Origin: an uncultured Candidatus Poseidoniales archaeon
Lineage (GTDB): Archaea > Thermoplasmatota > Poseidoniia > Poseidoniales > Thalassarchaeaceae
Reading direction: 5' to 3'
Length of the DNA: 64,000 nucleotides
Assembly: GCA_905182515.1 (NCBI GenBank)
Contig: CAJJBW010000006.1
Span: 1-64,000, forward strand
Shown: one piece after another, positions 1-64,000 of the stretch
Numbering within the stretch: the stretch's first letter is position 1
Layout: every line of letters starts with the position of its first letter
Notes under the pieces: model-generated
The model's input: only the letters and a program-made list of their open reading frames with translations
What the model was told of the DNA's origin: nothing
Databases searched by the model: none
Position numbers and translations under genes: made by a program

Positions 1-48
<48 letters not shown>

Positions 49-60
49 TGGTGAATATAG

Positions 61-453
61 ATGGTTGCAAATAAAATCACTAAACTAATTATAATTAGTA
101 TTTCTATGTTATCGATTTTAGTTTTAATGTTTCTAACCGTAGACCCAGAAATTCAATATTCAGTAGATGAAGTGATGGCTAATCCTGAAAAATTTGAAAA
201 TATAGATATATTCATGCGTGGAGAAGTAGATAATTCTAGTCTACTATCGGAGTCTAGTGTTTTCACTATATCAGGAGTTTATCACGGCATATTGGTGGAT
301 TATTCAGGCGCTTCATTACCTGATGGTTTTCAAGAAGGATTAACTGTAGCCGTAAAAGGTAAATTAGTTCAAGTTAATGATGATTGGAAAATACTTGCAT
401 CTGAAATTATTACGGGTTGCCCATCTAAATATGAAACAATTGACAATTCATAG
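61..453 (+). CDS. ccmE: CcmE-type cytochrome c maturation heme chaperone
   Basis: A 130-residue protein with an N-terminal membrane anchor (about residues 8-26) followed by a small OB-fold domain. The pattern 'DEVMANPE..ENIDIFMRGEV' and later 'GLTVAVKGKLVQ' matches the CcmE family, which holds heme covalently on the outer face of the membrane and passes it to apocytochrome c. The heme-binding site near the C terminus reads C120-P-S-K-Y124, the CXXXY form known from archaea and some deltaproteobacteria, instead of the HXXXY of classical CcmE. A GGTGA ribosome site precedes the ATG. No other ccm gene is in view; partners may lie upstream of the window. Confidence 0.8.
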   Translation: MVANKITKLIIISISMLSILVLMFLTVDPEIQYSVDEVMANPEKFENIDIFMRGEVDNSSLLSESSVFTISGVYHGILVDYSGASLPDGFQEGLTVAVKGKLVQVNDDWKILASEIITGCPSKYETIDNS

Positions 454-492
454 GATGGATTAATTGATACGTTAAGCCTTCATGGAGACAAC

Positions 493-804
493 GGGCTAGG
501 GGGAGCGTTGACGTGTTCTATAATTCACAAATCGTCGAAAATGGTGACCTGAAGTTCGAGGGCGGCGTAGACGAGCAATCGATGTCTCATCAGTTAACGA
601 CGATGTTTCGCCCCCAAGAGATCCATGTTGGTAGAATTTGCTTCCGAAGGGAAGTAATGACTACCTTACACCTGGGAACCAGGTCAGGCGCGGAAGCGAG
701 CAGCCCGACTAGGAATAATGGATGCCTTGGGATAGCGGAGTTGAGGAGATTGATGATATAGCATCTTTAGTAACGTACGTCCACCGAGAACATGCCCACC
801 CTAC
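493..804 (+). ncRNA. Signal recognition particle RNA (archaeal 7S/SRP RNA)
   Basis: A stretch markedly richer in GC than its surroundings. It contains the universal SRP helix 8 signature at about 679-706: ACCAGGTCAGG, a GGAA tetraloop, then AGCAGCC. The ends can pair as in archaeal SRP RNA: TAGGG at 497-501 with CCCTA at 799-803, and bases 510-519 with 787-796. The length of about 310 nt is typical. A T-rich tract (808-813) follows and could end transcription. The RNA scaffolds SRP19 and SRP54 for co-translational targeting. The exact 5' and 3' ends are inferred from pairing. The convergent EVE-domain gene ends at its 3' edge. Confidence 0.92.
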
Positions 805-1268
805 AAATTTTTTATTCCACTTAAATTACAAATTACTTTAAAATACTTTTCTGGAACAGGTTGTACTGATAATCTGCTCCCTTTCCTTAACAATGGCATA
901 CCCTCCAACATCGGATTTTCTCTCATTTCGGGTAAACCTATCTCTCGTGTTTTAATTATAGGTTCTATATCTACCATAAACCATCTAGGCTCTTCAGGGT
1001 TAGATTTTTCATCATAATATTTTGAATTAGAATCCCATGATGTAAAATCACCGTATGATTCTTTACATACTTTTGCTATTCCTGCAATATGTGGAGGTTT
1101 ACAATTCGAATGATAGAATAATACTAAATCTCCTAATTTCATTTCGTCTCTCATAATATTCCTTGCTTGATAATTTCTAACTCCATCCCAATGAGTACTT
1201 CCGTCAGTAACTAATTGATTCCAAGGATAGCCGTCTAACTCACTTTTCATCAACCAATACTTAACCAT
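801..1268 (-). CDS. EVE domain protein (THYN1-like)
   Basis: The start 'MVKYWLMKSE' is the hallmark opening of EVE-domain proteins (thymocyte nuclear protein 1 family), a PUA-related fold that binds modified bases in DNA or RNA. Further family features are 'WDGVRNYQARN', 'MKLGDLVLFYHS' and 'IAGIAKV'. The reading frame is open for 15 more codons upstream (to 1313), but that would overlap the preceding gene, and the family motif begins at the methionine at 1268, so I place the start there. It follows the RND exporter on the same strand. The specific ligand cannot be told from sequence. Confidence 0.85.
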   Translation of the reverse strand: MVKYWLMKSELDGYPWNQLVTDGSTHWDGVRNYQARNIMRDEMKLGDLVLFYHSNCKPPHIAGIAKVCKESYGDFTSWDSNSKYYDEKSNPEEPRWFMVDIEPIIKTREIGLPEMRENPMLEGMPLLRKGSRLSVQPVPEKYFKVICNLSGIKNL

Positions 1269-1306
1269 GTATTCCTCAAGATGAACTTGTACATCAATGT
1301 TATTAC

Positions 1307-4237
1307 TTACCATGCATCTTCAGTATTACCAAATATTAATGCCGCATCAATTACATCTATCTCTTCCCTTACAATTGCTCTTCTTATGCCAGCGCTTTTT
1401 ACCATATTTTCCACTCCACCAGTTAAACCCCAATTCATTTTAACAAATAACGCATATATTGCTGGTAAGAGTAGCAATGCAGATAAAGCTGCAATTATCA
1501 GTAGTACAATTATAACTATTACAAACGGTTTAATAGCCGGTATTGGTATTAAGAACGCACAGGACATACCTGCAGCTGTCACGGTAGTTGCTTCAAACAA
1601 ACTCATGCCAGTACTCGCACAAGCGGTTTTAATTGCATCTAAAGATCCTCCTAATTCCTTCACCCTATTGGCTATATGAATTGAGAAATCTACACCAACT
1701 CCAACAAGAATCGAACCTATCATTACAGTTACTAAATTTAATGGAACTCCATTAGAATCCATGACTATCCATTGCATTCCAACCGTGAATCCAACTGGTA
1801 CTGTTGTCAATAAAGCATAACGTAAATCTCTGAATACCAAAGCTAATGTGAGCACTGTGAATCCTAGGGCGAAAAATAATGATGTCCATTGTGACCCCAC
1901 AATCATTTTATTTATTTCAATTGTAATTGGTGCAACTCCAATGAGGTTAGTCGCATCAATTGAATTTTCACTTTTTCCTGCAGCATCAGTCTTTAGATTT
2001 ATTTGATTGACAGCAACAGATGTAGATTTACTGTCTATAAATGGCATATCGATATATATCAAATTTTTATCGAAATCTGAAGATATGAAGAATTCTCTCA
2101 TTTCATCTGTTAGTGTGTTATAGAATACATATAATAAGAAATTTTGGATTTGGCGCCCCCCATCATCTTCTTGTGCATCTAAAGTATCGAGAGCAGCCCA
2201 AAAAGATGCATTTCCAGAAGCCTCTCTATCGAATATTAACTCTGCTGCATCATCTATTGCATCTGGTAACGGTACATTATCCAATACGTCTAATATTGGT
2301 GTACCAGAAACGTTTACTCCAACTGCTATAGCTTTCATTAAGAAAACTACAGATACTGCACTAGTGTTTTCAATACGATCACACTCGGCTGCTAATTTCT
2401 CTATACTCTCTAAATTTCCATAAGGATGTTCTGCTGTAAATGAAAATGACGGCTCTGCTCCAATTGGTGCTTTTACAAGTATGAAACCCGGCTGGCCAGA
2501 TTCAAACTCGTCTGAATATACTTTCATTTTTTTTACCGCACCTACTTCTTCTGGGGCCATGTCTAACAAATCTATATTTTCTTCAATATTTTGTCTAGAT
2601 ATTCCTGCTGATATTAACATTAATAATAAAAATACTGATAAACTGACTTTAGTCCAATTGACAGGTATCTGAACTGCTTTCATAAATAATTTAGGAGGAG
2701 GATGAGAGGGTTTTTTAAGATCAAGTAATAATGTTAAATTTGGAACCATTAACATAGTCATAATGTATACTACCACTATCCCTCCTGCTAATGACCAACC
2801 TACTGTTTGAATGGGCCTCATTGGAGTAAAAACTAGAGAAACAAATCCAATAATTGTCGTCATTGCAGATAAAAATACAGCCTTGCCTGTAGAATTTAAT
2901 GCTTCTTCTATTTTTTCTCTAGGGTTTCCTTTAGCTTCTGCATATCTATTTGTTATGTGCAATCCATATGATACACCCAATGCTAATACAATTGGCCCAA
3001 CAATAATTACAGTCATCGTTACTTCATAATTAGAAAATCCAATTATTCCTAATGTAATCCAAACTGAACATAACGTTGGTAGCCCAGATATTATCACTAC
3101 CTTGATTCCCTGAACGAATCTAATTCTTCCAGTTTGTAATAAATCACAATGGAATAAAAATAGGCCAAATGCAACAGCGAGTGCTCCAACTGGAAAAACT
3201 GTCCAAAATAGCTTAAATGATTCTTCTGTAATCGCGTTCGTCAAAGGTGTAGGGCCAGTCAATGTCATTGATAAATTGCGGTCTTCCCATTTATTTTCTA
3301 TTGAGATTTTATCAATTTCAAGTTGAGTTCTATCAATAATTCCACTTATTCCTCCTTCATCATCTACTCCGTCTCCATCTTTGTCTAAATTATCAGATAT
3401 TCCTATTATAATTACTGCTCTATTCCAATGTTTTGCAGATATATTTACTAAATTACCTGCAGCATCAAATGTCCCTACATCTCTTACTAGTTTATCTAAC
3501 GCATTTTGAGGCATTTCTTCTAGAATTCTATCTATTCTGTCTTGTTCTTCCGGAATTGCATAATTTCCAATAAGATCAGACTGTGCATCTATAGTTTCAT
3601 TTGCAGTATCTGATAAATCTTGATTACCAGTAGCATCTGCTAAACCATTAAAAAATGCTTTTATTAACCTACCACCACTTGAATTAACTTCTTTTACAAC
3701 TGTCGAAATAGATAAAACATAAACAATTGAATCTTTTTCACCGGCATCATTTCTGTGTTTATTTATACTTCTCTCGATTAAATCAATTTGGTCTAAAATT
3801 AATTTTTGAGTTACATTATAATCCTCCGATTCTACATATACTACCATTATATTCGTAGTCCAATTTTCCCCTACTTCCTGAAGGAGATTCTTAGAACTAG
3901 ACGGATTAGTAGATTCTGGTAAATATACTTCCATTTCACCGTTAACGTTCAAAGCCCCTTCTTCATCACACCAAGTAGGTTCATATCCAGTTCGACAATC
4001 GTTTACTCCTGAATGAGTCGTGAAAAAGCCAGTAACTACAAGGCACAAAACGACGGTTAATGCCGGAAACATTGTGAGTAATTTGGTTGAGTTAGTGCCT
4101 CGGAACTTCCTCTTGATATTATTAGAATATTTATTAAAATTTAATACTACAGAATTTGGTTTGCTGCTTCCCATAACCATCTTCCCTAATATATCCTGTA
4201 TGAATGATGTATTCAACCTCTCGTATATATAACTCAC
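1307..4237 (-). CDS. RND superfamily exporter (MMPL/SSD type)
   Basis: A 976-residue polytopic protein with the duplicated RND layout: an N-terminal membrane helix (about residues 53-72), a large extracytoplasmic loop, a five-to-six-helix bundle, a second loop, and a second bundle. The MMPL/sterol-sensing-type signature recurs in both halves: 'GVSYGLHITNRYAEA' and 'GVGVDFSIHIANRVKE'. Members export hydrophobic or amphiphilic molecules using the proton gradient; the substrate is not predictable. The start is GTG at 4237; internal methionines at residues 20 and 22 are alternatives. It is transcribed divergently from the ValRS gene. Confidence 0.88.
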   Translation of the reverse strand: MSYIYERLNTSFIQDILGKMVMGSSKPNSVVLNFNKYSNNIKRKFRGTNSTKLLTMFPALTVVLCLVVTGFFTTHSGVNDCRTGYEPTWCDEEGALNVNGEMEVYLPESTNPSSSKNLLQEVGENWTTNIMVVYVESEDYNVTQKLILDQIDLIERSINKHRNDAGEKDSIVYVLSISTVVKEVNSSGGRLIKAFFNGLADATGNQDLSDTANETIDAQSDLIGNYAIPEEQDRIDRILEEMPQNALDKLVRDVGTFDAAGNLVNISAKHWNRAVIIIGISDNLDKDGDGVDDEGGISGIIDRTQLEIDKISIENKWEDRNLSMTLTGPTPLTNAITEESFKLFWTVFPVGALAVAFGLFLFHCDLLQTGRIRFVQGIKVVIISGLPTLCSVWITLGIIGFSNYEVTMTVIIVGPIVLALGVSYGLHITNRYAEAKGNPREKIEEALNSTGKAVFLSAMTTIIGFVSLVFTPMRPIQTVGWSLAGGIVVVYIMTMLMVPNLTLLLDLKKPSHPPPKLFMKAVQIPVNWTKVSLSVFLLLMLISAGISRQNIEENIDLLDMAPEEVGAVKKMKVYSDEFESGQPGFILVKAPIGAEPSFSFTAEHPYGNLESIEKLAAECDRIENTSAVSVVFLMKAIAVGVNVSGTPILDVLDNVPLPDAIDDAAELIFDREASGNASFWAALDTLDAQEDDGGRQIQNFLLYVFYNTLTDEMREFFISSDFDKNLIYIDMPFIDSKSTSVAVNQINLKTDAAGKSENSIDATNLIGVAPITIEINKMIVGSQWTSLFFALGFTVLTLALVFRDLRYALLTTVPVGFTVGMQWIVMDSNGVPLNLVTVMIGSILVGVGVDFSIHIANRVKELGGSLDAIKTACASTGMSLFEATTVTAAGMSCAFLIPIPAIKPFVIVIIVLLIIAALSALLLLPAIYALFVKMNWGLTGGVENMVKSAGIRRAIVREEIDVIDAALIFGNTEDAW

Positions 4238-4320
4238 AAAATGACCATATTATATTATCAATAATTGACAACGGTCAAGAGTAATTGACTTTGCGACCTA
4301 CTTGTATTGGAGGGCTAATC

Positions 4321-6798
4321 GTGAATAAACCTAAAATTTCAGAAAAGCGATGGTCTATTGATTTAGAAAAAAATATTCAAGAAAACCATTATGAAGAAGT
4401 AGGTAAATGCTACTCATTCGACTCAAATAGTAAAAAAGAATCCTTCGTAATAGATACTCCCCCTCCTTATCCAAGTGGAACCTGGCATATAGGCGCTGTC
4501 GCACAATATAGCATGATAGATGTAATAGCTAGAAGTCAAAGATTATTGGGTAAAGAGGTATTTTTCCCATGGGGAGTAGATAGAAATGGAATAAACATAG
4601 AATTCACAGTAGAAAAAAATACCGGTAAAAAAATGAAGACTTTTGAAAGAGGTAAATTTATTGATTTATGTGCAGAAACTATAGAAAAATATACTCAAGA
4701 GATGAGGAATACTGCTAAAAGGGTTGGATTATCATGTGACTTTGACAAAGAATATCTAACTGATTCACCGGAGTATAGGGCGTTAACACAATCTATCTTT
4801 GTAGAATTATTTAAAAAAGGAGAAATTATAGAGGACCTAAGGCCCAATATTTACGATCCCATTGAAGGAACTACTATCGCAGAAGCTGAAGTCCAAAGAG
4901 TAGAACGTAATACTAAATTATGTGATGTTAAATGGTTAACTGAAGATGATGAAGAGATCATTATCACTACAACCAGGCCGGAAATGATTTGTGCATGCGG
5001 AGTCGTAGTTGTTCACCCAGAAGATGAAAGATATCAAAAAATAATTGGTAAAAACATTAATTTACCTATTGCTGTCAATGAAAGACCTAACTTCGTTCAA
5101 ATTCTTGCTCACCCATCAGTCAAAATGGAATTTGGTAGTGGTGTGTTAATGGTATGTTCTTTTGGAGACCAAAATGATGTCTCGATATTTAGAGAACTTA
5201 GATTAAAGCCTTTTCAGGCTATAGATTTAGATGGAAAAATGACCTTCTTATCTGGAGAACTATCAGGTTTAAATGTATACGATGCTAGAAAAAAGGCCAT
5301 TGAAATTTTAACTAATAATGACAAGATTTCATCAATAATTGAACACAGCCAAGAAATACCAGTAAGTGAAAGGGGTAATAATCCTATAGAAATCATATTG
5401 TTAAAAGAGTGGTATGTACGACAAACTCATATTCAAGAAAGATTATTTGAATTATCAAATGATACAAATTTCATTCCAAAAAGGAATAAACAGTTTTTAA
5501 ACGATTGGATGGACGGTATCTCAATAGATTGGCCTATCAGTAGACGTAGGTGGTATCACACTGAAATACCAATATGGTATTCAGAAGATGGAACCAAAGT
5601 AGTTGTTCCACCATCTGGAATATATGTTAGGCCTTGGGTGGATAAACCTCCAGAAGGTTCTGAAATATTAGATAGACTTACTCGTGATTTCATAGGTCAT
5701 TATTATGAAAATTCTCATCAATTAGGTACTATTAAAGGAGAAGATAAAGTATTTGATACTTGGATGGATTCATCAAATTCCAATCTATATGTATCAGGAT
5801 ATAAAAATAACAAAAAACTATTTTCAAAATCATTTCCTACAGCATTACGTCCTCAAGGGAAAGACATAGTGAGAACTTGGTTATATTATACAATGCTAAA
5901 AAGTGCCCTTCTTTTCGATAAACCCGCTTTTAAAAATATCTGGATTGACGGTTTAGGAATGGATCCTTGGGGTAGGAAAATGTCAAAGTCTCTTGGTAAT
6001 GGAATTGATGCAAATTCGGTTTTAGAATGTGGCGTAGGGGGAAAAACAGGTTCATGGAAAATTAAAGGTCCAAATGGAAAACAAGTTCAACTTAAAGCAA
6101 ATAAGATTGGAAGTGAATGCTTTAGATTATGGAAAGCTTGTGATGCTCAAGTAGGCGACGATTTTCATATTAACCCAGAAGAAATTGAATCTAAATATTT
6201 TGGAGTATTGACTAAAATATTTAATGTAGCTAGGTTTGCAAGCCAATTTGATTCCCCAGAGGATCTAGATAATCCTCCAAATGATTTACCAATTGAAGAT
6301 GTATGGATTTTAAATGAATTTGATGCCGTATTAAACAAAGTTAAGAATGCATGGGAAGAAATTGATATCTATACTGCAGCTCAAACAATAAAGAATTTTA
6401 GTACAGGTATTTTTCCCAGTCACTGGCTTGAAATGGCAAAAACTAGATTGTATGATTATGATATTCATGCTACATGGACCCTCCATAAGATAGTCAGAGA
6501 TACACTGACTATATTTTCTCCCATATGCCCTTTCTTTTCTCATTTCTTGTCTATGAAGTTATACAATACTAGTGCAGTTACACAAACAATATTTCCTCAA
6601 ACAATAATAAAAAAATTACCTTACAATTACGATAACCTAGATGGAATTACTATTCCACTAATGGATTTTAATTCATATATTTGGAAAATTAAAAAGGAAA
6701 ATAATATTTCTCTTAAATCTCCAATATCTGATATTGAAATACCTGAGAATTTAGCCCAATTGAAGGAAGCATTAACAAAAATGCACAACTTAGAGTAA
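4321..6798 (+). CDS. valS: Valyl-tRNA synthetase
   Basis: Class I aminoacyl-tRNA synthetase that charges tRNA-Val. The HIGH motif appears as 'PPYPSGTWHIGA', the editing domain carries 'TTTRPEMICACGVVVVHPED', and the KMSKS loop reads 'GRKMSKSLGNGID'. The 'DTWMDSSNSNL' segment and the overall order fit ValRS rather than IleRS or LeuRS. The 825-residue length is normal for archaeal ValRS. The GTG at 4321 is chosen as start because a GGAGGG ribosome site lies just upstream; a TTG twelve codons earlier is possible but lacks such a site. It is convergent with the following dehydrogenase gene. Confidence 0.93.
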   Translation: MNKPKISEKRWSIDLEKNIQENHYEEVGKCYSFDSNSKKESFVIDTPPPYPSGTWHIGAVAQYSMIDVIARSQRLLGKEVFFPWGVDRNGINIEFTVEKNTGKKMKTFERGKFIDLCAETIEKYTQEMRNTAKRVGLSCDFDKEYLTDSPEYRALTQSIFVELFKKGEIIEDLRPNIYDPIEGTTIAEAEVQRVERNTKLCDVKWLTEDDEEIIITTTRPEMICACGVVVVHPEDERYQKIIGKNINLPIAVNERPNFVQILAHPSVKMEFGSGVLMVCSFGDQNDVSIFRELRLKPFQAIDLDGKMTFLSGELSGLNVYDARKKAIEILTNNDKISSIIEHSQEIPVSERGNNPIEIILLKEWYVRQTHIQERLFELSNDTNFIPKRNKQFLNDWMDGISIDWPISRRRWYHTEIPIWYSEDGTKVVVPPSGIYVRPWVDKPPEGSEILDRLTRDFIGHYYENSHQLGTIKGEDKVFDTWMDSSNSNLYVSGYKNNKKLFSKSFPTALRPQGKDIVRTWLYYTMLKSALLFDKPAFKNIWIDGLGMDPWGRKMSKSLGNGIDANSVLECGVGGKTGSWKIKGPNGKQVQLKANKIGSECFRLWKACDAQVGDDFHINPEEIESKYFGVLTKIFNVARFASQFDSPEDLDNPPNDLPIEDVWILNEFDAVLNKVKNAWEEIDIYTAAQTIKNFSTGIFPSHWLEMAKTRLYDYDIHATWTLHKIVRDTLTIFSPICPFFSHFLSMKLYNTSAVTQTIFPQTIIKKLPYNYDNLDGITIPLMDFNSYIWKIKKENNISLKSPISDIEIPENLAQLKEALTKMHNLE

Positions 6799-6801
6799 TC
6801 A

Positions 6802-7779
6802 TTAATTTAGCTGTGAATGTGGTTTTTTACCCTTAAAATAATCTATTAGTAACGTGGCCATTTCTTCTCCAATTCTTGCTTGGGCTTCAATAGTAGCCGC
6901 ACCTATGTGTGGTGTTCCATGAAAATTTTCATGGTTAATTAAATCATTATTCACTGGTGGCTCAATTTCAAAAACATCCATGGCAGCAGATGATAAAATA
7001 TTATTATTTAATGAATTTAAAACTTCTTCCTCATCGACTATGCCTCCTCTTGCACAATTTATTATATGTCTACCACATTTCACTCCATCATCTCCAATAT
7101 CAGGCATCAATTTTATTCTTTCATCATTAACTAGATGGTATGTATCGTCCGAAAGGTTACAATGTATGGATATGTGTGTACAATTTTTAAAAACATCATC
7201 AACATTATTATGTAATTTACAATTATTATTTTTTGCTATATCTTTTGGTAAATAAGGGTCATAACAGTGTAAATTCATACCTAATATATTTGCAATCTTG
7301 CCTACTCCTTGGGCTATTCTACCAAATCCAATTAAACCTAAATTTTTTCCAGCTAATTCTGTTCCGCGCAATTCCTTCTTAGCCCAATTACCATTTCTTA
7401 AACTACGATCTCCTTTTGGAATATGCCTCACTGAGGACAATAAATGACCAATTGTAAGTTCAACAACACTGTGGGTAGATGATTGAGGCGTATTACATAC
7501 TATGATCCCCATATTAGATGCAGTACTTATGTCAATATTGTCGACACCTACACCTGCTCTGCCAATAAATCCTATACCGCTGTTTTCATTTTTAGAAGAT
7601 ATAATTACTTCTTTTATCAATTTAGTAGCACTTCTAACTACTATCGCGTCATAATTTAGAAGAATTCCGGATTTTAATTCTTCTGGGGAACAATATTTTT
7701 CTACCACATTGTGGCCATTATCTATTAACATTTTTACTGCTTCTTTAGCCATTCCATCTGTTACAAGTATGTTGCCCAT
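6802..7779 (-). CDS. serA: D-3-phosphoglycerate dehydrogenase-like 2-hydroxyacid dehydrogenase
   Basis: NAD-dependent D-2-hydroxyacid dehydrogenase. Visible are the substrate-domain start 'ILVTDGMAKEAV', 'GRAGVGVDNIDI', the Rossmann glycine motif 'GLIGFGRIAQGVG', 'NCARGGIVDE' with the catalytic Arg region, and 'TPHIGAATIEAQ' carrying the catalytic His. At 325 residues it lacks the C-terminal regulatory ACT domain of many SerA proteins, so serine feedback by that route is absent. Best guess is the first step of serine synthesis; a glyoxylate or hydroxypyruvate reductase role is possible. Confidence 0.85.
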   Translation of the reverse strand: MGNILVTDGMAKEAVKMLIDNGHNVVEKYCSPEELKSGILLNYDAIVVRSATKLIKEVIISSKNENSGIGFIGRAGVGVDNIDISTASNMGIIVCNTPQSSTHSVVELTIGHLLSSVRHIPKGDRSLRNGNWAKKELRGTELAGKNLGLIGFGRIAQGVGKIANILGMNLHCYDPYLPKDIAKNNNCKLHNNVDDVFKNCTHISIHCNLSDDTYHLVNDERIKLMPDIGDDGVKCGRHIINCARGGIVDEEEVLNSLNNNILSSAAMDVFEIEPPVNNDLINHENFHGTPHIGAATIEAQARIGEEMATLLIDYFKGKKPHSQLN

Positions 7780-7856
7780 ATAAATTCTGACAGTGTTTAG
7801 TTCAATGAAGTTTGTCTTAAATTGGGTAGTTTATTGTTAATTTAACCGCTTTATTA

Positions 7857-8948
7857 TTGAGTGTGATGTGTCCAGCAGATTACGTGGTTGAATCGTTAGA
7901 GTCTCTATTTACCGCAGTGCTGATTTTGTTAGGTCCAGTTTTTTTAGCCATACCTGTTTCATTTGCATGGCGGTGGTGGGTAGGCATGGAACCAGAACAA
8001 GAAGGTTATAGGGAAAAAGTTCGTACTGTATTAGACTCCGGCATTCCTATTCGGAAATATAGGTCACAATTAGATGCTGAGGCTAGAAAAGTTCATCTTA
8101 ATTCCGATAGGCAAGCCAGAATAGAATCTGATTTGTTACATCCTCTTAGATTACAACATTTTTTACTATTTCCTAGCCTTATTGTTTGGCCATTAGTTGG
8201 ATTATTTGCAGCTATAATAACACTACCAATGATGCCTATGTTACGATTATTGGAATGGATATTAATTAAAAAATCAGTACTATCATGGGTTGCAAGATTA
8301 GTACAAAAACTAACTAGATGGGAAATTATAGGGATACCTCAACTTGATGATGGTGCTAAAGAATTAGATAGAGTCTTAACCTCAATTCATAGAATGCCCA
8401 TAACGGTGTTTTTAGGTTTATTTACTTACTTGATTATTTCATATATGCCACTTAGTGTAAAAAACATTATGTTAGTAAGTGCAATTGTTTATATTTTTCT
8501 AGTCTCATTAATTTCCGTAATCAGAGCAGCTACTGCTAGTGCACTAGTATTCGCAGACCCTACTAATAGAAGATTAATTCCAATGGATACATTTGTTGAA
8601 AATGCTCTTGGACCGTGGGTAGGAGTAGGATTGCTTTTTTTATTATCTAGACAACTAATGTATGGTGGGCAAATTAGAACTGATCCAACATTGTCCGATC
8701 CTGTGGCATTTGCTATTAGTGTATTATTAGTACTCTATACTGCCACAATAATCGGCATAACGGTAGAATTAAGCTTCTTTAGATTAAGGGGTATGTCTGT
8801 CAGGAAGTCGTTTCAAATTCAAATGGTAGAAATATTTAAACCTACTTTATATTTATTTACTAGGCATAAAGGATCACTGAGATTATCTCCAGTTATGCCT
8901 TTATCAGAATGGTTAGAAAATGGAGAAATTTTAGATATAGAAATGTAG
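7857..8948 (+). CDS. Polytopic membrane protein of unknown function
   Basis: I do not recognise this family. The 363-residue protein has an N-terminal hydrophobic segment (about 17-40), a charged cytoplasmic stretch with many Arg/Lys/Glu (40-100), then about five further hydrophobic segments (roughly 103-130, 185-203, 205-225, 250-265, 282-305). The tail is charged. The start is uncertain: TTG (7857), GTG (7863) and ATG (7866) lie close together. It is divergent from the dehydrogenase gene and convergent with ygfZ. Confidence 0.6.
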   Translation: MSVMCPADYVVESLESLFTAVLILLGPVFLAIPVSFAWRWWVGMEPEQEGYREKVRTVLDSGIPIRKYRSQLDAEARKVHLNSDRQARIESDLLHPLRLQHFLLFPSLIVWPLVGLFAAIITLPMMPMLRLLEWILIKKSVLSWVARLVQKLTRWEIIGIPQLDDGAKELDRVLTSIHRMPITVFLGLFTYLIISYMPLSVKNIMLVSAIVYIFLVSLISVIRAATASALVFADPTNRRLIPMDTFVENALGPWVGVGLLFLLSRQLMYGGQIRTDPTLSDPVAFAISVLLVLYTATIIGITVELSFFRLRGMSVRKSFQIQMVEIFKPTLYLFTRHKGSLRLSPVMPLSEWLENGEILDIEM

Positions 8949-8949
8949 A

Positions 8950-9855
8950 TTATATTTGTTGAATTTCAAACTTTATATCATCTTTAGTAATTATAATAGA
9001 GTCTTCAATATATTTGATTGGAATTACTCCTAAATGGACATTGTTTTCATTTTGTTCAAAAGAAGATTTTATTACAATTTTTCCACCTCTCAATATCGAA
9101 TACTTAGATTTTTTTAATGGTAAGTTTGTAGTTATTTTAACAAGTTTTTTATTTATCTTACCTCTACTTTCTATTCTAGCATGAATTTCCTGACCTGGGT
9201 AACATCCTTTATCTAATTTAACAAGATGTTCCATATTTACTTCAAATGGAATGGAATTTTCTATGTCAAAATAATCTACTATTCCTAAATTAATTCTAAT
9301 TTTATCCCATTCACTTGCTTCCATATTTTTAATATTATTATTTTTAAATATTTTTAAAACCTTATCTTCTTCATCAGACGGGATTAAAATATCTAAAATT
9401 TGGTAATTTTTTCCACTGGAAATTGTTAAAATCATATTACCATATTCTGTAAACTTATTATTTACAATACTTTCCTTATTAATTCCACACTGTTTTAGTA
9501 TTGTGTCAATTATATTTCCTATTAATCTATAATGACAAATCCCATTATCTCCATTTGTAATTGTCATTTCTTCATTCCATGGGATTCCAGTTTGAATTAA
9601 TTTTCTTATACTATTTCCATTTTTATTATTATTTGTAATTAGTATTTTTTCTCCAAAATTATATATTTTGAGATAATCAATAATTCTACCGTTTGCATGG
9701 CAAAACAAGGAATCATGTGTACGATATAAATCTGAATCTTCTACTTTACTAGTTATTAACTTTTGAAGGTGAAGTAATGCATTAGCCCCACTGAGGACTG
9801 TTATTGAAGATTCGGATAGAATATATTTTCCATCAGGATACGAAAAACTAGTCAA
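8950..9855 (-). CDS. ygfZ: YgfZ/GcvT-like folate-binding protein
   Basis: A GcvT-fold protein with the diagnostic YgfZ motif K-G-C-Y-P-G-Q-E near residue 215 ('LDKGCYPGQEIHARIESRG'), whose cysteine is functionally essential in the family. YgfZ/IBA57 proteins use tetrahydrofolate and support assembly or repair of certain [4Fe-4S] enzymes. It lies directly downstream of an IscA-like gene on the same strand (16 bp gap), a pairing that mirrors the IBA57-ISCA partnership. The start is a TTG after an AAGGTG-like site; the exact initiation codon is less certain than the domain. Confidence 0.82.
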   Translation of the reverse strand: MTSFSYPDGKYILSESSITVLSGANALLHLQKLITSKVEDSDLYRTHDSLFCHANGRIIDYLKIYNFGEKILITNNNKNGNSIRKLIQTGIPWNEEMTITNGDNGICHYRLIGNIIDTILKQCGINKESIVNNKFTEYGNMILTISSGKNYQILDILIPSDEEDKVLKIFKNNNIKNMEASEWDKIRINLGIVDYFDIENSIPFEVNMEHLVKLDKGCYPGQEIHARIESRGKINKKLVKITTNLPLKKSKYSILRGGKIVIKSSFEQNENNVHLGVIPIKYIEDSIIITKDDIKFEIQQI

Positions 9856-9870
9856 AATAAATTACACACC

Positions 9871-10257
9871 TTAACCGAAAGACTGGCCACAACCACATTC
9901 TCTATCGGCACTGGGATTTTTAATTTGAAATCCTCCACCCATCAAAGTATCTTTGTAATCTAATTCAATCCCATTTAACAATGCACTATCTTTATTATGA
10001 ATAAGTATCGATACTCCATCTACATCAATCCTTTGAAATGTATCATCCTTTGGATCTTCTGTAATTTTCATATCATATAAATATCCTGAACATCCTCCAG
10101 ATTCTGCGCTAATAATTAGAACGTGTGTATCGTCGTCATTATTCATCGAAAGTTTCATTGCATTCCTTGCTGAATCTGTAACGTTTATTTTTACATCTAT
10201 TATTTCTATCTCATTAAAAACTGGTAAAGAAAAACCAGCCCCATCAAGTAATCCCAT
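9871..10257 (-). CDS. IscA/ErpA-type iron-sulfur cluster assembly protein
   Basis: HesB/IscA family A-type carrier. The three metal-binding cysteines are present in the family spacing: one in 'SGGCSGYLYDM' and two in 'DRECGCGQSF' near the C terminus. The protein transfers Fe-S clusters to client enzymes. The 128-residue length includes about 20 extra N-terminal residues before the domain. It is first in a two-gene operon with ygfZ, divergent from fdhD and its molybdoenzyme, which may be one client (inference). Confidence 0.9.
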   Translation of the reverse strand: MGLLDGAGFSLPVFNEIEIIDVKINVTDSARNAMKLSMNNDDDTHVLIISAESGGCSGYLYDMKITEDPKDDTFQRIDVDGVSILIHNKDSALLNGIELDYKDTLMGGGFQIKNPSADRECGCGQSFG

Positions 10258-10347
10258 ACGTCACCCTACGGATGGTGTTATTTGAATAATTGTGTGAGAT
10301 AATACTCTTACCTATTAATAATAACGTAAAACGTTCTGCGAGTATAC

Positions 10348-11157
10348 ATGAAAGGATTAGAAACTAGGTCAATTGTTAGTATTACTGACAAAACCTTCGT
10401 TAGAAAATTAGATGTCGTGTGCGTGGAATCTCCACTATCATTAATATTAAAATTTAAAGGAATTGAACATTCATTGGGCCTTTTAATGAGAACTCCGGGG
10501 GATGATCATAATCTCATTAGGGGACTTTTATATTCAGAAGGAATTATTTCTGTAGGGGCAGATATAAATGAAATTCTTACAGAAGGAGACGATTATATTG
10601 TTATACTATCTGATCATATAAATTTTAATCCGATAGAACATGCACGTAAATTGACAATGACATCATCATGTGGAATCTGCGGAAAGGATTCTATTTCAAA
10701 TTTAATACATATGCATGGGCCAACGTTATCTGAAGATATGCAAATAGATATGAGTATTATAGGCACTAGTCTGACTTCATTGCAAAATGGTCAAGAATTA
10801 TTTACTGATACAGGAGGAACACATGCATGTGCTAGGTTAGATTCAATTGGGAATTTAATATCAATCGGAGAGGACGTTGGAAGACATAATGCTATGGACA
10901 AACTTATTGGAGGGGCATTAAAAAATAATTTAGTTCCCATTAGAGAAGAAATATTAATAGTTTCTGGCAGAGCATCATTTGAATTAGTTCAAAAATCACT
11001 ACGAGCTGGATTTCCAATAATGATTGCATTAGGTGCACCAAGTACTCTGGCAGTTGATATGGCTATGGAACATGGGATGACGTTAATTGGTTTTGCCAAA
11101 GAAAACAAAATTACTGTTTTTGCTGGTTCCAACAGAATCTTGGGCCAAGAAAGATAA
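10348..11157 (+). CDS. fdhD: FdhD sulfurtransferase for molybdoenzyme maturation
   Basis: Matches FdhD, which passes sulfur from a cysteine desulfurase to the molybdenum cofactor of formate-dehydrogenase-type enzymes. The CxxC active site is seen in 'TSSCGICGKDS', followed by 'FTDTGGTHACA', 'EDVGRHNAMDKLIG' and 'SGRASFELVQKS'. Its stop TAA is directly followed by the ATG of the molybdoenzyme gene, so the two are almost certainly translated from one message. This strongly suggests the YdeP-like enzyme is its client. Confidence 0.93.
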   Translation: MKGLETRSIVSITDKTFVRKLDVVCVESPLSLILKFKGIEHSLGLLMRTPGDDHNLIRGLLYSEGIISVGADINEILTEGDDYIVILSDHINFNPIEHARKLTMTSSCGICGKDSISNLIHMHGPTLSEDMQIDMSIIGTSLTSLQNGQELFTDTGGTHACARLDSIGNLISIGEDVGRHNAMDKLIGGALKNNLVPIREEILIVSGRASFELVQKSLRAGFPIMIALGAPSTLAVDMAMEHGMTLIGFAKENKITVFAGSNRILGQER

Positions 11158-13482
11158 ATGATGAAAGAAGTGATGTATGGCATACTAGTTTCAACAGATA
11201 TGAGGGACCACGTCAGTGTAGTCACACCTTACGAAATTAAACCACCTAAAGTTACTAAATCTAAATCTGTTGCTGCCGGAATTCCTGGAGTATTAGCCTC
11301 TTTAAATCATAGTCTTGAAAATGGTCTAATTTCCACTATTTACAATCTCACAAAAGTAAATCGGTTTCATGGGTTTGATTGTCCTGGATGCGCATGGCCT
11401 GATCCAGATGACCATCGTTCTAGATTTGAATTTTGTGAAAATGGGGCAAAAGCAGTAGCTGATGAGCGTACTTCAAAAAGAGCTAATCCTATATTTTGGT
11501 CCAAATGGCCCATAGGTAAATTATCTCAAAAATCCGATCACTGGCTTAATAGTCAAGGTAGAATCACGAATCCAATGATTCTAAAAAAAGGAGAATCACA
11601 TTATGTAGAAATCAGTTGGAAGGATGCATTTCAATTAATTGGAAAGGAACTATCTGAACTAGAAAAACCTGATGATGCAATTTTTTATACCTCTGGTAGA
11701 ACAAGTAATGAGGCCGCTTTTTTATGGCAATTATTTGCTAGATGGTTTGGCACTAATAATTTACCTGATTGTTCTAACATGTGTCATGAATCATCTGGAA
11801 TCGCATTGACGGAGTCTATAGGGATTGCAAAAGGAACTGTCAAATTAGAGGATTTTAAAAAAGCAGATTTAATTATGGTCATAGGTCAAAACCCTGGGAC
11901 AAATCATCCTAGGATGCTTTCTGCATTAAGTGATGCAAAAAATAATGGATCATCTATAATGAGTATTAATCCATTAAAAGAGACTGGCATGGTTAAATTT
12001 AAACATCCTCAGAAACCATTAGATATTTTAGGAACTGGAACTGTCATATCTGATGAGCACATTTCTGTAAAAATTAATGGAGATATGGCCCTTTTCAGAG
12101 GATTTTCTAAAGTTATTTTAGAAGGCGATGCACATAATTTAAATTTTATAAGTAAATATACTAATGGATTTAAGAATTATTTAACTGAAGTTAATGATAC
12201 TACTTGGGAAGAAATAGAATTTCATTCCGGCATAGATAAATCTGAAATTATTAGACTTGGAAAAATCATATCTAATTCAAAATCTACTATTGTATGCTGG
12301 GCCATGGGATTAACTCAACATAAAAATTCAGTGTCTACAATACAAGAAATTATCAATTTTCAATTATTAGGTGGCCATATTGGAAGAGAAGGTGCTGGTA
12401 TTTGCCCTGTAAGGGGGCATTCAAATGTTCAAGGAGATAGAACGGTAGGCATCAATCATAAACCATCTAAAAAATTTCTGAAATCACTAGAAAAACATAC
12501 TGGAATAAAGGCACCAATGATCCACGGCGTAGATACAGTAGAGGCGGTTAAATTGATGAATGCCGGGAAAGAAAAAGTATTCATATCGATGGGGGGTAAT
12601 TTCTTATCTGCAATGTCAGATACAACTGTCACAGCAAAAGCATTACAATCTTGCAAATTAACAGTTCAAATTTCCACAAAACCCAATAGATCCCACTTAG
12701 TAACTGGTCAAATAGGTCTTATTTTACCTTGTCTTGGTAGAACAGAGTCAGATGTATCCATTAATGGGCAACAATTTGTCACTGTGGAAAATTCCATGGG
12801 AGTAGTTCATTCTTCCCGTGGAACCTCTAAACCAGCTAGTAAATATTTAAAATCAGAAGTCAGCATTGTGACAGGTATTGCCTTGTCGTTACAACAATAT
12901 CATTCAAATTCTAACATAAACTGGTTAAAATTTTCTGAAGATTATGATGAAATAAGGAATTTAATAGAAAAATGTATTCCAGGATTTGATGAATATAATA
13001 CTCGTGTGAGAGAGAAAGGAGGATTCTACCTCCCTAATCTTCCTAGGGATAAAACTGAATTTGAAACCTTATCTAAAAAAGCTGAGTTTATAACTCATAA
13101 AATTACCTCTAAATCTATTGAAGATAATAAATTTGTCATGATGACTATCAGATCTCATGATCAATATAATACCACTATATATGGCCTTAATGATCGCTAC
13201 AGAGGAATTTATAATGGTAGAAGAATTATAATGATGAATCTTGAAGATATGGAAAATCTAAATCTAAGTCAAATGGATCAAGTTGACATAACTTCTCATT
13301 TTAATGGTAGAGAGATTACTGCAAGAAAGTGGTTTGTAATACCTTATGAAATCCCAACAGGTAATGTCGCAACATATTTTCCAGAGTCAAATATTCTAAT
13401 ACCACTAGATAGCGTCGCTGATAAGAGTAATACTCCTACAAGTAAATCAATAAGCGTTTCAATAATTAAATCCGTATTATGA
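11158..13482 (+). CDS. YdeP-type molybdopterin oxidoreductase (formate dehydrogenase H-like)
   Basis: A 774-residue molybdopterin-guanine-dinucleotide enzyme of the FdhF/YdeP group. It shows 'GFDCPGCAWPDP' with 'FEFCENGAKA' near residue 100, 'TSGRTSNEAAFLWQ', 'CSNMCHESSGIAL' at the active-site region, 'VIGQNPGTNHPRM' and 'GAGICPVRGHSNVQG'. The C-terminal molybdopterin-binding domain contains 'TIRSHDQYNTTIYGLNDRYRG'. YdeP homologues are linked to acid tolerance or formate chemistry, but the true substrate is unsettled. No separate Fe-S electron-transfer subunit is nearby, so the electron acceptor is unknown. Confidence 0.87.
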   Translation: MMKEVMYGILVSTDMRDHVSVVTPYEIKPPKVTKSKSVAAGIPGVLASLNHSLENGLISTIYNLTKVNRFHGFDCPGCAWPDPDDHRSRFEFCENGAKAVADERTSKRANPIFWSKWPIGKLSQKSDHWLNSQGRITNPMILKKGESHYVEISWKDAFQLIGKELSELEKPDDAIFYTSGRTSNEAAFLWQLFARWFGTNNLPDCSNMCHESSGIALTESIGIAKGTVKLEDFKKADLIMVIGQNPGTNHPRMLSALSDAKNNGSSIMSINPLKETGMVKFKHPQKPLDILGTGTVISDEHISVKINGDMALFRGFSKVILEGDAHNLNFISKYTNGFKNYLTEVNDTTWEEIEFHSGIDKSEIIRLGKIISNSKSTIVCWAMGLTQHKNSVSTIQEIINFQLLGGHIGREGAGICPVRGHSNVQGDRTVGINHKPSKKFLKSLEKHTGIKAPMIHGVDTVEAVKLMNAGKEKVFISMGGNFLSAMSDTTVTAKALQSCKLTVQISTKPNRSHLVTGQIGLILPCLGRTESDVSINGQQFVTVENSMGVVHSSRGTSKPASKYLKSEVSIVTGIALSLQQYHSNSNINWLKFSEDYDEIRNLIEKCIPGFDEYNTRVREKGGFYLPNLPRDKTEFETLSKKAEFITHKITSKSIEDNKFVMMTIRSHDQYNTTIYGLNDRYRGIYNGRRIIMMNLEDMENLNLSQMDQVDITSHFNGREITARKWFVIPYEIPTGNVATYFPESNILIPLDSVADKSNTPTSKSISVSIIKSVL

Positions 13483-14772
13483 TTGGGGCATTCTTTTCTT
13501 TTGTTCCCTTAATAATATTTTACAACGATTAATTTGTGTTTTGCATAATTCAACACCATCATTTTCCAAACCTCTACTTATTGCTTGTTCGAAGCATTTT
13601 AAACCATCTTCATACAATTCTAGATATGCATATGATTGGCCCATGTTATATAATGTCCTTCCGGATAGTAAGTTAGGTGCCAATGATATAGCGGCGTGGT
13701 AGGCCAATATACTCTCTGAGTATTTATTCATATTGTAAAGTGCATCACCTCTGCCGTTTTGGCATCTTACTCTTAATTCTAATTCATCTCTAGGGCATCC
13801 TCCTATTGCCTTCTCAAAACAAGTTAAAGCATCTTCACTTTTATCCTCACTTAGAAATGTCGTACCTTTATTATACCATTCTATTGATATATTTACCCTT
13901 TCATTATCTATTTTATTTAATTCAGGACTTAAAGTATTTTTAGCTATTGATTGTTGCATAACCGAAGTTTCAACTGCATCATTCGTAATATTAACCTTAT
14001 CATTAATGACTGATTCTCTCTTCAGTGATTCAGCCCTCTGCGAACATTGAGAAGATTTCTTTTCGTATCCAGCCAAATTCAAAGATTCTGCTAATCCAAG
14101 CCAAACTTCCACTGATTGTGGTTTGTGTTCTAATATTTTTTTCCACAATTTCACCGATTCTAAATAATTTCCAGATTTTGTTAATTCTTTAGCGATATCT
14201 TCTTCTGTTTTGCCAGTATTATTACTCTCCAACAGTTCTAACAAATCATCATCAAAATTATTTAATTCCCCTGTAACATTATTTTGTATTTTATTTTCGT
14301 CCGAATCATAATCAGTTAATACTTTATATTCATTATCGATTAATTCTTCCGATTCAGATACGGGAATTGCCATCAATAACGGACCCACGTTTTTTGGTTC
14401 AATTGGACTTAAAGAATTGTTGGTAATATCTAGAAGAATTTCCATTTCTGGGTAAGTAATAGTAGCTATTTGAGCATATTCTAAGGACTTTTCCGGATTA
14501 ATTTTTTCCAAGAGAATAGCTAAATTAGCCATAGTCGGAGGGTGATTTGGTGACAATAAATTGACTCTATCAAAAGAATCGATTGCTTTCAAAATTTCAT
14601 TAATCTCGACGAGGACTACTCCTTTGCAAAACCACGCTGTTATATTTTGGTTATTATTTTCAATAACTACATCAATTAACTGTAATGAAGCATCATAATT
14701 CCCCTCAAAGAACAACTTTTGAGACTCTTTAATTAATTCTTCAGCATCTATTGCCGACTCGGACTCACCCAT
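13477..14772 (-). CDS. Tetratricopeptide repeat (TPR) protein
   Basis: About 431 residues built of TPR-like helix pairs at both ends: 'LFFEGNYDASLQLIDVVIEN', 'AWFCKGVVLVEINEILKAID' and 'PPTMANLAILLEKI' near the N terminus, and 'EWYNKGTTFLSEDKSEDALT', 'NGRGDALYNMNKYSESILAY', 'LYNMGQSYAYLELYEDGLKC' near the C terminus. A low-complexity acidic linker (about residues 140-190) joins them. Such proteins are scaffolds; the partner is unknown. The frame stays open to a TTG at 14877, but ATG 14772 is the first convincing start and avoids overlap with the divergent reductase. Its 3' end overlaps the molybdoenzyme gene by six bases. Confidence 0.75.
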   Translation of the reverse strand: MGESESAIDAEELIKESQKLFFEGNYDASLQLIDVVIENNNQNITAWFCKGVVLVEINEILKAIDSFDRVNLLSPNHPPTMANLAILLEKINPEKSLEYAQIATITYPEMEILLDITNNSLSPIEPKNVGPLLMAIPVSESEELIDNEYKVLTDYDSDENKIQNNVTGELNNFDDDLLELLESNNTGKTEEDIAKELTKSGNYLESVKLWKKILEHKPQSVEVWLGLAESLNLAGYEKKSSQCSQRAESLKRESVINDKVNITNDAVETSVMQQSIAKNTLSPELNKIDNERVNISIEWYNKGTTFLSEDKSEDALTCFEKAIGGCPRDELELRVRCQNGRGDALYNMNKYSESILAYHAAISLAPNLLSGRTLYNMGQSYAYLELYEDGLKCFEQAISRGLENDGVELCKTQINRCKILLREQKKRMPQS

Positions 14773-14864
14773 ATCCACATATAATCGTGCAACACATACC
14801 GAATAAGTATTTTCAAATATTGCATTAAGAATGGTTTGAATAATCAAACGCCCTGCCGAGGCAT

Positions 14865-15410
14865 ATGACACAACCAATACGTATCATGGGGATATGTGGA
14901 TCTTATGGTCTAGATTCTGCCAATGGGTTGATGATAGAGTTAGTATTAGAACAGTGTACAAAGTTAGGTGCTGAAGTCATAACATGGGATAACAGGGCTA
15001 ATCCATTACCTTTTGTAGGGGAAGACGGTTGCTGGGATAATGAAAACGTCAAATTATACAAAGATATGGCGAATTCTGCAGATGCATTTATACTTTCTAG
15101 TCCAGAATACCATGGGACAATGAGTGGAGTTATGAAGAACTCCTTGGATTGGTTATCATTTGATCAAACAACTGGCAAGGTTTTTGGTTTAATTAGTACA
15201 CTTGGCGGGCAAGCGAATACAACAACATTGAATCATATGAGGACATCAGTTAGATGGATACATGGTTGGGTAATCCCTGAACAACTAGTAATTGCTAATG
15301 TTAAAAGTACGTTTTCAGAAGATGGTAAAATATTGGACAGTGCACTAAATGACAGAGTAATTAAATTTTCTGAATCATTATTCAATAATACCATGAAATT
15401 ATGCAAATAG
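14865..15410 (+). CDS. NADPH-dependent FMN reductase family protein
   Basis: Flavodoxin-like fold of the NADPH-dependent FMN reductase family: 'IMGICGSYGLDSANGLMIE' is the phosphate-binding loop, and 'SSPEYHGTMSGVMKNSLDW' is the signature flavin-binding segment. Substrates in the family range from free FMN to quinones and chromate. It heads a three-gene unit with a 57-residue membrane protein (9 bp downstream) and a PqqD-like protein, so its physiological partner may be membrane-bound (inference). Confidence 0.9.
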   Translation: MTQPIRIMGICGSYGLDSANGLMIELVLEQCTKLGAEVITWDNRANPLPFVGEDGCWDNENVKLYKDMANSADAFILSSPEYHGTMSGVMKNSLDWLSFDQTTGKVFGLISTLGGQANTTTLNHMRTSVRWIHGWVIPEQLVIANVKSTFSEDGKILDSALNDRVIKFSESLFNNTMKLCK

Positions 15411-15419
15411 GTGATTTCT

Positions 15420-15593
15420 ATGCCAATATTACCTCCAGGTTCGGAGTTTTTATTACTTATTTGTGCAATATCTAGCGTAGTAACATGGTGGTCTGTAAAC
15501 ATATCAAGAAGTTTGGAGTTTGCAAAATTCTTTGCTTGGTTTGGAGTGTCTGCAATGATTTCATTATTAATTTGGATTTTAGGAAGTAATTAG
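15420..15593 (+). CDS. Small two-helix membrane protein
   Basis: A 57-residue protein with two hydrophobic segments (about 10-27 and 37-54). No family recognised. The ATG at 15420 is chosen because an AGGTGA site, fused with the stop of the preceding FMN reductase gene, lies at the usual spacing; a GTG at 15411 is less likely. Its own stop TAG is directly followed by the ATG of the PqqD-like gene. The tight coupling of all three genes suggests a common function. Confidence 0.65.
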   Translation: MPILPPGSEFLLLICAISSVVTWWSVNISRSLEFAKFFAWFGVSAMISLLIWILGSN

Positions 15594-15959
15594 ATGAAAA
15601 TACACGGTGATTTGTTACCGGTTAGATTACCTGTTTCATGGATATCAGATTCAAATAATAAGATAATAATAGAGTATGAAAAGAAATTTTCTAAATTAGA
15701 AAGATTATTATCAATAATTCTTAAATCTCCTAAAACTATCAAAAGGCCATTAGATGAAATGAATTCTGAATTATGGCTCTTGATGGATGGTAATAATGAC
15801 TTAAATAATATTATAGAAAAAATGACAAATAAATTTAATGAACAGATAATTCCGGCCGAAGATAGAATAACAGTTTCTATATTACAATTTATGGAGTTAG
15901 GATTGGTGACAATAGTAACAGATTTTGACCAAGTAAATTGGGATATTAAATTAGACTGA
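15594..15959 (+). CDS. PqqD-like protein (RiPP recognition element fold)
   Basis: The C-terminal 80 residues match the PqqD pattern: 'RPLDEMNSELWLLMDGNNDL' then 'IIEKMTNKFNE' and a final helix with 'ILQFMELGLVTIV'. PqqD domains bind leader peptides of ribosomally made, modified peptides and present them to radical SAM enzymes, but many stand-alone copies have no known partner. No radical SAM maturase or obvious precursor is adjacent. It is translationally coupled to the small membrane protein and FMN reductase upstream. Confidence 0.65.
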   Translation: MKIHGDLLPVRLPVSWISDSNNKIIIEYEKKFSKLERLLSIILKSPKTIKRPLDEMNSELWLLMDGNNDLNNIIEKMTNKFNEQIIPAEDRITVSILQFMELGLVTIVTDFDQVNWDIKLD

Positions 15960-15961
15960 CG

Positions 15962-16762
15962 TTATTCGAGGGTTTCCATCCTAATCCTTTCATCGTTTTT
16001 TGATTTATATGAGGCTGAAAAATATATTGTCATTGGAATAAATAGTAATAAGAAAAAACACCCTATTAAAGTAGCTAAACTGTAAATAGACTCTTGTACT
16101 GGATTTAACTTAAATTCTTCAATGGATACAAGTTCATGAGAAACATATTCAACATTTATTGATACGCCATCATTAGATATAATTTTCCCATCATCATATA
16201 TTTTTAATGTCCAAGTAATGGTAGATTTTTCATTATTTATTATTTTGTTTGCACCTAATTCAGCATTACTAATATTACTACTTTGTAGGTACCCAAGTCC
16301 TTCAATAGGTAAATCCAATGAAACTCTACCTCTTATAATTTGAATATTTGGGCCATTAATTTGAATAATGTGTGATGATGCTAAAGAGCATGATTCAGAA
16401 ACATCAGAAAATCCCTCATCTTCACAATTAAATATTTCTTCACCTGCTATTCCTAATAATGGAGAGTAATACCATTCAACTCCAGAAGCTTCAACAACTA
16501 ATATACTCGTGTCATTTACAACGCCTTCTATTGATATGTTGATCCAAGTGATGGCTTCACGAGAGGTAAAATACCAATTTGCCATTCCGGGGTCATTATA
16601 TTCTAAGTCAGGATTTTCCGACTCATTAGTAGTAGTATAGCCATAATATTCAGAATCCATTGTATTAGAATAAACGGCATAAGATAGTATAAGAATTAGA
16701 ACCAACCCGGTGCCAATCATGGTCCGAAGCATATTAGGATTCTTCGCTAAAGCTTTCTTCAT
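15962..16762 (-). CDS. Membrane-anchored protein with large extracytoplasmic domain, unknown function
   Basis: The protein begins with a positively charged start and a hydrophobic helix ('MIGTGLVLILILSYAVY'), followed by about 185 residues rich in Ser, Asn, Ile and acidic residues, and a second helix near the C terminus ('SIYSLATLIGCFFLLLFIPM'). The middle holds three cysteines ('FNCEDEGFSDVSESCSL') that could form an extracellular disulfide. No family recognised. The start at 16762 is favoured because a GGGGT-like site precedes it; the frame extends to 16783. Confidence 0.6.
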   Translation of the reverse strand: MKKALAKNPNMLRTMIGTGLVLILILSYAVYSNTMDSEYYGYTTTNESENPDLEYNDPGMANWYFTSREAITWINISIEGVVNDTSILVVEASGVEWYYSPLLGIAGEEIFNCEDEGFSDVSESCSLASSHIIQINGPNIQIIRGRVSLDLPIEGLGYLQSSNISNAELGANKIINNEKSTITWTLKIYDDGKIISNDGVSINVEYVSHELVSIEEFKLNPVQESIYSLATLIGCFFLLLFIPMTIYFSASYKSKNDERIRMETLE

Positions 16763-16887
16763 GATACCCCACAATAGAACCATTTATTGAAACCTTGTTT
16801 TGATGCAATTATGGAATTCAATCCCATGGTTACAGTCATCACGATTAAATAGACTCCCTAAGACGGCAGGTCAGAATAGGTGAGGCT

Positions 16888-17358
16888 TTGACAACGTACA
16901 ATGATATTCCCGCAGATATGTTAATTGAGGCATTAGCAGAGCATTTGAATACAATCAAATCTATTTCTGCACCAGAATGGGCGTCCTACGTCAAAACTGG
17001 GACTCACAGAGAAAGACCTCCAGAACAAGATAATTGGTGGGCTGTTAGATCCGCTGCTATTCTTAGAAAAGTAGCCTTCAAAGGACCAATTGGTGCAAAT
17101 CACATGGCTCAAGAATTTGGAGGTCCAAGAGATAGAGGAGTAAAACCTAACAGGGCTGCAGCAGGTTCACGTAACATTGCTAGAACTATTTTACAACAAC
17201 TTACTGAAGCGGAACTCGTAAAAAGTTCTTTAAATGCATCAGGTAGCGTAAATTCCGGAAAAATACTAACCCCAGAAGGCCATAAATTGATTAATGCAGT
17301 TGCACATTCAGTCAGGCCATTAGCAGAGGAAAAATATCCTGGACTTTCAAATTATTAA
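16888..17358 (+). CDS. rps19e: Ribosomal protein eS19
   Basis: Clear eS19: 'TTYNDIPADMLIEALAEHL', 'PEWASYVKTGTHRERPPEQ', 'WWAVRSAAILRKVAFKGPIG' and 'GSRNIARTILQQL'. It is a small-subunit protein found in archaea and eukaryotes, needed for 3' maturation of small-subunit rRNA in eukaryotes. The start is TTG with an AGGTGAG site five bases upstream, a good calibration of initiation signals in this genome. It is the first gene of a ribosomal operon with eL39, eL31 and eS17. Confidence 0.97.
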   Translation: MTTYNDIPADMLIEALAEHLNTIKSISAPEWASYVKTGTHRERPPEQDNWWAVRSAAILRKVAFKGPIGANHMAQEFGGPRDRGVKPNRAAAGSRNIARTILQQLTEAELVKSSLNASGSVNSGKILTPEGHKLINAVAHSVRPLAEEKYPGLSNY

Positions 17359-17369
17359 TAGGTGATTAA

Positions 17370-17525
17370 ATGGCTAGAGTAAAACCGTATGCTAAAAAGA
17401 AGCGTTTAATTAAGGTAACCAACCAAAATCGTCGTGTTCCAGTGTGGGTTATGCTACGCACAAATAGAAACACTAGTACACATCCTAAAAGACACATGTG
17501 GCGCAGATCTAAATTACAAAGGTGA
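17370..17525 (+). CDS. rpl39e: Ribosomal protein eL39
   Basis: A 51-residue, strongly basic protein: '[20 protein letters not shown]' then '[11 protein letters not shown]' and '[14 protein letters not shown]', the standard eL39 sequence. It lines the peptide exit tunnel of the large subunit. The ATG follows an AGGTGA site. The gene ends AGG-TGA, and those six bases also serve as the ribosome site of the eL31 gene downstream. It is short and easily overlooked. Confidence 0.97.
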
Positions 17526-17530
17526 ATTAT

Positions 17531-17797
17531 ATGGCTGAAGTTAGAGAATTTATTATCCCATTGAGAGCAGCATGGACTGTTACACGCCCACACAGAGCTA
17601 ACAGAGCAATTGCTGAGATAAAGAAACATATCTCACAGCATATGAAAAAAACAGATGAAGAAAGAGTTTGGATAGACGAAGAAATTAATCAATACATATG
17701 GTCTAGAGGAGCGCAAAAACCACCTCGAAAAATAAAGGTTGTATGTACGAGAGAAGAAGGTTTCGATATGTTAGAAGTTAAATTAATGGGGGAATAA
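17531..17797 (+). CDS. rpl31e: Ribosomal protein eL31
   Basis: An 88-residue large-subunit protein near the tunnel exit: 'AEVREFIIPLRAAWTVTRPH', 'RANRAIAEIKKHISQHMK', 'WIDEEINQYIWSRGAQKPPR' and 'KIKVVCTREEGFDMLEVKL'. The ATG at 17531 is preceded by AGGTGA at the standard spacing, with the stop of eL39 inside that site. The eS17 gene begins one base after the eL31 stop. Confidence 0.97.
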   Translation: MAEVREFIIPLRAAWTVTRPHRANRAIAEIKKHISQHMKKTDEERVWIDEEINQYIWSRGAQKPPRKIKVVCTREEGFDMLEVKLMGE

Positions 17798-17798
17798 T

Positions 17799-18014
17799 AT
17801 GGGTAATATTAGGCCTTCATTTATTAAAATTAGAGCACTAAGACTTGTCGAAGATTATCCTGATAAATTCAACGGAGATTTTGAAAATAATAAACTATAT
17901 GTTTCAATGTTCACAGATCTAGGTAATTCTGAGGGTAAAGAAGTGACAAATAAAAAAATGCGTAATTGGATTGCTGGATATATCACCAGATATAAACAGC
18001 GAAGGGTTGATTGA
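17799..18014 (+). CDS. rps17e: Ribosomal protein eS17
   Basis: A 71-residue protein matching archaeal eS17: 'GNIRPSFIKIRALRLVEDYP', 'DKFNGDFENNKLYV' and the C-terminal 'KKMRNWIAGYITRYKQRR'. It is a small-subunit protein specific to archaea and eukaryotes. It is the fourth gene of the ribosomal operon, immediately after eL31. A 31 bp gap separates it from the TrmJ-like methyltransferase, which is probably co-transcribed. Confidence 0.93.
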   Translation: MGNIRPSFIKIRALRLVEDYPDKFNGDFENNKLYVSMFTDLGNSEGKEVTNKKMRNWIAGYITRYKQRRVD

Positions 18015-18045
18015 ATAACTACTCACCACGATAAAGTGAGTATCT

Positions 18046-18786
18046 ATGGGTGAAAGGCTAGATGTACCTATTCCAAAATCATGCAATAGAATCTGTATAG
18101 TATTAGTTAAACCTCAATTCGATGGCAATATTGGTGCAGTTGCTCGCTCAATGCTTAATTTTGGAATATCAGATTTAAGAATTGTGGGCAGAGAAAATAA
18201 TTGGTCTGAGGAAACACGAAATCGTGCCAAACATGCACAATCAGTGTTAGATAAATCAAATTCATTTGATTCTATTGCCCGGGCTACTCATGATTGTTCC
18301 TTAGTTGTTGGAACTTCAGGTAAAAGAGAATTTGGGAGTAAAACATCATTCAGACACTTTATTGATCCAGAAGAATTGCCAGCTAGATTGGAGAATACTG
18401 AAGGTAAAATAGCTATTATATTTGGCCCAGAAGGCATAGGTTTACTAAATGAGGAATTACATCAATGTGATTTATTCATTTCTATACCTACATGGGAAGG
18501 TTATCCGATTATGAACCTAAGTCATGCAGTTTCTGTAATTTGTTATGCGTGGTATCGTACTTTAGATCATGATATATCAGATCGGTTATTGTTGCCTGAA
18601 TTACGGACTCAATTAAAACATGAAATTAATAGATTAGTTAAATTAATGCCAGCAAAAAATCATTCTAGAAAGGGGATTGAGGAAACTCTATTCAGAGTCA
18701 TAATGAGAGGATTACCTAAAGATGACGAAATTCATAGATTATTGGGTGTCATTAAAGAGTCTGCTGATTCCTTTGAAAAGAATTAA
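18046..18786 (+). CDS. trmJ: TrmJ-like SPOUT 2'-O-methyltransferase
   Basis: SpoU-type RNA methyltransferase with the three SPOUT motifs: 'VKPQFDGNIGAVARSMLNFG', 'IAIIFGPEGIGLLNEEL' and 'SIPTWEGYPIMNLSHAVSVI'. The C-terminal helical extension (from about residue 175) is like TrmJ, which methylates position 32 of tRNA using S-adenosylmethionine. Close neighbours in the family modify other tRNA or rRNA sites, so the precise target is inferred. Its position after the ribosomal operon supports a role in translation. Confidence 0.85.
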   Translation: MGERLDVPIPKSCNRICIVLVKPQFDGNIGAVARSMLNFGISDLRIVGRENNWSEETRNRAKHAQSVLDKSNSFDSIARATHDCSLVVGTSGKREFGSKTSFRHFIDPEELPARLENTEGKIAIIFGPEGIGLLNEELHQCDLFISIPTWEGYPIMNLSHAVSVICYAWYRTLDHDISDRLLLPELRTQLKHEINRLVKLMPAKNHSRKGIEETLFRVIMRGLPKDDEIHRLLGVIKESADSFEKN

Positions 18787-19232
18787 ATTCTATAAACAGC
18801 TAATGATTTTGGAGTTTCTCTTACATGCATAGCAATTAATTTTAACTTATTTCCATATCTGGATTTAATGTAAGGATTTATTTGTTCAAATCCCCATTTA
18901 GCTAAATTTTCAGCCGTAGGAATAAAATCTAATTTTATTGTCCTATGATTTTCACCCATCAAATCTAAAGCTCTAATACACTCATCATCCCTATTATACA
19001 CAATAAAAGAATGATCTATTACGTCATGTATATATTTATTTAAGATATTTGAAACATCTGAAAAATCAATCAACATACCTTCATCTGATACACCTGGTTC
19101 AGTTACTAGGTCACCTTCAATTTCGGCCTCAAATCTATATCTATGGCCATGCATATGCCTACATTTACTTTTATGATTTGGGACTCTATGTCCGGTATCA
19201 GTCTCTACATATCTACGAATTATCGTTGGCAT
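18783..19232 (-). CDS. queD: QueD-type 6-carboxytetrahydropterin synthase
   Basis: 6-pyruvoyltetrahydropterin synthase fold. The zinc histidines are seen in 'CRHMHGHRYRFEAEIEG', with the catalytic cysteine two residues ahead of the HxHGH element, and 'GMLIDFSDVSNILNKYI' and 'DVIDHSFIV' follow. It makes 6-carboxy-tetrahydropterin from dihydroneopterin triphosphate, the second step toward preQ0. It is last in the folE-queE-queC-queD order; its ATG overlaps the stop of the queC::msrB gene (TAATG), so translation is coupled. Confidence 0.92.
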   Translation of the reverse strand: MPTIIRRYVETDTGHRVPNHKSKCRHMHGHRYRFEAEIEGDLVTEPGVSDEGMLIDFSDVSNILNKYIHDVIDHSFIVYNRDDECIRALDLMGENHRTIKLDFIPTAENLAKWGFEQINPYIKSRYGNKLKLIAMHVRETPKSLAVYRI

Positions 19233-20335
19233 TATTTATTCTCCTTGAAATCTAAACTTATGGAATTAATACAATATCTATTGTTACCATATTCATTGGG
19301 CCCATCATCAAATATATGCCCTAAATGAGAATCACATTGTGAACACCTAACTTCGACACGTTTCATTCCATGGCTGGTGTCAATCACCTTCTTAATTTTA
19401 GCATCACTATGTTCACTGTGGAATGCAGGCCATCCGCAATTAGAATTATATTTCATATCTGAAGTGAAGAGCAATATATTGCAATTGTAACATCTATATT
19501 CTCCTTCATCGAAATGATCATCATATTTCCCTGTAAATCCTCTTTCTGTACCATTATTTCTAGTTACATGATGCCTTAATTCTATTTCTAATGCATTTTT
19601 TAGTATTTCTTCCCAAGGTTTAACGTACTCTATGGGGTCTATTCTACCTATAGAATGGAATGCCAATATTCTTTCAACATCGGAACCACTTTTGCCACTT
19701 GATCTTCCCTTGCTATCTGGATTATAGGATGTTATTGTATTTGCAAAAATTGTATCAAAACTGATGCCTAAGATCTGACATGATTTCAACGCATCTTCCA
19801 ATATATATTTTTTATTTCCTTCGATGAATGGTAGATAAAAAGAAACTTTCTCTGAATCCCAATTACCTAATGAAAATGAATTATTTATTGATTCATAAAA
19901 TTCTGGCCTACAATCAGGATAAATTGTATGATCTCCAGAATGTACACCCAATGCTATTTGGACGTCAGTGTTATGTAAATTTGATAATGATATAGCATAG
20001 CCATAAAGGATAGAAGAGAATATTGCATTTCTATTAGGGACTACAGTTAATTTCATTTGATCTTCTTCATAATGGCCTTCTGGAATATTAATTTTAGGAT
20101 CTGTTAACGCTGAACTTAATAAGTTCATTGCACTTGTTAAATCTATTATTTTATGATCAATTTTATGGCCATTTTCTCTCAAGAACATTATATTATTTTT
20201 AGCTTTAATTAATTCTAATTTATGTTTTTGCCCGTAATCAAAAGATATGCAACTAACCTCGTAACCATTAGATAATAAATTAATTAACAAACTAGTGGAA
20301 TCCATTCCTCCGCTTAAAGATAGGATTGCTCTCAT
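19232..20335 (-). CDS. queC: QueC (preQ0 synthase) fused to methionine-R-sulfoxide reductase MsrB
   Basis: A 367-residue fusion. Residues 1-237 are QueC: P-loop 'LSLSGGMDSTSLL', 'SFDYGQKHKLE', 'VVPNRNAIFSS', 'YPDCRPEFYESIN'. Residues about 248-367 are a complete MsrB: 'VTRNNGTERGFTGKYDDH', zinc pairs CYNC and CSQC, 'NCGWPAFHSE', 'DTSHGMKRVEVRC' and the catalytic 'YCINSISLDF'. Strikingly, the four zinc cysteines of QueC are all replaced in register: TCY becomes TSY (Ser203), and the CxxCxxC becomes S213-x-x-S216-x-x-D219. ATG 20335 overlaps the queE stop as TAATG. The operon context supports preQ0 synthesis; what the reductase half does there is unknown. Confidence 0.9.
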   Translation of the reverse strand: MRAILSLSGGMDSTSLLINLLSNGYEVSCISFDYGQKHKLELIKAKNNIMFLRENGHKIDHKIIDLTSAMNLLSSALTDPKINIPEGHYEEDQMKLTVVPNRNAIFSSILYGYAISLSNLHNTDVQIALGVHSGDHTIYPDCRPEFYESINNSFSLGNWDSEKVSFYLPFIEGNKKYILEDALKSCQILGISFDTIFANTITSYNPDSKGRSSGKSGSDVERILAFHSIGRIDPIEYVKPWEEILKNALEIELRHHVTRNNGTERGFTGKYDDHFDEGEYRCYNCNILLFTSDMKYNSNCGWPAFHSEHSDAKIKKVIDTSHGMKRVEVRCSQCDSHLGHIFDDGPNEYGNNRYCINSISLDFKENK

Positions 20336-20931
20336 TAATCCACCCCCATCCATTTATGTGTTTGAAGTGATAATCTCCATTCAGGATTATTTTTTACAAT
20401 ATCTTCACATATTGTAAAATTCTTACCATTCCATTCTATTGTTTCATTTTCAAAGTAACATGGTTGAATATATAAGTGATCAAAACCAGTCTTTAATTCA
20501 TCATAAATAACTAAGTCTTGACCACAATAAACTACCTTTAATTCATTTCCTTTACGTTGTATAATTTTAGAGTTAGGATATAATTGATCTTTAGGAGATA
20601 CGCATATCCAGTCTATTATATTAGGAACTGGAATAGTACCATTAGTCTCTACTGACAACGTTACATCATATTTTTTTAATTCTTTTCCAATTGTATCAAG
20701 ATCTTGTAAACAAGGTTCCCCACCTGTGAAAATTACTCTTTTACAATTGAAGGATAAAATTTTCTTTACTATGTCATCTAGAAACATCTCTTCATAATCT
20801 AGAAAATTAGTATCACACCATTCACACCTTAAATTACAATTTCCAAATCTAACAAAAATATGAGGTACTCCTGTATGATATGCTTCACCTTGTACCGAGT
20901 AGAATATTTCTACTATTGGATATTTTATCAT
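20335..20931 (-). CDS. queE: QueE, 7-carboxy-7-deazaguanine synthase
   Basis: Radical SAM enzyme that contracts the pterin ring to 7-carboxy-7-deazaguanine. The cluster motif is CNLRCEWC (C-x3-C-x2-C) in 'RFGNCNLRCEWCDTNF', preceded by the QueE hallmark 'EIFYSVQGEAYHTGVPHIFV' and followed by 'VIFTGGEPCLQ'. The ATG at 20931 follows an AGGAGTG site and gives the usual N terminus. It sits between folE and queC, with stop/start overlap into queC. Confidence 0.94.
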   Translation of the reverse strand: MIKYPIVEIFYSVQGEAYHTGVPHIFVRFGNCNLRCEWCDTNFLDYEEMFLDDIVKKILSFNCKRVIFTGGEPCLQDLDTIGKELKKYDVTLSVETNGTIPVPNIIDWICVSPKDQLYPNSKIIQRKGNELKVVYCGQDLVIYDELKTGFDHLYIQPCYFENETIEWNGKNFTICEDIVKNNPEWRLSLQTHKWMGVD

Positions 20932-20946
20932 ATTAAACACTCCTAA

Positions 20947-21525
20947 CTATTTCATTCCAATAAGTTTTAATAATTCACTTCTAGCTTCCGGTTTTTTCAA
21001 AAATACACCTTTCATTGTTGACGTTGTCATTATGCTGTTTTGTTTCTTAATTCCTCTACATTTCATGCAACCATGTGATGCGTTGATTATTACAGCCGCA
21101 CCTAATGGATTCAAGTATTTTTCCAAATCATCGGCAATACACTTTGTAATTCTTTCTTGGTTTTGTAATTGTCTGGCATGTTTTTCTACTAACCTAGCTA
21201 GTTTACTAATTCCAACGATTCTATCTATTGGTATATATGCAATATGCGCAGATCCACTAAAAGGTAGCATATGGTGTTCACATGTTGAATGAAACTCTAT
21301 ATCTTTTAACAAAACTATTCCATCATATCCTTCAGAATTAAATGTTGAATTTAATATTTCTTTCGAACTTATTTTATATCCGGCATATAATTCTTCATAA
21401 GAATCTATCACTCTTTTTGAGGTATCTAAAACTCCTTCTCTAAGATTACCGTCTATATTCTCAATATATCTTACTAATGTTTCTATAGCACTTTCTGCAT
21501 CAATTTTATTAGGTATTCTACTCAT
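20947..21525 (-). CDS. folE: GTP cyclohydrolase I (FolE type)
   Basis: Converts GTP to dihydroneopterin triphosphate, the entry step for folates and 7-deazaguanines. The zinc ligands are seen in 'STCEHHMLPFSGSAHIAYIP' and 'SHGCMKCRGIKKQNSIMTTS'; 'VGISKLARLVEKHARQLQNQ' is also diagnostic. This is the bacterial-type FolE-I rather than the archaeal MptA/FolE2 form, suggesting past lateral acquisition. It follows the RHH gene by four bases, with a GGAGATAG-like site in the overlap region. Confidence 0.94.
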   Translation of the reverse strand: MSRIPNKIDAESAIETLVRYIENIDGNLREGVLDTSKRVIDSYEELYAGYKISSKEILNSTFNSEGYDGIVLLKDIEFHSTCEHHMLPFSGSAHIAYIPIDRIVGISKLARLVEKHARQLQNQERITKCIADDLEKYLNPLGAAVIINASHGCMKCRGIKKQNSIMTTSTMKGVFLKKPEARSELLKLIGMK

Positions 21526-21529
21526 AATT

Positions 21530-21694
21530 CTATCTCCTTCCGTGATATTGATCTATGGCATCTAACTGGTCTAACATTTTCCTACATGCTGTTCTAATAG
21601 AATCAGCAACTGAAATAAATTTCTTTGTATCACCTATATGTGTTTTTAAATCATTCAAAATTTCTTCAGGCATGTCTAAACTTATCTTTGGCAC
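21530..21694 (-). CDS. Ribbon-helix-helix (CopG/Arc-like) regulator
   Basis: A 54-residue protein opening with 'PKISLDMPEEILNDLKTHIG', a classic RHH beta-strand and first helix, then 'KKFISVADSIRTACRKMLDQ' as the second helix. Such dimers insert the strand in the DNA major groove. The start is GTG at 21694; the stop is four bases before folE, so it is the first gene of the preQ0 operon. A palindrome 42 bases upstream of its start is a plausible autoregulatory operator. The gene is too short for most gene-length cut-offs. Confidence 0.85.
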   Translation of the reverse strand: MPKISLDMPEEILNDLKTHIGDTKKFISVADSIRTACRKMLDQLDAIDQYHGRR

Positions 21695-21735
21695 TTCTTT
21701 ATCGCAGAGTATTTGTCTAATAAATATTACCAGAG

Positions 21736-21751
21736 TAATACCGGAGTATTA
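21736..21751. promoter_or_regulatory. Inverted repeat upstream of the RHH-folE-queE-queC-queD operon
   Basis: TAATAC and GTATTA flank a four-base CGGA spacer, giving a 16-base dyad about 42 bp before the RHH start. Two overlapping direct copies of GAGTA also occur. Size and placement suit a dimeric RHH operator, but binding is inference. Confidence 0.5.
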
Positions 21752-21766
21752 TTTAATTTTATAATA

Positions 21767-22066
21767 TCATCTTTTACTTTCAATTAAAACATCTAAATCT
21801 GGATAGTTATTCATTAAAGAACTAACTTTCTCCTTTAATCTCTTTAGTTGCAAGCCTGCTTCCTCACTAGTTACTCCTTGGGTTAATAAATTAGAAATTA
21901 AAGATAACCCGCCTTGAATTATCCCTGCATCTAAGAATGCATCATTAGAAATTTCTCCTGTAGCCCTTAAGATCTCTAAAGTATTTTGTAAGTAAATTAC
22001 TTCAGCATTTAAATGTTCAATTTTGGAAATATCAAGATAATTTAAACCTTCTAGAATGGTCTTCAT
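21767..22066 (-). CDS. Small helical protein of unknown function
   Basis: A 99-residue, mostly helical soluble protein: 'SKIEHLNAEVIYLQNTLEIL' and 'EAGLQLKRLKEKVSSLMNNY' look amphipathic or weakly coiled-coil. No motif or family recognised. It lies 18 bp downstream of the methylmalonyl-CoA epimerase gene on the same strand and may be in that transcript. It is followed by the promoter region of the preQ0 operon. Confidence 0.6.
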   Translation of the reverse strand: MKTILEGLNYLDISKIEHLNAEVIYLQNTLEILRATGEISNDAFLDAGIIQGGLSLISNLLTQGVTSEEAGLQLKRLKEKVSSLMNNYPDLDVLIESKR

Positions 22067-22084
22067 AGGCGACCGGCTGATTGA

Positions 22085-22507
22085 TTACTTTTGATTATTT
22101 GTAATTTTATGCTGTATTAATTCTATCAACACACCACCTGTAGAATTAGGATGTATGAAAGATATTAATCTTCCATCTGCTCCTTGGGTAGGGATTTCAT
22201 TGATGATCTTTATACCGAAAGATTTGAGTTTAACAATTATATCAATTATATTATCCACACAGATTGCTATTTGTTGGATTCCCGGGCCATTATTGACCAG
22301 AAACTTTCCAATAGGCGTATCTTTTGACAAAGGTTCTAATAATTCTATCTTTGGACCCTCTGATGCACTTAAATATTGTACTTTTACTCCTTGGTCCTCT
22401 ACAATATGTTGACCAGATTTTTTAAAACCCAATAATTCCCAAATGGTTATACTATCAGTTATGGAGTGTGTTGCAATACCTATATGATCAATATTTATTT
22501 TATTCAT
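22085..22507 (-). CDS. mce: Methylmalonyl-CoA epimerase
   Basis: A 140-residue vicinal-oxygen-chelate protein. Metal ligands are the His in 'NIDHIGIATHSI', a glutamine or histidine near 'PGIQQIAICVDNI', and the Glu in 'TGGVLIELIQH'. It interconverts (S)- and (R)-methylmalonyl-CoA, linking propionyl-CoA carboxylation to the mutase. Its ATG comes immediately after the mutase stop (TAAATG), so the two steps are co-expressed. Confidence 0.92.
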   Translation of the reverse strand: MNKINIDHIGIATHSITDSITIWELLGFKKSGQHIVEDQGVKVQYLSASEGPKIELLEPLSKDTPIGKFLVNNGPGIQQIAICVDNIIDIIVKLKSFGIKIINEIPTQGADGRLISFIHPNSTGGVLIELIQHKITNNQK

Positions 22508-24037
22508 TTAAACACCACTTGGCGATACCCATGTACCGAAAACATCCCTCATAACTCCATTGATTTCCCCTAATGTTGCTTTGGACCTTATGGCATCAAT
22601 TATGGATTCCATTATGTTTTCTTCAGAATTACAGGTATCACGTAAATTTTGTAAAGCCTTTTTAACAATTTTATCGTTTCTATTTAATTTAAAATTCATT
22701 AATTTTTCGATTTGATTTTGCGTAGCTTCAATTTCAATCTTTTGAGCTTCCAGAGTCTTATCTCCCTCACTTACATGTTTATTCACGCCTATGACATTTA
22801 TATCCCCTGATTCCACTCCCTTGAGATGCTTCCAAGCACTTTCATGAATAATTCTTTGTTGATAACCTGATTTTACACAATGCATCGCTCCTCCTAATTT
22901 AGCAATATCATCCATTATTATTTTTGAATCTCTAATTAAATTATTCGTCAGATCATCAATTACTTTAGAACCATTGAAAATATTGGGAAAATCTATTACA
23001 CCTATTTCAGATTCAATTATCTGTTGAGTTCTTAGAGCGATAGTAACGGCATCATCAGTTGGCAATCCAATAGCCTCATCATAACTGTTAGTATGTAAGG
23101 ACTGAGTGCCCCCTAAGACTGCAGATAATGCCTGAAACGCTACTCTTATTGTATTGTTCATTGGTTGTTGAGCAGTTAATGTGACACCTGAGGTTTGAGT
23201 ATGAAATCTTAGCATAGAAGATTTTGGATTTTTAGGATTATAATCATTCATAATATCAAACCACATTGTTCTAGCTGCTCTAAATTTACATATCTCTTCA
23301 AAGAAATTATTATGGCAACCGAAAAAGAATGAAACTCTTGGAGCAAAATCATCGACTTCTAAGCCGCTATCTATGGCACTTTGGACATAATATAGGGCAT
23401 TGGACAATGTTAATGCTATTTCTTCAGTAGCCGTACAACCAGCCTCTCTAATGTGATATCCACTAACAGAGATAGTATTCCATTTTGGTATATTTATATT
23501 ACACCACTTCATTAAATCTGTAGTTAATCTAATGGAATGTTTTGGGGGAAATATGTATAATCCTCTGGCTATATATTCTTTTAATATATCATTTTGGACT
23601 GTACCATTAAGTTTATCACGAGGTATTCCATTTTCGTCTGCTAAAGCTACATAAAGTGCTAGTAACGTAGTAGCAGGAGCATTTATTGTCATTGATGTAG
23701 AAACCTTAGAAAGATCTATTTTATCGAATAAAATTCTCATATCTTCTATGGAGTCTATTGCTACGCCAACCTTTCCAACTTCACCTAATGACATATCATC
23801 ATCAGAATCAAGTCCTAATTGTGTCGGTAAATCAAATGCAACTGATAATCCAGTTTGACCTTTGTCCAATAACTTTCTAAATCTCATATTAGTTTCACTG
23901 GCGGTTGAAAATCCAGCATATTGCCTCATAGTCCATACTTTTTCTTGGTACATTCCGGGATAAATTCCACTTGTGTAAGGTGGTTCACCTGGTGACTCCG
24001 AGTTTGACATGTATTGGCGGAAGTAGTAACTTGACAT
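22508..24037 (-). CDS. mcmA: Methylmalonyl-CoA mutase, catalytic subunit
   Basis: Matches the TIM-barrel large subunit: 'GEPPYTSGIYPGMYQEKVWT' at the N terminus, 'MRQYAGFSTASETNMRFRKL', 'GQTGLSVAFDLPTQLGLDSD', 'RLTTDLMKWC', 'SGYHIREAGCTATEEIALTL' and 'LRTQQIIESEIGV'. It isomerises methylmalonyl-CoA to succinyl-CoA with adenosylcobalamin. The B12-binding domain is absent, as usual for archaeal split mutases, so a separate small subunit must be encoded elsewhere. The start is ATG 24037 (TTG 24043 also possible). It lies between an FKBP gene and the epimerase. Confidence 0.93.
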   Translation of the reverse strand: MSSYYFRQYMSNSESPGEPPYTSGIYPGMYQEKVWTMRQYAGFSTASETNMRFRKLLDKGQTGLSVAFDLPTQLGLDSDDDMSLGEVGKVGVAIDSIEDMRILFDKIDLSKVSTSMTINAPATTLLALYVALADENGIPRDKLNGTVQNDILKEYIARGLYIFPPKHSIRLTTDLMKWCNINIPKWNTISVSGYHIREAGCTATEEIALTLSNALYYVQSAIDSGLEVDDFAPRVSFFFGCHNNFFEEICKFRAARTMWFDIMNDYNPKNPKSSMLRFHTQTSGVTLTAQQPMNNTIRVAFQALSAVLGGTQSLHTNSYDEAIGLPTDDAVTIALRTQQIIESEIGVIDFPNIFNGSKVIDDLTNNLIRDSKIIMDDIAKLGGAMHCVKSGYQQRIIHESAWKHLKGVESGDINVIGVNKHVSEGDKTLEAQKIEIEATQNQIEKLMNFKLNRNDKIVKKALQNLRDTCNSEENIMESIIDAIRSKATLGEINGVMRDVFGTWVSPSGV

Positions 24038-24048
24038 GAACAATGCGA

Positions 24049-24528
24049 TTAATGTTGGTGTCCATGAGCACCATGAGCATGCTTATGAGATACTTCTTCT
24101 TCGCTTCCATCCCTTATTTCAGTAACCGTTACTACGAATTTTAATATTTTTCCAGCCATAGGGTGGTTAAAATCTACGTTTACTAAATCATCGCCGACTT
24201 CTTTGATTGTAAATTGCATTGGGCCATTATCACTTTGTGCTTGAAACATCATTCCTTCTTCTAATTCTTCTGGAAACTGGTCTCTTGGCATTTCTTGTAT
24301 GGCTTCTTCATTTCTATTTCCATATGCATCTTCAGGAGTTAAGGTAAATTCCCTTGTTTCATCTATTTCTGCACCCATTAATTCTCTTTCAAATCCTTCT
24401 ATCATATTTTTATGACCTACTAAAAATGCCATAGGATCTCTATCTTTACTTGAATCGAACACTTCTCCACTATCGGGAAATGTTCCTGTATAATGCACTG
24501 TTACTACTTTATTATTTTCTACTTTAAT
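24049..24528 (-). CDS. slyD: SlyD-like FKBP-type peptidyl-prolyl isomerase
   Basis: FKBP core with chaperone insert-in-flap domain: 'VTVHYTGTFPDSGEVFDSS', 'MIEGFERELMGAEIDETREF', 'TPEDAYGNRNEEAIQEMPRD' and a histidine-rich tail (HKHAHGAHGHQH) suited to nickel or other metals. It assists folding by proline isomerisation. The first FKBP strand (KVENNKVVTV) lies upstream of the first GTG (24498) and has no ATG, GTG or TTG in frame; an ATT codon at 24528 sits four bases after AGGTGA, exactly where this genome places its starts. I therefore propose an ATT start; the conservative start is 24498. Confidence 0.85.
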   Translation of the reverse strand: MKVENNKVVTVHYTGTFPDSGEVFDSSKDRDPMAFLVGHKNMIEGFERELMGAEIDETREFTLTPEDAYGNRNEEAIQEMPRDQFPEELEEGMMFQAQSDNGPMQFTIKEVGDDLVNVDFNHPMAGKILKFVVTVTEIRDGSEEEVSHKHAHGAHGHQH

Positions 24529-24532
24529 ATAA

Positions 24533-25321
24533 TCACCTTCTTGTTGTATAATTATCTATTATTTTAGATAATGACTTGTGTTGTTTTTCATCCAAGATTC
24601 CTTCGTCTCTTTTCTCATCGATGTATTCTCGAGCTTCTTTAGTGGATTGCCTCTCACCTTTAGCCCATATACTAGCTAATAAATTAGATCTATATTCTTC
24701 AACCACATTTAACTTAATCAATAAACTCCTCATCTCATATTTATATTCCATATGTTTGCTTCTATCTAACCTTTTTAGTCTAGCAGCTGGTTGATAATTC
24801 TTCTGTCGAGATTTTCCTCTTGGTTTTCTTACAATTGGTTTAGGAGCAGTTTTTGCTTTGGTTATGCTAACTTTTGTAATTGATATTTCATTGGCTCTTA
24901 ATCTACTTTTTTCAATTAGTTCAAGAGCCTTTGTACTAGGCGCAACTTCTTCTTCAGTAACTAATATTTCTTTCTTCTTCTTTAGTCCTATGCCTTTTAT
25001 TGGTGATTTTCCTAAGATTTGTTGTTTTACTACTAAATCTACATCTCCGGTAGTATCTTCTAAAACATTATCTTCTTCTATTATTTCTTCAGTTATACCA
25101 TTTTCAACTACTTGTGAATTAATGGTATTAGTTTCATCTAATATTGGGTTGGAAACAATTTTTTTTTCAGGTATAGGGATGGCGGCTGAAGGCGGTCTAA
25201 CTGTAGATTTTTTGATAGTATGTTGTTTTCTCTCAACAACCGGTTTTTTAATCGGTCTCGGAGGCAAATTCCCTCCAAATACGTTACGAGGTTCGACCTT
25301 AGGCCTCTTTCTACGCTGCAC
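24533..25321 (-). CDS. Basic, partly disordered protein of unknown function
   Basis: A 262-residue protein. The first 170 residues are rich in Lys, Arg, Pro and Glu with no clear fold, including 'KRPKVEPRNVFGGNLPPRPI'. The last 80 residues look helical: 'KHMEYKYEMRSLLIKLNVVE', then 'SIWAKGERQSTKEAREYIDE'. The charged composition suggests nucleic-acid or ribosome association, but no domain is recognised. It ends AGG-TGA, overlapping the ribosome site for the FKBP gene, so the two are in one operon. Confidence 0.65.
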   Translation of the reverse strand: MQRRKRPKVEPRNVFGGNLPPRPIKKPVVERKQHTIKKSTVRPPSAAIPIPEKKIVSNPILDETNTINSQVVENGITEEIIEEDNVLEDTTGDVDLVVKQQILGKSPIKGIGLKKKKEILVTEEEVAPSTKALELIEKSRLRANEISITKVSITKAKTAPKPIVRKPRGKSRQKNYQPAARLKRLDRSKHMEYKYEMRSLLIKLNVVEEYRSNLLASIWAKGERQSTKEAREYIDEKRDEGILDEKQHKSLSKIIDNYTTRR

Positions 25322-25371
25322 TGTTCAATCAATCTCCAATCTTTCGACTTAAGAGGCTTTGATAAGGCTTT

Positions 25372-26379
25372 TTAATCCCATATTATTTCAGTATGGTCGG
25401 TCCTTAACATGGAATTAATACCACTTTCATCTAAATCAGTACTAAAACCAGCATTATAGAGTAGTCGCCCTAATTCGGCTATCATTGTACCATTATCAAC
25501 ACAAAACTTTTTATCAGGCCAGAATGCTTTTGCACCTCTCTCTTCACACATAATTTTGGCCATTTCTCTTAATCTAGAATTACATGCCACTCCTCCTCCT
25601 AATAATAATTCAAATTTACCAGTATGTGCCATGGCTCTTTCTGCTACTTCAATACAGGAAGCAAAAGCGTGTTCCTGTAACGACCAACATACGGACTCTA
25701 ACGAATCTCCATATTCTACTCTCCGTTGTGCAGCAGTTAACATGCCTGAAAATCCCATATCCATGCCTTGGACTCCATAAGGTAAATCGCATAACTGGTC
25801 TTGATAGTTTGGAACTTTTGTGTGTTTAAAAGATAATTTCTCTATTTTTGGACCTCCTGGGAATGGCATGCCATGAGCTCTACCAAACTTATCTAGCATA
25901 TTTCCAATTCCTATGTCTAATGTTTCCCCCATTACTCTATATTTATTTCTAGATTTAGCAATGACCTGAGTATTTCCGCCACTAACATATAACAATACAG
26001 GATCTACACATCCAGTTTGATTTCTACCAATTTCAATATGTGCTATGCAATGATTAACTCCAATTAATGGAACATCCCATGATTTTGATAATGCTCTTGC
26101 AATACTTGCCCCTACTCTCAAACACGGCCCTAATCCAGGTCCTTGACTAAACGCTACTGCTTCGATAGTGTTATTGATAAACATTTCAGAATTTATTACT
26201 TTAGACAATAGGTGAGGTGCATTTTCACAATGGTGATCCGCCGCTTCTCTTGGATGAATACCTCCTTCTTCTGGACGAAATAAATTTGAATGGGAGTCTG
26301 AAGTATTGCCATTTAAATCTACCATGCCAAATGATAACGTGTGGGCAGTGCTTTCTATCCCCAGAATTGCTCCGCCCAT
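25372..26379 (-). CDS. kae1: Kae1/TsaD, tRNA threonylcarbamoyladenosine synthase catalytic subunit
   Basis: ASKHA-fold protein of the universal Kae1/TsaD family: 'GGAILGIESTAHTLSFGMVD', 'HHCENAPHLLSKV', 'AFSQGPGLGPCLRVGASIAR', metal-binding 'GVNHCIAHIEIGR', 'LYVSGGNTQVIAK', and 'LLLGGGVACNSRLREM'. In archaea it is the catalytic part of KEOPS, placing t6A37 on ANN-decoding tRNAs. No Bud32 kinase is fused, unlike in many euryarchaea. The methionine at 26379 starts right at the conserved domain; the frame is open to 26466 but would overlap hutI. Confidence 0.94.
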   Translation of the reverse strand: MGGAILGIESTAHTLSFGMVDLNGNTSDSHSNLFRPEEGGIHPREAADHHCENAPHLLSKVINSEMFINNTIEAVAFSQGPGLGPCLRVGASIARALSKSWDVPLIGVNHCIAHIEIGRNQTGCVDPVLLYVSGGNTQVIAKSRNKYRVMGETLDIGIGNMLDKFGRAHGMPFPGGPKIEKLSFKHTKVPNYQDQLCDLPYGVQGMDMGFSGMLTAAQRRVEYGDSLESVCWSLQEHAFASCIEVAERAMAHTGKFELLLGGGVACNSRLREMAKIMCEERGAKAFWPDKKFCVDNGTMIAELGRLLYNAGFSTDLDESGINSMLRTDHTEIIWD

Positions 26380-26427
26380 ACACCCGGCTAGAGGTAGCCC
26401 TTTGAAGTATAACGCCTTCCTGTGGTC

Positions 26428-27720
26428 ATGAAGTCCATTATCATCAACTGTGGAGAGATTGCTCATTTGTCAAATGGGGATACATCGAAGCCTATTTCCG
26501 GACATGATATGTTAGATAAAGATAAATTAACTTATGAGTCTGGTAAAGCAATTATAATAGAAAATGGAATAATTACAAATATTGATGACAATGATGCCCT
26601 AATACAAGAATATATTCCTACTTTTAAAAAAGGTATGGTTGAAGTAAATGGAATTGGAGTAATCGATGCTAACGGCAATGCGCTTACTCCAGGTTTTGTT
26701 GACAGTCATACTCATTTGGTATGGTCAGGAGATAGAACAAATGAATTATCATTAAGACAGCAGGGGATGACATATTCTGAAATTTCAATAATTGGAGGTG
26801 GAATAAATAAAACGGTTCAAAAAACTAGAAGTACAAAATTTGATTTATTAGTAAATAAAACTTTGATTAGATCTAAAATTGCTATTGCACACGGTACAAC
26901 AACATTAGAAGCTAAAAGTGGATATGGACTTTCAAAGAAATCTGAAATAGAATCTCTTAAGGCTATAAGATCAGTTTCAAAAAATAGTCCATGTAATATA
27001 TTTTCTACTTGGTTAGGTGCACATGACTTTCCCAGTGAGTTGTCAAGATCTGATTATTTGGATCAACTTATTAATGAACAGTTACCAACTGTAGCATCAA
27101 AAAATTTAGCAAAATGGGTAGATGTTTTTTGCGAACCGGGTTGGTATAATTTAGAGGAAACTGAAATGATTATTAACGAATCTTCCAAATTAGGTTTAAA
27201 GTCTAGATTACATGTAGATGAGTTCGTAGATTCAGGTGGTTTGAAATTGGCAGCAGATCTTGGTTCTGTTAGTGGAGATCACGTAGCATACTCAAATGAC
27301 GATTCTAGAGATTACGCATCCAAGGCTGGTACGATGCAAACATTCTTGCCTGGGACGCCCTATGTTTTAGGAAAAGAAATATCTTTACCTATAGCCAAAT
27401 GTATTGATGAAAATTGGAATTTTTCTATAGCAAGTGATTTTAATCCTAACTGTCCATCATTATCATTACCATTTGTTGGTAGCTTACTTTCTCATAGACT
27501 AAACATTGATCCAATAGTATCATTAATTGCGGTAACTAGAAATCCTGCCACTACAATATATGAAAATAATATTCGTGGCAATATTAAAATCGGATCTCCA
27601 GCTGATATCAATATATTATGGTCATCATACATAGATGGGTGGTGCCAGACTCCTGGTATCAATCCAATTTCAAAAACTATAATTAACGGAATAGTTGAAA
27701 ATTCAAATAATACAATATGA
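26428..27720 (+). CDS. hutI: Imidazolonepropionase
   Basis: Amidohydrolase of histidine degradation, opening imidazolone propionate to N-formimino-glutamate. The metal motif 'FVDSHTHLVWSGDR' with 'NELSLRQQGMTYSEISIIGG' is specific for HutI, followed by 'TTLEAKSGYGLS', 'DVFCEPGWY', 'LHVDEFVDSGG', and 'ASDFNPNCPS'. The ATG at 26428 is preferred over GTG 26422. It is divergent from kae1 and on the opposite strand to the rest of the hut genes about 1.3 kb away. Confidence 0.95.
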   Translation: MKSIIINCGEIAHLSNGDTSKPISGHDMLDKDKLTYESGKAIIIENGIITNIDDNDALIQEYIPTFKKGMVEVNGIGVIDANGNALTPGFVDSHTHLVWSGDRTNELSLRQQGMTYSEISIIGGGINKTVQKTRSTKFDLLVNKTLIRSKIAIAHGTTTLEAKSGYGLSKKSEIESLKAIRSVSKNSPCNIFSTWLGAHDFPSELSRSDYLDQLINEQLPTVASKNLAKWVDVFCEPGWYNLEETEMIINESSKLGLKSRLHVDEFVDSGGLKLAADLGSVSGDHVAYSNDDSRDYASKAGTMQTFLPGTPYVLGKEISLPIAKCIDENWNFSIASDFNPNCPSLSLPFVGSLLSHRLNIDPIVSLIAVTRNPATTIYENNIRGNIKIGSPADINILWSSYIDGWCQTPGINPISKTIINGIVENSNNTI

Positions 27721-27853
27721 AAATACTATAAATTATATATAGGTAAGTAACTATAATAATGGTATATCAATAAATATAATATTAATTCAATATACTTTTT
27801 TTAATATTGATACATATCATAACACACCAATGATAATTTAGCGAGTGCGGTAT

Positions 27854-27877
27854 TTCTGATAACCACAGTTATCAGAA
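27854..27877. repeat. Perfect 10-bp inverted repeat with 4-base loop
   Basis: TTCTGATAAC and GTTATCAGAA flank CACA, forming a strong hairpin about 135 bp after the hutI stop and 120 bp before the small zinc-ribbon gene. No T-tract follows directly. It could be an operator, an RNA hairpin or part of an attachment site; nothing in the sequence decides. Confidence 0.75.
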
Positions 27878-27955
27878 TTTATAATGTTGTTATCCAAGAT
27901 GATTGTATAGCAGTATAACGTTTTTGTTAGAAATTGCATTATAAACACAAAAATC

Positions 27956-27968
27956 CCCTATCATAGGG
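27956..27968. repeat. Short hairpin before the small zinc-ribbon gene
   Basis: CCCTA-TCA-TAGGG, a five-base stem and three-base loop, 28 bp upstream of the start of the DUF5679-like gene. It may influence initiation; chance occurrence cannot be excluded. Confidence 0.4.
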
Positions 27969-27996
27969 TTCAAATTATTATGTACAATCGGAGTCC

Positions 27997-28152
27997 ATGG
28001 ATTCCGACATATTGGGATTTTGTTTGAAGTGTAAAACCTATGGCAAGATGTCTGGCATACAAATGATCGTAATGAAAAATGGAAGGACGAGAGCAGCTGG
28101 ACAGTGTTCGGAGAACAATTGTGATGGAAAAATATCTAAGATCGTATCTTAA
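27997..28152 (+). CDS. DUF5679-like mini zinc-ribbon protein
   Basis: A 51-residue protein with two cysteine pairs: 'GFCLKCKTYGKM' (CxxC) and 'GQCSENNCDGK', separated by 'VMKNGRTRAAG'. The order CxxC, NGR, A-x-G, Cx4C matches the small archaeal DUF5679 zinc-ribbon family, of unknown role. The second pair has four residues between the cysteines rather than two. It stands alone upstream of the tRNA-Val gene. Confidence 0.72.
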   Translation: MDSDILGFCLKCKTYGKMSGIQMIVMKNGRTRAAGQCSENNCDGKISKIVS

Positions 28153-28208
28153 TTTATACAGAAAATAGAATCCTTCATTTAAAATGGGAAAGTCGGACGC
28201 TCTACCTA

Positions 28209-28284
28209 GGGCTCGTGGTCTAGGGGTTATGACGCCACCTTGACATGGTGGAGATCGCAGGTTCAATTCCTGCCGAGCCCACCA
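28209..28284 (+). tRNA. tRNA-Val (anticodon GAC)
   Basis: A full cloverleaf: acceptor GGGCTCG pairs with CGAGCCC, anticodon stem CCACC/GGTGG closes the loop TTGACAT with anticodon GAC, and T-arm GCAGG-TTCAATT-CCTGC. Discriminator A and the terminal CCA are encoded in the DNA. The D-arm is short-stemmed (GTC/GAC). It reads GUC and GUU codons. No intron is present. It lies 57 bp after the small zinc-ribbon gene. Confidence 0.97.
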
Positions 28285-28316
28285 ATAACTACAATTCTAT
28301 AAATATAAAATTTCAA

Positions 28317-29027
28317 TCAATATGTAATTCTAAGTTTTCCAGCACCCTTGGATTTAACATTTAAAACTTTTAATTTATTTAGTATACCAATGGATTCTAC
28401 ATGAGTGCCCCCACATGGGCACAAATCTATATCTTCAATTTCAACAACTCTTAATTTTTTTATAGATTCTGGTATACGATTCATGAATTTTGTATTGCGC
28501 ATATTTTCATGATTTAATATGGTATTTCTATCCCATTCATGAATTTTTACTGAAGAATTTTTATGTAAAACTTCATTAAATGCAGATTCTAGATCAGATA
28601 TATTGAATTTATCTCTATCTGCGAATAATAAATCCAATCTAGTGTGATTTTGACTAATTTGATTACCTACGGTTTCCGCGTTAAATAATTCATCTGCCAA
28701 AGCAGAAACAATATGTTGTGTTGTGTGCATCATGCTATTTCTATTTCTAACTTCGGTATTTATTGAACATGAAATATGATCTCCAATGTTAAATAAATCA
28801 GGGTCTTTAACAGGGTGCATTATAAATTCCTGATGAAATGTTTCTAATAATTCTGATTCATGAATTTTGGAACTAACTATTCCAATATCACCGGGCTGCC
28901 CTCCTCCTCGAGGGAAGCAATATGATTTAGAAAATATTAGAGAATCATTTTTAATATCAATAATTTCAGTATCAAATGGTTTAGGATTTGTCCCAGGATG
29001 AATTTCTAAATGTAATTTTCTTTGCAA
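28317..29027 (-). CDS. alaX: AlaX-type alanyl-tRNA editing protein
   Basis: Stand-alone editing domain that clears Ser or Gly mischarged on tRNA-Ala. Metal motifs are HTTQH ('MMHTTQHIVSALADELF') and CGGTH ('DLCPCGGTHVES'), and 'FPRGGGQPGD' marks an AlaX with the N-terminal domain. A TTG at 29027 is chosen because it follows GGTGA by five bases; a GTG at 29036 is inside that site. It is the last gene behind hutH, whose AGG-TGA end provides the ribosome site, but its function is unrelated to histidine breakdown. Confidence 0.9.
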   Translation of the reverse strand: MQRKLHLEIHPGTNPKPFDTEIIDIKNDSLIFSKSYCFPRGGGQPGDIGIVSSKIHESELLETFHQEFIMHPVKDPDLFNIGDHISCSINTEVRNRNSMMHTTQHIVSALADELFNAETVGNQISQNHTRLDLLFADRDKFNISDLESAFNEVLHKNSSVKIHEWDRNTILNHENMRNTKFMNRIPESIKKLRVVEIEDIDLCPCGGTHVESIGILNKLKVLNVKSKGAGKLRITY

Positions 29028-29032
29028 TAATA

Positions 29033-30559
29033 TCACCTAAATAAATTAGATAAGTTGCCTAAAAGTATTTTTTCTGATATATTTTCACAATCATTGGTCA
29101 TTGATCGGTCTTCAGTCAAAGGTGCTACTATACTGCTTACCCAGTCACTGATTATTTGGACACCAGTTCCAGGTTTTTCTAAAATTCTGTTCAAAGCTTC
29201 ACTCGAACAGATTAACTCATTTGCAATAACCTGGGATAGGAATTTTGTCGCTTTATATGTCCTGTAAGTACCTGTGGCCCCCATTGAAACATGATCTTCT
29301 TTACCATTACTTACAGGTACATTCCCTACAGAAGTTGGATTTGATAGTAACTTTAATTCAGACAATAAAGCAGCAGATACATATTGAACGATCATTAAAC
29401 CACTTTCTAAGCCTTCTATATTAGCTAAAAATGCTTTTTGGTTACTCCATTTAGGATCTAATATTTGATTAGTACGCCTTTCTGAAATAGAAGCTAATTC
29501 ATGGCATGCAATTGCTAAGTTGTCACTAGCCATTGACAAATTTTGACCGTGGAAATTTCCTCCACTAATTACTGACCACGCCCCTGAGTCAGGAAATACT
29601 AATGGATTATCTGTAGCACTATTGATTTCAATTTCAAGCATTTTTCTAGATTCTTTTAATGATTCAATAATTGGGCCATGTACCTGTGGTGCACATCTAA
29701 ATGAATATGAATCTTGAACTCTGTCACAATCAATATGGGAAATATTTATTTCTGAATTGGACACTAATTCTAAAACTCTTGCAGCAGATAAAGATTGGCC
29801 GTAATGGGGCCTAACATTATGGATTCGAGGGTCAAATGGAGAATGAGAGCCCTTGATGGCTTCTAATGAACATGCTATTGCAGCATCCGCAGCAAATATC
29901 AAATGATCTAAATTAGAAACTGCCAATGCTAAATACGTGCACATTTGACTTGTTCCATTGATTAATGATAAACCTTCTTTAGCTTGCAGAGAAAGAGGAA
30001 TAAGTCCTTGTTCAGATAGTGCTTCTTTAGCAGTTTTCCTTATCCATAATCCCTTTTCAGATTTAATCATACAATCTCCTTCTCCTATCATGGCTAATGC
30101 AAGATGAGATAATGGCGCTAGATCTCCAGACGCCCCTAAAGAACCTATTCTAGGTATTACAGGAGCTATATTCTTATTTATCATAGAAATCAGTAAATTC
30201 ACTACATCGATTCTAGTTCCAGAATAACCTTTTGAAATAGAATTAGCTCTTATTAACATCATCATAATTACGTGTTCAGGTTTCATTTTTTTACCTACTC
30301 CACAAGCATGACTTCTAACTAGATTAGTTTGTAAATCTCCTAAGCTATTTGAGTCAATCGTGACAGAAGATAGTGAACCAAAACCTGTGTTTATTCCGTA
30401 TACTATGTCATTATTATCAATAATTTTTTCCACTACTTCTCTAGATTTTAACATCTTTATTCTAGCATCCTCAGACAATATTACACAGATATTGTTATCA
30501 TTGATATTTATAATATCTTCAATCTTTAGTGAATTACCATCTATTAGCAAGTCATTCAT
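29033..30559 (-). CDS. hutH: Histidine ammonia-lyase
   Basis: Deaminates histidine to urocanate using the self-made MIO cofactor: the Ala-Ser-Gly triad lies in 'PRIGSLGASGDLAPLSHLAL'. Also seen are 'YGINTGFGSLSSVTI', 'TNLVRSHACGVG', 'SQMCTYLALA', 'RCAPQVHGPI' and 'SGGNFHGQNLSMASDNLAIA'. The length of about 508 residues is standard. ATG 30559 is the likely start; a TTG at 30586 is possible. It is downstream of hutU in the same direction. Confidence 0.95.
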   Translation of the reverse strand: MNDLLIDGNSLKIEDIININDNNICVILSEDARIKMLKSREVVEKIIDNNDIVYGINTGFGSLSSVTIDSNSLGDLQTNLVRSHACGVGKKMKPEHVIMMMLIRANSISKGYSGTRIDVVNLLISMINKNIAPVIPRIGSLGASGDLAPLSHLALAMIGEGDCMIKSEKGLWIRKTAKEALSEQGLIPLSLQAKEGLSLINGTSQMCTYLALAVSNLDHLIFAADAAIACSLEAIKGSHSPFDPRIHNVRPHYGQSLSAARVLELVSNSEINISHIDCDRVQDSYSFRCAPQVHGPIIESLKESRKMLEIEINSATDNPLVFPDSGAWSVISGGNFHGQNLSMASDNLAIACHELASISERRTNQILDPKWSNQKAFLANIEGLESGLMIVQYVSAALLSELKLLSNPTSVGNVPVSNGKEDHVSMGATGTYRTYKATKFLSQVIANELICSSEALNRILEKPGTGVQIISDWVSSIVAPLTEDRSMTNDCENISEKILLGNLSNLFR

Positions 30560-30603
30560 ATGATAGATGGCCGGGGCATCATCCAAATATACTCATCGAG
30601 AAA

Positions 30604-32601
30604 TTACGTTATATCTTCTATAATTTTCTCATCTACTAAGTTAGAAATTGTAACTTCTAGATTAGAATCTCTTTCCATAGCTCTTTTTATGGCGAACATA
30701 GCACCTTCATTTCTTGCCCATGATCTTCTAGCAACTCCATTATTCACATCCCATGAAATCATAGATTCAATATTATTTTGTGAGTTTTCAGATCCATCAA
30801 TAACCATCCCAAAACCTCCATTTATTACTTCTCCCCATCCTACTCCTCCACCATTATGTAAACTAATCCATGATGCTCCTCTAAATGCATCACCAACAAA
30901 ATTTTGAACTGCCATATCTGCAGTAAACATTGAACCATCTTTTATGTTTGCAGTTTCCCGATATGGACTATCAGTACCACTAACATCATGATGATCCCTT
31001 CCAAGTACGATAGGAGAAGAAATACGCCCATCGTTAATAGCATTATTAAATTCTATACCAATTAAACGTCTACCAATTTCATCTGCATATAAAATTCTAG
31101 CTTTACTACCAACAACTAAATTATGTTTATTTGCTTCTTTAATCCATCTGATATTATCCATATATTGAACTTTAATTTCAGGTGGGCATTTTTCAGATAA
31201 TTTAGTTAATACTTGTGTTGCAATTTTATCTGTTATATCTAAGTCAGATTGTTCACCAGAAGTACATACCCACCTAAATGGTCCGAATCCATAATCAAAA
31301 CACATTGGCCCCATTATATCTTCAACATAAGAAGGATATTTGAATGAATCATTATTAATTACATCCGCTCCTGCTCTGTTTGCTTCTAATAAAAATGCAT
31401 TTCCATAATCCCAGAAATGCATTCCTCGTTGACATAATTTATTAATAGCATCTACATGTCTATTTAGGGATTTTTTTACGGCTATTTTAAATTCTCTGGG
31501 ATCTTTTGATAATAATTCCAAACCCTTTTCATATTCAAAACTGACTGGCATATAACCTCCTAACCATGGATTATGTAAACTAGTTTGATCACTACCTAAG
31601 TGAGGGGTTATATTATTTTCAGCAAGATATTCCAACAAATCGACTATGTTTCCGACGTATCCTAATGAAACTGCTTCTTTAGAATTCTGTGCAGTAATTA
31701 TTCTTTTTGATAATTCATCCAAATTATAAAATAATTCGTTTAACCAACCTTGAGCATATCTTTTTTCAGCAGCAAAGGGGTTACATTCAGCTATGACACA
31801 GATAGCACCTGTGATAACAGCAGCCTTTGCTTGTGCTCCTGACATGCCACCTAGGCCAGATGTGACATACAATATTCCTCCTAAATTACTATCATGTGCT
31901 ATTCCTAGGTATTTTCTAGCCGCATTTAGAATAGTAATTGCTGTCCCATGTACTATGCCTTGTGGTCCAATATACATATATGATCCAGCAGTCATTTGAC
32001 CATATTGAGAAACCCCTAGTGCATTCATTTTATCATAATCAGATTGTTTAGAATAATTTGGAATTACCATGCCATTTGTAATTACTACTCTTGGGGAGTT
32101 TTCATGTGAGGGAAACAATCCCATTGGGTGACCAGAATACATAACGAGAGTTTGTTCATTAGTCATTTTGGAAAGATAATACATAGTAATTCTATACTGA
32201 ATCCAATTTTGGAAAACAGAACCATTTCCGCCATATGTTATTAATTCATGAGGATATTGTGCTACGTTTGGGTCTAAATTATTTTGAATCATTAACATTA
32301 TTGATGCAGCATACTTAGATTTAGCAGGGTATTCTTTTAATGGTCGCGCGTATATATCATAATTAGGTCTAAATCGATGCATGTATATGTGGCCATAAGT
32401 ATCCAATTCATACAAAAAATCTTTGGATAATTCTTCATGCCATTTTTTGGGGAAATATCTAAGTGCGTTCTGTATCGCTAATTTCTTCTCATTTAATGAC
32501 AATATTAGAGGGCGTTTAGGAGCATGATCTACACCAACATCAATTTCTTTTTTTCCAGGTAGCTGATGAGGTACACCGATGACTATGTCCTCAGGAAACA
32601 T
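30604..32601 (-). CDS. hutU: Urocanate hydratase (long, eukaryote-like form)
   Basis: NAD-dependent urocanase: 'LITYGGNGSVFQNWIQYRIT', 'YSGHPMGLFPSHENSPRVVI', 'TAGSYMYIGPQGIVHGT', 'YVTSGLGGMSGAQAKAAVI', and 'SGEQSDLDITDKIA' are conserved. At 665 residues it is about 100 longer than the usual bacterial HutU (about 555), close to the animal-type enzyme. The extra length includes an N-terminal part and an insertion. It starts two bases after the fchA stop. Confidence 0.94.
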   Translation of the reverse strand: MFPEDIVIGVPHQLPGKKEIDVGVDHAPKRPLILSLNEKKLAIQNALRYFPKKWHEELSKDFLYELDTYGHIYMHRFRPNYDIYARPLKEYPAKSKYAASIMLMIQNNLDPNVAQYPHELITYGGNGSVFQNWIQYRITMYYLSKMTNEQTLVMYSGHPMGLFPSHENSPRVVITNGMVIPNYSKQSDYDKMNALGVSQYGQMTAGSYMYIGPQGIVHGTAITILNAARKYLGIAHDSNLGGILYVTSGLGGMSGAQAKAAVITGAICVIAECNPFAAEKRYAQGWLNELFYNLDELSKRIITAQNSKEAVSLGYVGNIVDLLEYLAENNITPHLGSDQTSLHNPWLGGYMPVSFEYEKGLELLSKDPREFKIAVKKSLNRHVDAINKLCQRGMHFWDYGNAFLLEANRAGADVINNDSFKYPSYVEDIMGPMCFDYGFGPFRWVCTSGEQSDLDITDKIATQVLTKLSEKCPPEIKVQYMDNIRWIKEANKHNLVVGSKARILYADEIGRRLIGIEFNNAINDGRISSPIVLGRDHHDVSGTDSPYRETANIKDGSMFTADMAVQNFVGDAFRGASWISLHNGGGVGWGEVINGGFGMVIDGSENSQNNIESMISWDVNNGVARRSWARNEGAMFAIKRAMERDSNLEVTISNLVDEKIIEDIT

Positions 32602-32602
32602 T

Positions 32603-33226
32603 TTATTTCCATCCCAATCTTATTTTAATTATATTTTGAATCTCTTGGTTTAATATGTATCCTTTTTTCTCTAACGAATCTACTTCAGCTACATATTTTA
32701 CAGCATCACTTTCTGAAATAGAAGGAGTATTTATTTTAACATTGAGTGAACCAATATATATTGAAGAAAAAGCTAATTGAGATGCAGATGCTAAATCGGT
32801 TAGGGCATTAACATTCCCATTTGAAGCTAATTTCGGTAATAAAGATAATAGTTTAAAAGAGGTTTTTACGATTTTTAACGGAGTTAATGTGGCTTCCAAA
32901 GAAGAATTAATTATATTTTTTTTACGAAATGAAATTTCAACTTCATTACTTTTTGGCAAACGATATGAACTCATAACTAGGTCAAATGCATCACAATCAT
33001 CTTGCGCCATTTGTAGTGAATTAGTAATTCCTTTAGAGCATTTATCGATTAATAATTTTGCAATTTCATGACCATCTTCCCATTTTTGACTTTTTAAAGT
33101 TAAATTAGCTACCATTGAAGTTAGGGAATAAGAGTGCGCTAATGATAACGCAGCAACAGCACCGCCTCCTGGAGTAGGAGATTCGGAAGATATATTTTTT
33201 AAAACTTTTAGATATCCATCATTCAT
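32603..33226 (-). CDS. fchA: Formiminotetrahydrofolate cyclodeaminase
   Basis: A 207-residue helical protein matching the cyclodeaminase half of animal FTCD: 'SSESPTPGGGAVAALSLAHS' at the N terminus and 'QDDCDAFDLVMSSYRLPK' in the middle. It converts 5-formimino-THF to 5,10-methenyl-THF plus ammonia. It is separate from the transferase here, as in bacteria. The upstream ftcD ends AGG-TGA, which forms its ribosome site. Confidence 0.92.
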   Translation of the reverse strand: MNDGYLKVLKNISSESPTPGGGAVAALSLAHSYSLTSMVANLTLKSQKWEDGHEIAKLLIDKCSKGITNSLQMAQDDCDAFDLVMSSYRLPKSNEVEISFRKKNIINSSLEATLTPLKIVKTSFKLLSLLPKLASNGNVNALTDLASASQLAFSSIYIGSLNVKINTPSISESDAVKYVAEVDSLEKKGYILNQEIQNIIKIRLGWK

Positions 33227-33232
33227 AATTTA

Positions 33233-34270
33233 TCACCTATTCTTTTCTATAGTCCACTCAATTATATTATCACGTGGAATGAATTTTTCTATAACATCTA
33301 GTTTTAGTCCAGCAACTGCTGCATCGACTAAAATTTCATCTGACAAATTATCATTGTTGTTGATATAATTTTTTCCTGCATCTACTAAAGCTTCTAGAGG
33401 GACTAATCCCACTAATTCTGAAGATATTACGTCTAGACCAATTTTCTGGGCCTCCTCTATAATAGTTTCAGTAACATCATAAATGCTAGTAATTTTATAA
33501 TCCAATAAATTCATAGAGACCTGTGCTGTGTTTTCGTTATACATCCAACCAGCAGCTTGTAAGAAATCAAATTTACCTCTAATTCGCACTAATTCCCCAC
33601 TCTCATCTCGAATTTTATCTCCATTTACATCTCTTTGTAATACTCCACTAGACCTAATTTTACCAGCTATTATATTTGCTAATTTTTTATCATCTGTATT
33701 TAAATTTACGTTATATGCAATCAATATGTTCCTAGCACCAGTAGCTGTTACTCCAGTTTTAGAATTGAATATTGAAGGCCCATAGTCGGGCTTCCATTTT
33801 TCAAGTAATATTTTTTCAGCAAATCCTTCATATTCCCCCTTTCTAATATTTGGTAAATTTTCTCTAGATGTTTTATTTGATGCTTTACCATACAAATAAA
33901 TTGGAAGATCATGCATATTGCTCATTATTTTTGCATACCTATTGGCCAATTCTATGCAGGTTTCCATAGATGCATTGGATAGAGGGATAAATGGTACAAC
34001 ATCTATAGCCCCCATTCGTGCATGCTCTCCTGAATGAATACTCATATCTATGTTTTCTAATGCTACAGTTGATGCTGCTACTGCAGCATCTAATACTGCA
34101 TCCGGTTTTCCAACCATTGTAACTACTGTTCTATTAAAATCATAACCTATGTCGACATCGAGTAGAGTAACGCCATCTATTGCCAATATTGATTCTTTAA
34201 TTTTATTAATAATTGACGTATCACGTCCTTCACTAAAATTCGGCACGCACTCAATCCAAATGTCACTCAT
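33233..34270 (-). CDS. ftcD: Glutamate formimidoyltransferase
   Basis: Matches the transferase half of FTCD: 'IECVPNFSEGRDTSIINKI', 'LLDVDIGYDFNRTVVTMVG', 'MSIHSGEHARMGAIDVVPFI', 'IYLYGKASN', 'VTATGARNILIAYNVNLNT' and 'VSMNLLDYKITSI'. It moves the formimino group of N-formimino-L-glutamate to tetrahydrofolate, freeing glutamate. It is the first gene of the minus-strand hut operon (ftcD-fchA-hutU-hutH-alaX), so this archaeon recovers both glutamate and a one-carbon unit from histidine. Confidence 0.95.
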   Translation of the reverse strand: MSDIWIECVPNFSEGRDTSIINKIKESILAIDGVTLLDVDIGYDFNRTVVTMVGKPDAVLDAAVAASTVALENIDMSIHSGEHARMGAIDVVPFIPLSNASMETCIELANRYAKIMSNMHDLPIYLYGKASNKTSRENLPNIRKGEYEGFAEKILLEKWKPDYGPSIFNSKTGVTATGARNILIAYNVNLNTDDKKLANIIAGKIRSSGVLQRDVNGDKIRDESGELVRIRGKFDFLQAAGWMYNENTAQVSMNLLDYKITSIYDVTETIIEEAQKIGLDVISSELVGLVPLEALVDAGKNYINNNDNLSDEILVDAAVAGLKLDVIEKFIPRDNIIEWTIEKNR

Positions 34271-34281
34271 ACTCCTCGGAG

Positions 34282-34302
34282 ACGCTCTGCTATCAAGAGC
34301 GT
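34282..34302. repeat. Inverted repeat between pan and ftcD
   Basis: ACGCTCT and AGAGCGT flank a seven-base loop in the 37-bp gap between the pan stop and the ftcD start, both on the minus strand. It may act as a pan terminator or a leader element or operator for the hut operon. Confidence 0.5.
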
Positions 34303-34307
34303 TATCA

Positions 34308-35540
34308 TCAACTGTACAAAGCTTCTGCTGCTGAATTGGGTGAGTCGTTCTTTTTCTTATTTATAATTTCTATCGCTTTTATAAAATCTGATTTCTTAAC
34401 TTTGTTCCTATTATCAGATATAGCCTTCATTGCAGCTTCTACTACCATCGACTTAATTTCAGCCCCACTAAATCCATCAGTTTTTTGGCTAATGAAATTT
34501 AAATCAATATCCTTTGACAATGGAGTGTTCTTAATGTGGACTTGAATAATACTTTTTCTAGCATCTTTATCTGGTAAAGGCAATGTAACTATCCTGTCAA
34601 ATCGCCCTGATCGTAGGAGTGCGGCGTCCAGCAATTCTGGCCTATTAGTTGCAGCAATAATCTTTACATCTTTTACTGAATCAAATCCATCCATTTCTGC
34701 TAAAAGTTGCATTAGTGTTCTTTGTACTTCTCGATCACCTGAAGTAGTAGAATCTAATCTCTTAGAACCGATGGAATCTATTTCATCAATAAATATAATT
34801 GAAGGTGCCCTTTGACTAGCAAGATCGAATAATTCCCTCACCATCCTTCCTCCTTCTCCGATATATTTCTGGGCTAACTCCGAACCTACTATACCTAGAA
34901 AGGTAGCATTCGTGGACGTTGCTACTGCTTTAGCTAGAAGTGTTTTGCCAGTTCCAGGAGGGCCAGCTAATAAAACTCCTTTAGGGGATTCGATTCCAAA
35001 TTTAACAAAAGCTTCGGGATTTTCAATTGGTAATTCTATAGCTTGTCTGACTTGATGAATTTGATCTTCCAATCCGCCAATATCTGAATATTTAACATTT
35101 GGTGAATCTATAATTTCAGCTCTCGAAACTAAGGGGTCCCAAGCATCATCAAGTACATCAATTACAGATAGATTGTCTTGATTCAATGCTACTCGAGCAC
35201 CGGGAACGAGTTTTGATTGATCAATAAATGAATTAACTGTGACCAAAAAAACTGTACCATTAGAACTTCTGACAATTGCATTATCGTTAATTTTATCTTG
35301 TAAATGCCCAATGACAAATGGAGGTGATCGTAAGTTACTAAGTTCTTCGTCAAGTCTATTCGCTCTTTTTTTCAATCTGCTACATTCATTCTCTAAAAAT
35401 AATTTGTCTGTTAGTAACTGCTGAGCTTGCTCTGATAATTCACTATATTCTTCTTTTAAATTTTGAATAGCATCGTTACTGTTGTCCACCTTTAATATAA
35501 TGTTTTTATCAATACTTGATTTATCAACTTCACTTCCCAT
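34308..35540 (-). CDS. pan: Proteasome-activating nucleotidase (PAN)
   Basis: AAA+ ATPase that unfolds substrates for the 20S proteasome. It has an N-terminal coiled coil ('SEQAQQLLTDKLFLENECSR'), an OB domain ('VPGARVALNQDNLSVIDVL'), Walker A 'LLAGPPGTGKTLLAKAVA', pore loop 'KYIGEGGRMV', Walker B 'SIIFIDEIDSIG', and an arginine-finger segment 'LLRSGRFDR'. The final residues Leu-Tyr-Ser form the HbYX motif that opens the proteasome gate. ATG 35540 is taken as start; another Met lies six codons upstream. The gene is divergent from MBF1. Confidence 0.94.
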   Translation of the reverse strand: MGSEVDKSSIDKNIILKVDNSNDAIQNLKEEYSELSEQAQQLLTDKLFLENECSRLKKRANRLDEELSNLRSPPFVIGHLQDKINDNAIVRSSNGTVFLVTVNSFIDQSKLVPGARVALNQDNLSVIDVLDDAWDPLVSRAEIIDSPNVKYSDIGGLEDQIHQVRQAIELPIENPEAFVKFGIESPKGVLLAGPPGTGKTLLAKAVATSTNATFLGIVGSELAQKYIGEGGRMVRELFDLASQRAPSIIFIDEIDSIGSKRLDSTTSGDREVQRTLMQLLAEMDGFDSVKDVKIIAATNRPELLDAALLRSGRFDRIVTLPLPDKDARKSIIQVHIKNTPLSKDIDLNFISQKTDGFSGAEIKSMVVEAAMKAISDNRNKVKKSDFIKAIEIINKKKNDSPNSAAEALYS

Positions 35541-35610
35541 GATTATACTAAACGCCATTGGTTTAAGATATCTACGAAGGAATGATGTGATATGGACATG
35601 TGGGATGGCT

Positions 35611-36174
35611 ATGGGCACATGCGAACTTTGTGGAATTGAAAAGGTTACAACTAGAACAACAAGAGCCTCATCAACTATTGTTGACTGTTGTACGAGATGC
35701 ATAGTATCTCTTGGTTTAACTCCCGTCCAACAATTTACAGATAAATTTTCAACTCAAAAAGTTGGTAATTCTACTATTCCAAACGTAAACCAATTAGTTG
35801 GTTCTGAAAAGGAAGAGTTAATCTCTAATTTTCACGTCAAGATTAGAGAAGAAAGGGAATTAAGAAAATGGAGCCAACAAGATTTAGCTAAAAAAACCAA
35901 CGAAAAATTAAATTTAATTCAAAAAATTGAAAATGGAAACAGGGTGACTGACTCCGTATTAAGAAAGATTTCAAAAATACTCGATATAAAAATCTATGAT
36001 TCAATGATCACACATAATGAACGGCAAGTAAAAACTAAAATAGAAAAAGAAATGACAATGGAAGATGCCAATATTACTCCAGAAACAGATCACCCTAAAA
36101 AGAAAAATGTAAAAAAGAAAATGAGACGGTTGGGAGTAACTAGAACTGGCGGTAGAAAGAAGCCAAGAGAGTGA
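35611..36174 (+). CDS. mbf1: MBF1-like multiprotein bridging factor (zinc ribbon + HTH)
   Basis: An N-terminal zinc ribbon with 'GTCELCGIEKV' and 'VDCCTRCIV' cysteine pairs is followed by a Cro/C1-type helix-turn-helix: 'IREERELRKWSQQDLAKKTN' with 'LIQKIENGNRVTDSVLRKIS'. The C-terminal tail is very basic. This is the archaeal MBF1 architecture; the protein associates with the ribosome and regulates translation or transcription. Its ATG at 35611 is preceded by another at 35605. Tsr3 follows five bases after the stop. Confidence 0.9.
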   Translation: MGTCELCGIEKVTTRTTRASSTIVDCCTRCIVSLGLTPVQQFTDKFSTQKVGNSTIPNVNQLVGSEKEELISNFHVKIREERELRKWSQQDLAKKTNEKLNLIQKIENGNRVTDSVLRKISKILDIKIYDSMITHNERQVKTKIEKEMTMEDANITPETDHPKKKNVKKKMRRLGVTRTGGRKKPRE

Positions 36175-36178
36175 AATA

Positions 36179-36718
36179 ATGGAAAGTGTACCATTACATA
36201 TCATTCATTTAGATCAAGATGACCCTAAGAAATGTACAGCTAGAAAAATGAATAAATTTGGGTCTGCAATCATACATAACAAAATTCAAAACTCTCCCAA
36301 AAGGGGTTTTTTACTTAATCCAAGGAGTAAATCTATTTTTGGCCCCGATGATGCTAGAATGATAAATTTAGGATCATCAATAGTAGCATTAGATTGTTCA
36401 TGGAAACAAATAGATTCTTCTCTTGATTTTATTTCAAATAAAACAAGATTAACTGAAAAAACTCTTCCCATAGTTTTGGCGGCTAATGAAGTATCTTGGG
36501 GTAAACCAGGTAGGTTGTCTACCGTAGAAGCTTTTGCTGTTTCGTTATACATAATGAATCGAAAGGATCAAGCTAAAAAAATATTAAAACCATTCAGGTT
36601 TGGAGAGCAATTTTTAGATTTAAATAAAGAACCTTTGAATTCATATGCATCTGCTAAAAATAATGTGGAATTAGAACTATTGCAATGGGATTACTTTGAT
36701 AAGAACATAGTTATCTAA
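36179..36718 (+). CDS. tsr3: Tsr3-like rRNA aminocarboxypropyltransferase
   Basis: DUF367/Tsr3 family, which transfers the aminocarboxypropyl group of SAM to a hypermodified pseudouridine in the small-subunit rRNA. Matching parts: 'IIHLDQDDPKKCTARKMNKF', 'LNPRSKSIFGPDDARM', 'SIVALDCSWKQID', 'LPIVLAANEVSWGKPGRLST' and 'VEAFAVSLYIMN'. The 179-residue length is typical. It follows MBF1 closely and ends convergent with metG, overlapping by eight bases. Confidence 0.9.
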   Translation: MESVPLHIIHLDQDDPKKCTARKMNKFGSAIIHNKIQNSPKRGFLLNPRSKSIFGPDDARMINLGSSIVALDCSWKQIDSSLDFISNKTRLTEKTLPIVLAANEVSWGKPGRLSTVEAFAVSLYIMNRKDQAKKILKPFRFGEQFLDLNKEPLNSYASAKNNVELELLQWDYFDKNIVI

Positions 36719-38921
36719 CTAAAGATCCAGTATTAATATCACCATCTAGTGTCAATAATTTAACATTTCCATCTCCATCGTCGGCTGCTAATAACATACC
36801 TTCTGACATAATTCCCCGTAACTTTCTAGGTTTAAGATTGGCTACGTATACGACATCCATTCCTTCTAAAATCTCTTTATCATAAATTCCCTTCAATCCA
36901 GCACAGATTGTTCTGGTGCTACCTGGGGAATCTTCTATTGTAACAACCCATAATTTATCTGCATTAGGGTGTTCCTCAACTTTGAGAATTTTTCCAGTTC
37001 TCATCTCTACTTTCATAAAATCTTCAAAATCGATATAGTCACTCTCCTCATTTAATGCATCCATACTTCCCTCTTCATCTTTGTCATTAAAATCATTGGC
37101 TATGTTAGTTTCAATTTTTAATATCTCATCAATATCTAATTTTTTAAATAATGGAATAGGATGTTGAGGATTCCAAGTTAAATGTTCATTATATGAAAAC
37201 GCATCATCCCAAAGTAAATGATCAATAAGTCTCTGTTCTCCAATCATTTTCCATAATCTATCAGATTGAAATGGGATAAATGGCCGAGTGACTATTGCTA
37301 ATCCCTTCATAATATTCCATGCCAAAGCTAATCCTGTCAATGATTTTACTCTATCTTCATGGTTAGATTCTGATAAGTGTTTCCATGGTGCACTATTTTG
37401 TAAAAGAATGTTGCCTTTTTGAGAAATAGTCATTAGATATCTAAGTGCTTCTTTAAACCGTTGTTTCTCCAGAGATTGTGTGGCTTGAGATAATAAATCA
37501 TTTATATCATTTATTAAATCAGAAAAATCTTCAAAATTATTGAATTTATTAAGTGGATTAGTTATTCCATCATTTTCTATCCTATGAGTTAATGTTAGAA
37601 CCCTATTTACAAAATTTCCATAATTTCCTATTAATTCGTTATTTACCCTATCAACAAATTCCTCCCATCTAAAGTCAGTATCATGACTTTCTGGCATGTT
37701 AATTGAAAGATAATATCTTAATGCGTCTGGGTCATATTTCTCCAAAAAATTGGGTAGCCATACAGCATGTTTTCGGCTTTTACTAAACTGACCACCTTGT
37801 AACATTAAATATTGATTTGATGCTACATTTGTTTCTAGGCGTAAATCTCCAACATTAGCTTTGTTAGATATCGTTTTACCACTTTTTGCAGCATTAATTC
37901 CCATTATAAGTGCTGGCCAAATTATTGTGTGGAATGGAATATTATCTTTCCCCATAAAATAAATATGTTTATAATCATCATCAGAATCGTTATGTTCGAG
38001 CCATAATTTCCAAGCATCTTCTCCTAAGGGGTGATTATTAGGTTTAGCATATCTTTCCGCCCATATCATAGGACATGTATAGTAACCTTGGACAGCCTCA
38101 AACCAAACATAAATACTCTTTGTAGCCCATTTATTCTCATCAAGAGGCAGGTCAATTCCCCAATTAATATCCCTAGTAACGGCTCTTGGCCTTAGACCCA
38201 TATTTATCCAATTTTTTGACATTGAACGCACAATAGGTTTCCATATATTTTGCCTAAGTAAAATATGATTTTCTAATGATTTTTGAAATAGATCTAATCT
38301 AAAAAACAAATGATCAGTATCTCTGATTTCAATTTTTAAACTAGGGTTAATTTTTGAATGAGGATTTAATAATTCATTACTTTCAAATGTTGACCCACAA
38401 CTATCACATTGGTCGCCTCTAGCTCCATCTTCATTACATATTGGGCATTGTCCTTCAACATATCTATCCGGTAGAAATTTTACAGTTCCATCTTCATTTA
38501 TAGAACAATATTGCTGCATTGTTTCTTCTGATAGATAACCTGCATCAAATAGTAAGGTAAAAGTTTCTTTAACAATTTCCTTATGGCGGTTATCAGATGT
38601 CCTATTGTAAAGAGTGCCCCCATATTCTATACCTCTGGAATCTACATTATTCCCCCATGAGCATCCTAAATCGACTAATGCCTTAAAATTAATATCATGG
38701 TATCTGTCAACTACTTCTTGAGGAGTTATTCCTTCTTCTTCGGCTGTTACGGTAATTGGAGTACCGTGTTCATCGGAACCACTACACATCAATACGCTTC
38801 TACCGCGTGCTCTTTCATACTTGTATTGAATATCAGCTGGTAAACAATTTCCTGCTACATGACCTAAGTGTAATGGTCCATTAGCATATGGCCAAGCCAT
38901 GAAAATTGATACATTATTCAC
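36711..38921 (-). CDS. metG: Methionyl-tRNA synthetase with C-terminal tRNA-binding domain
   Basis: Class I synthetase: HIGH motif in 'AWPYANGPLHLGHVAGNCLP', 'CSGSDEHGTPITVTAEEEG', zinc knuckles 'CPICNEDGARGDQCDSCG', and the KMSKS equivalent 'GGQFSKSRKHAVW'. The last 110 residues are an EMAP/Trbp111-type OB domain: 'KVEMRTGKILKVEEHPNADK' and 'LKPRKLRGIMSEGMLLA'. The start is GTG with a strong AGGAGGGG site upstream. It charges both initiator and elongator tRNA-Met. Confidence 0.95.
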   Translation of the reverse strand: MNNVSIFMAWPYANGPLHLGHVAGNCLPADIQYKYERARGRSVLMCSGSDEHGTPITVTAEEEGITPQEVVDRYHDINFKALVDLGCSWGNNVDSRGIEYGGTLYNRTSDNRHKEIVKETFTLLFDAGYLSEETMQQYCSINEDGTVKFLPDRYVEGQCPICNEDGARGDQCDSCGSTFESNELLNPHSKINPSLKIEIRDTDHLFFRLDLFQKSLENHILLRQNIWKPIVRSMSKNWINMGLRPRAVTRDINWGIDLPLDENKWATKSIYVWFEAVQGYYTCPMIWAERYAKPNNHPLGEDAWKLWLEHNDSDDDYKHIYFMGKDNIPFHTIIWPALIMGINAAKSGKTISNKANVGDLRLETNVASNQYLMLQGGQFSKSRKHAVWLPNFLEKYDPDALRYYLSINMPESHDTDFRWEEFVDRVNNELIGNYGNFVNRVLTLTHRIENDGITNPLNKFNNFEDFSDLINDINDLLSQATQSLEKQRFKEALRYLMTISQKGNILLQNSAPWKHLSESNHEDRVKSLTGLALAWNIMKGLAIVTRPFIPFQSDRLWKMIGEQRLIDHLLWDDAFSYNEHLTWNPQHPIPLFKKLDIDEILKIETNIANDFNDKDEEGSMDALNEESDYIDFEDFMKVEMRTGKILKVEEHPNADKLWVVTIEDSPGSTRTICAGLKGIYDKEILEGMDVVYVANLKPRKLRGIMSEGMLLAADDGDGNVKLLTLDGDINTGSLVR

Positions 38922-39061
38922 TTATGCCCCTCCTAACCATTAAGGTCCGCTCAAGTTAGATATTTATGTCATGTTCGGTTCGGTTGGGTTGGAGTCCACT
39001 TCGTGTCGTACAGAAATATTAATTTCTTGATAGTAAGTAAGGCCCTCTAGAGGCAATTAAA

Positions 39062-40123
39062 TTGGCAGATTACACGTTAATAATATTATATTCTTGTTTG
39101 GCATTAGGTGCATCTTTTTTATGTAGCATATTAGAAGCAGTTTTACTATCAACAAGTCATAGTCATATCATAGGTATAAAGGATTCTCATCCTAAAGTAA
39201 GTAAGAAATGGTCAGAATTCAAGGAAGATCCTGAAAGGCCCCTGACTGCAATATTGACACTCAATACCATTGCCCATACAGTAGGTGCATTGGGAGTTGG
39301 TTCAGAAGTAGAGAAAATTGCTACAGGGCAATATGTAGTTGGTGCTGCAGCGGCAATTCTTACACTAGCTATATTATTATTAAGCGAAATCTTACCAAAA
39401 ACTATTGGAGCGTTATACTGGAGAAAATTAACAGTTCCATCTTACAACGCAATCAATGTATTAATGGTAATGTTATGGTTTATTATAAAGCCGATTGAAT
39501 ATATTAGAAATCTTTTGCCAGATGTACAATCAGAAACTGTAACAAGAACAGAATTGTCAGTAATGGCAGATATAGCAGAAGAATCAGATGTCATAGAAGA
39601 AGATGAAGAAACTGTTATTCAAAATTTACTAAAATTAAGGGAGATGGAAGTTAGTACAGTTATGACTCCGAGAGTGGTCGTGAATACTGTATCATATGAT
39701 GAAACCATTTCAGAAGTATTAGAAAGAATGCCTATTATGGTTAATGGTAGAATGCCTGTTACAGGAGATAGTATTGATGATGTGAAAGGTTTCGTTTTAA
39801 GAAATGAAATTTTAAGAAGGGCGGCTAATGATGAACATGATATCAAGATGAAAGATATATCCAGAGATATTAAGTCTTGTACTTTAGATGAGTCTGTAGA
39901 CAAAGCCTTAGATATATTATTAGAGAATAAAGTTCAGATACTAATCGTAAAAGATGAATTTGGAGGAACCTCAGGGGTCTTAACTATAGAGGACATAATT
40001 GAAACTCTCTTAGGCGTAGAAATAGTAGATGAGTCAGATCAAGACGCAATAAGCGTAGGAGATCATCATGAAGATATGAGAGAATTAGCAAAAATTAGAT
40101 TTGATAATGAGTCAGAAGAATAA
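39062..40123 (+). CDS. DUF21/CBS-domain membrane protein (CNNM/CorC family)
   Basis: The N-terminal DUF21 domain has three to four helices (residues 5-27, 62-80, 90-115, 130-147) with 'LLLSEILPKTIGALYWRKLT'. A pair of CBS domains follows ('VSTVMTPRVVVNTVSYDETI' and 'VQILIVKDEFGGTSGVLTIE', with 'DIIETLLGVEIVDESDQ'). Family members are linked to magnesium or sodium transport and the CBS pair may sense adenine nucleotides. The C-terminal CorC domain is missing. The start is TTG. Confidence 0.85.
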   Translation: MADYTLIILYSCLALGASFLCSILEAVLLSTSHSHIIGIKDSHPKVSKKWSEFKEDPERPLTAILTLNTIAHTVGALGVGSEVEKIATGQYVVGAAAAILTLAILLLSEILPKTIGALYWRKLTVPSYNAINVLMVMLWFIIKPIEYIRNLLPDVQSETVTRTELSVMADIAEESDVIEEDEETVIQNLLKLREMEVSTVMTPRVVVNTVSYDETISEVLERMPIMVNGRMPVTGDSIDDVKGFVLRNEILRRAANDEHDIKMKDISRDIKSCTLDESVDKALDILLENKVQILIVKDEFGGTSGVLTIEDIIETLLGVEIVDESDQDAISVGDHHEDMRELAKIRFDNESEE

Positions 40124-40177
40124 TTTGAGTTGAAAATTTAAACACCCTATAATATACTACAATGCTGTATTATCAAC

Positions 40178-40411
40178 ATGGAGCGAGCATGCAATATAGA
40201 TGCAAGAGGTAAACTTGTTAGATTTATTGGAGGATTATGTTCATTCTTCATTGGAACAATTCTAACAATTTTAATTGTATTGGAGCAAATAGATATTAAC
40301 ATCTTTCTATTGCCAGTTGTACTATGCTTAGGGTTAGGTATTTTAGCCATATGGGAAGCCAAATCTGGTTGGTGCATAGTTAGAGGAATGGGATTCAAAA
40401 CACCAATATGA
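40178..40411 (+). CDS. DUF2892-like small membrane protein
   Basis: A 77-residue protein with 'CNIDARGKLVRFIGGLCSFF' leading into two transmembrane helices and ending 'WEAKSGWCIVRGMGFKTP'. The Asp-Arg-x-x-R-x-x-x-G start resembles DUF2892 (YgaP-type membrane domain) proteins. The cysteines near both ends could bind a metal or sulfur species. A TATA-like stretch precedes the gene. It lies just ahead of the DtxR-type operator. Confidence 0.6.
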   Translation: MERACNIDARGKLVRFIGGLCSFFIGTILTILIVLEQIDINIFLLPVVLCLGLGILAIWEAKSGWCIVRGMGFKTPI

Positions 40412-40422
40412 TTAAGATATAA

Positions 40423-40438
40423 TTTAGGCATGCCTAAA
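40423..40438. promoter_or_regulatory. Perfect palindrome, probable DtxR/MntR-family operator
   Basis: TTTAGGCA-TGCCTAAA is a perfect 16-base palindrome ending 30 bp before the regulator start. It closely resembles the TTAGGC-GCCTAA half-sites recognised by DtxR/IdeR/MntR proteins. A TATA-like sequence (TTTATATTA, 40440-40448) directly follows, so binding would mask the BRE/TATA region and repress the regulator-exporter operon in a metal-dependent way (inference). Confidence 0.8.
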
Positions 40439-40468
40439 CTTTATATTAGTCTCGTCTAAGGATTGTCC

Positions 40469-41116
40469 ATGCAGTCAATGGCCAGGGAAGATTATCTCAA
40501 GTCATTGTGGAAACTTGGCTCCAAAAATGTTGCAAATCAAGAACTTGCAAACCATCTAGGTGTCACTCCGGCTTCAGCCACAAATATGATTCAGAAATTA
40601 AGTAAAGAAGGATTGGTAGATTATATTCCCTATAAGGGAGCTTCTCTTACCGGAAAAGGTGTAAAAGAAGCATTATCAGTAGTTAGGAGACATAGATTAT
40701 TAGAATCTTTTTTATCTAAAACTTTAGGTTTGAGTAGGGAGGATTTACACGTAGAAGCAGAAAGATTGGAACATGCTCTTTCTAAAGAATTGGAGCACGA
40801 GATAGCAAAATATTTAGGAAATCCTATTCGAGACCCACATGGCCATCCAATACCCGGTCCCAATGGAGAAATATATACAAATGATGATTTATTATTATCA
40901 AAAAGTCCCATTAATGAGTCATTAATGATTAGACAAGTTCCAGATAGTAATTCTGAAATTTTAGCTTGGTTGGAATTTAATGGCATGGTTCCGGGTGCTC
41001 AAATTATTATTGTTTCTAAAAATCAGTTCGATGGAGGAATGGCAGCAAATATAAATAATAAAATAATTCATATTTCCACCACAGTTTCAAACTTAGTATA
41101 CGTTTCAATTGAGTGA
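40469..41116 (+). CDS. DtxR/MntR-family metal-dependent transcriptional regulator
   Basis: A winged-helix start 'MAREDYLKSLWKLGSKNVAN' with recognition helix 'VTPASATNMIQKLSKEGLVD', the metal-binding dimerisation domain 'VVRRHRLLESFLSKTLGLSR' with 'EAERLEHALSKELEHEI' and 'GNPIRDPHGHPIPGPNGE', and a C-terminal SH3/FeoA-like domain. These proteins bind Mn(II) or Fe(II) as co-factor. It is preceded by a perfect palindromic operator and overlaps the start of a heavy-metal exporter gene, so manganese homeostasis is the likely job. Confidence 0.92.
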   Translation: MQSMAREDYLKSLWKLGSKNVANQELANHLGVTPASATNMIQKLSKEGLVDYIPYKGASLTGKGVKEALSVVRRHRLLESFLSKTLGLSREDLHVEAERLEHALSKELEHEIAKYLGNPIRDPHGHPIPGPNGEIYTNDDLLLSKSPINESLMIRQVPDSNSEILAWLEFNGMVPGAQIIIVSKNQFDGGMAANINNKIIHISTTVSNLVYVSIE

Positions 41117-41121
41117 ATACA

Positions 41122-42249
41122 ATGTCCACCAATCTGAATTACTTAACACCCATTGTTGATGATTTAAAAAATCTATATCCAATGTTAAAAACTAGAATAA
41201 ATAGGCTGATTCCTCTAATTCTTTTATTACTAGCTATAATTTATCCTGGAAAATTAGGGGATATTACTAGAATATCAATTTATGATGCGTACACTCAAGT
41301 TTCGGTTTTTGTAGCATTAACTCTCTTGATATTTTTTGGATTAGAATATTTTTATAGAGTTGACGTAGGAAAATTCATGCACAAAGGCGGAATATGGCAA
41401 GTACCAACTGCAAGTTTCCTAGGTGCATTACCAGGTTGTGGAGGGGCAGTCGTAGCAATTACAGCCTTTGCAAGAGGGAATGTAACATTAGGATCAATGG
41501 TAGCTGCATTAATTGCGACAATGGGGGATGCAGCTTTTTTATTACTTGCAAAAGAGCCTATGACTTATCTCAAAGTTATATCAATATCAACAACTGCTGC
41601 TATAATATGTGGTTGGTTAGTAGATAAATTTCATCCTGGTGAATTATATATATCTGAAATAAATTTTATAGAATTGAAAGTTATAGGAAATTTAAGGAAA
41701 AGAGACATGATTTATATGACTTTAATTATACCAGGTTTAGGACTAGGGATTTTACAATTAATGCAAATAGAACCACCTGATTCTAACGTCATAATGGCAA
41801 CAGGAATATTGGGTGCTATATTATCTGTTACCGTATGGGCTTTATCTCCTGTTAATGCTGTAACTTCCCATACTGATCATCCGTTTAGCAGATCAACTGA
41901 AGAAACCTCATTTGTTACTGCATGGGTAATAGTAGCATATTTAGCATATGAGTATTCTAATTTATTCTTAGGCTTAAATTTAGAAAACATGATTGACATC
42001 GGTTGGATATATATACCTCTAATAGCCATCATAATAGGATTTATACCAGGGTGTGGGCCACAGATTTTAGTCACTACACTATACTTGAATGGGTTATTGC
42101 CATTTGCAGCATTAATTGGTAATGCGATCTCTAATGACGGAGATGCCCTATTTCCTGCTATAGCATTAACACCTAGGATGGCAATATTAGCAACATTATA
42201 CAGTGCTATACCTGCACTAATTATATCATATATTTTCTTATTGACATAA
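41122..42249 (+). CDS. Putative 10-TM manganese/heavy-metal exporter (ArsP_2 type)
   Basis: A polytopic protein of about ten helices with two matched signature segments, 'GALPGCGGAVVAITAFARGN' and 'GFIPGCGPQILVTTLYLNG', each followed by an Asp-containing 'GDAAFLLLA' / 'GDALFPAIA' helix. This inverted pair with PGCG and GD motifs fits the 'putative 10TM heavy-metal exporter' family, often called manganese transporter. The start is ATG 41122 or the overlapping GTG 41113. Co-expression with the DtxR regulator supports metal export. Confidence 0.78.
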   Translation: MSTNLNYLTPIVDDLKNLYPMLKTRINRLIPLILLLLAIIYPGKLGDITRISIYDAYTQVSVFVALTLLIFFGLEYFYRVDVGKFMHKGGIWQVPTASFLGALPGCGGAVVAITAFARGNVTLGSMVAALIATMGDAAFLLLAKEPMTYLKVISISTTAAIICGWLVDKFHPGELYISEINFIELKVIGNLRKRDMIYMTLIIPGLGLGILQLMQIEPPDSNVIMATGILGAILSVTVWALSPVNAVTSHTDHPFSRSTEETSFVTAWVIVAYLAYEYSNLFLGLNLENMIDIGWIYIPLIAIIIGFIPGCGPQILVTTLYLNGLLPFAALIGNAISNDGDALFPAIALTPRMAILATLYSAIPALIISYIFLLT

Positions 42250-42287
42250 TTGAATATATATTAATAAATTAATTCATCTTAAATTCA

Positions 42288-42524
42288 TTAATCTAAAGGG
42301 GGCTTGATTATAGAATATATAGCAAACACTGCCCATATTCCACCGAGTACTGCAAATGGCCATTCACCTGTAACATAGGCCCTGGTAGTCAATAGGCCTT
42401 CACCCAAGGCCATCAAGATTAAGTAAGACTTAGAACGACTGGAAATTAATCCTCTACTTTCTGATGAAAAGGCCATTAAAACCATAGCCATTCCTACATA
42501 AGCTCCAAACATTGTCAACTCCAT
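42288..42524 (-). CDS. CBU_0592-like small membrane protein
   Basis: A 78-residue protein with three short hydrophobic segments: 'FGAYVGMAMVLMAFS', 'SYLILMALGEGLLTTRAY', 'WPFAVLGGIWAVFAIYSII'. The layout 'G..LVL.AF....G..SS.S..YL.LM.LG' resembles the CBU_0592 family of small membrane proteins found next to diverse genes; its role is unknown. It is convergent with the metal exporter. No gene is seen in the 286 AT-rich bases that follow. Confidence 0.6.
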   Translation of the reverse strand: MELTMFGAYVGMAMVLMAFSSESRGLISSRSKSYLILMALGEGLLTTRAYVTGEWPFAVLGGIWAVFAIYSIIKPPLD

Positions 42525-42810
42525 ATGGCATTGGTATATTGTTGAGCATATAGATACTCTCCAGATAAATTATAATCAAGAATTAGTATTATATATTGTA
42601 GGATATTTAATTTGACATAATATGATTAAGGAGAGTAGTAGCGTATTCATTAATATTAAAATATACATCCTAAATATGGTCAATTTTCAGGCTAATTTAA
42701 AGAATATGTATATAGATTATTAATTTCTTAATATCTACATCTGACAATGGATTAGTGTATACTTTATTAATATTTATACTGTCAGTTATAGTATTTGAAA
42801 ATGTTGAATT

Positions 42811-43476
42811 TTAATTGAATGCATTGGGTTTGAATACCCACTGATCTTGATCTTCTTTGACATCTGAATAATAATTTTTAACTTCTGGAATGTTGGAAAA
42901 TCGAGTATGGAATTTTATTAAATCTGGGTATTTAGTAATCGTATTACTATCAAGGCCGTCAAATTGTCCTGAAAATAACATAAATGTCTCTGTGAAAGCT
43001 TTTATGTCTACAATTGACATTGATGGCGTATTTGCAATCCAGCCTTCTCCAGACTCTCGACACATTGAAGATAATGCTGTCATTGCTATATCCATTGGTT
43101 CTCCCAGTTCGAATAATTTTTTCCTAGCAGCTATTTTGTCATCAAGGTCTTCTATAGAAAATGTTGGTGTAAAACACCCCCACCATCCCTTCATTACATC
43201 TAGAATTTCATCTACCTTAGCCCTTTGGAATAAATCTTCAGGTTCCATGCCGGCTAATGTTCCTGTATACCTCAATATCGCAGAAGATTCGGCAATAATG
43301 CCCTGAGGAGTTTTAATAATGGGTAATAGATTCCAAGGTAAGTCTCCATTTTCTTTTAATAGCATATATTCATCCCAGGTTACTGTAGTATTTTTCCAAG
43401 ATATTCCAGAAAATTCTAGACAAAGTCGTGAAGATTCGGCTAAACCAGGGGATGAAAAATATATTATCTCGTGCAT
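42811..43476 (-). CDS. Glutathione S-transferase family protein
   Basis: The N-terminal thioredoxin-like half reads 'EIIYFSSPGLAESSRLCLEF', with 'LLPIIKTPQGIIAESSAILR' (cis-Pro and the glutathione-binding Glu-Ser-Ser). A helical C-terminal domain follows. Its length of 221 is typical of eukaryote-like alpha/mu/sigma-type GSTs, with 'PIIKTPQG.I.ESSAILRY' as in those families. GSTs are unusual in archaea, which mostly lack glutathione. Together with the hydroquinone reductase at 57.8 kb and KatG next door it may form part of a redox defence set. Confidence 0.85.
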   Translation of the reverse strand: MHEIIYFSSPGLAESSRLCLEFSGISWKNTTVTWDEYMLLKENGDLPWNLLPIIKTPQGIIAESSAILRYTGTLAGMEPEDLFQRAKVDEILDVMKGWWGCFTPTFSIEDLDDKIAARKKLFELGEPMDIAMTALSSMCRESGEGWIANTPSMSIVDIKAFTETFMLFSGQFDGLDSNTITKYPDLIKFHTRFSNIPEVKNYYSDVKEDQDQWVFKPNAFN

Positions 43477-43575
43477 ATTATCAACGGGTATCCAAAATGA
43501 TTTGAACTCTCCTATTCTATAGATTGTTCAAATAATGCAAATATATGATAAATTAGTTTTACGGCATATTAGGAT

Positions 43576-45765
<2,190 letters not shown>

Positions 45766-45872
45766 TTAAGTATATTATCATTATATATGATAATAACACC
45801 ACAAATATTTCAAGTTTAGTTTACGAATTAATAGAATTAGTATCAAATACATTAATTATAGAAATAGGCATA

Positions 45873-47600
45873 TTATGTATTATACCTGCCAAAATTCTCT
45901 AACCTCGTTCTAAATTCAAATATTGATTGAATCCTTTTACTCGGAGCGTCAGGGATAACGGCCATATTGATAAGATCAGCTAACCAAATAGGCTGCCCGT
46001 TTCCTTGAATTTTTTCTATCCTATAATCTTCAGAAAATATTCCTGCTCTTTCATTAGACAACATGTGCCATAATAATTGACCTAAACTGTATACATCCGT
46101 GGAAGAACCTGTATTACCTCTTTCTCTTTCAGGAGGAGCCCATCCTGCAGTGTGCATCCCCCCCGAAGTAGACAATCCTGCACCGGCGTCTACACCTTTT
46201 GCCAATCCGAAGTCGATTAATACTGCTCCTTTTTTTGGATCCAACATAATATTATGAGGTTTTATGTCCCTATGATATACTGGTGGATTCAAATCTGCCA
46301 TGTATTCTAATGCTTCACAACATTCTGTAATTACCTTAATTATCTCCCCTAGAGGTTGTTTGATTTTTCTCCTAATGAATATTTTCATTTCTTTGTCTAG
46401 ACTATCGCCATCAATTTTTTCCATAATTAAAACTTGAACAGTTTGACCACTTCTATTCTTAATTGTTCCAGAATTTATATGTTTAGGAATACGAGGATTA
46501 TCAAGTTTTACAAGCATATCTATTTCATTCACTAGTGCTTTATTGGCTTCTTTGGCTGTCAAGTGTTTAGTTGAAGCCTCCTTCCATATCACTTCATCAC
46601 CTGAATCTTTATCTAAAGCTGTATAGATTTCAGCCATTCCTCCATCAGATTGAAGGTGATGTAATTTATGATATTTATTTGGATCTATGTGTCCATCTTT
46701 GGTTTTGGAATCTGATCCTGAACTATAATTCAATATTCCATCATCTGCTAAATCAGCTTCTATATCTTCAATTGTTCTGCCTAAAGCCTTAGCAATTTGA
46801 GCATACTTAATACTATTAAAATCTGAATTGGTGTTGACATTGGTGGACTCTTTGTCTACCTTACGCAATATATTTGATTCTCTGACAAATTTTCCTAATT
46901 TTAGCCTAGTACTGTCCCCCCTGGAAGTATTATCTTCCAAATTAGAGGATTGTATTATTTCCATTTTACCAAATTCCGAACCGCTCCGCCATTGACCTGA
47001 CTTTTTATTACCATCCGAAGACTTGTAGGTTCCATAACCATGTCTTTTGGATACTTTGAAAAGTCCTTCATAACGAGCTCCATCTGCAAAAGTTTGGATC
47101 CCTTTGCCATGATATTTACCATATTTCCATTCTCCCTCGTACCACCCGCCATCAACAAATGAGTATGTTCCTGTACCATCTGCCACGCCGTCTTTCCAAT
47201 TTCCTTCATATTTTCCACCATCAGGAAATGTGCGACTCCCTTGACCATGGAATTTATCAGCTTTCCATTGACCATCATATTCGGCTCCATCAGGAAATTT
47301 GTATATTCCTTGACCTTGTTTTTTCCCATCTATGAAATTACCTTCATATCGTCCATTATCAGAGAAATTACGTATCCCTTGGCCATTGAATTTACCTTCT
47401 TTGAATTCTCCTTCATAGCGAGAATTATCTGCGAAAGTGTGAATTCCTTGTCCATGGTATTTACCATTTTTCCATTCTCCTATGTATTTTGTTTCATTTG
47501 GAAATTTATATATGCCTTGACCATATTTTTCATCATTAATAATTTCACCCTCATATCGAGATCCATCGGGATAATTAATTTCATGGTAACCATCCTCCAT
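45873..47600 (-). CDS. MORN-repeat Ser/Thr protein kinase
   Basis: Residues about 1-225 hold nine MORN repeats ('GSRYEGEIINDEKYGQGIYK', 'TKYIGEWKNGKYHGQGIHTF' and so on). A linker follows, then a Hanks-type kinase (about 310-575): Gly loop 'LQSDGGMAEIYTAL', Lys in 'VIWKEAS', catalytic 'YHRDIKPHNIML', DFG in 'VLIDFGLAKG', 'AGWAPPER' and 'TDVYSLGQLLWHML'. All catalytic residues are present, so it is probably active. MORN repeats bind membranes or proteins in eukaryotes. No membrane helix or signal is seen. ATG 47600 avoids a weak TTG-led extension. Confidence 0.9.
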   Translation of the reverse strand: MEDGYHEINYPDGSRYEGEIINDEKYGQGIYKFPNETKYIGEWKNGKYHGQGIHTFADNSRYEGEFKEGKFNGQGIRNFSDNGRYEGNFIDGKKQGQGIYKFPDGAEYDGQWKADKFHGQGSRTFPDGGKYEGNWKDGVADGTGTYSFVDGGWYEGEWKYGKYHGKGIQTFADGARYEGLFKVSKRHGYGTYKSSDGNKKSGQWRSGSEFGKMEIIQSSNLEDNTSRGDSTRLKLGKFVRESNILRKVDKESTNVNTNSDFNSIKYAQIAKALGRTIEDIEADLADDGILNYSSGSDSKTKDGHIDPNKYHKLHHLQSDGGMAEIYTALDKDSGDEVIWKEASTKHLTAKEANKALVNEIDMLVKLDNPRIPKHINSGTIKNRSGQTVQVLIMEKIDGDSLDKEMKIFIRRKIKQPLGEIIKVITECCEALEYMADLNPPVYHRDIKPHNIMLDPKKGAVLIDFGLAKGVDAGAGLSTSGGMHTAGWAPPERERGNTGSSTDVYSLGQLLWHMLSNERAGIFSEDYRIEKIQGNGQPIWLADLINMAVIPDAPSKRIQSIFEFRTRLENFGRYNT

Positions 47601-47820
47601 AATACTTAAACTGCAATATATACTACTCATAAATATATCTTATATTTGGAACTAAAAAATAGAGAACCTTTATTTTATAATATTAAATAAGACATAAGAA
47701 GAGATGTACTGGTCATTGATATTAAAAGAAATAATATCTAAATTAGGTAAATTTAACTTAGTAAGGTAGTCTTCTTCTCTCCGTAAAAGTCTAAATGCGT
47801 ATCTTTATAGCAATGGGGGG

Positions 47821-50367
47821 ATGGTTCTCATGAAATTTAATTTTATTGAGAATATAATTAGGTCTAATCCTTTTGTATACATATCATTATTATTAATATG
47901 TCCTTTATTTATTACAGCAGCTCATGTCTTGTTGGATTCCGAGGCACCAGTGGGGGACTTAATAGAACCTCCATTAAATCATGATCCTCTTAGTGAAGGT
48001 TTTATTCTAATTATTCTTGATGGGGTAGGAGAAGATTGGCTTCTTAGTGAAGAACATTTACCATTGATTAATTCTAAAAGAGATACTGGTGCAACTCTTT
48101 ATTTGAGAACTAGCCCGCTTACTCTTTCAGCTACCTGTGTTTCTGAAATAATGACAGGGGTACCAAATTCACCAAGTGATGGTCTCCGCAATTTCGACTT
48201 ATCACATCCAGGAGGAGATGATGCTTGGACATTGGCCTCAGAGAAAAAAAATGACGAAAATATTTCTGAATATGGTGTAGGCCTGGTTGGCAGTTATGTA
48301 TTTGGAAATATGTATGGTAAAAATAAAAATATTGACTTTACGGATACATTTCTTGGTCATTCAGATTACTATAAAGGAGATGAGGATACTGCTGATTTAT
48401 TACATCAATGGCTTGATAATGATACTTATAATGTCATTGGGGCTCATTTTTCAGGTCCCGATAAGGTAGGTCACCGATGGGGCACGGTAGGAGATAAGTA
48501 TGAAGATAAATTATCACACGTTGATAAATTAGTAAGTGATGTAATCAAGGTTGTACCTGACAATTGGACCATTGTAATTACTGCAGATCATGGGATGACA
48601 AAACTAGGTACTCACGGGTCATCACAAGATATCACCAGAAATGTTGCTGCACTCGTTTGGGGTCCGCTAATCATAGAAGGTTCCGAAGCAGATGGTCACC
48701 AACGAGATTTGGCTGCATTAGCAATAGCTACGTTGGATCTATCCTTTCCAGTACAATTGCATGGTAGAATACCCCTAGATATATTAGATTTATCAATTAG
48801 TACAAAAGATGATTTAGAAATGTGGAACTGGTTAGCCGCTTATGAAAGACAGGATTTTCTTGAATCAATAGATAGGCCGGCAGCAAATAATTTACAAGTA
48901 GATGTAATAGATTGGGATAAAATTTCAATTGATGCAGAATTTACAAGATTTATAGACGTATTCATTTCAGTAAGCACTTGGTCAATACTTGCAGCCACAG
49001 CATTATTTCTCATAGGAATGAATACTCCCAACAATACCATAGATCGTAAAGCTACTGCACTATTTTTAGTAGTTCTTGTAAGTATGATAATCAGTCATGC
49101 ATTCTTAGGTATTGCAGCGGTATTGCCTAGATCAATAGGTGCGATTTCATCAATGTGGATTGTTTGGTGGTCATTAGGAAATATAAAGGAAAATAAGAAT
49201 GATTATTTTTATGTAAATAGAATTTATAATAGATTAATTAAATCATTACCTAAATGGTGGCCATGGTTAGCTGCATCATTAGTAATGACTTTTAGTAGCC
49301 TTAGATTTTGGTTCATATTAATCCCACTAACTTGGATATTATTAGGAAACAAGACACTGACTAAAAATAATAATGCCATTCAGAAATTACCCCTTATAAT
49401 TTTAGGGATAATTTCTTTGATAGGTATCATAGGTGTTCATGAACGTTTAGTTGGAGATCATTGGGTTCTTGCACTAGTTCAAACAGGATGGCCAGACACA
49501 ATTTTTAATATACTATTTAGTATTCTAATTCTAACCATAACAGGGCCATTTCATCAACATCTAATTAACCCTCATGGTTCTAAATTGGAGGGTTATGTTT
49601 TATCTGGTTGGCTTTTATTAATATTATTCGTAAATTGGATTGGAGATACATCTGTTGACAGAGTATTTCTAATAATTATATTATTATTTGGTATATTTGG
49701 CATGGCCCAACGGGCTAATTTAATTTCAGAGGGTATAATTAAAATTTTTGGAATAAAAGATCTTGATATTGCTGCATTAGGAGCATTATTAGTATTGACA
49801 TGGGGTGCATGGTCTGCAGTTATGACAATTCTTCTAATTTCTTCAATAGATGCGCTCATGAGGACTGAATGGAAATGGATTTCAATTGAAAAACACAGTC
49901 TTTATAATCCTCGTCCATTTATTGCTGCGGCTATACTTCCTTTAGCAATATGGATTCTATGGTGGACTATGTTAGGTCAAGTAAATGGTTTAGAAGCGTG
50001 GGGATTACCACATCCAAGAGAACTTGATCCTGGCCGACTTATAGTGAGAGGCGGTTATGTTGGTGCAAGAGATAATCCCCCTACTGAGTGGATGACTTTA
50101 CTCATATTTCTCCCCCTATTATTATCTTCTACTGCCATAATATCAAGATTGAAAGAAAGAGGCCTTTCTTTACAACCATATGCAATAGCACTTTCTTTAC
50201 AACTTATTGGTTGTTTTGCAACATTAGCCTTTTCGCCTCCCTATCCGAGACTCATTTTTAGTTTAACATGGAATATAGTGTTTTCATCATTCCAGATTCT
50301 CGCATTATTATTAGCTATATTATTCACATATATTTCAAAAAATCCAAGAAATCCGACAATCTTGTAA
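47821..50367 (+). CDS. Membrane-bound alkaline-phosphatase-superfamily transferase (GPI ethanolamine-phosphate transferase-like)
   Basis: One N-terminal helix, then a catalytic domain (about 50-310), then about fourteen helices (from 355). The catalytic core shows 'GFILIILDGVGEDWLL', a probable Thr nucleophile in 'LSATCVSEIMTGVPN', 'GAHFSGPDKVGHRWGT' and 'VITADHGMTKLGTHG', the metal-binding order of PIG-N/O/G enzymes. A soluble domain joined to a multi-helix membrane body is also the layout of those enzymes, which add ethanolamine phosphate to glycolipids. A lipid head-group role on the outer face is inference. Confidence 0.75.
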   Translation: MVLMKFNFIENIIRSNPFVYISLLLICPLFITAAHVLLDSEAPVGDLIEPPLNHDPLSEGFILIILDGVGEDWLLSEEHLPLINSKRDTGATLYLRTSPLTLSATCVSEIMTGVPNSPSDGLRNFDLSHPGGDDAWTLASEKKNDENISEYGVGLVGSYVFGNMYGKNKNIDFTDTFLGHSDYYKGDEDTADLLHQWLDNDTYNVIGAHFSGPDKVGHRWGTVGDKYEDKLSHVDKLVSDVIKVVPDNWTIVITADHGMTKLGTHGSSQDITRNVAALVWGPLIIEGSEADGHQRDLAALAIATLDLSFPVQLHGRIPLDILDLSISTKDDLEMWNWLAAYERQDFLESIDRPAANNLQVDVIDWDKISIDAEFTRFIDVFISVSTWSILAATALFLIGMNTPNNTIDRKATALFLVVLVSMIISHAFLGIAAVLPRSIGAISSMWIVWWSLGNIKENKNDYFYVNRIYNRLIKSLPKWWPWLAASLVMTFSSLRFWFILIPLTWILLGNKTLTKNNNAIQKLPLIILGIISLIGIIGVHERLVGDHWVLALVQTGWPDTIFNILFSILILTITGPFHQHLINPHGSKLEGYVLSGWLLLILFVNWIGDTSVDRVFLIIILLFGIFGMAQRANLISEGIIKIFGIKDLDIAALGALLVLTWGAWSAVMTILLISSIDALMRTEWKWISIEKHSLYNPRPFIAAAILPLAIWILWWTMLGQVNGLEAWGLPHPRELDPGRLIVRGGYVGARDNPPTEWMTLLIFLPLLLSSTAIISRLKERGLSLQPYAIALSLQLIGCFATLAFSPPYPRLIFSLTWNIVFSSFQILALLLAILFTYISKNPRNPTIL

Positions 50368-50971
50368 GAATAAATAACTATGAACGACGTATCAATTCTT
50401 AGTTATTGGAAAGTATATTTGTATTTTTCTGATTTCCTAATATACTTTAAGAATCATTATTTAGTAATTTATTTTTTTTGAAAAATTGTAATTTATAAAA
50501 GGATAATAGAATAAATCAATAGTGGTCAATGAGTCTCAAGTAGGATTCAATTAGCCTAGAAACGTCTTATTTAAGGACTTCTTCACCACTACTTAATTTT
50601 AGATTACTCTTACCTTATTTATTACTAAGTAGCGTATGAGGTATTATATGACTATGATAATATAATGGATGAACATATAATCAAACATGATTTCTCTCAA
50701 TTCTTATAGTGACAAATGGTCTACCATTACTTGTTTGTATACGCAAGACATCTATGGCATCCATGACTATTTATAGATATAATTCACTTCTTTAAAATAT
50801 CGGAAATTTCTATCCACAAAAATAGATACGTTTCATTCTTCAATTTCTATACCTATGATATTTTAATTTCTTTCATACCTTTCCCGTATTTAGTATACAT
50901 ATTATTTAGAATAATCATACAAAGTACTTCTATATTGGAAGCCTTACATTTTCAACATAGGGGATGCCGAT
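50368..50971. other. Gene-free AT-rich intergenic region
   Basis: About 600 bp between the phosphatase-like gene and the SDR. No credible coding frame, tRNA or known RNA was found on either strand. It contains one notable inverted repeat at 50410-50448 and runs of A and T. Both flanking genes point rightward, so the second half probably holds the SDR promoter. Confidence 0.6.
50410..50448. terminator. Inverted repeat after the phosphatase-like gene
   Basis: AAAGTATATT (50410-50419) and AATATACTTT (50439-50448) are perfect 10-base arms around a 19-base loop that is T-rich. Position 43 bp after the stop suggests a transcript end or stabilising hairpin; the AT-only stem is weak. Confidence 0.4.
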
Positions 50972-51868
50972 ATGAAATGGAAAGCAATAAATATGCCTAG
51001 TCAAGAGGGAAAAATAGCAATAGTTACTGGTTCGAATACAGGAACTGGATACCACATTGCCTACGGTCTTGCTTCTAAAGGAGCGTCTGTAATAATGGCG
51101 TGTAGAAATAATGAGAAAGCAGAACAGGCTAAACTAAATATTCTCAAAGACATCCCTCATGCCAATATAGTAATTGAACATCTAGATTTATCAGATTTAG
51201 AATCAATTTCAAATTTCACAAAAAGTATAAAGAATCAATATGACAAAATAGATATATTGGTCAACAATGCAGGCGTAATGGTACCGCCTCAATCAATTAC
51301 TACTGATGGTTTTGAGCTTCAATTTGGCACAAATCATATTGGCCATTTTGCCCTCTCAGGATTGTTGCTCCCACTTCTGGAGTCTGCAGAAAATGCGAGA
51401 GTAATCACAATGTCCAGTATTGCACACAATAGCGGTGTGATTGACTTCGAAGATCTACAAAGTAACCAAAAAAGATACAGTAAGTGGGGCAGTTATTCAC
51501 AGAGTAAACTTGCAAATCTTATATTTGCTATAGAATTTAATAGACGTTTAAAAAGCAATAATTCTAGTGTTACTTCGTTAGCAAGCCACCCAGGTTGGTC
51601 CGCTACAGATTTGCAGCGTCATTCACTCTTATTTCGTTTCTTGAATCTCATATTTGGGATGGCTCCTGTGAAAGGTGCTGCACCATGCCTATATGCAGCA
51701 ACTATGGATGATGCTCCAAATTATCCATATTGGGGTGTAACAAAAATTGGTGAAATGCATGGCTGGACTGGAAGAGCTAAAATAAATAATAAAGCGAATG
51801 ATGAATCGACAGCGTTGCGACTCTGGGATGTAAGTTGTGAATTATCAAGAGTAAGTTATCTCAATTAA
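50972..51868 (+). CDS. Short-chain dehydrogenase/reductase (retinol dehydrogenase-like)
   Basis: Rossmann enzyme with 'KIAIVTGSNTGTGYHIAYGL' (TGxxxGxG), 'DILVNNAGVMVPP' (NNAG), and the catalytic 'YSQSKLANLIF' (YxxxK) with a Ser in 'TMSSIAHNSG'. The 'EHLDLSDLESI' segment and start 'MKWKAINMPSQEGK' are typical of the retinol dehydrogenase/protochlorophyllide-reductase-like subgroup, which uses NADP. The substrate is unknown; lipophilic aldehydes or ketones are likely. It stands alone. Confidence 0.88.
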   Translation: MKWKAINMPSQEGKIAIVTGSNTGTGYHIAYGLASKGASVIMACRNNEKAEQAKLNILKDIPHANIVIEHLDLSDLESISNFTKSIKNQYDKIDILVNNAGVMVPPQSITTDGFELQFGTNHIGHFALSGLLLPLLESAENARVITMSSIAHNSGVIDFEDLQSNQKRYSKWGSYSQSKLANLIFAIEFNRRLKSNNSSVTSLASHPGWSATDLQRHSLLFRFLNLIFGMAPVKGAAPCLYAATMDDAPNYPYWGVTKIGEMHGWTGRAKINNKANDESTALRLWDVSCELSRVSYLN

Positions 51869-51933
51869 GTGCCAAAAAAAGAAATTTATAAATAAATAAA
51901 AAACAGTTTATTTTTAACAAATATATACATTTA

Positions 51934-52722
51934 TCATAATGGTGCATCCATAGTCCATAGAGTAGTAGGTTTGTGCCAATCTCGGAGTTGATCAGTCTCT
52001 AAACGCAACTGAAATGATTCCCCTTTTGATACATCTGTTTCTATTATTGCAAAGGGTATATTGTATATATTTACTCTAAATGTGTTATCAAATAATGTTT
52101 CTTGCCCTACTATTGACCCGTCTAGTGTACGTTCTAAAATAACTCTAATATGGCATTCTTGAAGTGGATTACGTAATGAACAAGATTCACTGCTTCCATC
52201 ATGCTCTACTGTGACAATGCCTTCTATTGTAATTACACCTTCTAAAGGAACTAGATTTACTATCGTGGCCTTTGCAGTAGGGGTGCAAACACATTCCATA
52301 TTATCTGACACAACGGAACCTTCAAAGGTCACCGTGACATTAATAGAATCTATTCTGATAGACTTGGATGTAGTTGAAGTTGCAGTAATATGATAAACTC
52401 CAGGTTTAGCATATTCATGTTCAACTTGAGGTCCGGTAGCCACTAATCCGTCCCCAAAATCCCAAGTAATTATTCCATTTGTAGCCGATGTTGAGAACTC
52501 AAATCTATGTAATCGCTCCGTCACTACATCCTCTTCATCATTATCTCCTTCATCTATTTCAACCAAAGTGTATATGTTAACTCCTTCAGTAATTGGTGCT
52601 TCAATCATAAACGAATTAGCCTCACCAATTGTTAAAGAACCTAGATTGTATAAAGTAATGCCAGTTACTCCACTTAATATCATTAAAAAAGACAAAACCG
52701 ATACAGAAATAGTAAACTTCAT
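51934..52722 (-). CDS. Secreted or membrane-anchored PKD-domain protein
   Basis: An N-terminal hydrophobic signal or anchor ('ISVSVLSFLMILSGVTGITL') precedes an extracytoplasmic region. Residues about 73-130 form a PKD beta-sandwich: 'GIITWDFGDGLVATGPQVEH' with 'YAKPGVYHITATS'. A second domain holds cysteines ('NMECVCTPTA', 'ESCSLRNPLQECHI') that could form disulfides. PKD domains mediate surface protein or glycan contacts. It is likely a cell-envelope protein of unknown partner. Confidence 0.75.
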   Translation of the reverse strand: MKFTISVSVLSFLMILSGVTGITLYNLGSLTIGEANSFMIEAPITEGVNIYTLVEIDEGDNDEEDVVTERLHRFEFSTSATNGIITWDFGDGLVATGPQVEHEYAKPGVYHITATSTTSKSIRIDSINVTVTFEGSVVSDNMECVCTPTAKATIVNLVPLEGVITIEGIVTVEHDGSSESCSLRNPLQECHIRVILERTLDGSIVGQETLFDNTFRVNIYNIPFAIIETDVSKGESFQLRLETDQLRDWHKPTTLWTMDAPL

Positions 52723-52847
52723 AACTTTATCAATATCGAATTACTTATGAATATCTGTTTATACCAGTTAGCCGACAATATATACGCATATATTACTTAT
52801 TACAATTGTAATAAAGTTTAATAGATTTATACGTCTGAAAGATAATA

Positions 52848-53552
52848 ATGTGGAGTAAATTTATTTTATCAAAAAAAAAAAATAATATAAAACATGTTAA
52901 GAATTCTGATGATGATTACCTGATAGATGCAGATGATAAATTGAAACCACTCATAATAACATTTGGTGGGATTTCTGGTGGCATATATCAACCAGTATTT
53001 GAATTTAAAAGATTTTTACTAAATAATGTAGATTGTCATTTTATTTTTGTAAAGGACACTAATCAATGTTGGTATCACAAGGGGGCAATTGGTTTAGGAG
53101 ATACCATTGAAGATTTAAAAATAAATCTTTTGAATATGATTGAAACTATTAATTATTCCAAAATAATAACTATTGGAGGATCAATGGGCGGTTTTGCTGC
53201 ATTATTATTTGGTAGTTTGATTAAAGCTGATGGAATCATATCTTTTAGTCCACAGACATTTATAGATAAAAATAATAGAAAAATACATAATGACAATAGA
53301 TGGCCTAATCAAATAAATAACGTGCAAAAGAAATTTGATGAAACTTATTTTGATTTATCAAATTTAAATTTTGATAAAATAAAAGTATATGCAATACACG
53401 GAAAAAAAGACAAATTAGATAAAATCCATAGTGAAAGGTTGAAAATTAAAAACTTTAAAATATCCAGTTATTACGGAGGTCATAATGTTGTTAAAACTAT
53501 CAGAGATAATGGAATATTAATAAAAATCATTAATGAATGTATTGAATCTTAA
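52848..53552 (+). CDS. Alpha/beta hydrolase-like protein
   Basis: A 234-residue protein with an oxyanion-type strand 'PLIITFGGISGGIYQP', a nucleophile elbow G-G-S-M-G-G ('KIITIGGSMGGFAALLFGSL') and the catalytic-acid region 'KVYAIHGKKDKLDK', with a late His in 'YYGGHNVVK'. The fold is that of serine hydrolases; similar small proteins occur in envelope polysaccharide clusters, but no such genes surround it. Codon nine onward contains a run of twelve A bases, a possible slippage site. The base composition is extremely AT-rich. Confidence 0.7.
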   Translation: MWSKFILSKKKNNIKHVKNSDDDYLIDADDKLKPLIITFGGISGGIYQPVFEFKRFLLNNVDCHFIFVKDTNQCWYHKGAIGLGDTIEDLKINLLNMIETINYSKIITIGGSMGGFAALLFGSLIKADGIISFSPQTFIDKNNRKIHNDNRWPNQINNVQKKFDETYFDLSNLNFDKIKVYAIHGKKDKLDKIHSERLKIKNFKISSYYGGHNVVKTIRDNGILIKIINECIES

Positions 53553-53633
53553 TTTAATATATTAAAAGTATTAATTTGTAAGTGATACATAGGATAAACA
53601 TTGTAAACCTAGATACTAAGGACGTTAGGAAAC

Positions 53634-54875
53634 ATGGGCACGAAGGCATATGATCTCTACGATTTAGAAGATAAATATCGAGATTCCTTAGAAATTTGTA
53701 AAAATTTCCTAATCTCAAAGGACAGAGTTGCTAAAGGATCCAACATAAACAAGGCAAGATTAGATTTTATCATTTTAAAGAACCCAAATTGTCCACTTTG
53801 TGGTGCAATATTTAACGGGAAAAATAGTAATACTGAACACATATTGCCACTGGGTTTGGGTGGTGAAAATATAATTAATAACAAAATTCAATTGTGTGTA
53901 GCTTGTAATGCTTCTAAAAATAATGTATTACAAAGTTACTTAGGACATCCTCCTTATTGGAAGTATTATGAAAACAAATGGAATACGATAAAGAAGTTTA
54001 TTTTATGGAGTGAAATTGTATCTGATGAAGGAATTGGTTCTAGCAATAGTGTCCCCTCAATGCATCAAAGATTCTTAGATGCTCGATTTGGAGGAATTGA
54101 AAATAACGTCGATGTTAGAGGATATGGGAGGTTATCTTCATGGAAAGTAGGTGACGAACCTAACATAATTTGCATTCAAAGTAATACTAAAAATATAGAT
54201 AAAAAACAAACACAAAATGGTTCAAAAAATATTATACTAACAATGTTCGAAAATGGCCTAAGTAAATTAGGAGATAAATTATTTATAGACGACACGAGAA
54301 CAATTAAACCATTAATGATAGGTGCTAGAAACAAATCTCATGATCAAAACAAACATGAAGTGAAAAAGGAGTTAACTGAACCATTAGATGTAGTGATAAA
54401 GAAACTAATTGGCAATGAAACTATATCACTTCAAAAACTAGGACATAACATATCAGAATACCAAGAAATAAAAAGTGGCACAAGAGGGACCAAGGCATTC
54501 TTTGCCGAATATGGGTGCAAAGGAACTATGAAAAATATATTAGTAAAGGAATTGGGAGAAATTATTGATATTAGTGGAAAGCATCCAAATCATCAAATAA
54601 AAATTTCAAAGTCAACGGACTTAGAAAATATTGATTTAGAGCCATTAGAAGAAGTGATAAAACTATTAATTGGCAAGGAAATGATTTCTCTCCAAAAACT
54701 TGGAAATAAAATATCTAAATATGAATACGAAAGAAGTGGTCTACGAGGGACCAAGGCATTCTTTGCGACTTATGGATATAAAGGAACTATGAAAAATATA
54801 TTAGAAAATGAATTAGTAAATATTATTGAGATTAATGGAGAACATCCAAATCACCAAATTAATATTAAAATATAA
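53634..54875 (+). CDS. HNH endonuclease-domain protein with two C-terminal repeats
   Basis: The N-terminal HNH core: C53-P-L-C56, 'NTEHILPLGLGGENIINN' (Glu68-His69 and Asn82/83), and 'LCVACNASKNN' (C88, C91, N92). The zinc and catalytic residues look intact. A middle region of unknown fold ('FGGIENNVDVRGYGRLSSW') follows. The last 165 residues are two copies of an 87-residue module, each ending 'GTKAFFAxYGxKGTMKNIL'. The layout suggests a nuclease guided by a repeated nucleic-acid-binding unit, perhaps LOTUS/OST-HTH-like, but that is inference. No restriction-modification partner is adjacent. Confidence 0.8.
   Translation: MGTKAYDLYDLEDKYRDSLEICKNFLISKDRVAKGSNINKARLDFIILKNPNCPLCGAIFNGKNSNTEHILPLGLGGENIINNKIQLCVACNASKNNVLQSYLGHPPYWKYYENKWNTIKKFILWSEIVSDEGIGSSNSVPSMHQRFLDARFGGIENNVDVRGYGRLSSWKVGDEPNIICIQSNTKNIDKKQTQNGSKNIILTMFENGLSKLGDKLFIDDTRTIKPLMIGARNKSHDQNKHEVKKELTEPLDVVIKKLIGNETISLQKLGHNISEYQEIKSGTRGTKAFFAEYGCKGTMKNILVKELGEIIDISGKHPNHQIKISKSTDLENIDLEPLEEVIKLLIGKEMISLQKLGNKISKYEYERSGLRGTKAFFATYGYKGTMKNILENELVNIIEINGEHPNHQINIKI
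54376..54870 (+). repeat. In-frame tandem duplication of an 87-codon module
   Basis: Two copies with a 261-base period; the most conserved 60 bases begin near 54484 and 54745. Protein and DNA identity are high in the 'KAFF..YG' block, indicating fairly recent internal duplication within the HNH gene. Confidence 0.85.
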
Positions 54876-54970
54876 ACATTAGAAATGAAAGATCTAAGAG
54901 AAGCAATTGTTGATGTGACTAGTTCTGTTTTGTAGAAATTTTGATTACCCGATACTTATTCCGATGTTTG

Positions 54971-55546
54971 ATGACTGATGTAAATCGATGCCTGTGGCCT
55001 ACAAAAGACCCTATGTATCTCAATTACCATGATCAAGAATGGGGGATTCCAAATCGGGATGGTCGCCAATTGTTTGAGAAAATTATACTCGAGGGCGCTC
55101 AGGCAGGACTCTCCTGGATAACCATCCTCAAGAAGCGTGAAAACTATAGGCACCTATTCGATAGATTTGATCCAGTAAAGGTGGCATCATATAATGAAAA
55201 AGATGTGTCTAGACTTATGGGAGATGCGGGTATCATTCGTAACCGTGCCAAGATTAATTCAGCAATAAATAACGCAAAAGCCTTTTGCAAGCACTTCGGA
55301 AATGATGAAGATGCTTTTAGTGAATTTTTATGGAGTTTTGTAGATGATAAACCAATCATCAATCAGAGGATGAGTATGGACGATATACCTCCTACATCTG
55401 AAATTAGTACGAAAATGAGTAAGCAATTAAAGAAAATGGGTTTCAGTTTCATTGGACCAACGACCTGCTATGCAATGATGCAGGCGACTGGAATGGTAGA
55501 TGACCACATAGTGACATGTTTCTGTCACACTTCAAATAGAAACTAG
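54971..55546 (+). CDS. tag: DNA-3-methyladenine glycosylase I
   Basis: TAG family base-excision enzyme: 'NRCLWPTKDPMYLNYHDQEW', 'RQLFEKIILEGAQAGLSWIT', 'LMGDAGIIRNRAKINSAINN' and 'SFIGPTTCYAMMQATGMVDD' followed by zinc-binding 'HIVTCFCH'. The catalytic Glu is in 'ILEGAQAGLSW'. It removes 3-methyladenine from alkylated DNA. The gene looks bacterial in sequence. ATG 54971 starts at the conserved N terminus; the frame opens earlier at 54941. Confidence 0.94.
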   Translation: MTDVNRCLWPTKDPMYLNYHDQEWGIPNRDGRQLFEKIILEGAQAGLSWITILKKRENYRHLFDRFDPVKVASYNEKDVSRLMGDAGIIRNRAKINSAINNAKAFCKHFGNDEDAFSEFLWSFVDDKPIINQRMSMDDIPPTSEISTKMSKQLKKMGFSFIGPTTCYAMMQATGMVDDHIVTCFCHTSNRN

Positions 55547-55548
55547 AA

Positions 55549-55635
55549 TTAGGGAGTATTAAATCTAAAAAGGTAATTTATTGAAAATAATGTTAGTATC
55601 GCAACAAATAAAATATATTGTATCACTTTACGCAT
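55549..55635 (-). pseudogene. Truncated copy of a signal-peptide protein gene
   Basis: Reads 'MRKVIQYILFVAILTLF', near-identical to the N terminus 'MRKVIHRILIVAILTLFSLP' of the protein at 55755-56261, then diverges after about 17 residues and stops at 28. Its 5' flank is also duplicated. It is a relic of a partial duplication or of a paralogue mostly lost; a tiny membrane peptide could still be made. Confidence 0.65.
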
Positions 55636-55697
55636 GAATCCCCATCACAACAGAAGGTTAATGGAGTAATCTGTTCAACATGTCAGATAATCAAAAC
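55582..55697. repeat. Direct repeat copy A (with 56208-56323)
   Basis: 116 bases align without gaps to 56208-56323, offset 626. The shared segment covers the start codon, signal-peptide coding part and the upstream region of the gene at 55755-56261. The first 22 bases are identical. Confidence 0.85.
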
Positions 55698-55754
55698 TAG
55701 GTATTATAAGTACAATAATTAAATGCTTCGACTCATGAATCATGAATTATTTTT

Positions 55755-56261
55755 TTAGATGGATTTTTTTTTAACATACAAAAGGAACATAAGAAGGCCT
55801 TCGGATAGTTTAGAGCTCAATCCTAAATAATCTTCAACGATGTAATGTATGTCTGGGTTAGAAACGAAGTATGCTACGAACATGGACATGAGAATCAATA
55901 ATAGTGATATCCATGAAATATGGGTAGTTTGCTGATTGAGTTTAGCAAAGATTGTCAAAAATAATATACCATAAATTCCCAAACCACCAACCAACAGTAA
56001 TGAATCATCCAAACCCAGAAGAATATGCACTGTTCCAGTATACAAAGCGAGTGAAAACGTCAAAGGAGTGAATATTTCTGATTGGAAATTGATCCATTCC
56101 TTTAATAACATATATGAGAAAAGTGAAGTTAATATCGCGATAATCATTATGTATAAGTTACTGATTGTTTGGAGATTACCATCACCATGAGCGGAGGCGA
56201 TTGGAAGTGAAAATAATGTTAGTATCGCAACAATTAAAATTCGGTGTATAACTTTACGCAT
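55755..56261 (-). CDS. Membrane protein with cleavable signal peptide, unknown function
   Basis: A signal peptide 'MRKVIHRILIVAILTLFSLP' with AxA-type end ('ASAHGDG') precedes four to five hydrophobic helices (about residues 34-52, 64-82, 88-105, 113-131). A His directly after the cleavage site could bind metal. No family recognised. The last residues run into Lys and a short tail. The 5' portion and promoter are duplicated nearby. Confidence 0.65.
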   Translation of the reverse strand: MRKVIHRILIVAILTLFSLPIASAHGDGNLQTISNLYIMIIAILTSLFSYMLLKEWINFQSEIFTPLTFSLALYTGTVHILLGLDDSLLLVGGLGIYGILFLTIFAKLNQQTTHISWISLLLILMSMFVAYFVSNPDIHYIVEDYLGLSSKLSEGLLMFLLYVKKKSI

Positions 56262-56323
56262 GAATTCTCCTTACAACAGTAGGTTTATCTACTCATCTGT
56301 TCAACAGGTCTGATAATCAAAAC
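56208..56323. repeat. Direct repeat copy B (with 55582-55697)
   Basis: Partner of the repeat at 55582-55697; includes the start and upstream control region of the signal-peptide membrane protein. The segment CTGTTCAACA followed by TGATAATCAAAAC is conserved in both, suggesting that the promoter was copied with the gene start. Confidence 0.85.
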
Positions 56324-56369
56324 CTTTTTTTTACGGCACATTAAATAGTGAGTTGAATATCAACAAATT

Positions 56370-57608
56370 GTGGGTCTTGATTCGTGGATGCTAAATTTAC
56401 TAACCAGTAAAGGATTGGGACTAGAGATGGCCCATTATGTCTTGTTGGCAATTGGTTCGATCTTTCTTTTACTGGTTTGTTTATTAGGTAATTTTGTAAC
56501 AAAGAAGTTCATCGTCAAAGGCATTCAAAAGTTAATTAGGAATTCTAAAAACGATTGGGATGATATATTACTAGAGAAAAAGGTGTTTCATTCTTTATCT
56601 ACTCTGGTGCCGTTGATTTTTATCCAATATCTCTCGATTCCAATTCTTTCGAATTTCTCTTTTTTGATTCCGTTTGTTCACATTGTTGTAAAGGTATCAC
56701 TGGTATTGGTGATAGCATCTGTTATGATTAAGACGTTAAAAACATTGGATGAGGTCAGTACAAGAATCCCTTATTTCAAAGACAAGCCGATTGGGAGTTA
56801 TGTTCAGCTTGTAAATATCATGATTAACGTGGTGGCTGCAATCTTAATTTTTGCAACTATTCTTAATAGAGATCCATTAGCGTTGTTGGGTGCTTTAGGT
56901 GCTTTAACGGCTGTTCTCATGTTGGTTTTTAAGGATACCATTCTTGGTTTAGTGGCAAGTATTCAACTTTCTTCGCACGACATGGTTCGTGTTGGAGATT
57001 GGGTTTCTATGCCTAAGTACGAGACTGATGGAGATGTTTTAGAGATTACTTTGAATACGGTCAAGATTCAAAACTGGGATAAAACAATTTCCACTATTCC
57101 AACTTATGCTTTCATTTCAGGCTCTTTTAAGAATTGGAGAGGGATGGCAGATTCTAAAGGGAGAAGAATTAAGAGGTCGGTAAACATCAATATGATGAGC
57201 ATCAGGTTTTGTACGGATGAAGAAATCACTCAATACAAAAGTGTTGAGTTGTTGAAGGATTATATTGAATCTATTCAGAACGAAATATCATCCCACAATG
57301 AGACCAATAGGCATGACAAGGCATATTTGTTGAATGGCCGAAACCTTACCAATATTGGACTATTCAGAGAGTATGCTCATCAGTATTTGTCGGCCAATGA
57401 AAACCTTAGAATGGATTTGACCTTGATGGTTCGGCAGTTAGAGCCAACAGAAAATGGTTTACCGATAGAGGTTTATTGCTTTAGTAACAATATTGAATGG
57501 GTAGAGTATGAAAGAATTCAAGCTGATATATTCGATCACCTTTTATCGTCAATATCTAATTTCGATTTAGAAATATTTCAGAATCCCACGGGGAAATTCG
57601 GAAGTTAA
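56370..57608 (+). CDS. MscS-family mechanosensitive channel (YbdG-like)
   Basis: Five hydrophobic helices, ending in the pore-lining TM3 'LGALGALTAVLMLVFKDTIL' followed by the beta domain 'DMVRVGDWVSMPKYETDGDV' and 'LNTVKIQNWDKTISTIPTYA'. These are specific to the larger YbdG/MscM branch of MscS channels, which relieve osmotic stress. The codons and base composition are less AT-biased than neighbours, suggesting recent acquisition from bacteria. The start is GTG 56370 or TTG 56368 region; N terminus approximate. Confidence 0.88.
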   Translation: MGLDSWMLNLLTSKGLGLEMAHYVLLAIGSIFLLLVCLLGNFVTKKFIVKGIQKLIRNSKNDWDDILLEKKVFHSLSTLVPLIFIQYLSIPILSNFSFLIPFVHIVVKVSLVLVIASVMIKTLKTLDEVSTRIPYFKDKPIGSYVQLVNIMINVVAAILIFATILNRDPLALLGALGALTAVLMLVFKDTILGLVASIQLSSHDMVRVGDWVSMPKYETDGDVLEITLNTVKIQNWDKTISTIPTYAFISGSFKNWRGMADSKGRRIKRSVNINMMSIRFCTDEEITQYKSVELLKDYIESIQNEISSHNETNRHDKAYLLNGRNLTNIGLFREYAHQYLSANENLRMDLTLMVRQLEPTENGLPIEVYCFSNNIEWVEYERIQADIFDHLLSSISNFDLEIFQNPTGKFGS

Positions 57609-57755
57609 GATTTGTTACATGCCTAATATTATGTACAATTGGTACCACTATTTCAAATGAACAAAGATAATGCAATAATTTTTACTTTGATGGTGAACAT
57701 ATTTACATTGACAGTATACTATAGTTTTTATTTATGTTAGTACGTTCAGAGAACC

Positions 57756-58703
57756 ATGAAGCCAATCGATGAACAAGCTGGGGCTTGGACAGAGTCCTTC
57801 AAATCAGGTAAGTTTGTACGGAAAAAAAGTGAATTTCGTGATATGATTACGAAGCATGGAACCTTCAATGTCGAAAGCGGACGATATCATCTCTATGTAT
57901 CCCATGCTTGCCCCTGGGCTCACCGTACGCTGATCACGCGAAGCCTGCTCGGCCTTGAAAATCACATATCAGTTAATGTGGTCGATTGGCGTATGAACAG
58001 TGATGGGTCTTGGACGTTCAATGAAGAAGAAGAAGGTGCAACTGCAGATACAGTGAATGGGGAATCAGGCATTGAAGGTATTTACAGCAGAGCATTCGAT
58101 GGATGGAAGGATAGCCATAGAATAGGCACAGTACCGGTTTTATGGGACCGCCATCAAGACACAATTGTTAACAATGAAAGTCGTGAAATTATCAGAATGT
58201 TTGATGAGTTTTCAACAGCAGGTTTTGGTAATGGGAGATCTCTTTGCCCCTCACAATTACGTGATGAGATTGACTCAATGATTAGCGCTAATTATGAGTC
58301 AGTGAACAATGGAGTTTACAAGTCTGGCTTTGCAAGGACACAAAACGCCTATGAAAAAGCTGTTACTGCATTGTTTGCTCGACTCGATGAACTAGAAATT
58401 CACCTTAGGGAGAGAGATTGGCTGGTAGGGAATGGCAAAGGTCAACTTACTGAAGCAGACATATGTCTCTTTACCACACTAGTTCGATTCGATTTGGTAT
58501 ATGTTGTCCATTTCAAATGCAATCTACGAAGAATCATAGATTATCCAAATTTAAATGCATTTGTTGAACGTTTAATTGATATTCCAGGAGTGCGTGAAAC
58601 CTGTCATTGGCATCATATAAAGGCTCATTACTTCTGGTCTCACCAAAACATCAACACCTTCCGAATTATTCCTCTCGGCCCACTCGATGGTGTTCACACA
58701 TGA
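57756..58703 (+). CDS. Glutathionyl-hydroquinone reductase (Xi-class GST)
   Basis: Matches ECM4/YqjG: 'YHLYVSHACPWAHRTLITRS' holds the catalytic Cys-Pro-Trp-Ala, 'GTVPVLWDRHQDTIVNNESR' the glutathione-binding Glu-Ser, and 'HWHHIKAHYFWSHQNINTFR' then 'IIPLGP' is the family C terminus. These enzymes reduce glutathionyl-hydroquinones. Its presence implies glutathione or a related thiol such as gamma-glutamylcysteine. Its stop overlaps a truncated pirin frame by four bases. The base composition is higher in GC than the surrounding genome, suggesting transfer. Confidence 0.92.
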   Translation: MKPIDEQAGAWTESFKSGKFVRKKSEFRDMITKHGTFNVESGRYHLYVSHACPWAHRTLITRSLLGLENHISVNVVDWRMNSDGSWTFNEEEEGATADTVNGESGIEGIYSRAFDGWKDSHRIGTVPVLWDRHQDTIVNNESREIIRMFDEFSTAGFGNGRSLCPSQLRDEIDSMISANYESVNNGVYKSGFARTQNAYEKAVTALFARLDELEIHLRERDWLVGNGKGQLTEADICLFTTLVRFDLVYVVHFKCNLRRIIDYPNLNAFVERLIDIPGVRETCHWHHIKAHYFWSHQNINTFRIIPLGPLDGVHT

Positions 58704-58849
58704 CAATTCGATTACATAAATCTGAAGATAGAGGAAAATCAAACCACGGTTGGTTGGATACTCGGCATTCGTTTTCCTTTGCTCGCTGGTATGAATCTGA
58801 TCACATGGGCATAGGGTCACTTCGTGTCTTGAATCAGATAGTTATCTAA
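58700..58849 (+). pseudogene. Truncated pirin (N-terminal fragment)
   Basis: The 49 residues match the start of pirin cupins: 'RLHKSEDRGKSNHGWLDTRH', 'SFSFARWYESDHMGIGSLRV'. Pirins are about 230-290 residues and need later metal-binding His/Glu residues that are absent. The frame runs into a stop after 'LNQIVI' and no continuation is visible downstream. It overlaps the hydroquinone reductase stop (ATGA), a bacterial-operon arrangement. Confidence 0.85.
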
Positions 58850-58938
58850 TGGTTCAGCCAAATTCTAAGGATATATAGTATGCATCATCAACCGTACCCA
58901 GTAGTAAGTTTCATATCCCTTTTAACCAACGGTGTAGT

Positions 58939-59319
58939 ATGAACGACCTATATGCAATTATACCCTCATCTGTAATAATTCTACTTATTGCTATAAGAAA
59001 AATTATGATACCAATTAAATTTAATGAGGAAGTATTTGGGAAGATACATCCTGATGAAGTTCATAATTCTGCAGCAATGAGAATGTTAGTTGGGGCTGGA
59101 TTTGGCAGTGTAGGTTTGATGGGTTTAATACTAGGATATACTCTTGAATCGGGCGAAGCGACGGAATATTTGCTTTATGCCATGGCTGCTGCATTTACGT
59201 TTATTTTTGGCACACTATTATTTTCTAAACAACGAGGTTATCTTCATGAAATGCCAACACCTCCGCTAGTGGTATTTCCATTATTGATTATTCTATGTTT
59301 GGCTGGGGCTCTAATCTAA
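58939..59319 (+). CDS. Small membrane protein of unknown function
   Basis: 126 residues with four hydrophobic segments: about 5-23, 46-66, 76-93 and 107-124. Charged loop 'PIKFNEEVFGKIHPDEVHNS' lies between the first two. A TATA-like sequence (GATATATAG) stands about 70 bp upstream. I recognise no family; it appears to be a stand-alone gene. Confidence 0.6.
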   Translation: MNDLYAIIPSSVIILLIAIRKIMIPIKFNEEVFGKIHPDEVHNSAAMRMLVGAGFGSVGLMGLILGYTLESGEATEYLLYAMAAAFTFIFGTLLFSKQRGYLHEMPTPPLVVFPLLIILCLAGALI

Positions 59320-59357
59320 GATTTCTCAACTCTAGGAGATATTAGTTAACCCATTTG

Positions 59358-59627
59358 CTAACCCATGCGTTGAAAATTAAAATCCATACTCGTCAATTGT
59401 GGTTCAAAGCCTTGGCACATAATGCATTCAACATCAGAGGCTTTAGCAGTTAATCCAACCACAATACCAATCAATCTCAATCCACAAACACCTTGCGAAA
59501 TGAGCATGTAGGCGTAGTAGAACAATTCATAAGTACCAATATCATCTAATTTATTACTAAAATAGTACGCAAGACCAAATCCAACGATCAACATAATCGA
59601 GGAAATGACAACAATATTCTTTTTCAA
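59358..59627 (-). CDS. Two-helix membrane protein with CxxC motif, last gene of membrane cluster
   Basis: 89 residues. Two hydrophobic helices ('VVISSIMLIVGFGLAYYF' and 'LISQGVCGLRLIGIVVGLTA') are followed by 'DVECIMCQGFEPQ', a CxxC that could bind metal or be redox active. The start TTG follows a GAGGTA site. It is the most downstream of five consecutive minus-strand genes of unknown function (to 61320). Confidence 0.55.
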   Translation of the reverse strand: MKKNIVVISSIMLIVGFGLAYYFSNKLDDIGTYELFYYAYMLISQGVCGLRLIGIVVGLTAKASDVECIMCQGFEPQLTSMDFNFQRMG

Positions 59628-59641
59628 GAATTGTACCTCGT

Positions 59642-59842
59642 TTATTCTTTCCTGAATAACTCATTCTTCATCATTTTATGAAGTCGAGAGTCATCTTCTC
59701 CCTCAGGTTCTTCTTCATCCTCTTCTTCGGGTTTTTGAGTCAAATTCTCTATGATTTTCGATCCATGCAATGAAATGCCAAGCATCTTGCTCAATCCTTT
59801 CATGGTAACGCCCAAACCAATTAAAGCGAATAATCCAATCAA
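59642..59842 (-). CDS. Small membrane protein with acidic tail
   Basis: One hydrophobic helix ('LIGLFALIGLGVTM') and a highly acidic stretch ('PEEEDEEEPEGEDDSRL'). The frame is open for ten more codons upstream to an ATA directly after a TAA stop at 59873-59875; those codons read 'IFWESVHFLG' and look natural, so the true start could be ATA at 59872. The TTG used here has no well-spaced ribosome site. Confidence 0.45.
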   Translation of the reverse strand: MIGLFALIGLGVTMKGLSKMLGISLHGSKIIENLTQKPEEEDEEEPEGEDDSRLHKMMKNELFRKE

Positions 59843-60013
59843 TCCTAAGAAATGTACTGATTCCCAGAATATTTAGCGGGTGAAACCTGGATGAGGGTCT
59901 GATTCAGAGGGGTCATTGAGATTGTACGCGACCTGATGGTGTCCGAAGAAACTCGCACTCCTGAAACATGCTGGTTGGCGATTACTGCCAGAATTATAGC
60001 AGACCCATTCACC

Positions 60014-60292
60014 CTAATACAGGACTCCATCAACTGTGTAATTCCAAACCCAGGTAGTATTGCTGTTCAGAATCATTTGGCCACCATCAGTGAAGAAGTG
60101 TTTCTGTTGAATTTCAGAATCAATTTTTACCCAATCCTTAGAATTCCATTCATCCATCACTCCGAAGCCTTCGGTATAGGTGAATATGGCACCACAGACT
60201 CCCATGATGATGAAGCCAACAACGATGAAAACCGCAGTTGGAACCTCTTTGCCATCACCAAAAGTGAATTTGAAATTCGTACTGCCAAACAA
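60014..60292 (-). CDS. Membrane-anchored protein, core of a probably interrupted gene
   Basis: One helix ('TAVFIVVGFIIMGVCGAIFT') followed by an outside domain rich in Trp and Asp ('EWNSKDWVKIDSE'). The same frame continues upstream through a TAA (60308-60310) to an ATG at 60361 with an AGGAGTGG site, giving a 17-codon acidic N terminus. It also continues downstream through TAG (60014-60016) for 46 more codons ('NLNDPSESDPHPGFTR') to a TAA at 59873. Either it is a gene with two nonsense changes or a short restart product from TTG 60292, which has its own GGTGAG site. Confidence 0.45.
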   Translation of the reverse strand: MFGSTNFKFTFGDGKEVPTAVFIVVGFIIMGVCGAIFTYTEGFGVMDEWNSKDWVKIDSEIQQKHFFTDGGQMILNSNTTWVWNYTVDGVLY

Positions 60293-60372
60293 CGCCTCAC
60301 CTTCTTGTTAGGGCTCATCATCTTCCGGGTGTTCATCATAATCATCCATTTCTTCTTTCATTCATACCACTC

Positions 60373-60720
60373 CTAAATCCAAAAATCGTCTAATAAACGT
60401 ACATCTTCGACGAGTGAAATCCAAACGAATCCAATGGCGATCAACATGAAAATGAAATTGATAATCAGCTCCTCCCACCACTTTATGACGTAATTCTTGC
60501 GGAGTATTCCCCTCTCCTTGAGTTGCTTAATCACAACTTCGCGGAAACCTTTGAAAATTTCATGTTTCCATACGAATAAGTAAAAACAAACTGTGGCAAA
60601 TAACACAAAGAAAATCAAGTCAAGAAAACCGAAATACCACGGTACACCGAGGATAATTGCTGTTGCTGGGGCGACCTTGATGAGTTCGTAATGGGATGAT
60701 GAAAAACCTTCTTTCTTCAT
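60373..60720 (-). CDS. Membrane protein of unknown function, start uncertain
   Basis: 115 residues from ATG 60720 with about three hydrophobic helices ('APATAIILGVPWYFGFL', 'LIFFVLFATVCFYLFVW', 'FIFMLIAIGFVWISLV'). The reading frame is open for 42 more codons upstream, coding 'SQFWWPYDDEPHPRKKYGDS' and other protein-like sequence, right up to the TAA of the preceding gene, where an ATC stands in the place expected for ATG. The real protein may thus be about 157 residues. Confidence 0.5.
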   Translation of the reverse strand: MKKEGFSSSHYELIKVAPATAIILGVPWYFGFLDLIFFVLFATVCFYLFVWKHEIFKGFREVVIKQLKERGILRKNYVIKWWEELIINFIFMLIAIGFVWISLVEDVRLLDDFWI

Positions 60721-60846
60721 CAGGATGAAGCTTCCAAAGCGGAACGGAATTTTCGGCTTAACGCGAATCTTCGAGGAGTCACCGTACTTCTTTCTAGGAT
60801 GCGGTTCGTCATCATAGGGCCACCAGAACTGAGATCTATTGGCGAT

Positions 60847-61320
60847 TTAAAATTCGAGTTGACATTCTGGGCATTTCGCTGGTATTACACGATTCCAAAG
60901 AAATTGCCCCAAGTTTTCTGCATCTCCTTTGGCATCCTGACTGGACTTACCTTTGTAATTACAACCATGGCACTGAAGGTATACCCATCCTGGATGAGAA
61001 TAACCCGGTTGAACCAACCACAATGCCGCGCCGATATGGTAGATCGGCACACCTATAATCGCGGAGAAGAAAGCGAGGGCAAATTGACCTCCTGAATCTG
61101 GCCAATTGCCAGCAACATGATTGTATGCCACCCAACCCAAGAATAATATGAAGAGGCAGATGAAGGCTTTCAGTTGAAGGTATGGTCTGACTTTCGTATA
61201 AGGTTCCCACTTTCCGAAGACGTCTTTCTTCGTCTGCTTGTCAGCCGCCTTCTTCTCCTTTTTCACCGAGCGCTGGAGTTTGTACTTGAGGGCATTGCTC
61301 AACCCCTCCCACCAAGCCAT
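60847..61320 (-). CDS. Membrane protein with C-terminal zinc ribbon, first gene of cluster
   Basis: 157 residues: a basic N terminus ('KLQRSVKKEKKAADKQTKKD'), two or three hydrophobic helices ('AFICLFILFLGWVAYNHV', 'FALAFFSAIIGVPIYHIGAA'), then a ribbon with C-x2-C pairs 'LQCHGCNYKG' and 'AKCPECQLEF' at the very end. It is upstream in the five-gene cluster and ends TAA, followed by ATC. No family is recognised. The base composition is less AT-rich than the window as a whole. Confidence 0.6.
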   Translation of the reverse strand: MAWWEGLSNALKYKLQRSVKKEKKAADKQTKKDVFGKWEPYTKVRPYLQLKAFICLFILFLGWVAYNHVAGNWPDSGGQFALAFFSAIIGVPIYHIGAALWLVQPGYSHPGWVYLQCHGCNYKGKSSQDAKGDAENLGQFLWNRVIPAKCPECQLEF

Positions 61321-61462
61321 AACTCAAGTTTAGGAAAGGGAGATAATAAATTTTTCACCGGATTAAAAGGTAGCATCTTTATCGACCCACTGCAACCCCT
61401 TTGTATCGGTATGAAAATTACATTGCGTCTTCGGATGAACCCATTGTATCTATCCTAAACGA

Positions 61463-62155
61463 TTAGTCGGTGCTATGTTTTTGTTGCTCGTTTTTCTGGG
61501 GGGTGATTTTTCCATCGTTAACCTTTCTAGTCCAGAATATTATTCCAGCGGTACCAACAATCGTAGGAATTATCCAAAGAAACACACTGTTTGATACTGC
61601 AGTGAGAAGGAATGCGGTAACAGTTGCAATTGTTCCAGAGCCCATGAATATGACATGCTGTGTGATTCGAAATTTTCCTCGGGGCGCTAATCCTTTTTCA
61701 TCAACACGAGTCTGAACCCAAACAAGGCCCCCACATATTCCCGCAAAGACCAGCGGCACAATTCCAAATATACGGCCTTCGCCATTTGATTTTATCAAAT
61801 TGCTACCTGAAAAGATTACTGTGCTCGTTACAAATAACCCTAGCGCTCCAATAATCCCAATCGCTATTAAAATGCGGTCGATTTTGACAATTTCACCCTT
61901 TCGATTTACTGCTCTTCTCCAGCCTACTGCGACAATATATCCGGAAAACATTCCAATCATTAATAAGAAAAATGGCGAACCTAAAATCACCAAAATAAAT
62001 GATGATAACGCCACTATCATCATTGCGAAAGAATATATTTTCCCGATGCGAGCGTGCCAAGCCCTACCTTTCTTGGTCATGAAAGCACCAGCCGCAGTAC
62101 ATAATGCGATAGAACCTGCAAAAATGTGAATGATAAGAATGACCATTTGGAGCAT
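61463..62155 (-). CDS. DUF2306 family membrane protein
   Basis: A 230-residue protein with about seven helices. The N terminus 'IIHIFAGSIALCTAAGAFMT' plus 'KKGRAWHARIGKIYSFAMMI' is the DUF2306 signature (a His on the first helix, then KGxxWHxxxGxxY). Family proteins are predicted integral-membrane proteins of unknown role, sometimes next to redox genes. Codon usage is bacterial-like. It is divergent from the reductase that follows. Confidence 0.8.
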   Translation of the reverse strand: MLQMVILIIHIFAGSIALCTAAGAFMTKKGRAWHARIGKIYSFAMMIVALSSFILVILGSPFFLLMIGMFSGYIVAVGWRRAVNRKGEIVKIDRILIAIGIIGALGLFVTSTVIFSGSNLIKSNGEGRIFGIVPLVFAGICGGLVWVQTRVDEKGLAPRGKFRITQHVIFMGSGTIATVTAFLLTAVSNSVFLWIIPTIVGTAGIIFWTRKVNDGKITPQKNEQQKHSTD

Positions 62156-62227
62156 CTTTCATGCCTACTAGTTGAACAATTTAAATGATGTGATGAAAGT
62201 AATAAAAAGGCCCTCCCGTCGTATAAC

Positions 62228-62259
62228 TGCCCTTACGAAGGGTACCCTTGTTATGGGCA
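62228..62259. promoter_or_regulatory. GC-rich hairpin in leader of DHFR-like gene
   Basis: A perfect palindrome AAGGGTACCCTT (62238-62249) is nested in outer arms TGCCC and GGGCA. The segment stands out in an AT-rich genome and lies 54-85 bp before the chosen start. It may be a leader structure or operator. Confidence 0.4.
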
Positions 62260-62312
62260 TCAGAGCAAAGGGGGACCCTCTGAATTATATCCGAATCCGT
62301 CATGGGCCCTAT

Positions 62313-62825
62313 ATGGCTGAAGAACGGCTAGTTATTCTCCATATTGCTACAAGCAAGGACGGTTTCATAGCCACTTTAGATGGTGGCCTTGATTGGTTAC
62401 CTGGACCTACAGGGAATGAAGACTATGGATTAGGGGAATTTATGGAAACAATAGATTGCATTCTCATTGGAAGAAGAACATGGGACGTCATCAGTCAATT
62501 TGAAGAGGAGCCATTCACAAATTTTGAACGACATATTCTTTCTCGGAAAACCCATAATGCTGTAGACTTAATCCATGATTTGAAGAGAAAATCTGGAGGG
62601 CATATTTGGCTTCTTGGGGGAGGTGTTCTCAATGGGGAGTGTCTTCAAGCAGAAGTAATTGATGAAATAATAATTACACGGTTTCCAATTGAACTCGAGA
62701 CAGGGATACCTGTTTTTGGTAAATACGGAATTCACTTGCCAGATTCATGGAAAAAAGAATCTGAAACCAAATTCGTTGGAGATATCACCCAAATCATATG
62801 GAAGCCTTTTGCAGGTTTGAATTAA
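62313..62825 (+). CDS. DHFR/RibD C-terminal-domain-like reductase
   Basis: Dihydrofolate-reductase fold of the RibD_C group: 'LVILHIATSKDGFIATLDGG' at the N terminus, 'DWLPGPTGNEDYGLGEF', 'IDCILIGRRTWDVISQFEEE' and 'GGHIWLLGGGVLNGECLQAE'. These are NADPH reductases, often of unknown substrate. ATG 62313 lies right at the domain start; the open frame extends 47 codons upstream through the structured GC-rich leader and is unlikely to be coding. The gene looks bacterial. Confidence 0.82.
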   Translation: MAEERLVILHIATSKDGFIATLDGGLDWLPGPTGNEDYGLGEFMETIDCILIGRRTWDVISQFEEEPFTNFERHILSRKTHNAVDLIHDLKRKSGGHIWLLGGGVLNGECLQAEVIDEIIITRFPIELETGIPVFGKYGIHLPDSWKKESETKFVGDITQIIWKPFAGLN

Positions 62826-62885
62826 TGCTTGTATAGGTCTTACAAAGCAGAGTAATACAATCATCGCATCGGTGGCTTCTTCAAC

Positions 62886-63257
62886 CTAATCCCTGTATTG
62901 ATCGAGAGATTTTCTGTAGGATATGATAGACGAAAAGAGACCGATCAGGAAGATAACTAATGCCGCCGGAATTGTTACGAAGAAGACGGCGATGTAGGCC
63001 CCTTGCCCTCCAGCTCCGCCTGGGTCTCCGAACTCAAACAACAATATTGGCCAGAATGCAATACCGGCAGAAATTATAGTAATAATCCCTATTCTGAGCA
63101 TGATATTTGGAGGTTCCATAAGATTCCTCTGTTGAAGAGTATTTGGAATCTCAATTTGATTTTCATCGAGAGAGTTGTCTGTATGGTTCAGACAATAACC
63201 AGCCGTCCTGAATTCCAATTGAATGCAATCTTCAAAAGCGCACTTCTTATCTCCCAT
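62886..63257 (-). CDS. Membrane protein with N-terminal C-x4-C-x10-C-x2-H zinc motif
   Basis: The first 25 residues contain 'CAFEDC', then 'YCLNH', a C4C-10-C2H arrangement that should bind zinc. Two hydrophobic helices follow ('LRIGIITIISAGIAFWPILL' and 'AYIAVFFVTIPAALVIFLIG'). The same cysteine spacing appears at the C terminus of the next gene. No family recognised. Confidence 0.6.
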   Translation of the reverse strand: MGDKKCAFEDCIQLEFRTAGYCLNHTDNSLDENQIEIPNTLQQRNLMEPPNIMLRIGIITIISAGIAFWPILLFEFGDPGGAGGQGAYIAVFFVTIPAALVIFLIGLFSSIISYRKSLDQYRD

Positions 63258-63501
63258 ATATTTTCAAAGAGTATGGTATAGTAGTATAGTTTGCCCCGGA
63301 TATAAATTTAAGGGTAGAGATTAACTGACTCCTTTGCTGACCCTATAGTGTACTTGTGGTCGGTTATTCAGAGGATAATGGCCTAATGCCGTAACAATAC
63401 TAATGTGTTACAATCAGTTTGATAGCATCTCATGAGTAAACTAAGTGGGCATGACTACTATCGGTGTAATCTAGAATTATACATAGAAACTAGTGAACAG
63501 G

Positions 63502-64000
63502 CTAAAGGAGTGGATTTATTGACAAGTCCTGATGTTTTTGACAATATTTACTTTTTTGCATTGACTCGTTTTTACAATCTAATTCAGAACATTCAAAGAG
63601 ATTAGACGATCTGCTTTTTTTTTCAGTCATTCTATCTCTGTTTAATTTTGTTGAAGACGCAACATAATCCATTTCTGCTGAGTCAAACCAAATCATACTA
63701 CAATCATGGCATCCGTCTAGTTCTATCTTCTTATTACCAGATGGTATAGGTATAGGAAATGTCAAATCAAAATAAATGGTCGAGTATTTCAGAGGTATAA
63801 TCTTCATTTTTTCTTCACAAATAGGACATTTCTTTTCTCCGAAATCAGCCTTCTTCAAAGAACACTCTATGAGTCCTGCATTATGCTTGCCAAATTTTTC
63901 AATTAATGACTTAGAGTCAAGCATACCTCCTTTACAAACTTCACAAATAAAATATGGAACTTCCCTGCGTTTGCCGTCTCCAAAAATACCAACGAAAATT
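63502..64000 (-). CDS. Multi-zinc-ribbon protein (partial at window end)
   Basis: The frame is open through the end of the window; residues upstream of the internal Met at 63924 read 'VPYFICEVCKGGMLD', clearly coding, so the true start lies beyond 64000. It has three zinc sites: 'CEVC', a zf-TFIIB-like pair 'CPICEEKMKIIPL' with 'DGCHDCSMIWFDSAEMDYV', and a C-terminal 'CSELDC' plus 'YCQKH'. The middle domain resembles 'Zn-finger, TFIIB-like' families. Its role is unknown. Confidence 0.65.
   Translation of the reverse strand, partial: IFVGIFGDGKRREVPYFICEVCKGGMLDSKSLIEKFGKHNAGLIECSLKKADFGEKKCPICEEKMKIIPLKYSTIYFDLTFPIPIPSGNKKIELDGCHDCSMIWFDSAEMDYVASSTKLNRDRMTEKKSRSSNLFECSELDCKNESMQKSKYCQKHQDLSINPLL

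Follow-up and report, generated by a model that had tools for sequence, protein, structure and literature searches.

The literature treats QueC as a zinc enzyme. The available portions of a 2026 survey of the PF06508 family (PMC13329287) define canonical QueC by its zinc motif and report mutagenesis of the E. coli enzyme, in which Tyr35, Arg99, Tyr131 and Tyr189 of the catalytic motifs were essential. They make no mention of a zinc-less canonical group or of an MsrB fusion. In the open-licence literature searched, nothing relevant was found on QueC together with methionine sulfoxide reductase or Poseidoniales, and no description of a QueC-MsrB fusion was found.

Such a fusion is encoded in the window, the whole stretch of 64,000 nucleotides analysed here, which comes from a metagenome-assembled genome (MAG) of a Poseidoniales archaeon that is 71% complete. 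The gene belongs to an operon with the order RHH-like ORF, folE, queE, queC::msrB, queD, established by family searches and by gene order kept in relatives. With canonical QueC (PF06508 cluster 1; E. coli, B. subtilis 3BL5, Erwinia/Pectobacterium 2PG3) it shares the fold, the folE/queE/queD operon, the motifs SGGxDS, YxQxHxxE, VPxRN and YPDC, a conserved Lys and, within the zinc region, the essential Tyr. Unlike canonical QueC, it has Ser/Ser/Ser/Asp at the ligand positions, a C-terminal tail helix and an MsrB domain. The features of the locus are as follows.

21530..21694, minus strand: small RHH-like ORF with a GTG start upstream of folE; approximately 72-83% identity in relatives; RHH by eye, no profile
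20947..21525, minus strand: folE; TIGR00063 193.9 bits, above the cut-off
20335..20940, minus strand: queE; TIGR04508 E 6e-41, below its cut-off
19232..20353, minus strand: queC::msrB fusion gene; 373 aa, uninterrupted single frame, conserved in relatives
19652..20332, minus strand: QueC domain, aa 8-234; PF06508 E 3e-41; model matches 2pg3 and 3bl5
20297..20314, minus strand: SGGMDS ATP/PPi loop, aa 14-19; invariant except at the x position in alignments A1 and A2
20213..20236, minus strand: YGQKHKLE, the canonical YxQxHxxE, aa 40-47; from sequence, motif as in the available part of PMC13329287
20027..20041, minus strand: VPNRN, the canonical VPxRN, aa 105-109; from sequence, motif from the same part of that survey
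19910..19921, minus strand: YPDC substrate motif, aa 145-148; from sequence, motif likewise from that part
19679..19732, minus strand: former zinc site, aa 208-225; S209, S219, S222 and D225 replace the four Cys, the essential Tyr Y210 is retained
19568..19627, minus strand: QueC C-terminal tail helix, aa 243-262; common to stand-alone and viral zinc-less QueC
19244..19576, minus strand: MsrB domain (SelR), aa 260-370; PF01641 E 5e-45
19262..19279, minus strand: MsrB catalytic RYCINS (C361); from sequence and alignment
18783..19232, minus strand: queD; TIGR03367 78.8 bits (cut-off 89), PF01242 E 7e-27

The QueC half scores 141.6 bits against PF06508 (cut-off 22) and 134.8 bits against the NCBIfam model TIGR00364, below the cut-off of 150.3. 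All published catalytic motifs are intact in its sequence, including the Tyr beside ligand 1. In the zinc region the canonical T-C-Y ... C-G-K-C-D-S-C has become T-S209-Y ... S219-G-K-S222-G-S-D225 with unchanged spacing. The MsrB half is above the cut-offs of both PF01641 and TIGR00357 and is complete, with the zinc pairs C288/C291 and C337/C340, the resolving C306 in CGWP, and RYCINS. The original prediction of one frame joining QueC to a catalytically intact MsrB, with the four zinc cysteines of QueC substituted in register, is thus confirmed, and Pfam places both domains. Its span of 19232-20335 is correct at 19232, whereas 20335 is the internal Met7; the ORF reaches a longer ATG start at 20353, which overlaps queE by 19 nt. 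Of the operon proposed there, the que and fol genes were recovered by family searches; the RHH identity was assigned by eye only, and the ORF is conserved. The C-terminal tail was also considered as a remnant of MsrB, which is ruled out since stand-alone and viral zinc-less QueC carry the same tail. A SpoU-family RNA methylase gene (18046-18786), convergent with queD, adjoins the operon in most relatives.

An AlphaFold2 model was built from 31 sequences and predicted without metal (mean pLDDT 84). The block means of the former zinc region (approximately aa 205-236) are about 87-93, and the loop is thus predicted to keep its shape, with the proviso that AlphaFold2 may impose the family fold. 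The tail helix follows at aa 247-262; pLDDT falls under 50 at aa 262-276 and is 61-88 in most MsrB blocks. Foldseek matches the model to 2pg3 and 3bl5 (target TM 0.75-0.78), to MsrB structures and to the Cap9 structure 9nto.

By protein search, 88 of the 98 relatives have a match, the named matches being Marine Group II / Poseidoniales MAGs. All 84 Poseidoniales QueC that could be read with flanks lack Cys at all four positions. Ser occupies ligand 1 (Thr in one copy); ligand 2 is mostly Ser but also A, N, H, P, E or Y; ligand 3 is Ser or Thr; and ligand 4 is Asp throughout. A replacement of this kind shared by 84 of 84 genomes is neither chance nor sequencing error. MsrB is fused to QueC in 45 of the 84, follows directly as a separate gene in 28 (truncated at a contig end in one case), and is absent in 11, where queD directly follows queC. 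Both traits sought in relatives, the substitution and the fusion, were thus found, the former in all 84 Poseidoniales copies read and the latter in 45. Separate queC and msrB genes, named in advance as evidence against the prediction, do occur in about one third of the genomes. Yet their QueC is zinc-less too, which makes zinc loss a trait independent of fusion. The fused and unfused states require at least five changes on the QueC tree (subsample). The junction, measured from ERILAF to GTE, has two constant lengths, 114 and 156 nt, which suggests two or more fusion events, or a single one followed by a deletion.

Canonical QueC with all four Cys is present in 14 other Thermoplasmatota genomes and in one MGIII genome, G098 (15 QueC). 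In a further five MGIII genomes QueC is zinc-less. These QueC (que operons L138-L142) are nested among Poseidoniales in the tree, which implies transfer of the gene, perhaps of the whole operon. One of them (L140, 3434-4216, genome G107) has Cys at ligand 1 (TNTCY) and S, S, D elsewhere, and is the only mixed state seen. A scan of genome contigs using six peptide patterns showed no zinc-less QueC in cellular bacteria. A contig titled Candidatus Neomarinimicrobiota (L038) has a Poseidoniia-type folE-queE-queC and is probably mis-binned.

Outside Poseidoniia the highest scores belong to viral copies, likewise zinc-less, from IMG/VR contigs and Flavobacterium phage immuto. Phage immuto is an isolate and scores 208 bits; the other phage records among the matches listed have at most 128. 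Two viral profile searches confirmed at least 587 and at least 566 stretches as relatives. The second query stopped short of the zinc region and was therefore blind to the zinc state; in the best 80 of its at least 566 loci there were 68 zinc-less copies, three CCCC copies, one incomplete copy and no partial state. Among the matches listed, 112 of 115 distinct typed viral copies are zinc-less and three are CCCC, the types being S;DSS (98), S;SSD (6), S;STD (3), S;NTD (3), S;DTD (2) and CCCC (3). These typed sets are the copies closest to the window protein and give no estimate of the zinc-less share among all viruses. One viral QueC outside the clade described below (L179, 4956-5750) has TWSDYSGG and lacks C-x2-C-x2-C; its zinc site may have been lost independently.

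The 204 typed copies (84 Poseidoniales, five MGIII, 115 viral) include one mixed state. Apart from it, a copy has either CCCC or a set with Ser/Thr at ligands 1 and 3 and Asp at ligand 2, ligand 4 or both, so that switching is nearly all-or-none. Every zinc-less copy typed has Asp at ligand 2 or 4, with (S,D) at these positions in most archaea and (D,S) in most viruses. With Asp at ligand 4 in archaea and at ligand 2 in most viruses, these two positions seem to lie opposite one another, like ligands around a zinc.

The genes folE, queD and queE accompany queC in many of these viruses, the set expected for 7-deazaguanine modification of DNA (PMC6884629). Locus L195 has genes for an RFC small subunit of archaeal type and for a Hef/Xpf-like nuclease; from these two genes its host is probably an archaeon, perhaps of the Poseidoniales. 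A conserved ORF lies near the zinc-less queC in 69 of 101 viral loci (e.g., L163, 3479-4276, and L162, 2967-3743). Its resemblance to TGT/DpdA was seen by eye only, with no support from Pfam, NCBIfam or PHROGs.

In a QueC tree built without the zinc columns, Poseidoniia and 14 viral zinc-less QueC form one clade with support 100/99, and adjacent to it lie zinc-type Pelagicoccus and one viral sequence. With more viruses in the tree, three CCCC copies fall inside the clade; a tree forcing the zinc-less copies into one clade is not rejected (AU p 0.25), so that the zinc site may have been lost once or may have been lost or regained several times. Poseidoniia form one side of a weakly supported branch (81/89). 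Judged from these sequences, the Poseidoniia QueC is foreign to the rest of the phylum and closest to viral QueC, and the substitution marks a QueC lineage common to Poseidoniia and aquatic viruses.

The fusion QueC is the sole QueC found in the window's genome. TgtA is present there above the cut-off (433.5 bits), and ArcS-like genes occur in 59 of 59 relatives with scores below the curated cut-off. Three genomes of group g8 (G016, G026, G035) and G078 lack queC, queE and msrB and retain TgtA and ArcS-like genes; preQ0 salvage or MAG gaps are possible there.

The simplest reading, which we consider probable, is that the QueC half is a zinc-free preQ0 synthase, since there is one QueC per genome, the catalytic residues are intact and archaeosine needs preQ0; we infer both the absence of the metal and the activity. 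The requirement of QueC for zinc in the current literature counts against it, as do the scores of QueC under the TIGR00364 cut-off and of the ArcS-like genes under their curated one. The enzyme would convert CDG, ammonia and two ATP to preQ0 without zinc. The Ser/Asp cluster would replace the four-Cys site as a unit, with Ser/Thr at ligands 1 and 3 and Asp at 2 or 4, and would hold the same loop and position the catalytic Tyr, probably via hydrogen bonds. In the archaea, preQ0 would then supply TgtA and an ArcS-like enzyme for archaeosine formation in tRNA. Among the three alternatives originally offered (zinc dispensable, zinc replaced by MsrB, or changed chemistry), the first is favoured.

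It is also conceivable, but rather unlikely, that the cysteines were lost in adaptation to scarce zinc or to photo-oxidative stress in surface waters, the linkage with MsrB reflecting a shared oxidative-stress regulon. In its favour are the planktonic marine life of Poseidoniales, the repair function of MsrB and the RHH-like ORF at the head of the operon. However, the neighbours FolE and MsrB retain their zinc ligands, the trait tracks a lineage shared with viruses, and zinc-less QueC is kept in several lineages having neither MsrA nor MsrB.

A change of chemistry, in which the zinc-less QueC stops at the amide ADG or ligates CDG to protein like Cap9, seems improbable to us. QueC-family enzymes have been repurposed elsewhere, as in Cap9 and as proposed for QatC, and dADG occurs in the DNA of some phages (PMC6884629). 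However, the CDG and ATP motifs are intact in zinc-less QueC, whereas Cap9 retains its Cys; no CBASS or Qat partners adjoin the gene; and it is the sole QueC of a genome whose archaeal TGT uses preQ0. With the published catalytic motifs intact and a preQ0-requiring archaeosine pathway present, this alternative of the original prediction finds no support in the sequences. We give slightly less credence still to a new catalytic outcome tuned to viral DNA in the zinc-less lineage as a whole (ADG release or ligation of CDG to a partner), with an altered archaeosine route in Poseidoniia.

A structural substitution of the missing QueC zinc by the fused MsrB, which is a zinc protein too, is very unlikely, even though 45 of 84 genomes have the fusion. 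Zinc-less QueC occurs without linked MsrB in 11 Poseidoniales, in MGIII archaea and in all zinc-less viral copies; fused and separate forms share the Ser/Asp site; and a low-confidence segment connects the two domains in the model. The que-linked MsrB is the only one found in the window's genome and normally the only one in the relatives searched, contig-end fragments apart. Moreover, eight of the genomes searched that have this QueC contain no MsrB anywhere (G010, G011, G013, G020, G021, G030, G031, G072). In seven the zinc region is readable and zinc-less; in G030 the contig ends before it. MsrB therefore cannot be the replacement for zinc, and this alternative is contradicted. The absence of MsrB coincides with that of MsrA (9 of 13 genomes, Fisher p 3e-5, kinship ignored).

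The best reading of the MsrB half is that of an ordinary repair enzyme joined to QueC by recurrent operon fusion, a consequence of the position of msrB immediately after queC in the que operon. It would be the cell's only methionine-R-sulfoxide reductase, with the two domains independent of each other. Operon neighbourhood and recurrent fusion explain the pairing without a dedicated link between methionine sulfoxide repair and 7-deazaguanine synthesis. Finally, gene decay, a chimaeric gene or misassembly, to be considered in view of the 71% complete MAG, is ruled out for practical purposes by conservation across relatives: fusion and substitutions recur in dozens of other genomes, so that the junction is no assembly error, and the catalytic residues of both halves are conserved.

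A lineage that replaces all four ligands and keeps the catalytic residues would indicate that zinc is not part of QueC chemistry. It offers a natural test of the role of the metal in an enzyme for which it is described as required, and the near absence of mixed states points to a clean switch, amenable to motif swapping. The data also indicate that marine archaea and aquatic viruses have exchanged preQ0 genes.

Several described systems resemble parts of this locus. Gat-QueC of archaea and phage 9g is likewise a QueC fusion protein of archaea and viruses, but its partner is a glutamine amidotransferase domain for archaeosine formation, which the present fusion lacks: Pfam finds only the QueC and SelR domains. 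Cap9 of type IV CBASS and QatC are relatives with the QueC fold for which modification of protein N-termini is described or proposed. They keep a Cys-rich zinc site and reside in defence operons, whereas the fusion gene has no Cys site and has que operon neighbours rather than a CD-NTase or qatA/B/D. In its CxxC pairs, CGWP and RYCINS the MsrB half is a complete 2-Cys zinc enzyme like those of the MsrB/SelR family, including the MsrA-MsrB and PilB fusions. However, it is paired with QueC where the known fusions pair with MsrA. A parallel to the loss of the site itself is given by C-minus paralogs of ribosomal proteins, which have lost a whole Cys zinc site with fold and function kept, and which usually coexist with the zinc form in one genome under zinc control. 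In the QueC described here, by contrast, the zinc form is replaced (for zinc-ligand-free ribosomal paralogs cf. the available part of PMC13343924).

What the first reader, a model, noticed from the sequence alone, without database searches (positions are those of the whole stretch)
53634..54875. HNH nuclease with duplicated 87-residue C-terminal module
The HNH core is intact and followed by two near-identical modules ending in the same KAFFxxYGxKGTMKNIL-type motif. The 261-base period is visible in the DNA, so the duplication is recent. Module architecture (helix, 'ISLQKLG', loop, 'KAFF') recalls LOTUS/OST-HTH RNA-binding folds, which would make this a nuclease guided by nucleic-acid readers. 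It sits alone in an accessory AT-rich stretch and could be a defence or homing element.
Basis: partly seen in the sequence, partly recalled or inferred. Interest (0 to 1): 0.6.

Follow-up and report, generated by a model that had tools for sequence, protein, structure and literature searches.

The report
Archaeal modular nuclease with LOTUS-like modules
This gene of a marine Group II archaeon encodes a DNA-cutting-type (HNH) nuclease with two copies of a small winged-helix module, and relatives in the same order carry the same module behind entirely different RNA-cutting domains, pointing to a previously undescribed family of mix-and-match nucleases aimed by a shared reader module.

Summary
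ORF 53634-54875 (413 aa) has an intact HNH_5 domain and two modules 87 residues (261 nt) apart, 68% identical as protein and 77% as DNA. They are not near-identical (dS about 0.6), but they group together against the homologues.
The genome is a Poseidoniales (Marine Group II) MAG. Module profiles hit 39 of 319 Poseidoniales genomes, patchily, and no genome outside the order in a 390-genome sample of the phylum.
The key new fact is that the same module family follows three kinds of nuclease: HNH, Zc3h12a-type NYN RNase and LabA-type NYN RNase. The catalytic domain changed about four times on the module tree. In one genome an HNH and an NYN protein carry modules 56% identical. The first two kinds also share an amphipathic linker motif.
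AlphaFold gives a confident winged helix (pLDDT 92) with a helical insert between helices 2 and 3. Its best PDB matches are LOTUS domains, but below significance. Pfam and profile comparison do not reach OST-HTH, so membership is unproven.
Copy number varies from 1 to 3 and the loci are accessory. Most likely it is an accessory nuclease targeted to nucleic acid by its modules. Defence is plausible but unsupported by neighbours or PADLOC.

The parts
53634..54875 (+). 413-aa HNH nuclease with two C-terminal winged-helix modules (whole gene, stop included)
   Evidence: ORF; HNH_5 E=1e-9; full-length homologues at 63% identity in two genomes of the same genus and 33-36% in Poseidoniaceae
53634..54188 (+). 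N-terminal nuclease domain, residues 1-185: helical start, HNH core, and a conserved extension ending in YGRxSSWxxGDxPN
   Evidence: Alignment A2 of ten homologues; domain family confined to Poseidoniales among 380 phylum genomes
53790..53942 (+). HNH_5 core, residues 53-103 (C53xxC56, E68H69, N83, C88xxC91N92)
   Evidence: Pfam PF14279; invariant columns
54228..54284 (+). Linker segment NIILTMFENGLSKLGDKLF, residues 199-217, in the position of the amphipathic motif (GxFIxVxDRLFGY) of relatives; the window copy is a weak match
   Evidence: A1 consensus; motif shared between HNH and NYN proteins
54375..54608 (+). Module 1, residues 248-325, LOTUS-like winged helix
   Evidence: Repeat; profile A3/A7 hits; helices and wing in full-length model
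54636..54872 (+). Module 2, residues 335-413, LOTUS-like winged helix
   Evidence: AF2 model mean pLDDT 92.3, H4-12 H19-34 H39-44 H52-59 E64-67 E74-77; Foldseek top match LOTUS domain of Tejas

Best explanation
The gene is one member of a Poseidoniales-specific family of modular nucleases. A swappable N-terminal nuclease (HNH here; Zc3h12a-type or LabA-type NYN RNase in relatives) is joined by a flexible linker, often carrying an amphipathic helix, to one to three copies of a LOTUS-like winged-helix module. The shared module most likely binds a class of nucleic acid, probably structured or foreign RNA or an RNA-DNA structure, and so places the nuclease on its target; two copies would raise avidity. 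The protein is accessory and works as a targeted nuclease, plausibly against mobile elements or viruses. Shown: architecture, repeat, fold class (predicted), catalytic-domain swapping, patchy distribution. Inferred: nucleic-acid binding, target, and biological role.
For: The HNH core is intact. The same module family follows HNH proteins and NYN RNases that pass Pfam cut-offs (RNase_Zc3h12a in L028, L030, L041; NYN in L037, L040). On the module tree the catalytic type changes four times, three forced by well-supported branches. HNH protein L111 and NYN protein L028, both of genome G178, have modules identical at 45 of 81 residues. A linker motif built from HNH proteins finds six NYN proteins at 8.4-11.1 bits; the best of 1080 shuffles was 3.7. 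The AF2 model has pLDDT 92 with helix 1, helix 2, an inserted short helix, helix 3 and a beta wing. LOTUS domains lead the PDB matches. LOTUS binds RNA in MARF1, behind a NYN domain (PMC10226599). Distribution is patchy, 39 of 319 genomes in 10 of 22 genera. The locus is accessory: in G002/G003 the homologue sits in a block beside a DNA polymerase B gene; none of that block's genes was found beside the polymerase gene in four congeners. The window neighbours Tag and MscS have no ortholog in the other nine congeners.
Against: Foldseek matches are not significant (best E 0.29). Profile comparison to bacterial OST-HTH failed. Modules are not strongly basic (mean net charge +1.9; window modules 0 and +3). 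No recurrent defence neighbours were recognised. Pairing an HNH (usually DNase) with a module shared by RNases could equally mean the module binds a protein partner.
Confidence: 0.55

Rival explanations
1. The module is a protein-protein adaptor: like the LOTUS domains that bind the helicase Vasa, it recruits different nucleases to a common protein partner such as a helicase or an RNP complex, and does not bind nucleic acid itself.
For: One module is shared by nucleases of different substrate type. It is weakly charged. [quoted passage not shown]
Against: Some LOTUS domains bind RNA directly (PMC10226599; PMC12247748). No conserved neighbour encodes an obvious partner.
Confidence: 0.25
2. The gene is a cargo or selfish nuclease, such as an HNH homing-type or mobile-element gene, that spreads with islands and has no host function.
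For: Patchy distribution; different loci in related genomes; AT-rich gene.
Against: No module homologue was found in viral contigs, and no plasmid or phage relative beyond the HNH core. Poseidoniaceae members share one fixed locus. Purifying selection acts on the modules (L047/L048 dN 0.01-0.03 against dS 0.19-0.28).
Confidence: 0.12
3. The proteins are housekeeping or repair nucleases of these archaea, lost from view in many incomplete MAGs.
For: In the window a DNA-repair gene (methyladenine glycosylase, 54941-55546) follows immediately.
Against: Only 7 of 35 genomes that are at least 90% complete carry the module. Context differs between families, and the glycosylase is absent from congeners.
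Confidence: 0.08

Closest known systems
OST-HTH/LOTUS domain proteins with LK/NYN (DUF88) nuclease, e.g. bacterial NYN-OST-HTH, MARF1, plant DNE1
   Same: N-terminal nuclease plus C-terminal winged-helix modules in one or more copies; insert helix between helices 2 and 3; several relatives here do have NYN nucleases
   Different: Here the nuclease is HNH; module sequence is not matched by Pfam PF12872 and the Ghxph motif is stretched by 1-3 residues; confined to Poseidoniales, whereas OST-HTH is described as very rare in archaea (PMC2848206)
HNH_5 family (PF14279)
   Same: Core domain passes the Pfam cut-off with conserved C4 zinc site and EH...N...N
   Different: Extra conserved N-terminal domain parts, linker motif and modules
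IscB / Cas9 HNH
   Same: Weak similarity of the HNH core only (NF040563 18.1 bits)
   Different: Score is far under the 175-bit cut-off; no RuvC domain in the protein; no Rfam RNA family at the locus
Variable-effector conflict proteins (e.g. TRADD-N, EAD systems of PMC8195603)
   Same: Swapping of N-terminal effector nucleases ahead of a constant C-terminal module between close relatives
   Different: No NTPase, Death-like or other signalling domain seen; no operon partner

Membership tests
OST-HTH/LOTUS (PF12872) | Sequence match to the family profile | tested here: not met
   No PF12872 match in window or relatives, E up to 10; 0 of 59 genomes, though controls also stayed silent; hhalign 2.7-6.2%. 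Sensitivity limit: the bacterial profile A6 finds 2kpm and 2kzv but none of the eukaryotic LOTUS structures
OST-HTH/LOTUS (PF12872) | Winged helix with an extended insert between helix 2 and helix 3 that forms about two helical turns (PMC2848206) | tested here: met
   AF2 pLDDT 92: H4-12, H19-34, insert helix H39-44, H52-59, wing E64-67 and E74-77; a prediction, not a solved structure
OST-HTH/LOTUS (PF12872) | Closest solved fold is LOTUS | tested here: inconclusive
   Six of ten best PDB matches are LOTUS chains, best prob 0.80 and TM 0.55-0.57, but E=0.29 and none at E<=0.001
OST-HTH/LOTUS (PF12872) | Ghxph motif in the insert | tested here: inconclusive
   Nearly invariant G followed by hydrophobic-x-polar in many modules (GLPKGL, GFDGKI, GLKKTQSY), but 1-3 extra residues before the last hydrophobic position
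OST-HTH/LOTUS (PF12872) | C-terminal fusion to LK/NYN-type RNase in prokaryotes | tested here: met
   Relatives of the module follow RNase_Zc3h12a or NYN domains over Pfam cut-offs; not the window gene itself
OST-HTH/LOTUS (PF12872) | RNA binding | not testable with these tools
   Needs binding assays
HNH_5 nuclease (PF14279) | Profile score over cut-off and conserved catalytic residues | tested here: met
   38.6 bits against 27.5; E68H69, N83, N92 and four cysteines invariant
IscB/Cas9 RNA-guided nuclease | RuvC domain around HNH and equivalog score | tested here: not met
   NF040563 18.1 bits against 175; no RuvC-type Pfam match; no Rfam match at 51000-57000
Homing endonuclease | Location in an intron or intein, or free-standing next to a target gene | tested here: inconclusive
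   Free-standing gene in an accessory stretch; no split host gene noticed; not searched for systematically
Known anti-phage system (PADLOC) | Match over most of a PADLOC model | tested here: not met
   Only partial HNH-core matches for the window protein, best E 6e-4

The most novel reading that the evidence does not exclude
Poseidoniales possess a lineage-specific conflict system of membrane-tethered modular nucleases. A constant cassette, made of an amphipathic (MinD/FtsA-like) anchor helix and LOTUS-like reader modules, is combined with interchangeable effector nucleases (HNH, two kinds of NYN) to destroy incoming viral or plasmid nucleic acid at the membrane.
Probability: 0.15. Interest if true: 0.8.

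Novelty: new variant of a known kind. Interest (0 to 1): 0.5.

Why it matters
LOTUS/OST-HTH domains are known as RNA readers attached to NYN RNases in bacteria and eukaryotes and are described as very rare in archaea. [quoted passage not shown]

Tried and rejected
RNA-guided (IscB/Cas9-like) nuclease: rejected, HNH core similarity only. Known defence family: rejected at PADLOC level. Viral or plasmid origin: no module in viral contigs (29 viral HNH loci scanned for modules, best E 0.03), one phage HNH-core match only, no plasmid match. OST-HTH membership by sequence: not achieved. Synteny anchors SDR (50972) and MscS (56370) did not give an empty site for the window locus; the empty-site comparison was therefore made only at the G002/G003 locus, from the polymerase side. 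A whole-protein AF2 model was poor outside the modules (mean pLDDT 52.9), so the HNH part was not used for fold searches. Hydrophobic-moment ranking did not cleanly single out the linker helix, because basic linkers dominate the score; the motif-profile test was used instead.

Full report
Observation. ORF 53634-54875 on the + strand encodes 413 residues. Residues 53-103 match HNH_5 at E=1e-9, over the curated cut-off. In an alignment of ten relatives C53, C56, E68, H69, N83, C88, C91 and N92 are invariant, so the zinc-binding and catalytic residues are intact. The C-terminal repeat is real: 239 nt, spacing 261, 77% identical, against a best of 46% in 50 codon shuffles. The two modules are residues 248-325 and 335-413. 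They are 68% identical as protein with dS 0.60. That is not near-identical, but they group together rather than with the matching module of the nearest homologue. So either the duplication or a homogenising event is younger than the split from that homologue, or both lineages duplicated separately. The nearest homologues also have two modules that resemble each other most (79-81%).

Where it is. The window lies in a 1.26-Mb genome of 13 contigs, 71% complete. Record titles of the closest homologue loci name Thalassarchaeaceae and Poseidoniaceae, so the order is Poseidoniales, Marine Group II. The homologue at 63% identity occurs in two of nine congeners, G002 and G003. There it sits between a DUF2130 gene and a cyclophilin-pentapeptide gene next to a family B DNA polymerase gene. 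In four other congeners the polymerase gene is present, but none of the flanking block's genes (the 652-aa gene, DUF2130, HNH, the 631-aa gene) was found in the stretch fetched beside it; for one of the four only about 2 kb upstream was available. In the window the neighbours are an abhydrolase ORF, a methyladenine glycosylase with no match in the other nine genomes of the genus, and an MscS-type channel without an ortholog there. The gene is accessory and its context is not fixed between genera. Within Poseidoniaceae four records share one locus, next to an RND-type gene and an MscS-type gene.

What the module is. A module profile (A3, then a deeper A7) found matches in 39 of 319 Poseidoniales genomes, in 10 of 22 genera. 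In a sample of 390 genomes of the phylum all 14 genomes with a match belong to this order. Reading out the host proteins showed three kinds of catalytic domain in front of the module: HNH of several subtypes; Zc3h12a-type NYN RNases; and LabA-type NYN proteins. Pfam confirms RNase_Zc3h12a (L028, L030, L041) and NYN (L037, L040) above their cut-offs. On a maximum-likelihood tree of 43 modules the catalytic type changes four times, and well-supported branches force three for the HNH label. The tree has few columns and several long branches, so the exact number is soft. The clearest single case is in genome G178: the HNH protein L111 and the NYN protein L028 have modules identical at 45 of 81 residues. 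The swap extends to the linker. A 14-residue motif built from HNH proteins (KGVFISVFDRLFGY and the like) finds RSLFIRVLDLLF and its relatives in six NYN proteins at 8.4-11.1 bits, while the best of 1080 shuffled proteins scored 3.7.

Fold. AlphaFold2 on 14 modules gave mean pLDDT 92.3 and helix-helix-short helix-helix-strand-strand. This is a winged helix with a helical insert between helices 2 and 3, the feature by which the OST-HTH paper separates OST-HTH from other winged helices (PMC2848206). Foldseek against the PDB put the LOTUS domain of Tejas first (E 0.29, probability 0.80), and LOTUS chains (Tejas, Marf1, TDRD7 twice, Oskar twice) fill six of the first ten places, but none is significant. 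By sequence, neither Pfam nor hhalign against a bacterial OST-HTH alignment built here (A6, 11 plasmid-encoded NYN or OST-HTH proteins) made the link; the best hhalign alignments are in a shifted register. A6 itself recovers the bacterial structures 2kpm and 2kzv and none of the eukaryotic LOTUS structures, so this negative result has little power. The seed used to find the plasmid OST-HTH genes was a consensus written from memory; the records it found are annotated as NYN or OST-HTH proteins, which checks it. I therefore call the module LOTUS-like and do not file it as a family member.

Copy number. One module: L105, and most NYN proteins. Two: the window, L002, L003, L005. Three winged-helix-like units: L106 and L107 by profile; L004, L006 and L017 have two plus a third, divergent domain. 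L007 and L008 keep the same HNH N-terminus with other C-terminal domains.

How it most likely works. In MARF1 the LOTUS domains bind RNA and the NYN domain cleaves it (PMC10226599). By analogy, the modules here would hold a nucleic acid and the N-terminal nuclease would cut it or what lies next to it. Exchange of RNase for HNH on the same module suggests that the module defines the target and the nuclease the damage. Shown: architecture, swapping, predicted fold class, patchy accessory distribution. Inferred: binding, target, role. The amphipathic linker motif resembles membrane-targeting helices of MinD and FtsA (from memory, not tested), and the hydrophobic-moment scan was not decisive. Against the model: the modules carry little net positive charge, and LOTUS domains can also act as protein adaptors for a helicase (PMC5458760, abstract). 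A defence role is plausible from distribution and effector swapping, but no defence neighbour or PADLOC family supports it.

Novelty. Literature searches found no description of HNH with OST-HTH/LOTUS or of such nucleases in Poseidoniales; the library is limited to open papers. The OST-HTH paper states that the domain is very rare in archaea and does not mention HNH. I rate it a new variant of a known kind: nuclease plus LOTUS-like reader, with an unusual catalytic domain, an archaeal expansion, and clear exchange of the catalytic domain.

Noticed in passing
L004-L006, L017, L105 (HNH) and L028-L032, L095 (NYN), linker regions; window 54228-54284 (weak): Conserved amphipathic motif [KR][GS]xF[IW]x[VI][FL]D[RL][LI]F in otherwise variable linkers, shared by HNH and NYN proteins; resembles a membrane-targeting helix. 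Other relatives have comparable helices (RRLTRFITGLLKRK in L011, RLRSWFKGVFGKKK in L034, GILKRIFSMIFGD at the C-terminus of L110).
   Followed up: partly
L009, L010, L012, L033, L111 and L037, L040, L007, L015, L102: Two further recurrent accessory domains, 'FDLxxWLxENWxxxSxYxxL...DFxIPKSW' and 'LPxxPEDFAxSVxWFxxNYxGF...', occur with both HNH and NYN nucleases or in their relatives; no Pfam family matched them.
   Followed up: no
L105:805-1770: 321-aa HNH protein of Poseidoniaceae with the linker motif and a single module; a possible minimal form for structural work.
   Followed up: no
L010/L024/L098 (genome G090): HNH protein of more than 660 aa with several different accessory modules in series, apparently one of the largest arrays in the set.
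   Followed up: no
window 52848-54875: The abhydrolase-fold ORF (GC 0.25) and the HNH gene form the most AT-rich stretch of their size in the window and may have arrived together.
   Followed up: partly
window 54941-57608: The methyladenine glycosylase and the MscS-type channel downstream have no ortholog in nine congeneric genomes, so the variable stretch extends past the HNH gene.
   Followed up: partly
L047, L048 (6432-8327 and 4975-6870, - strand): 631-aa lipoprotein-like gene joining a cyclophilin domain to long pentapeptide repeats beside the HNH homologue (Pfam run on the L047 copy).
   Followed up: no
L050, L054 and the window: An MscS-type channel gene lies just downstream of the HNH homologue in Poseidoniaceae and 1.5 kb downstream in the window; the two channels are not close relatives, so this may be chance.
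   Followed up: no
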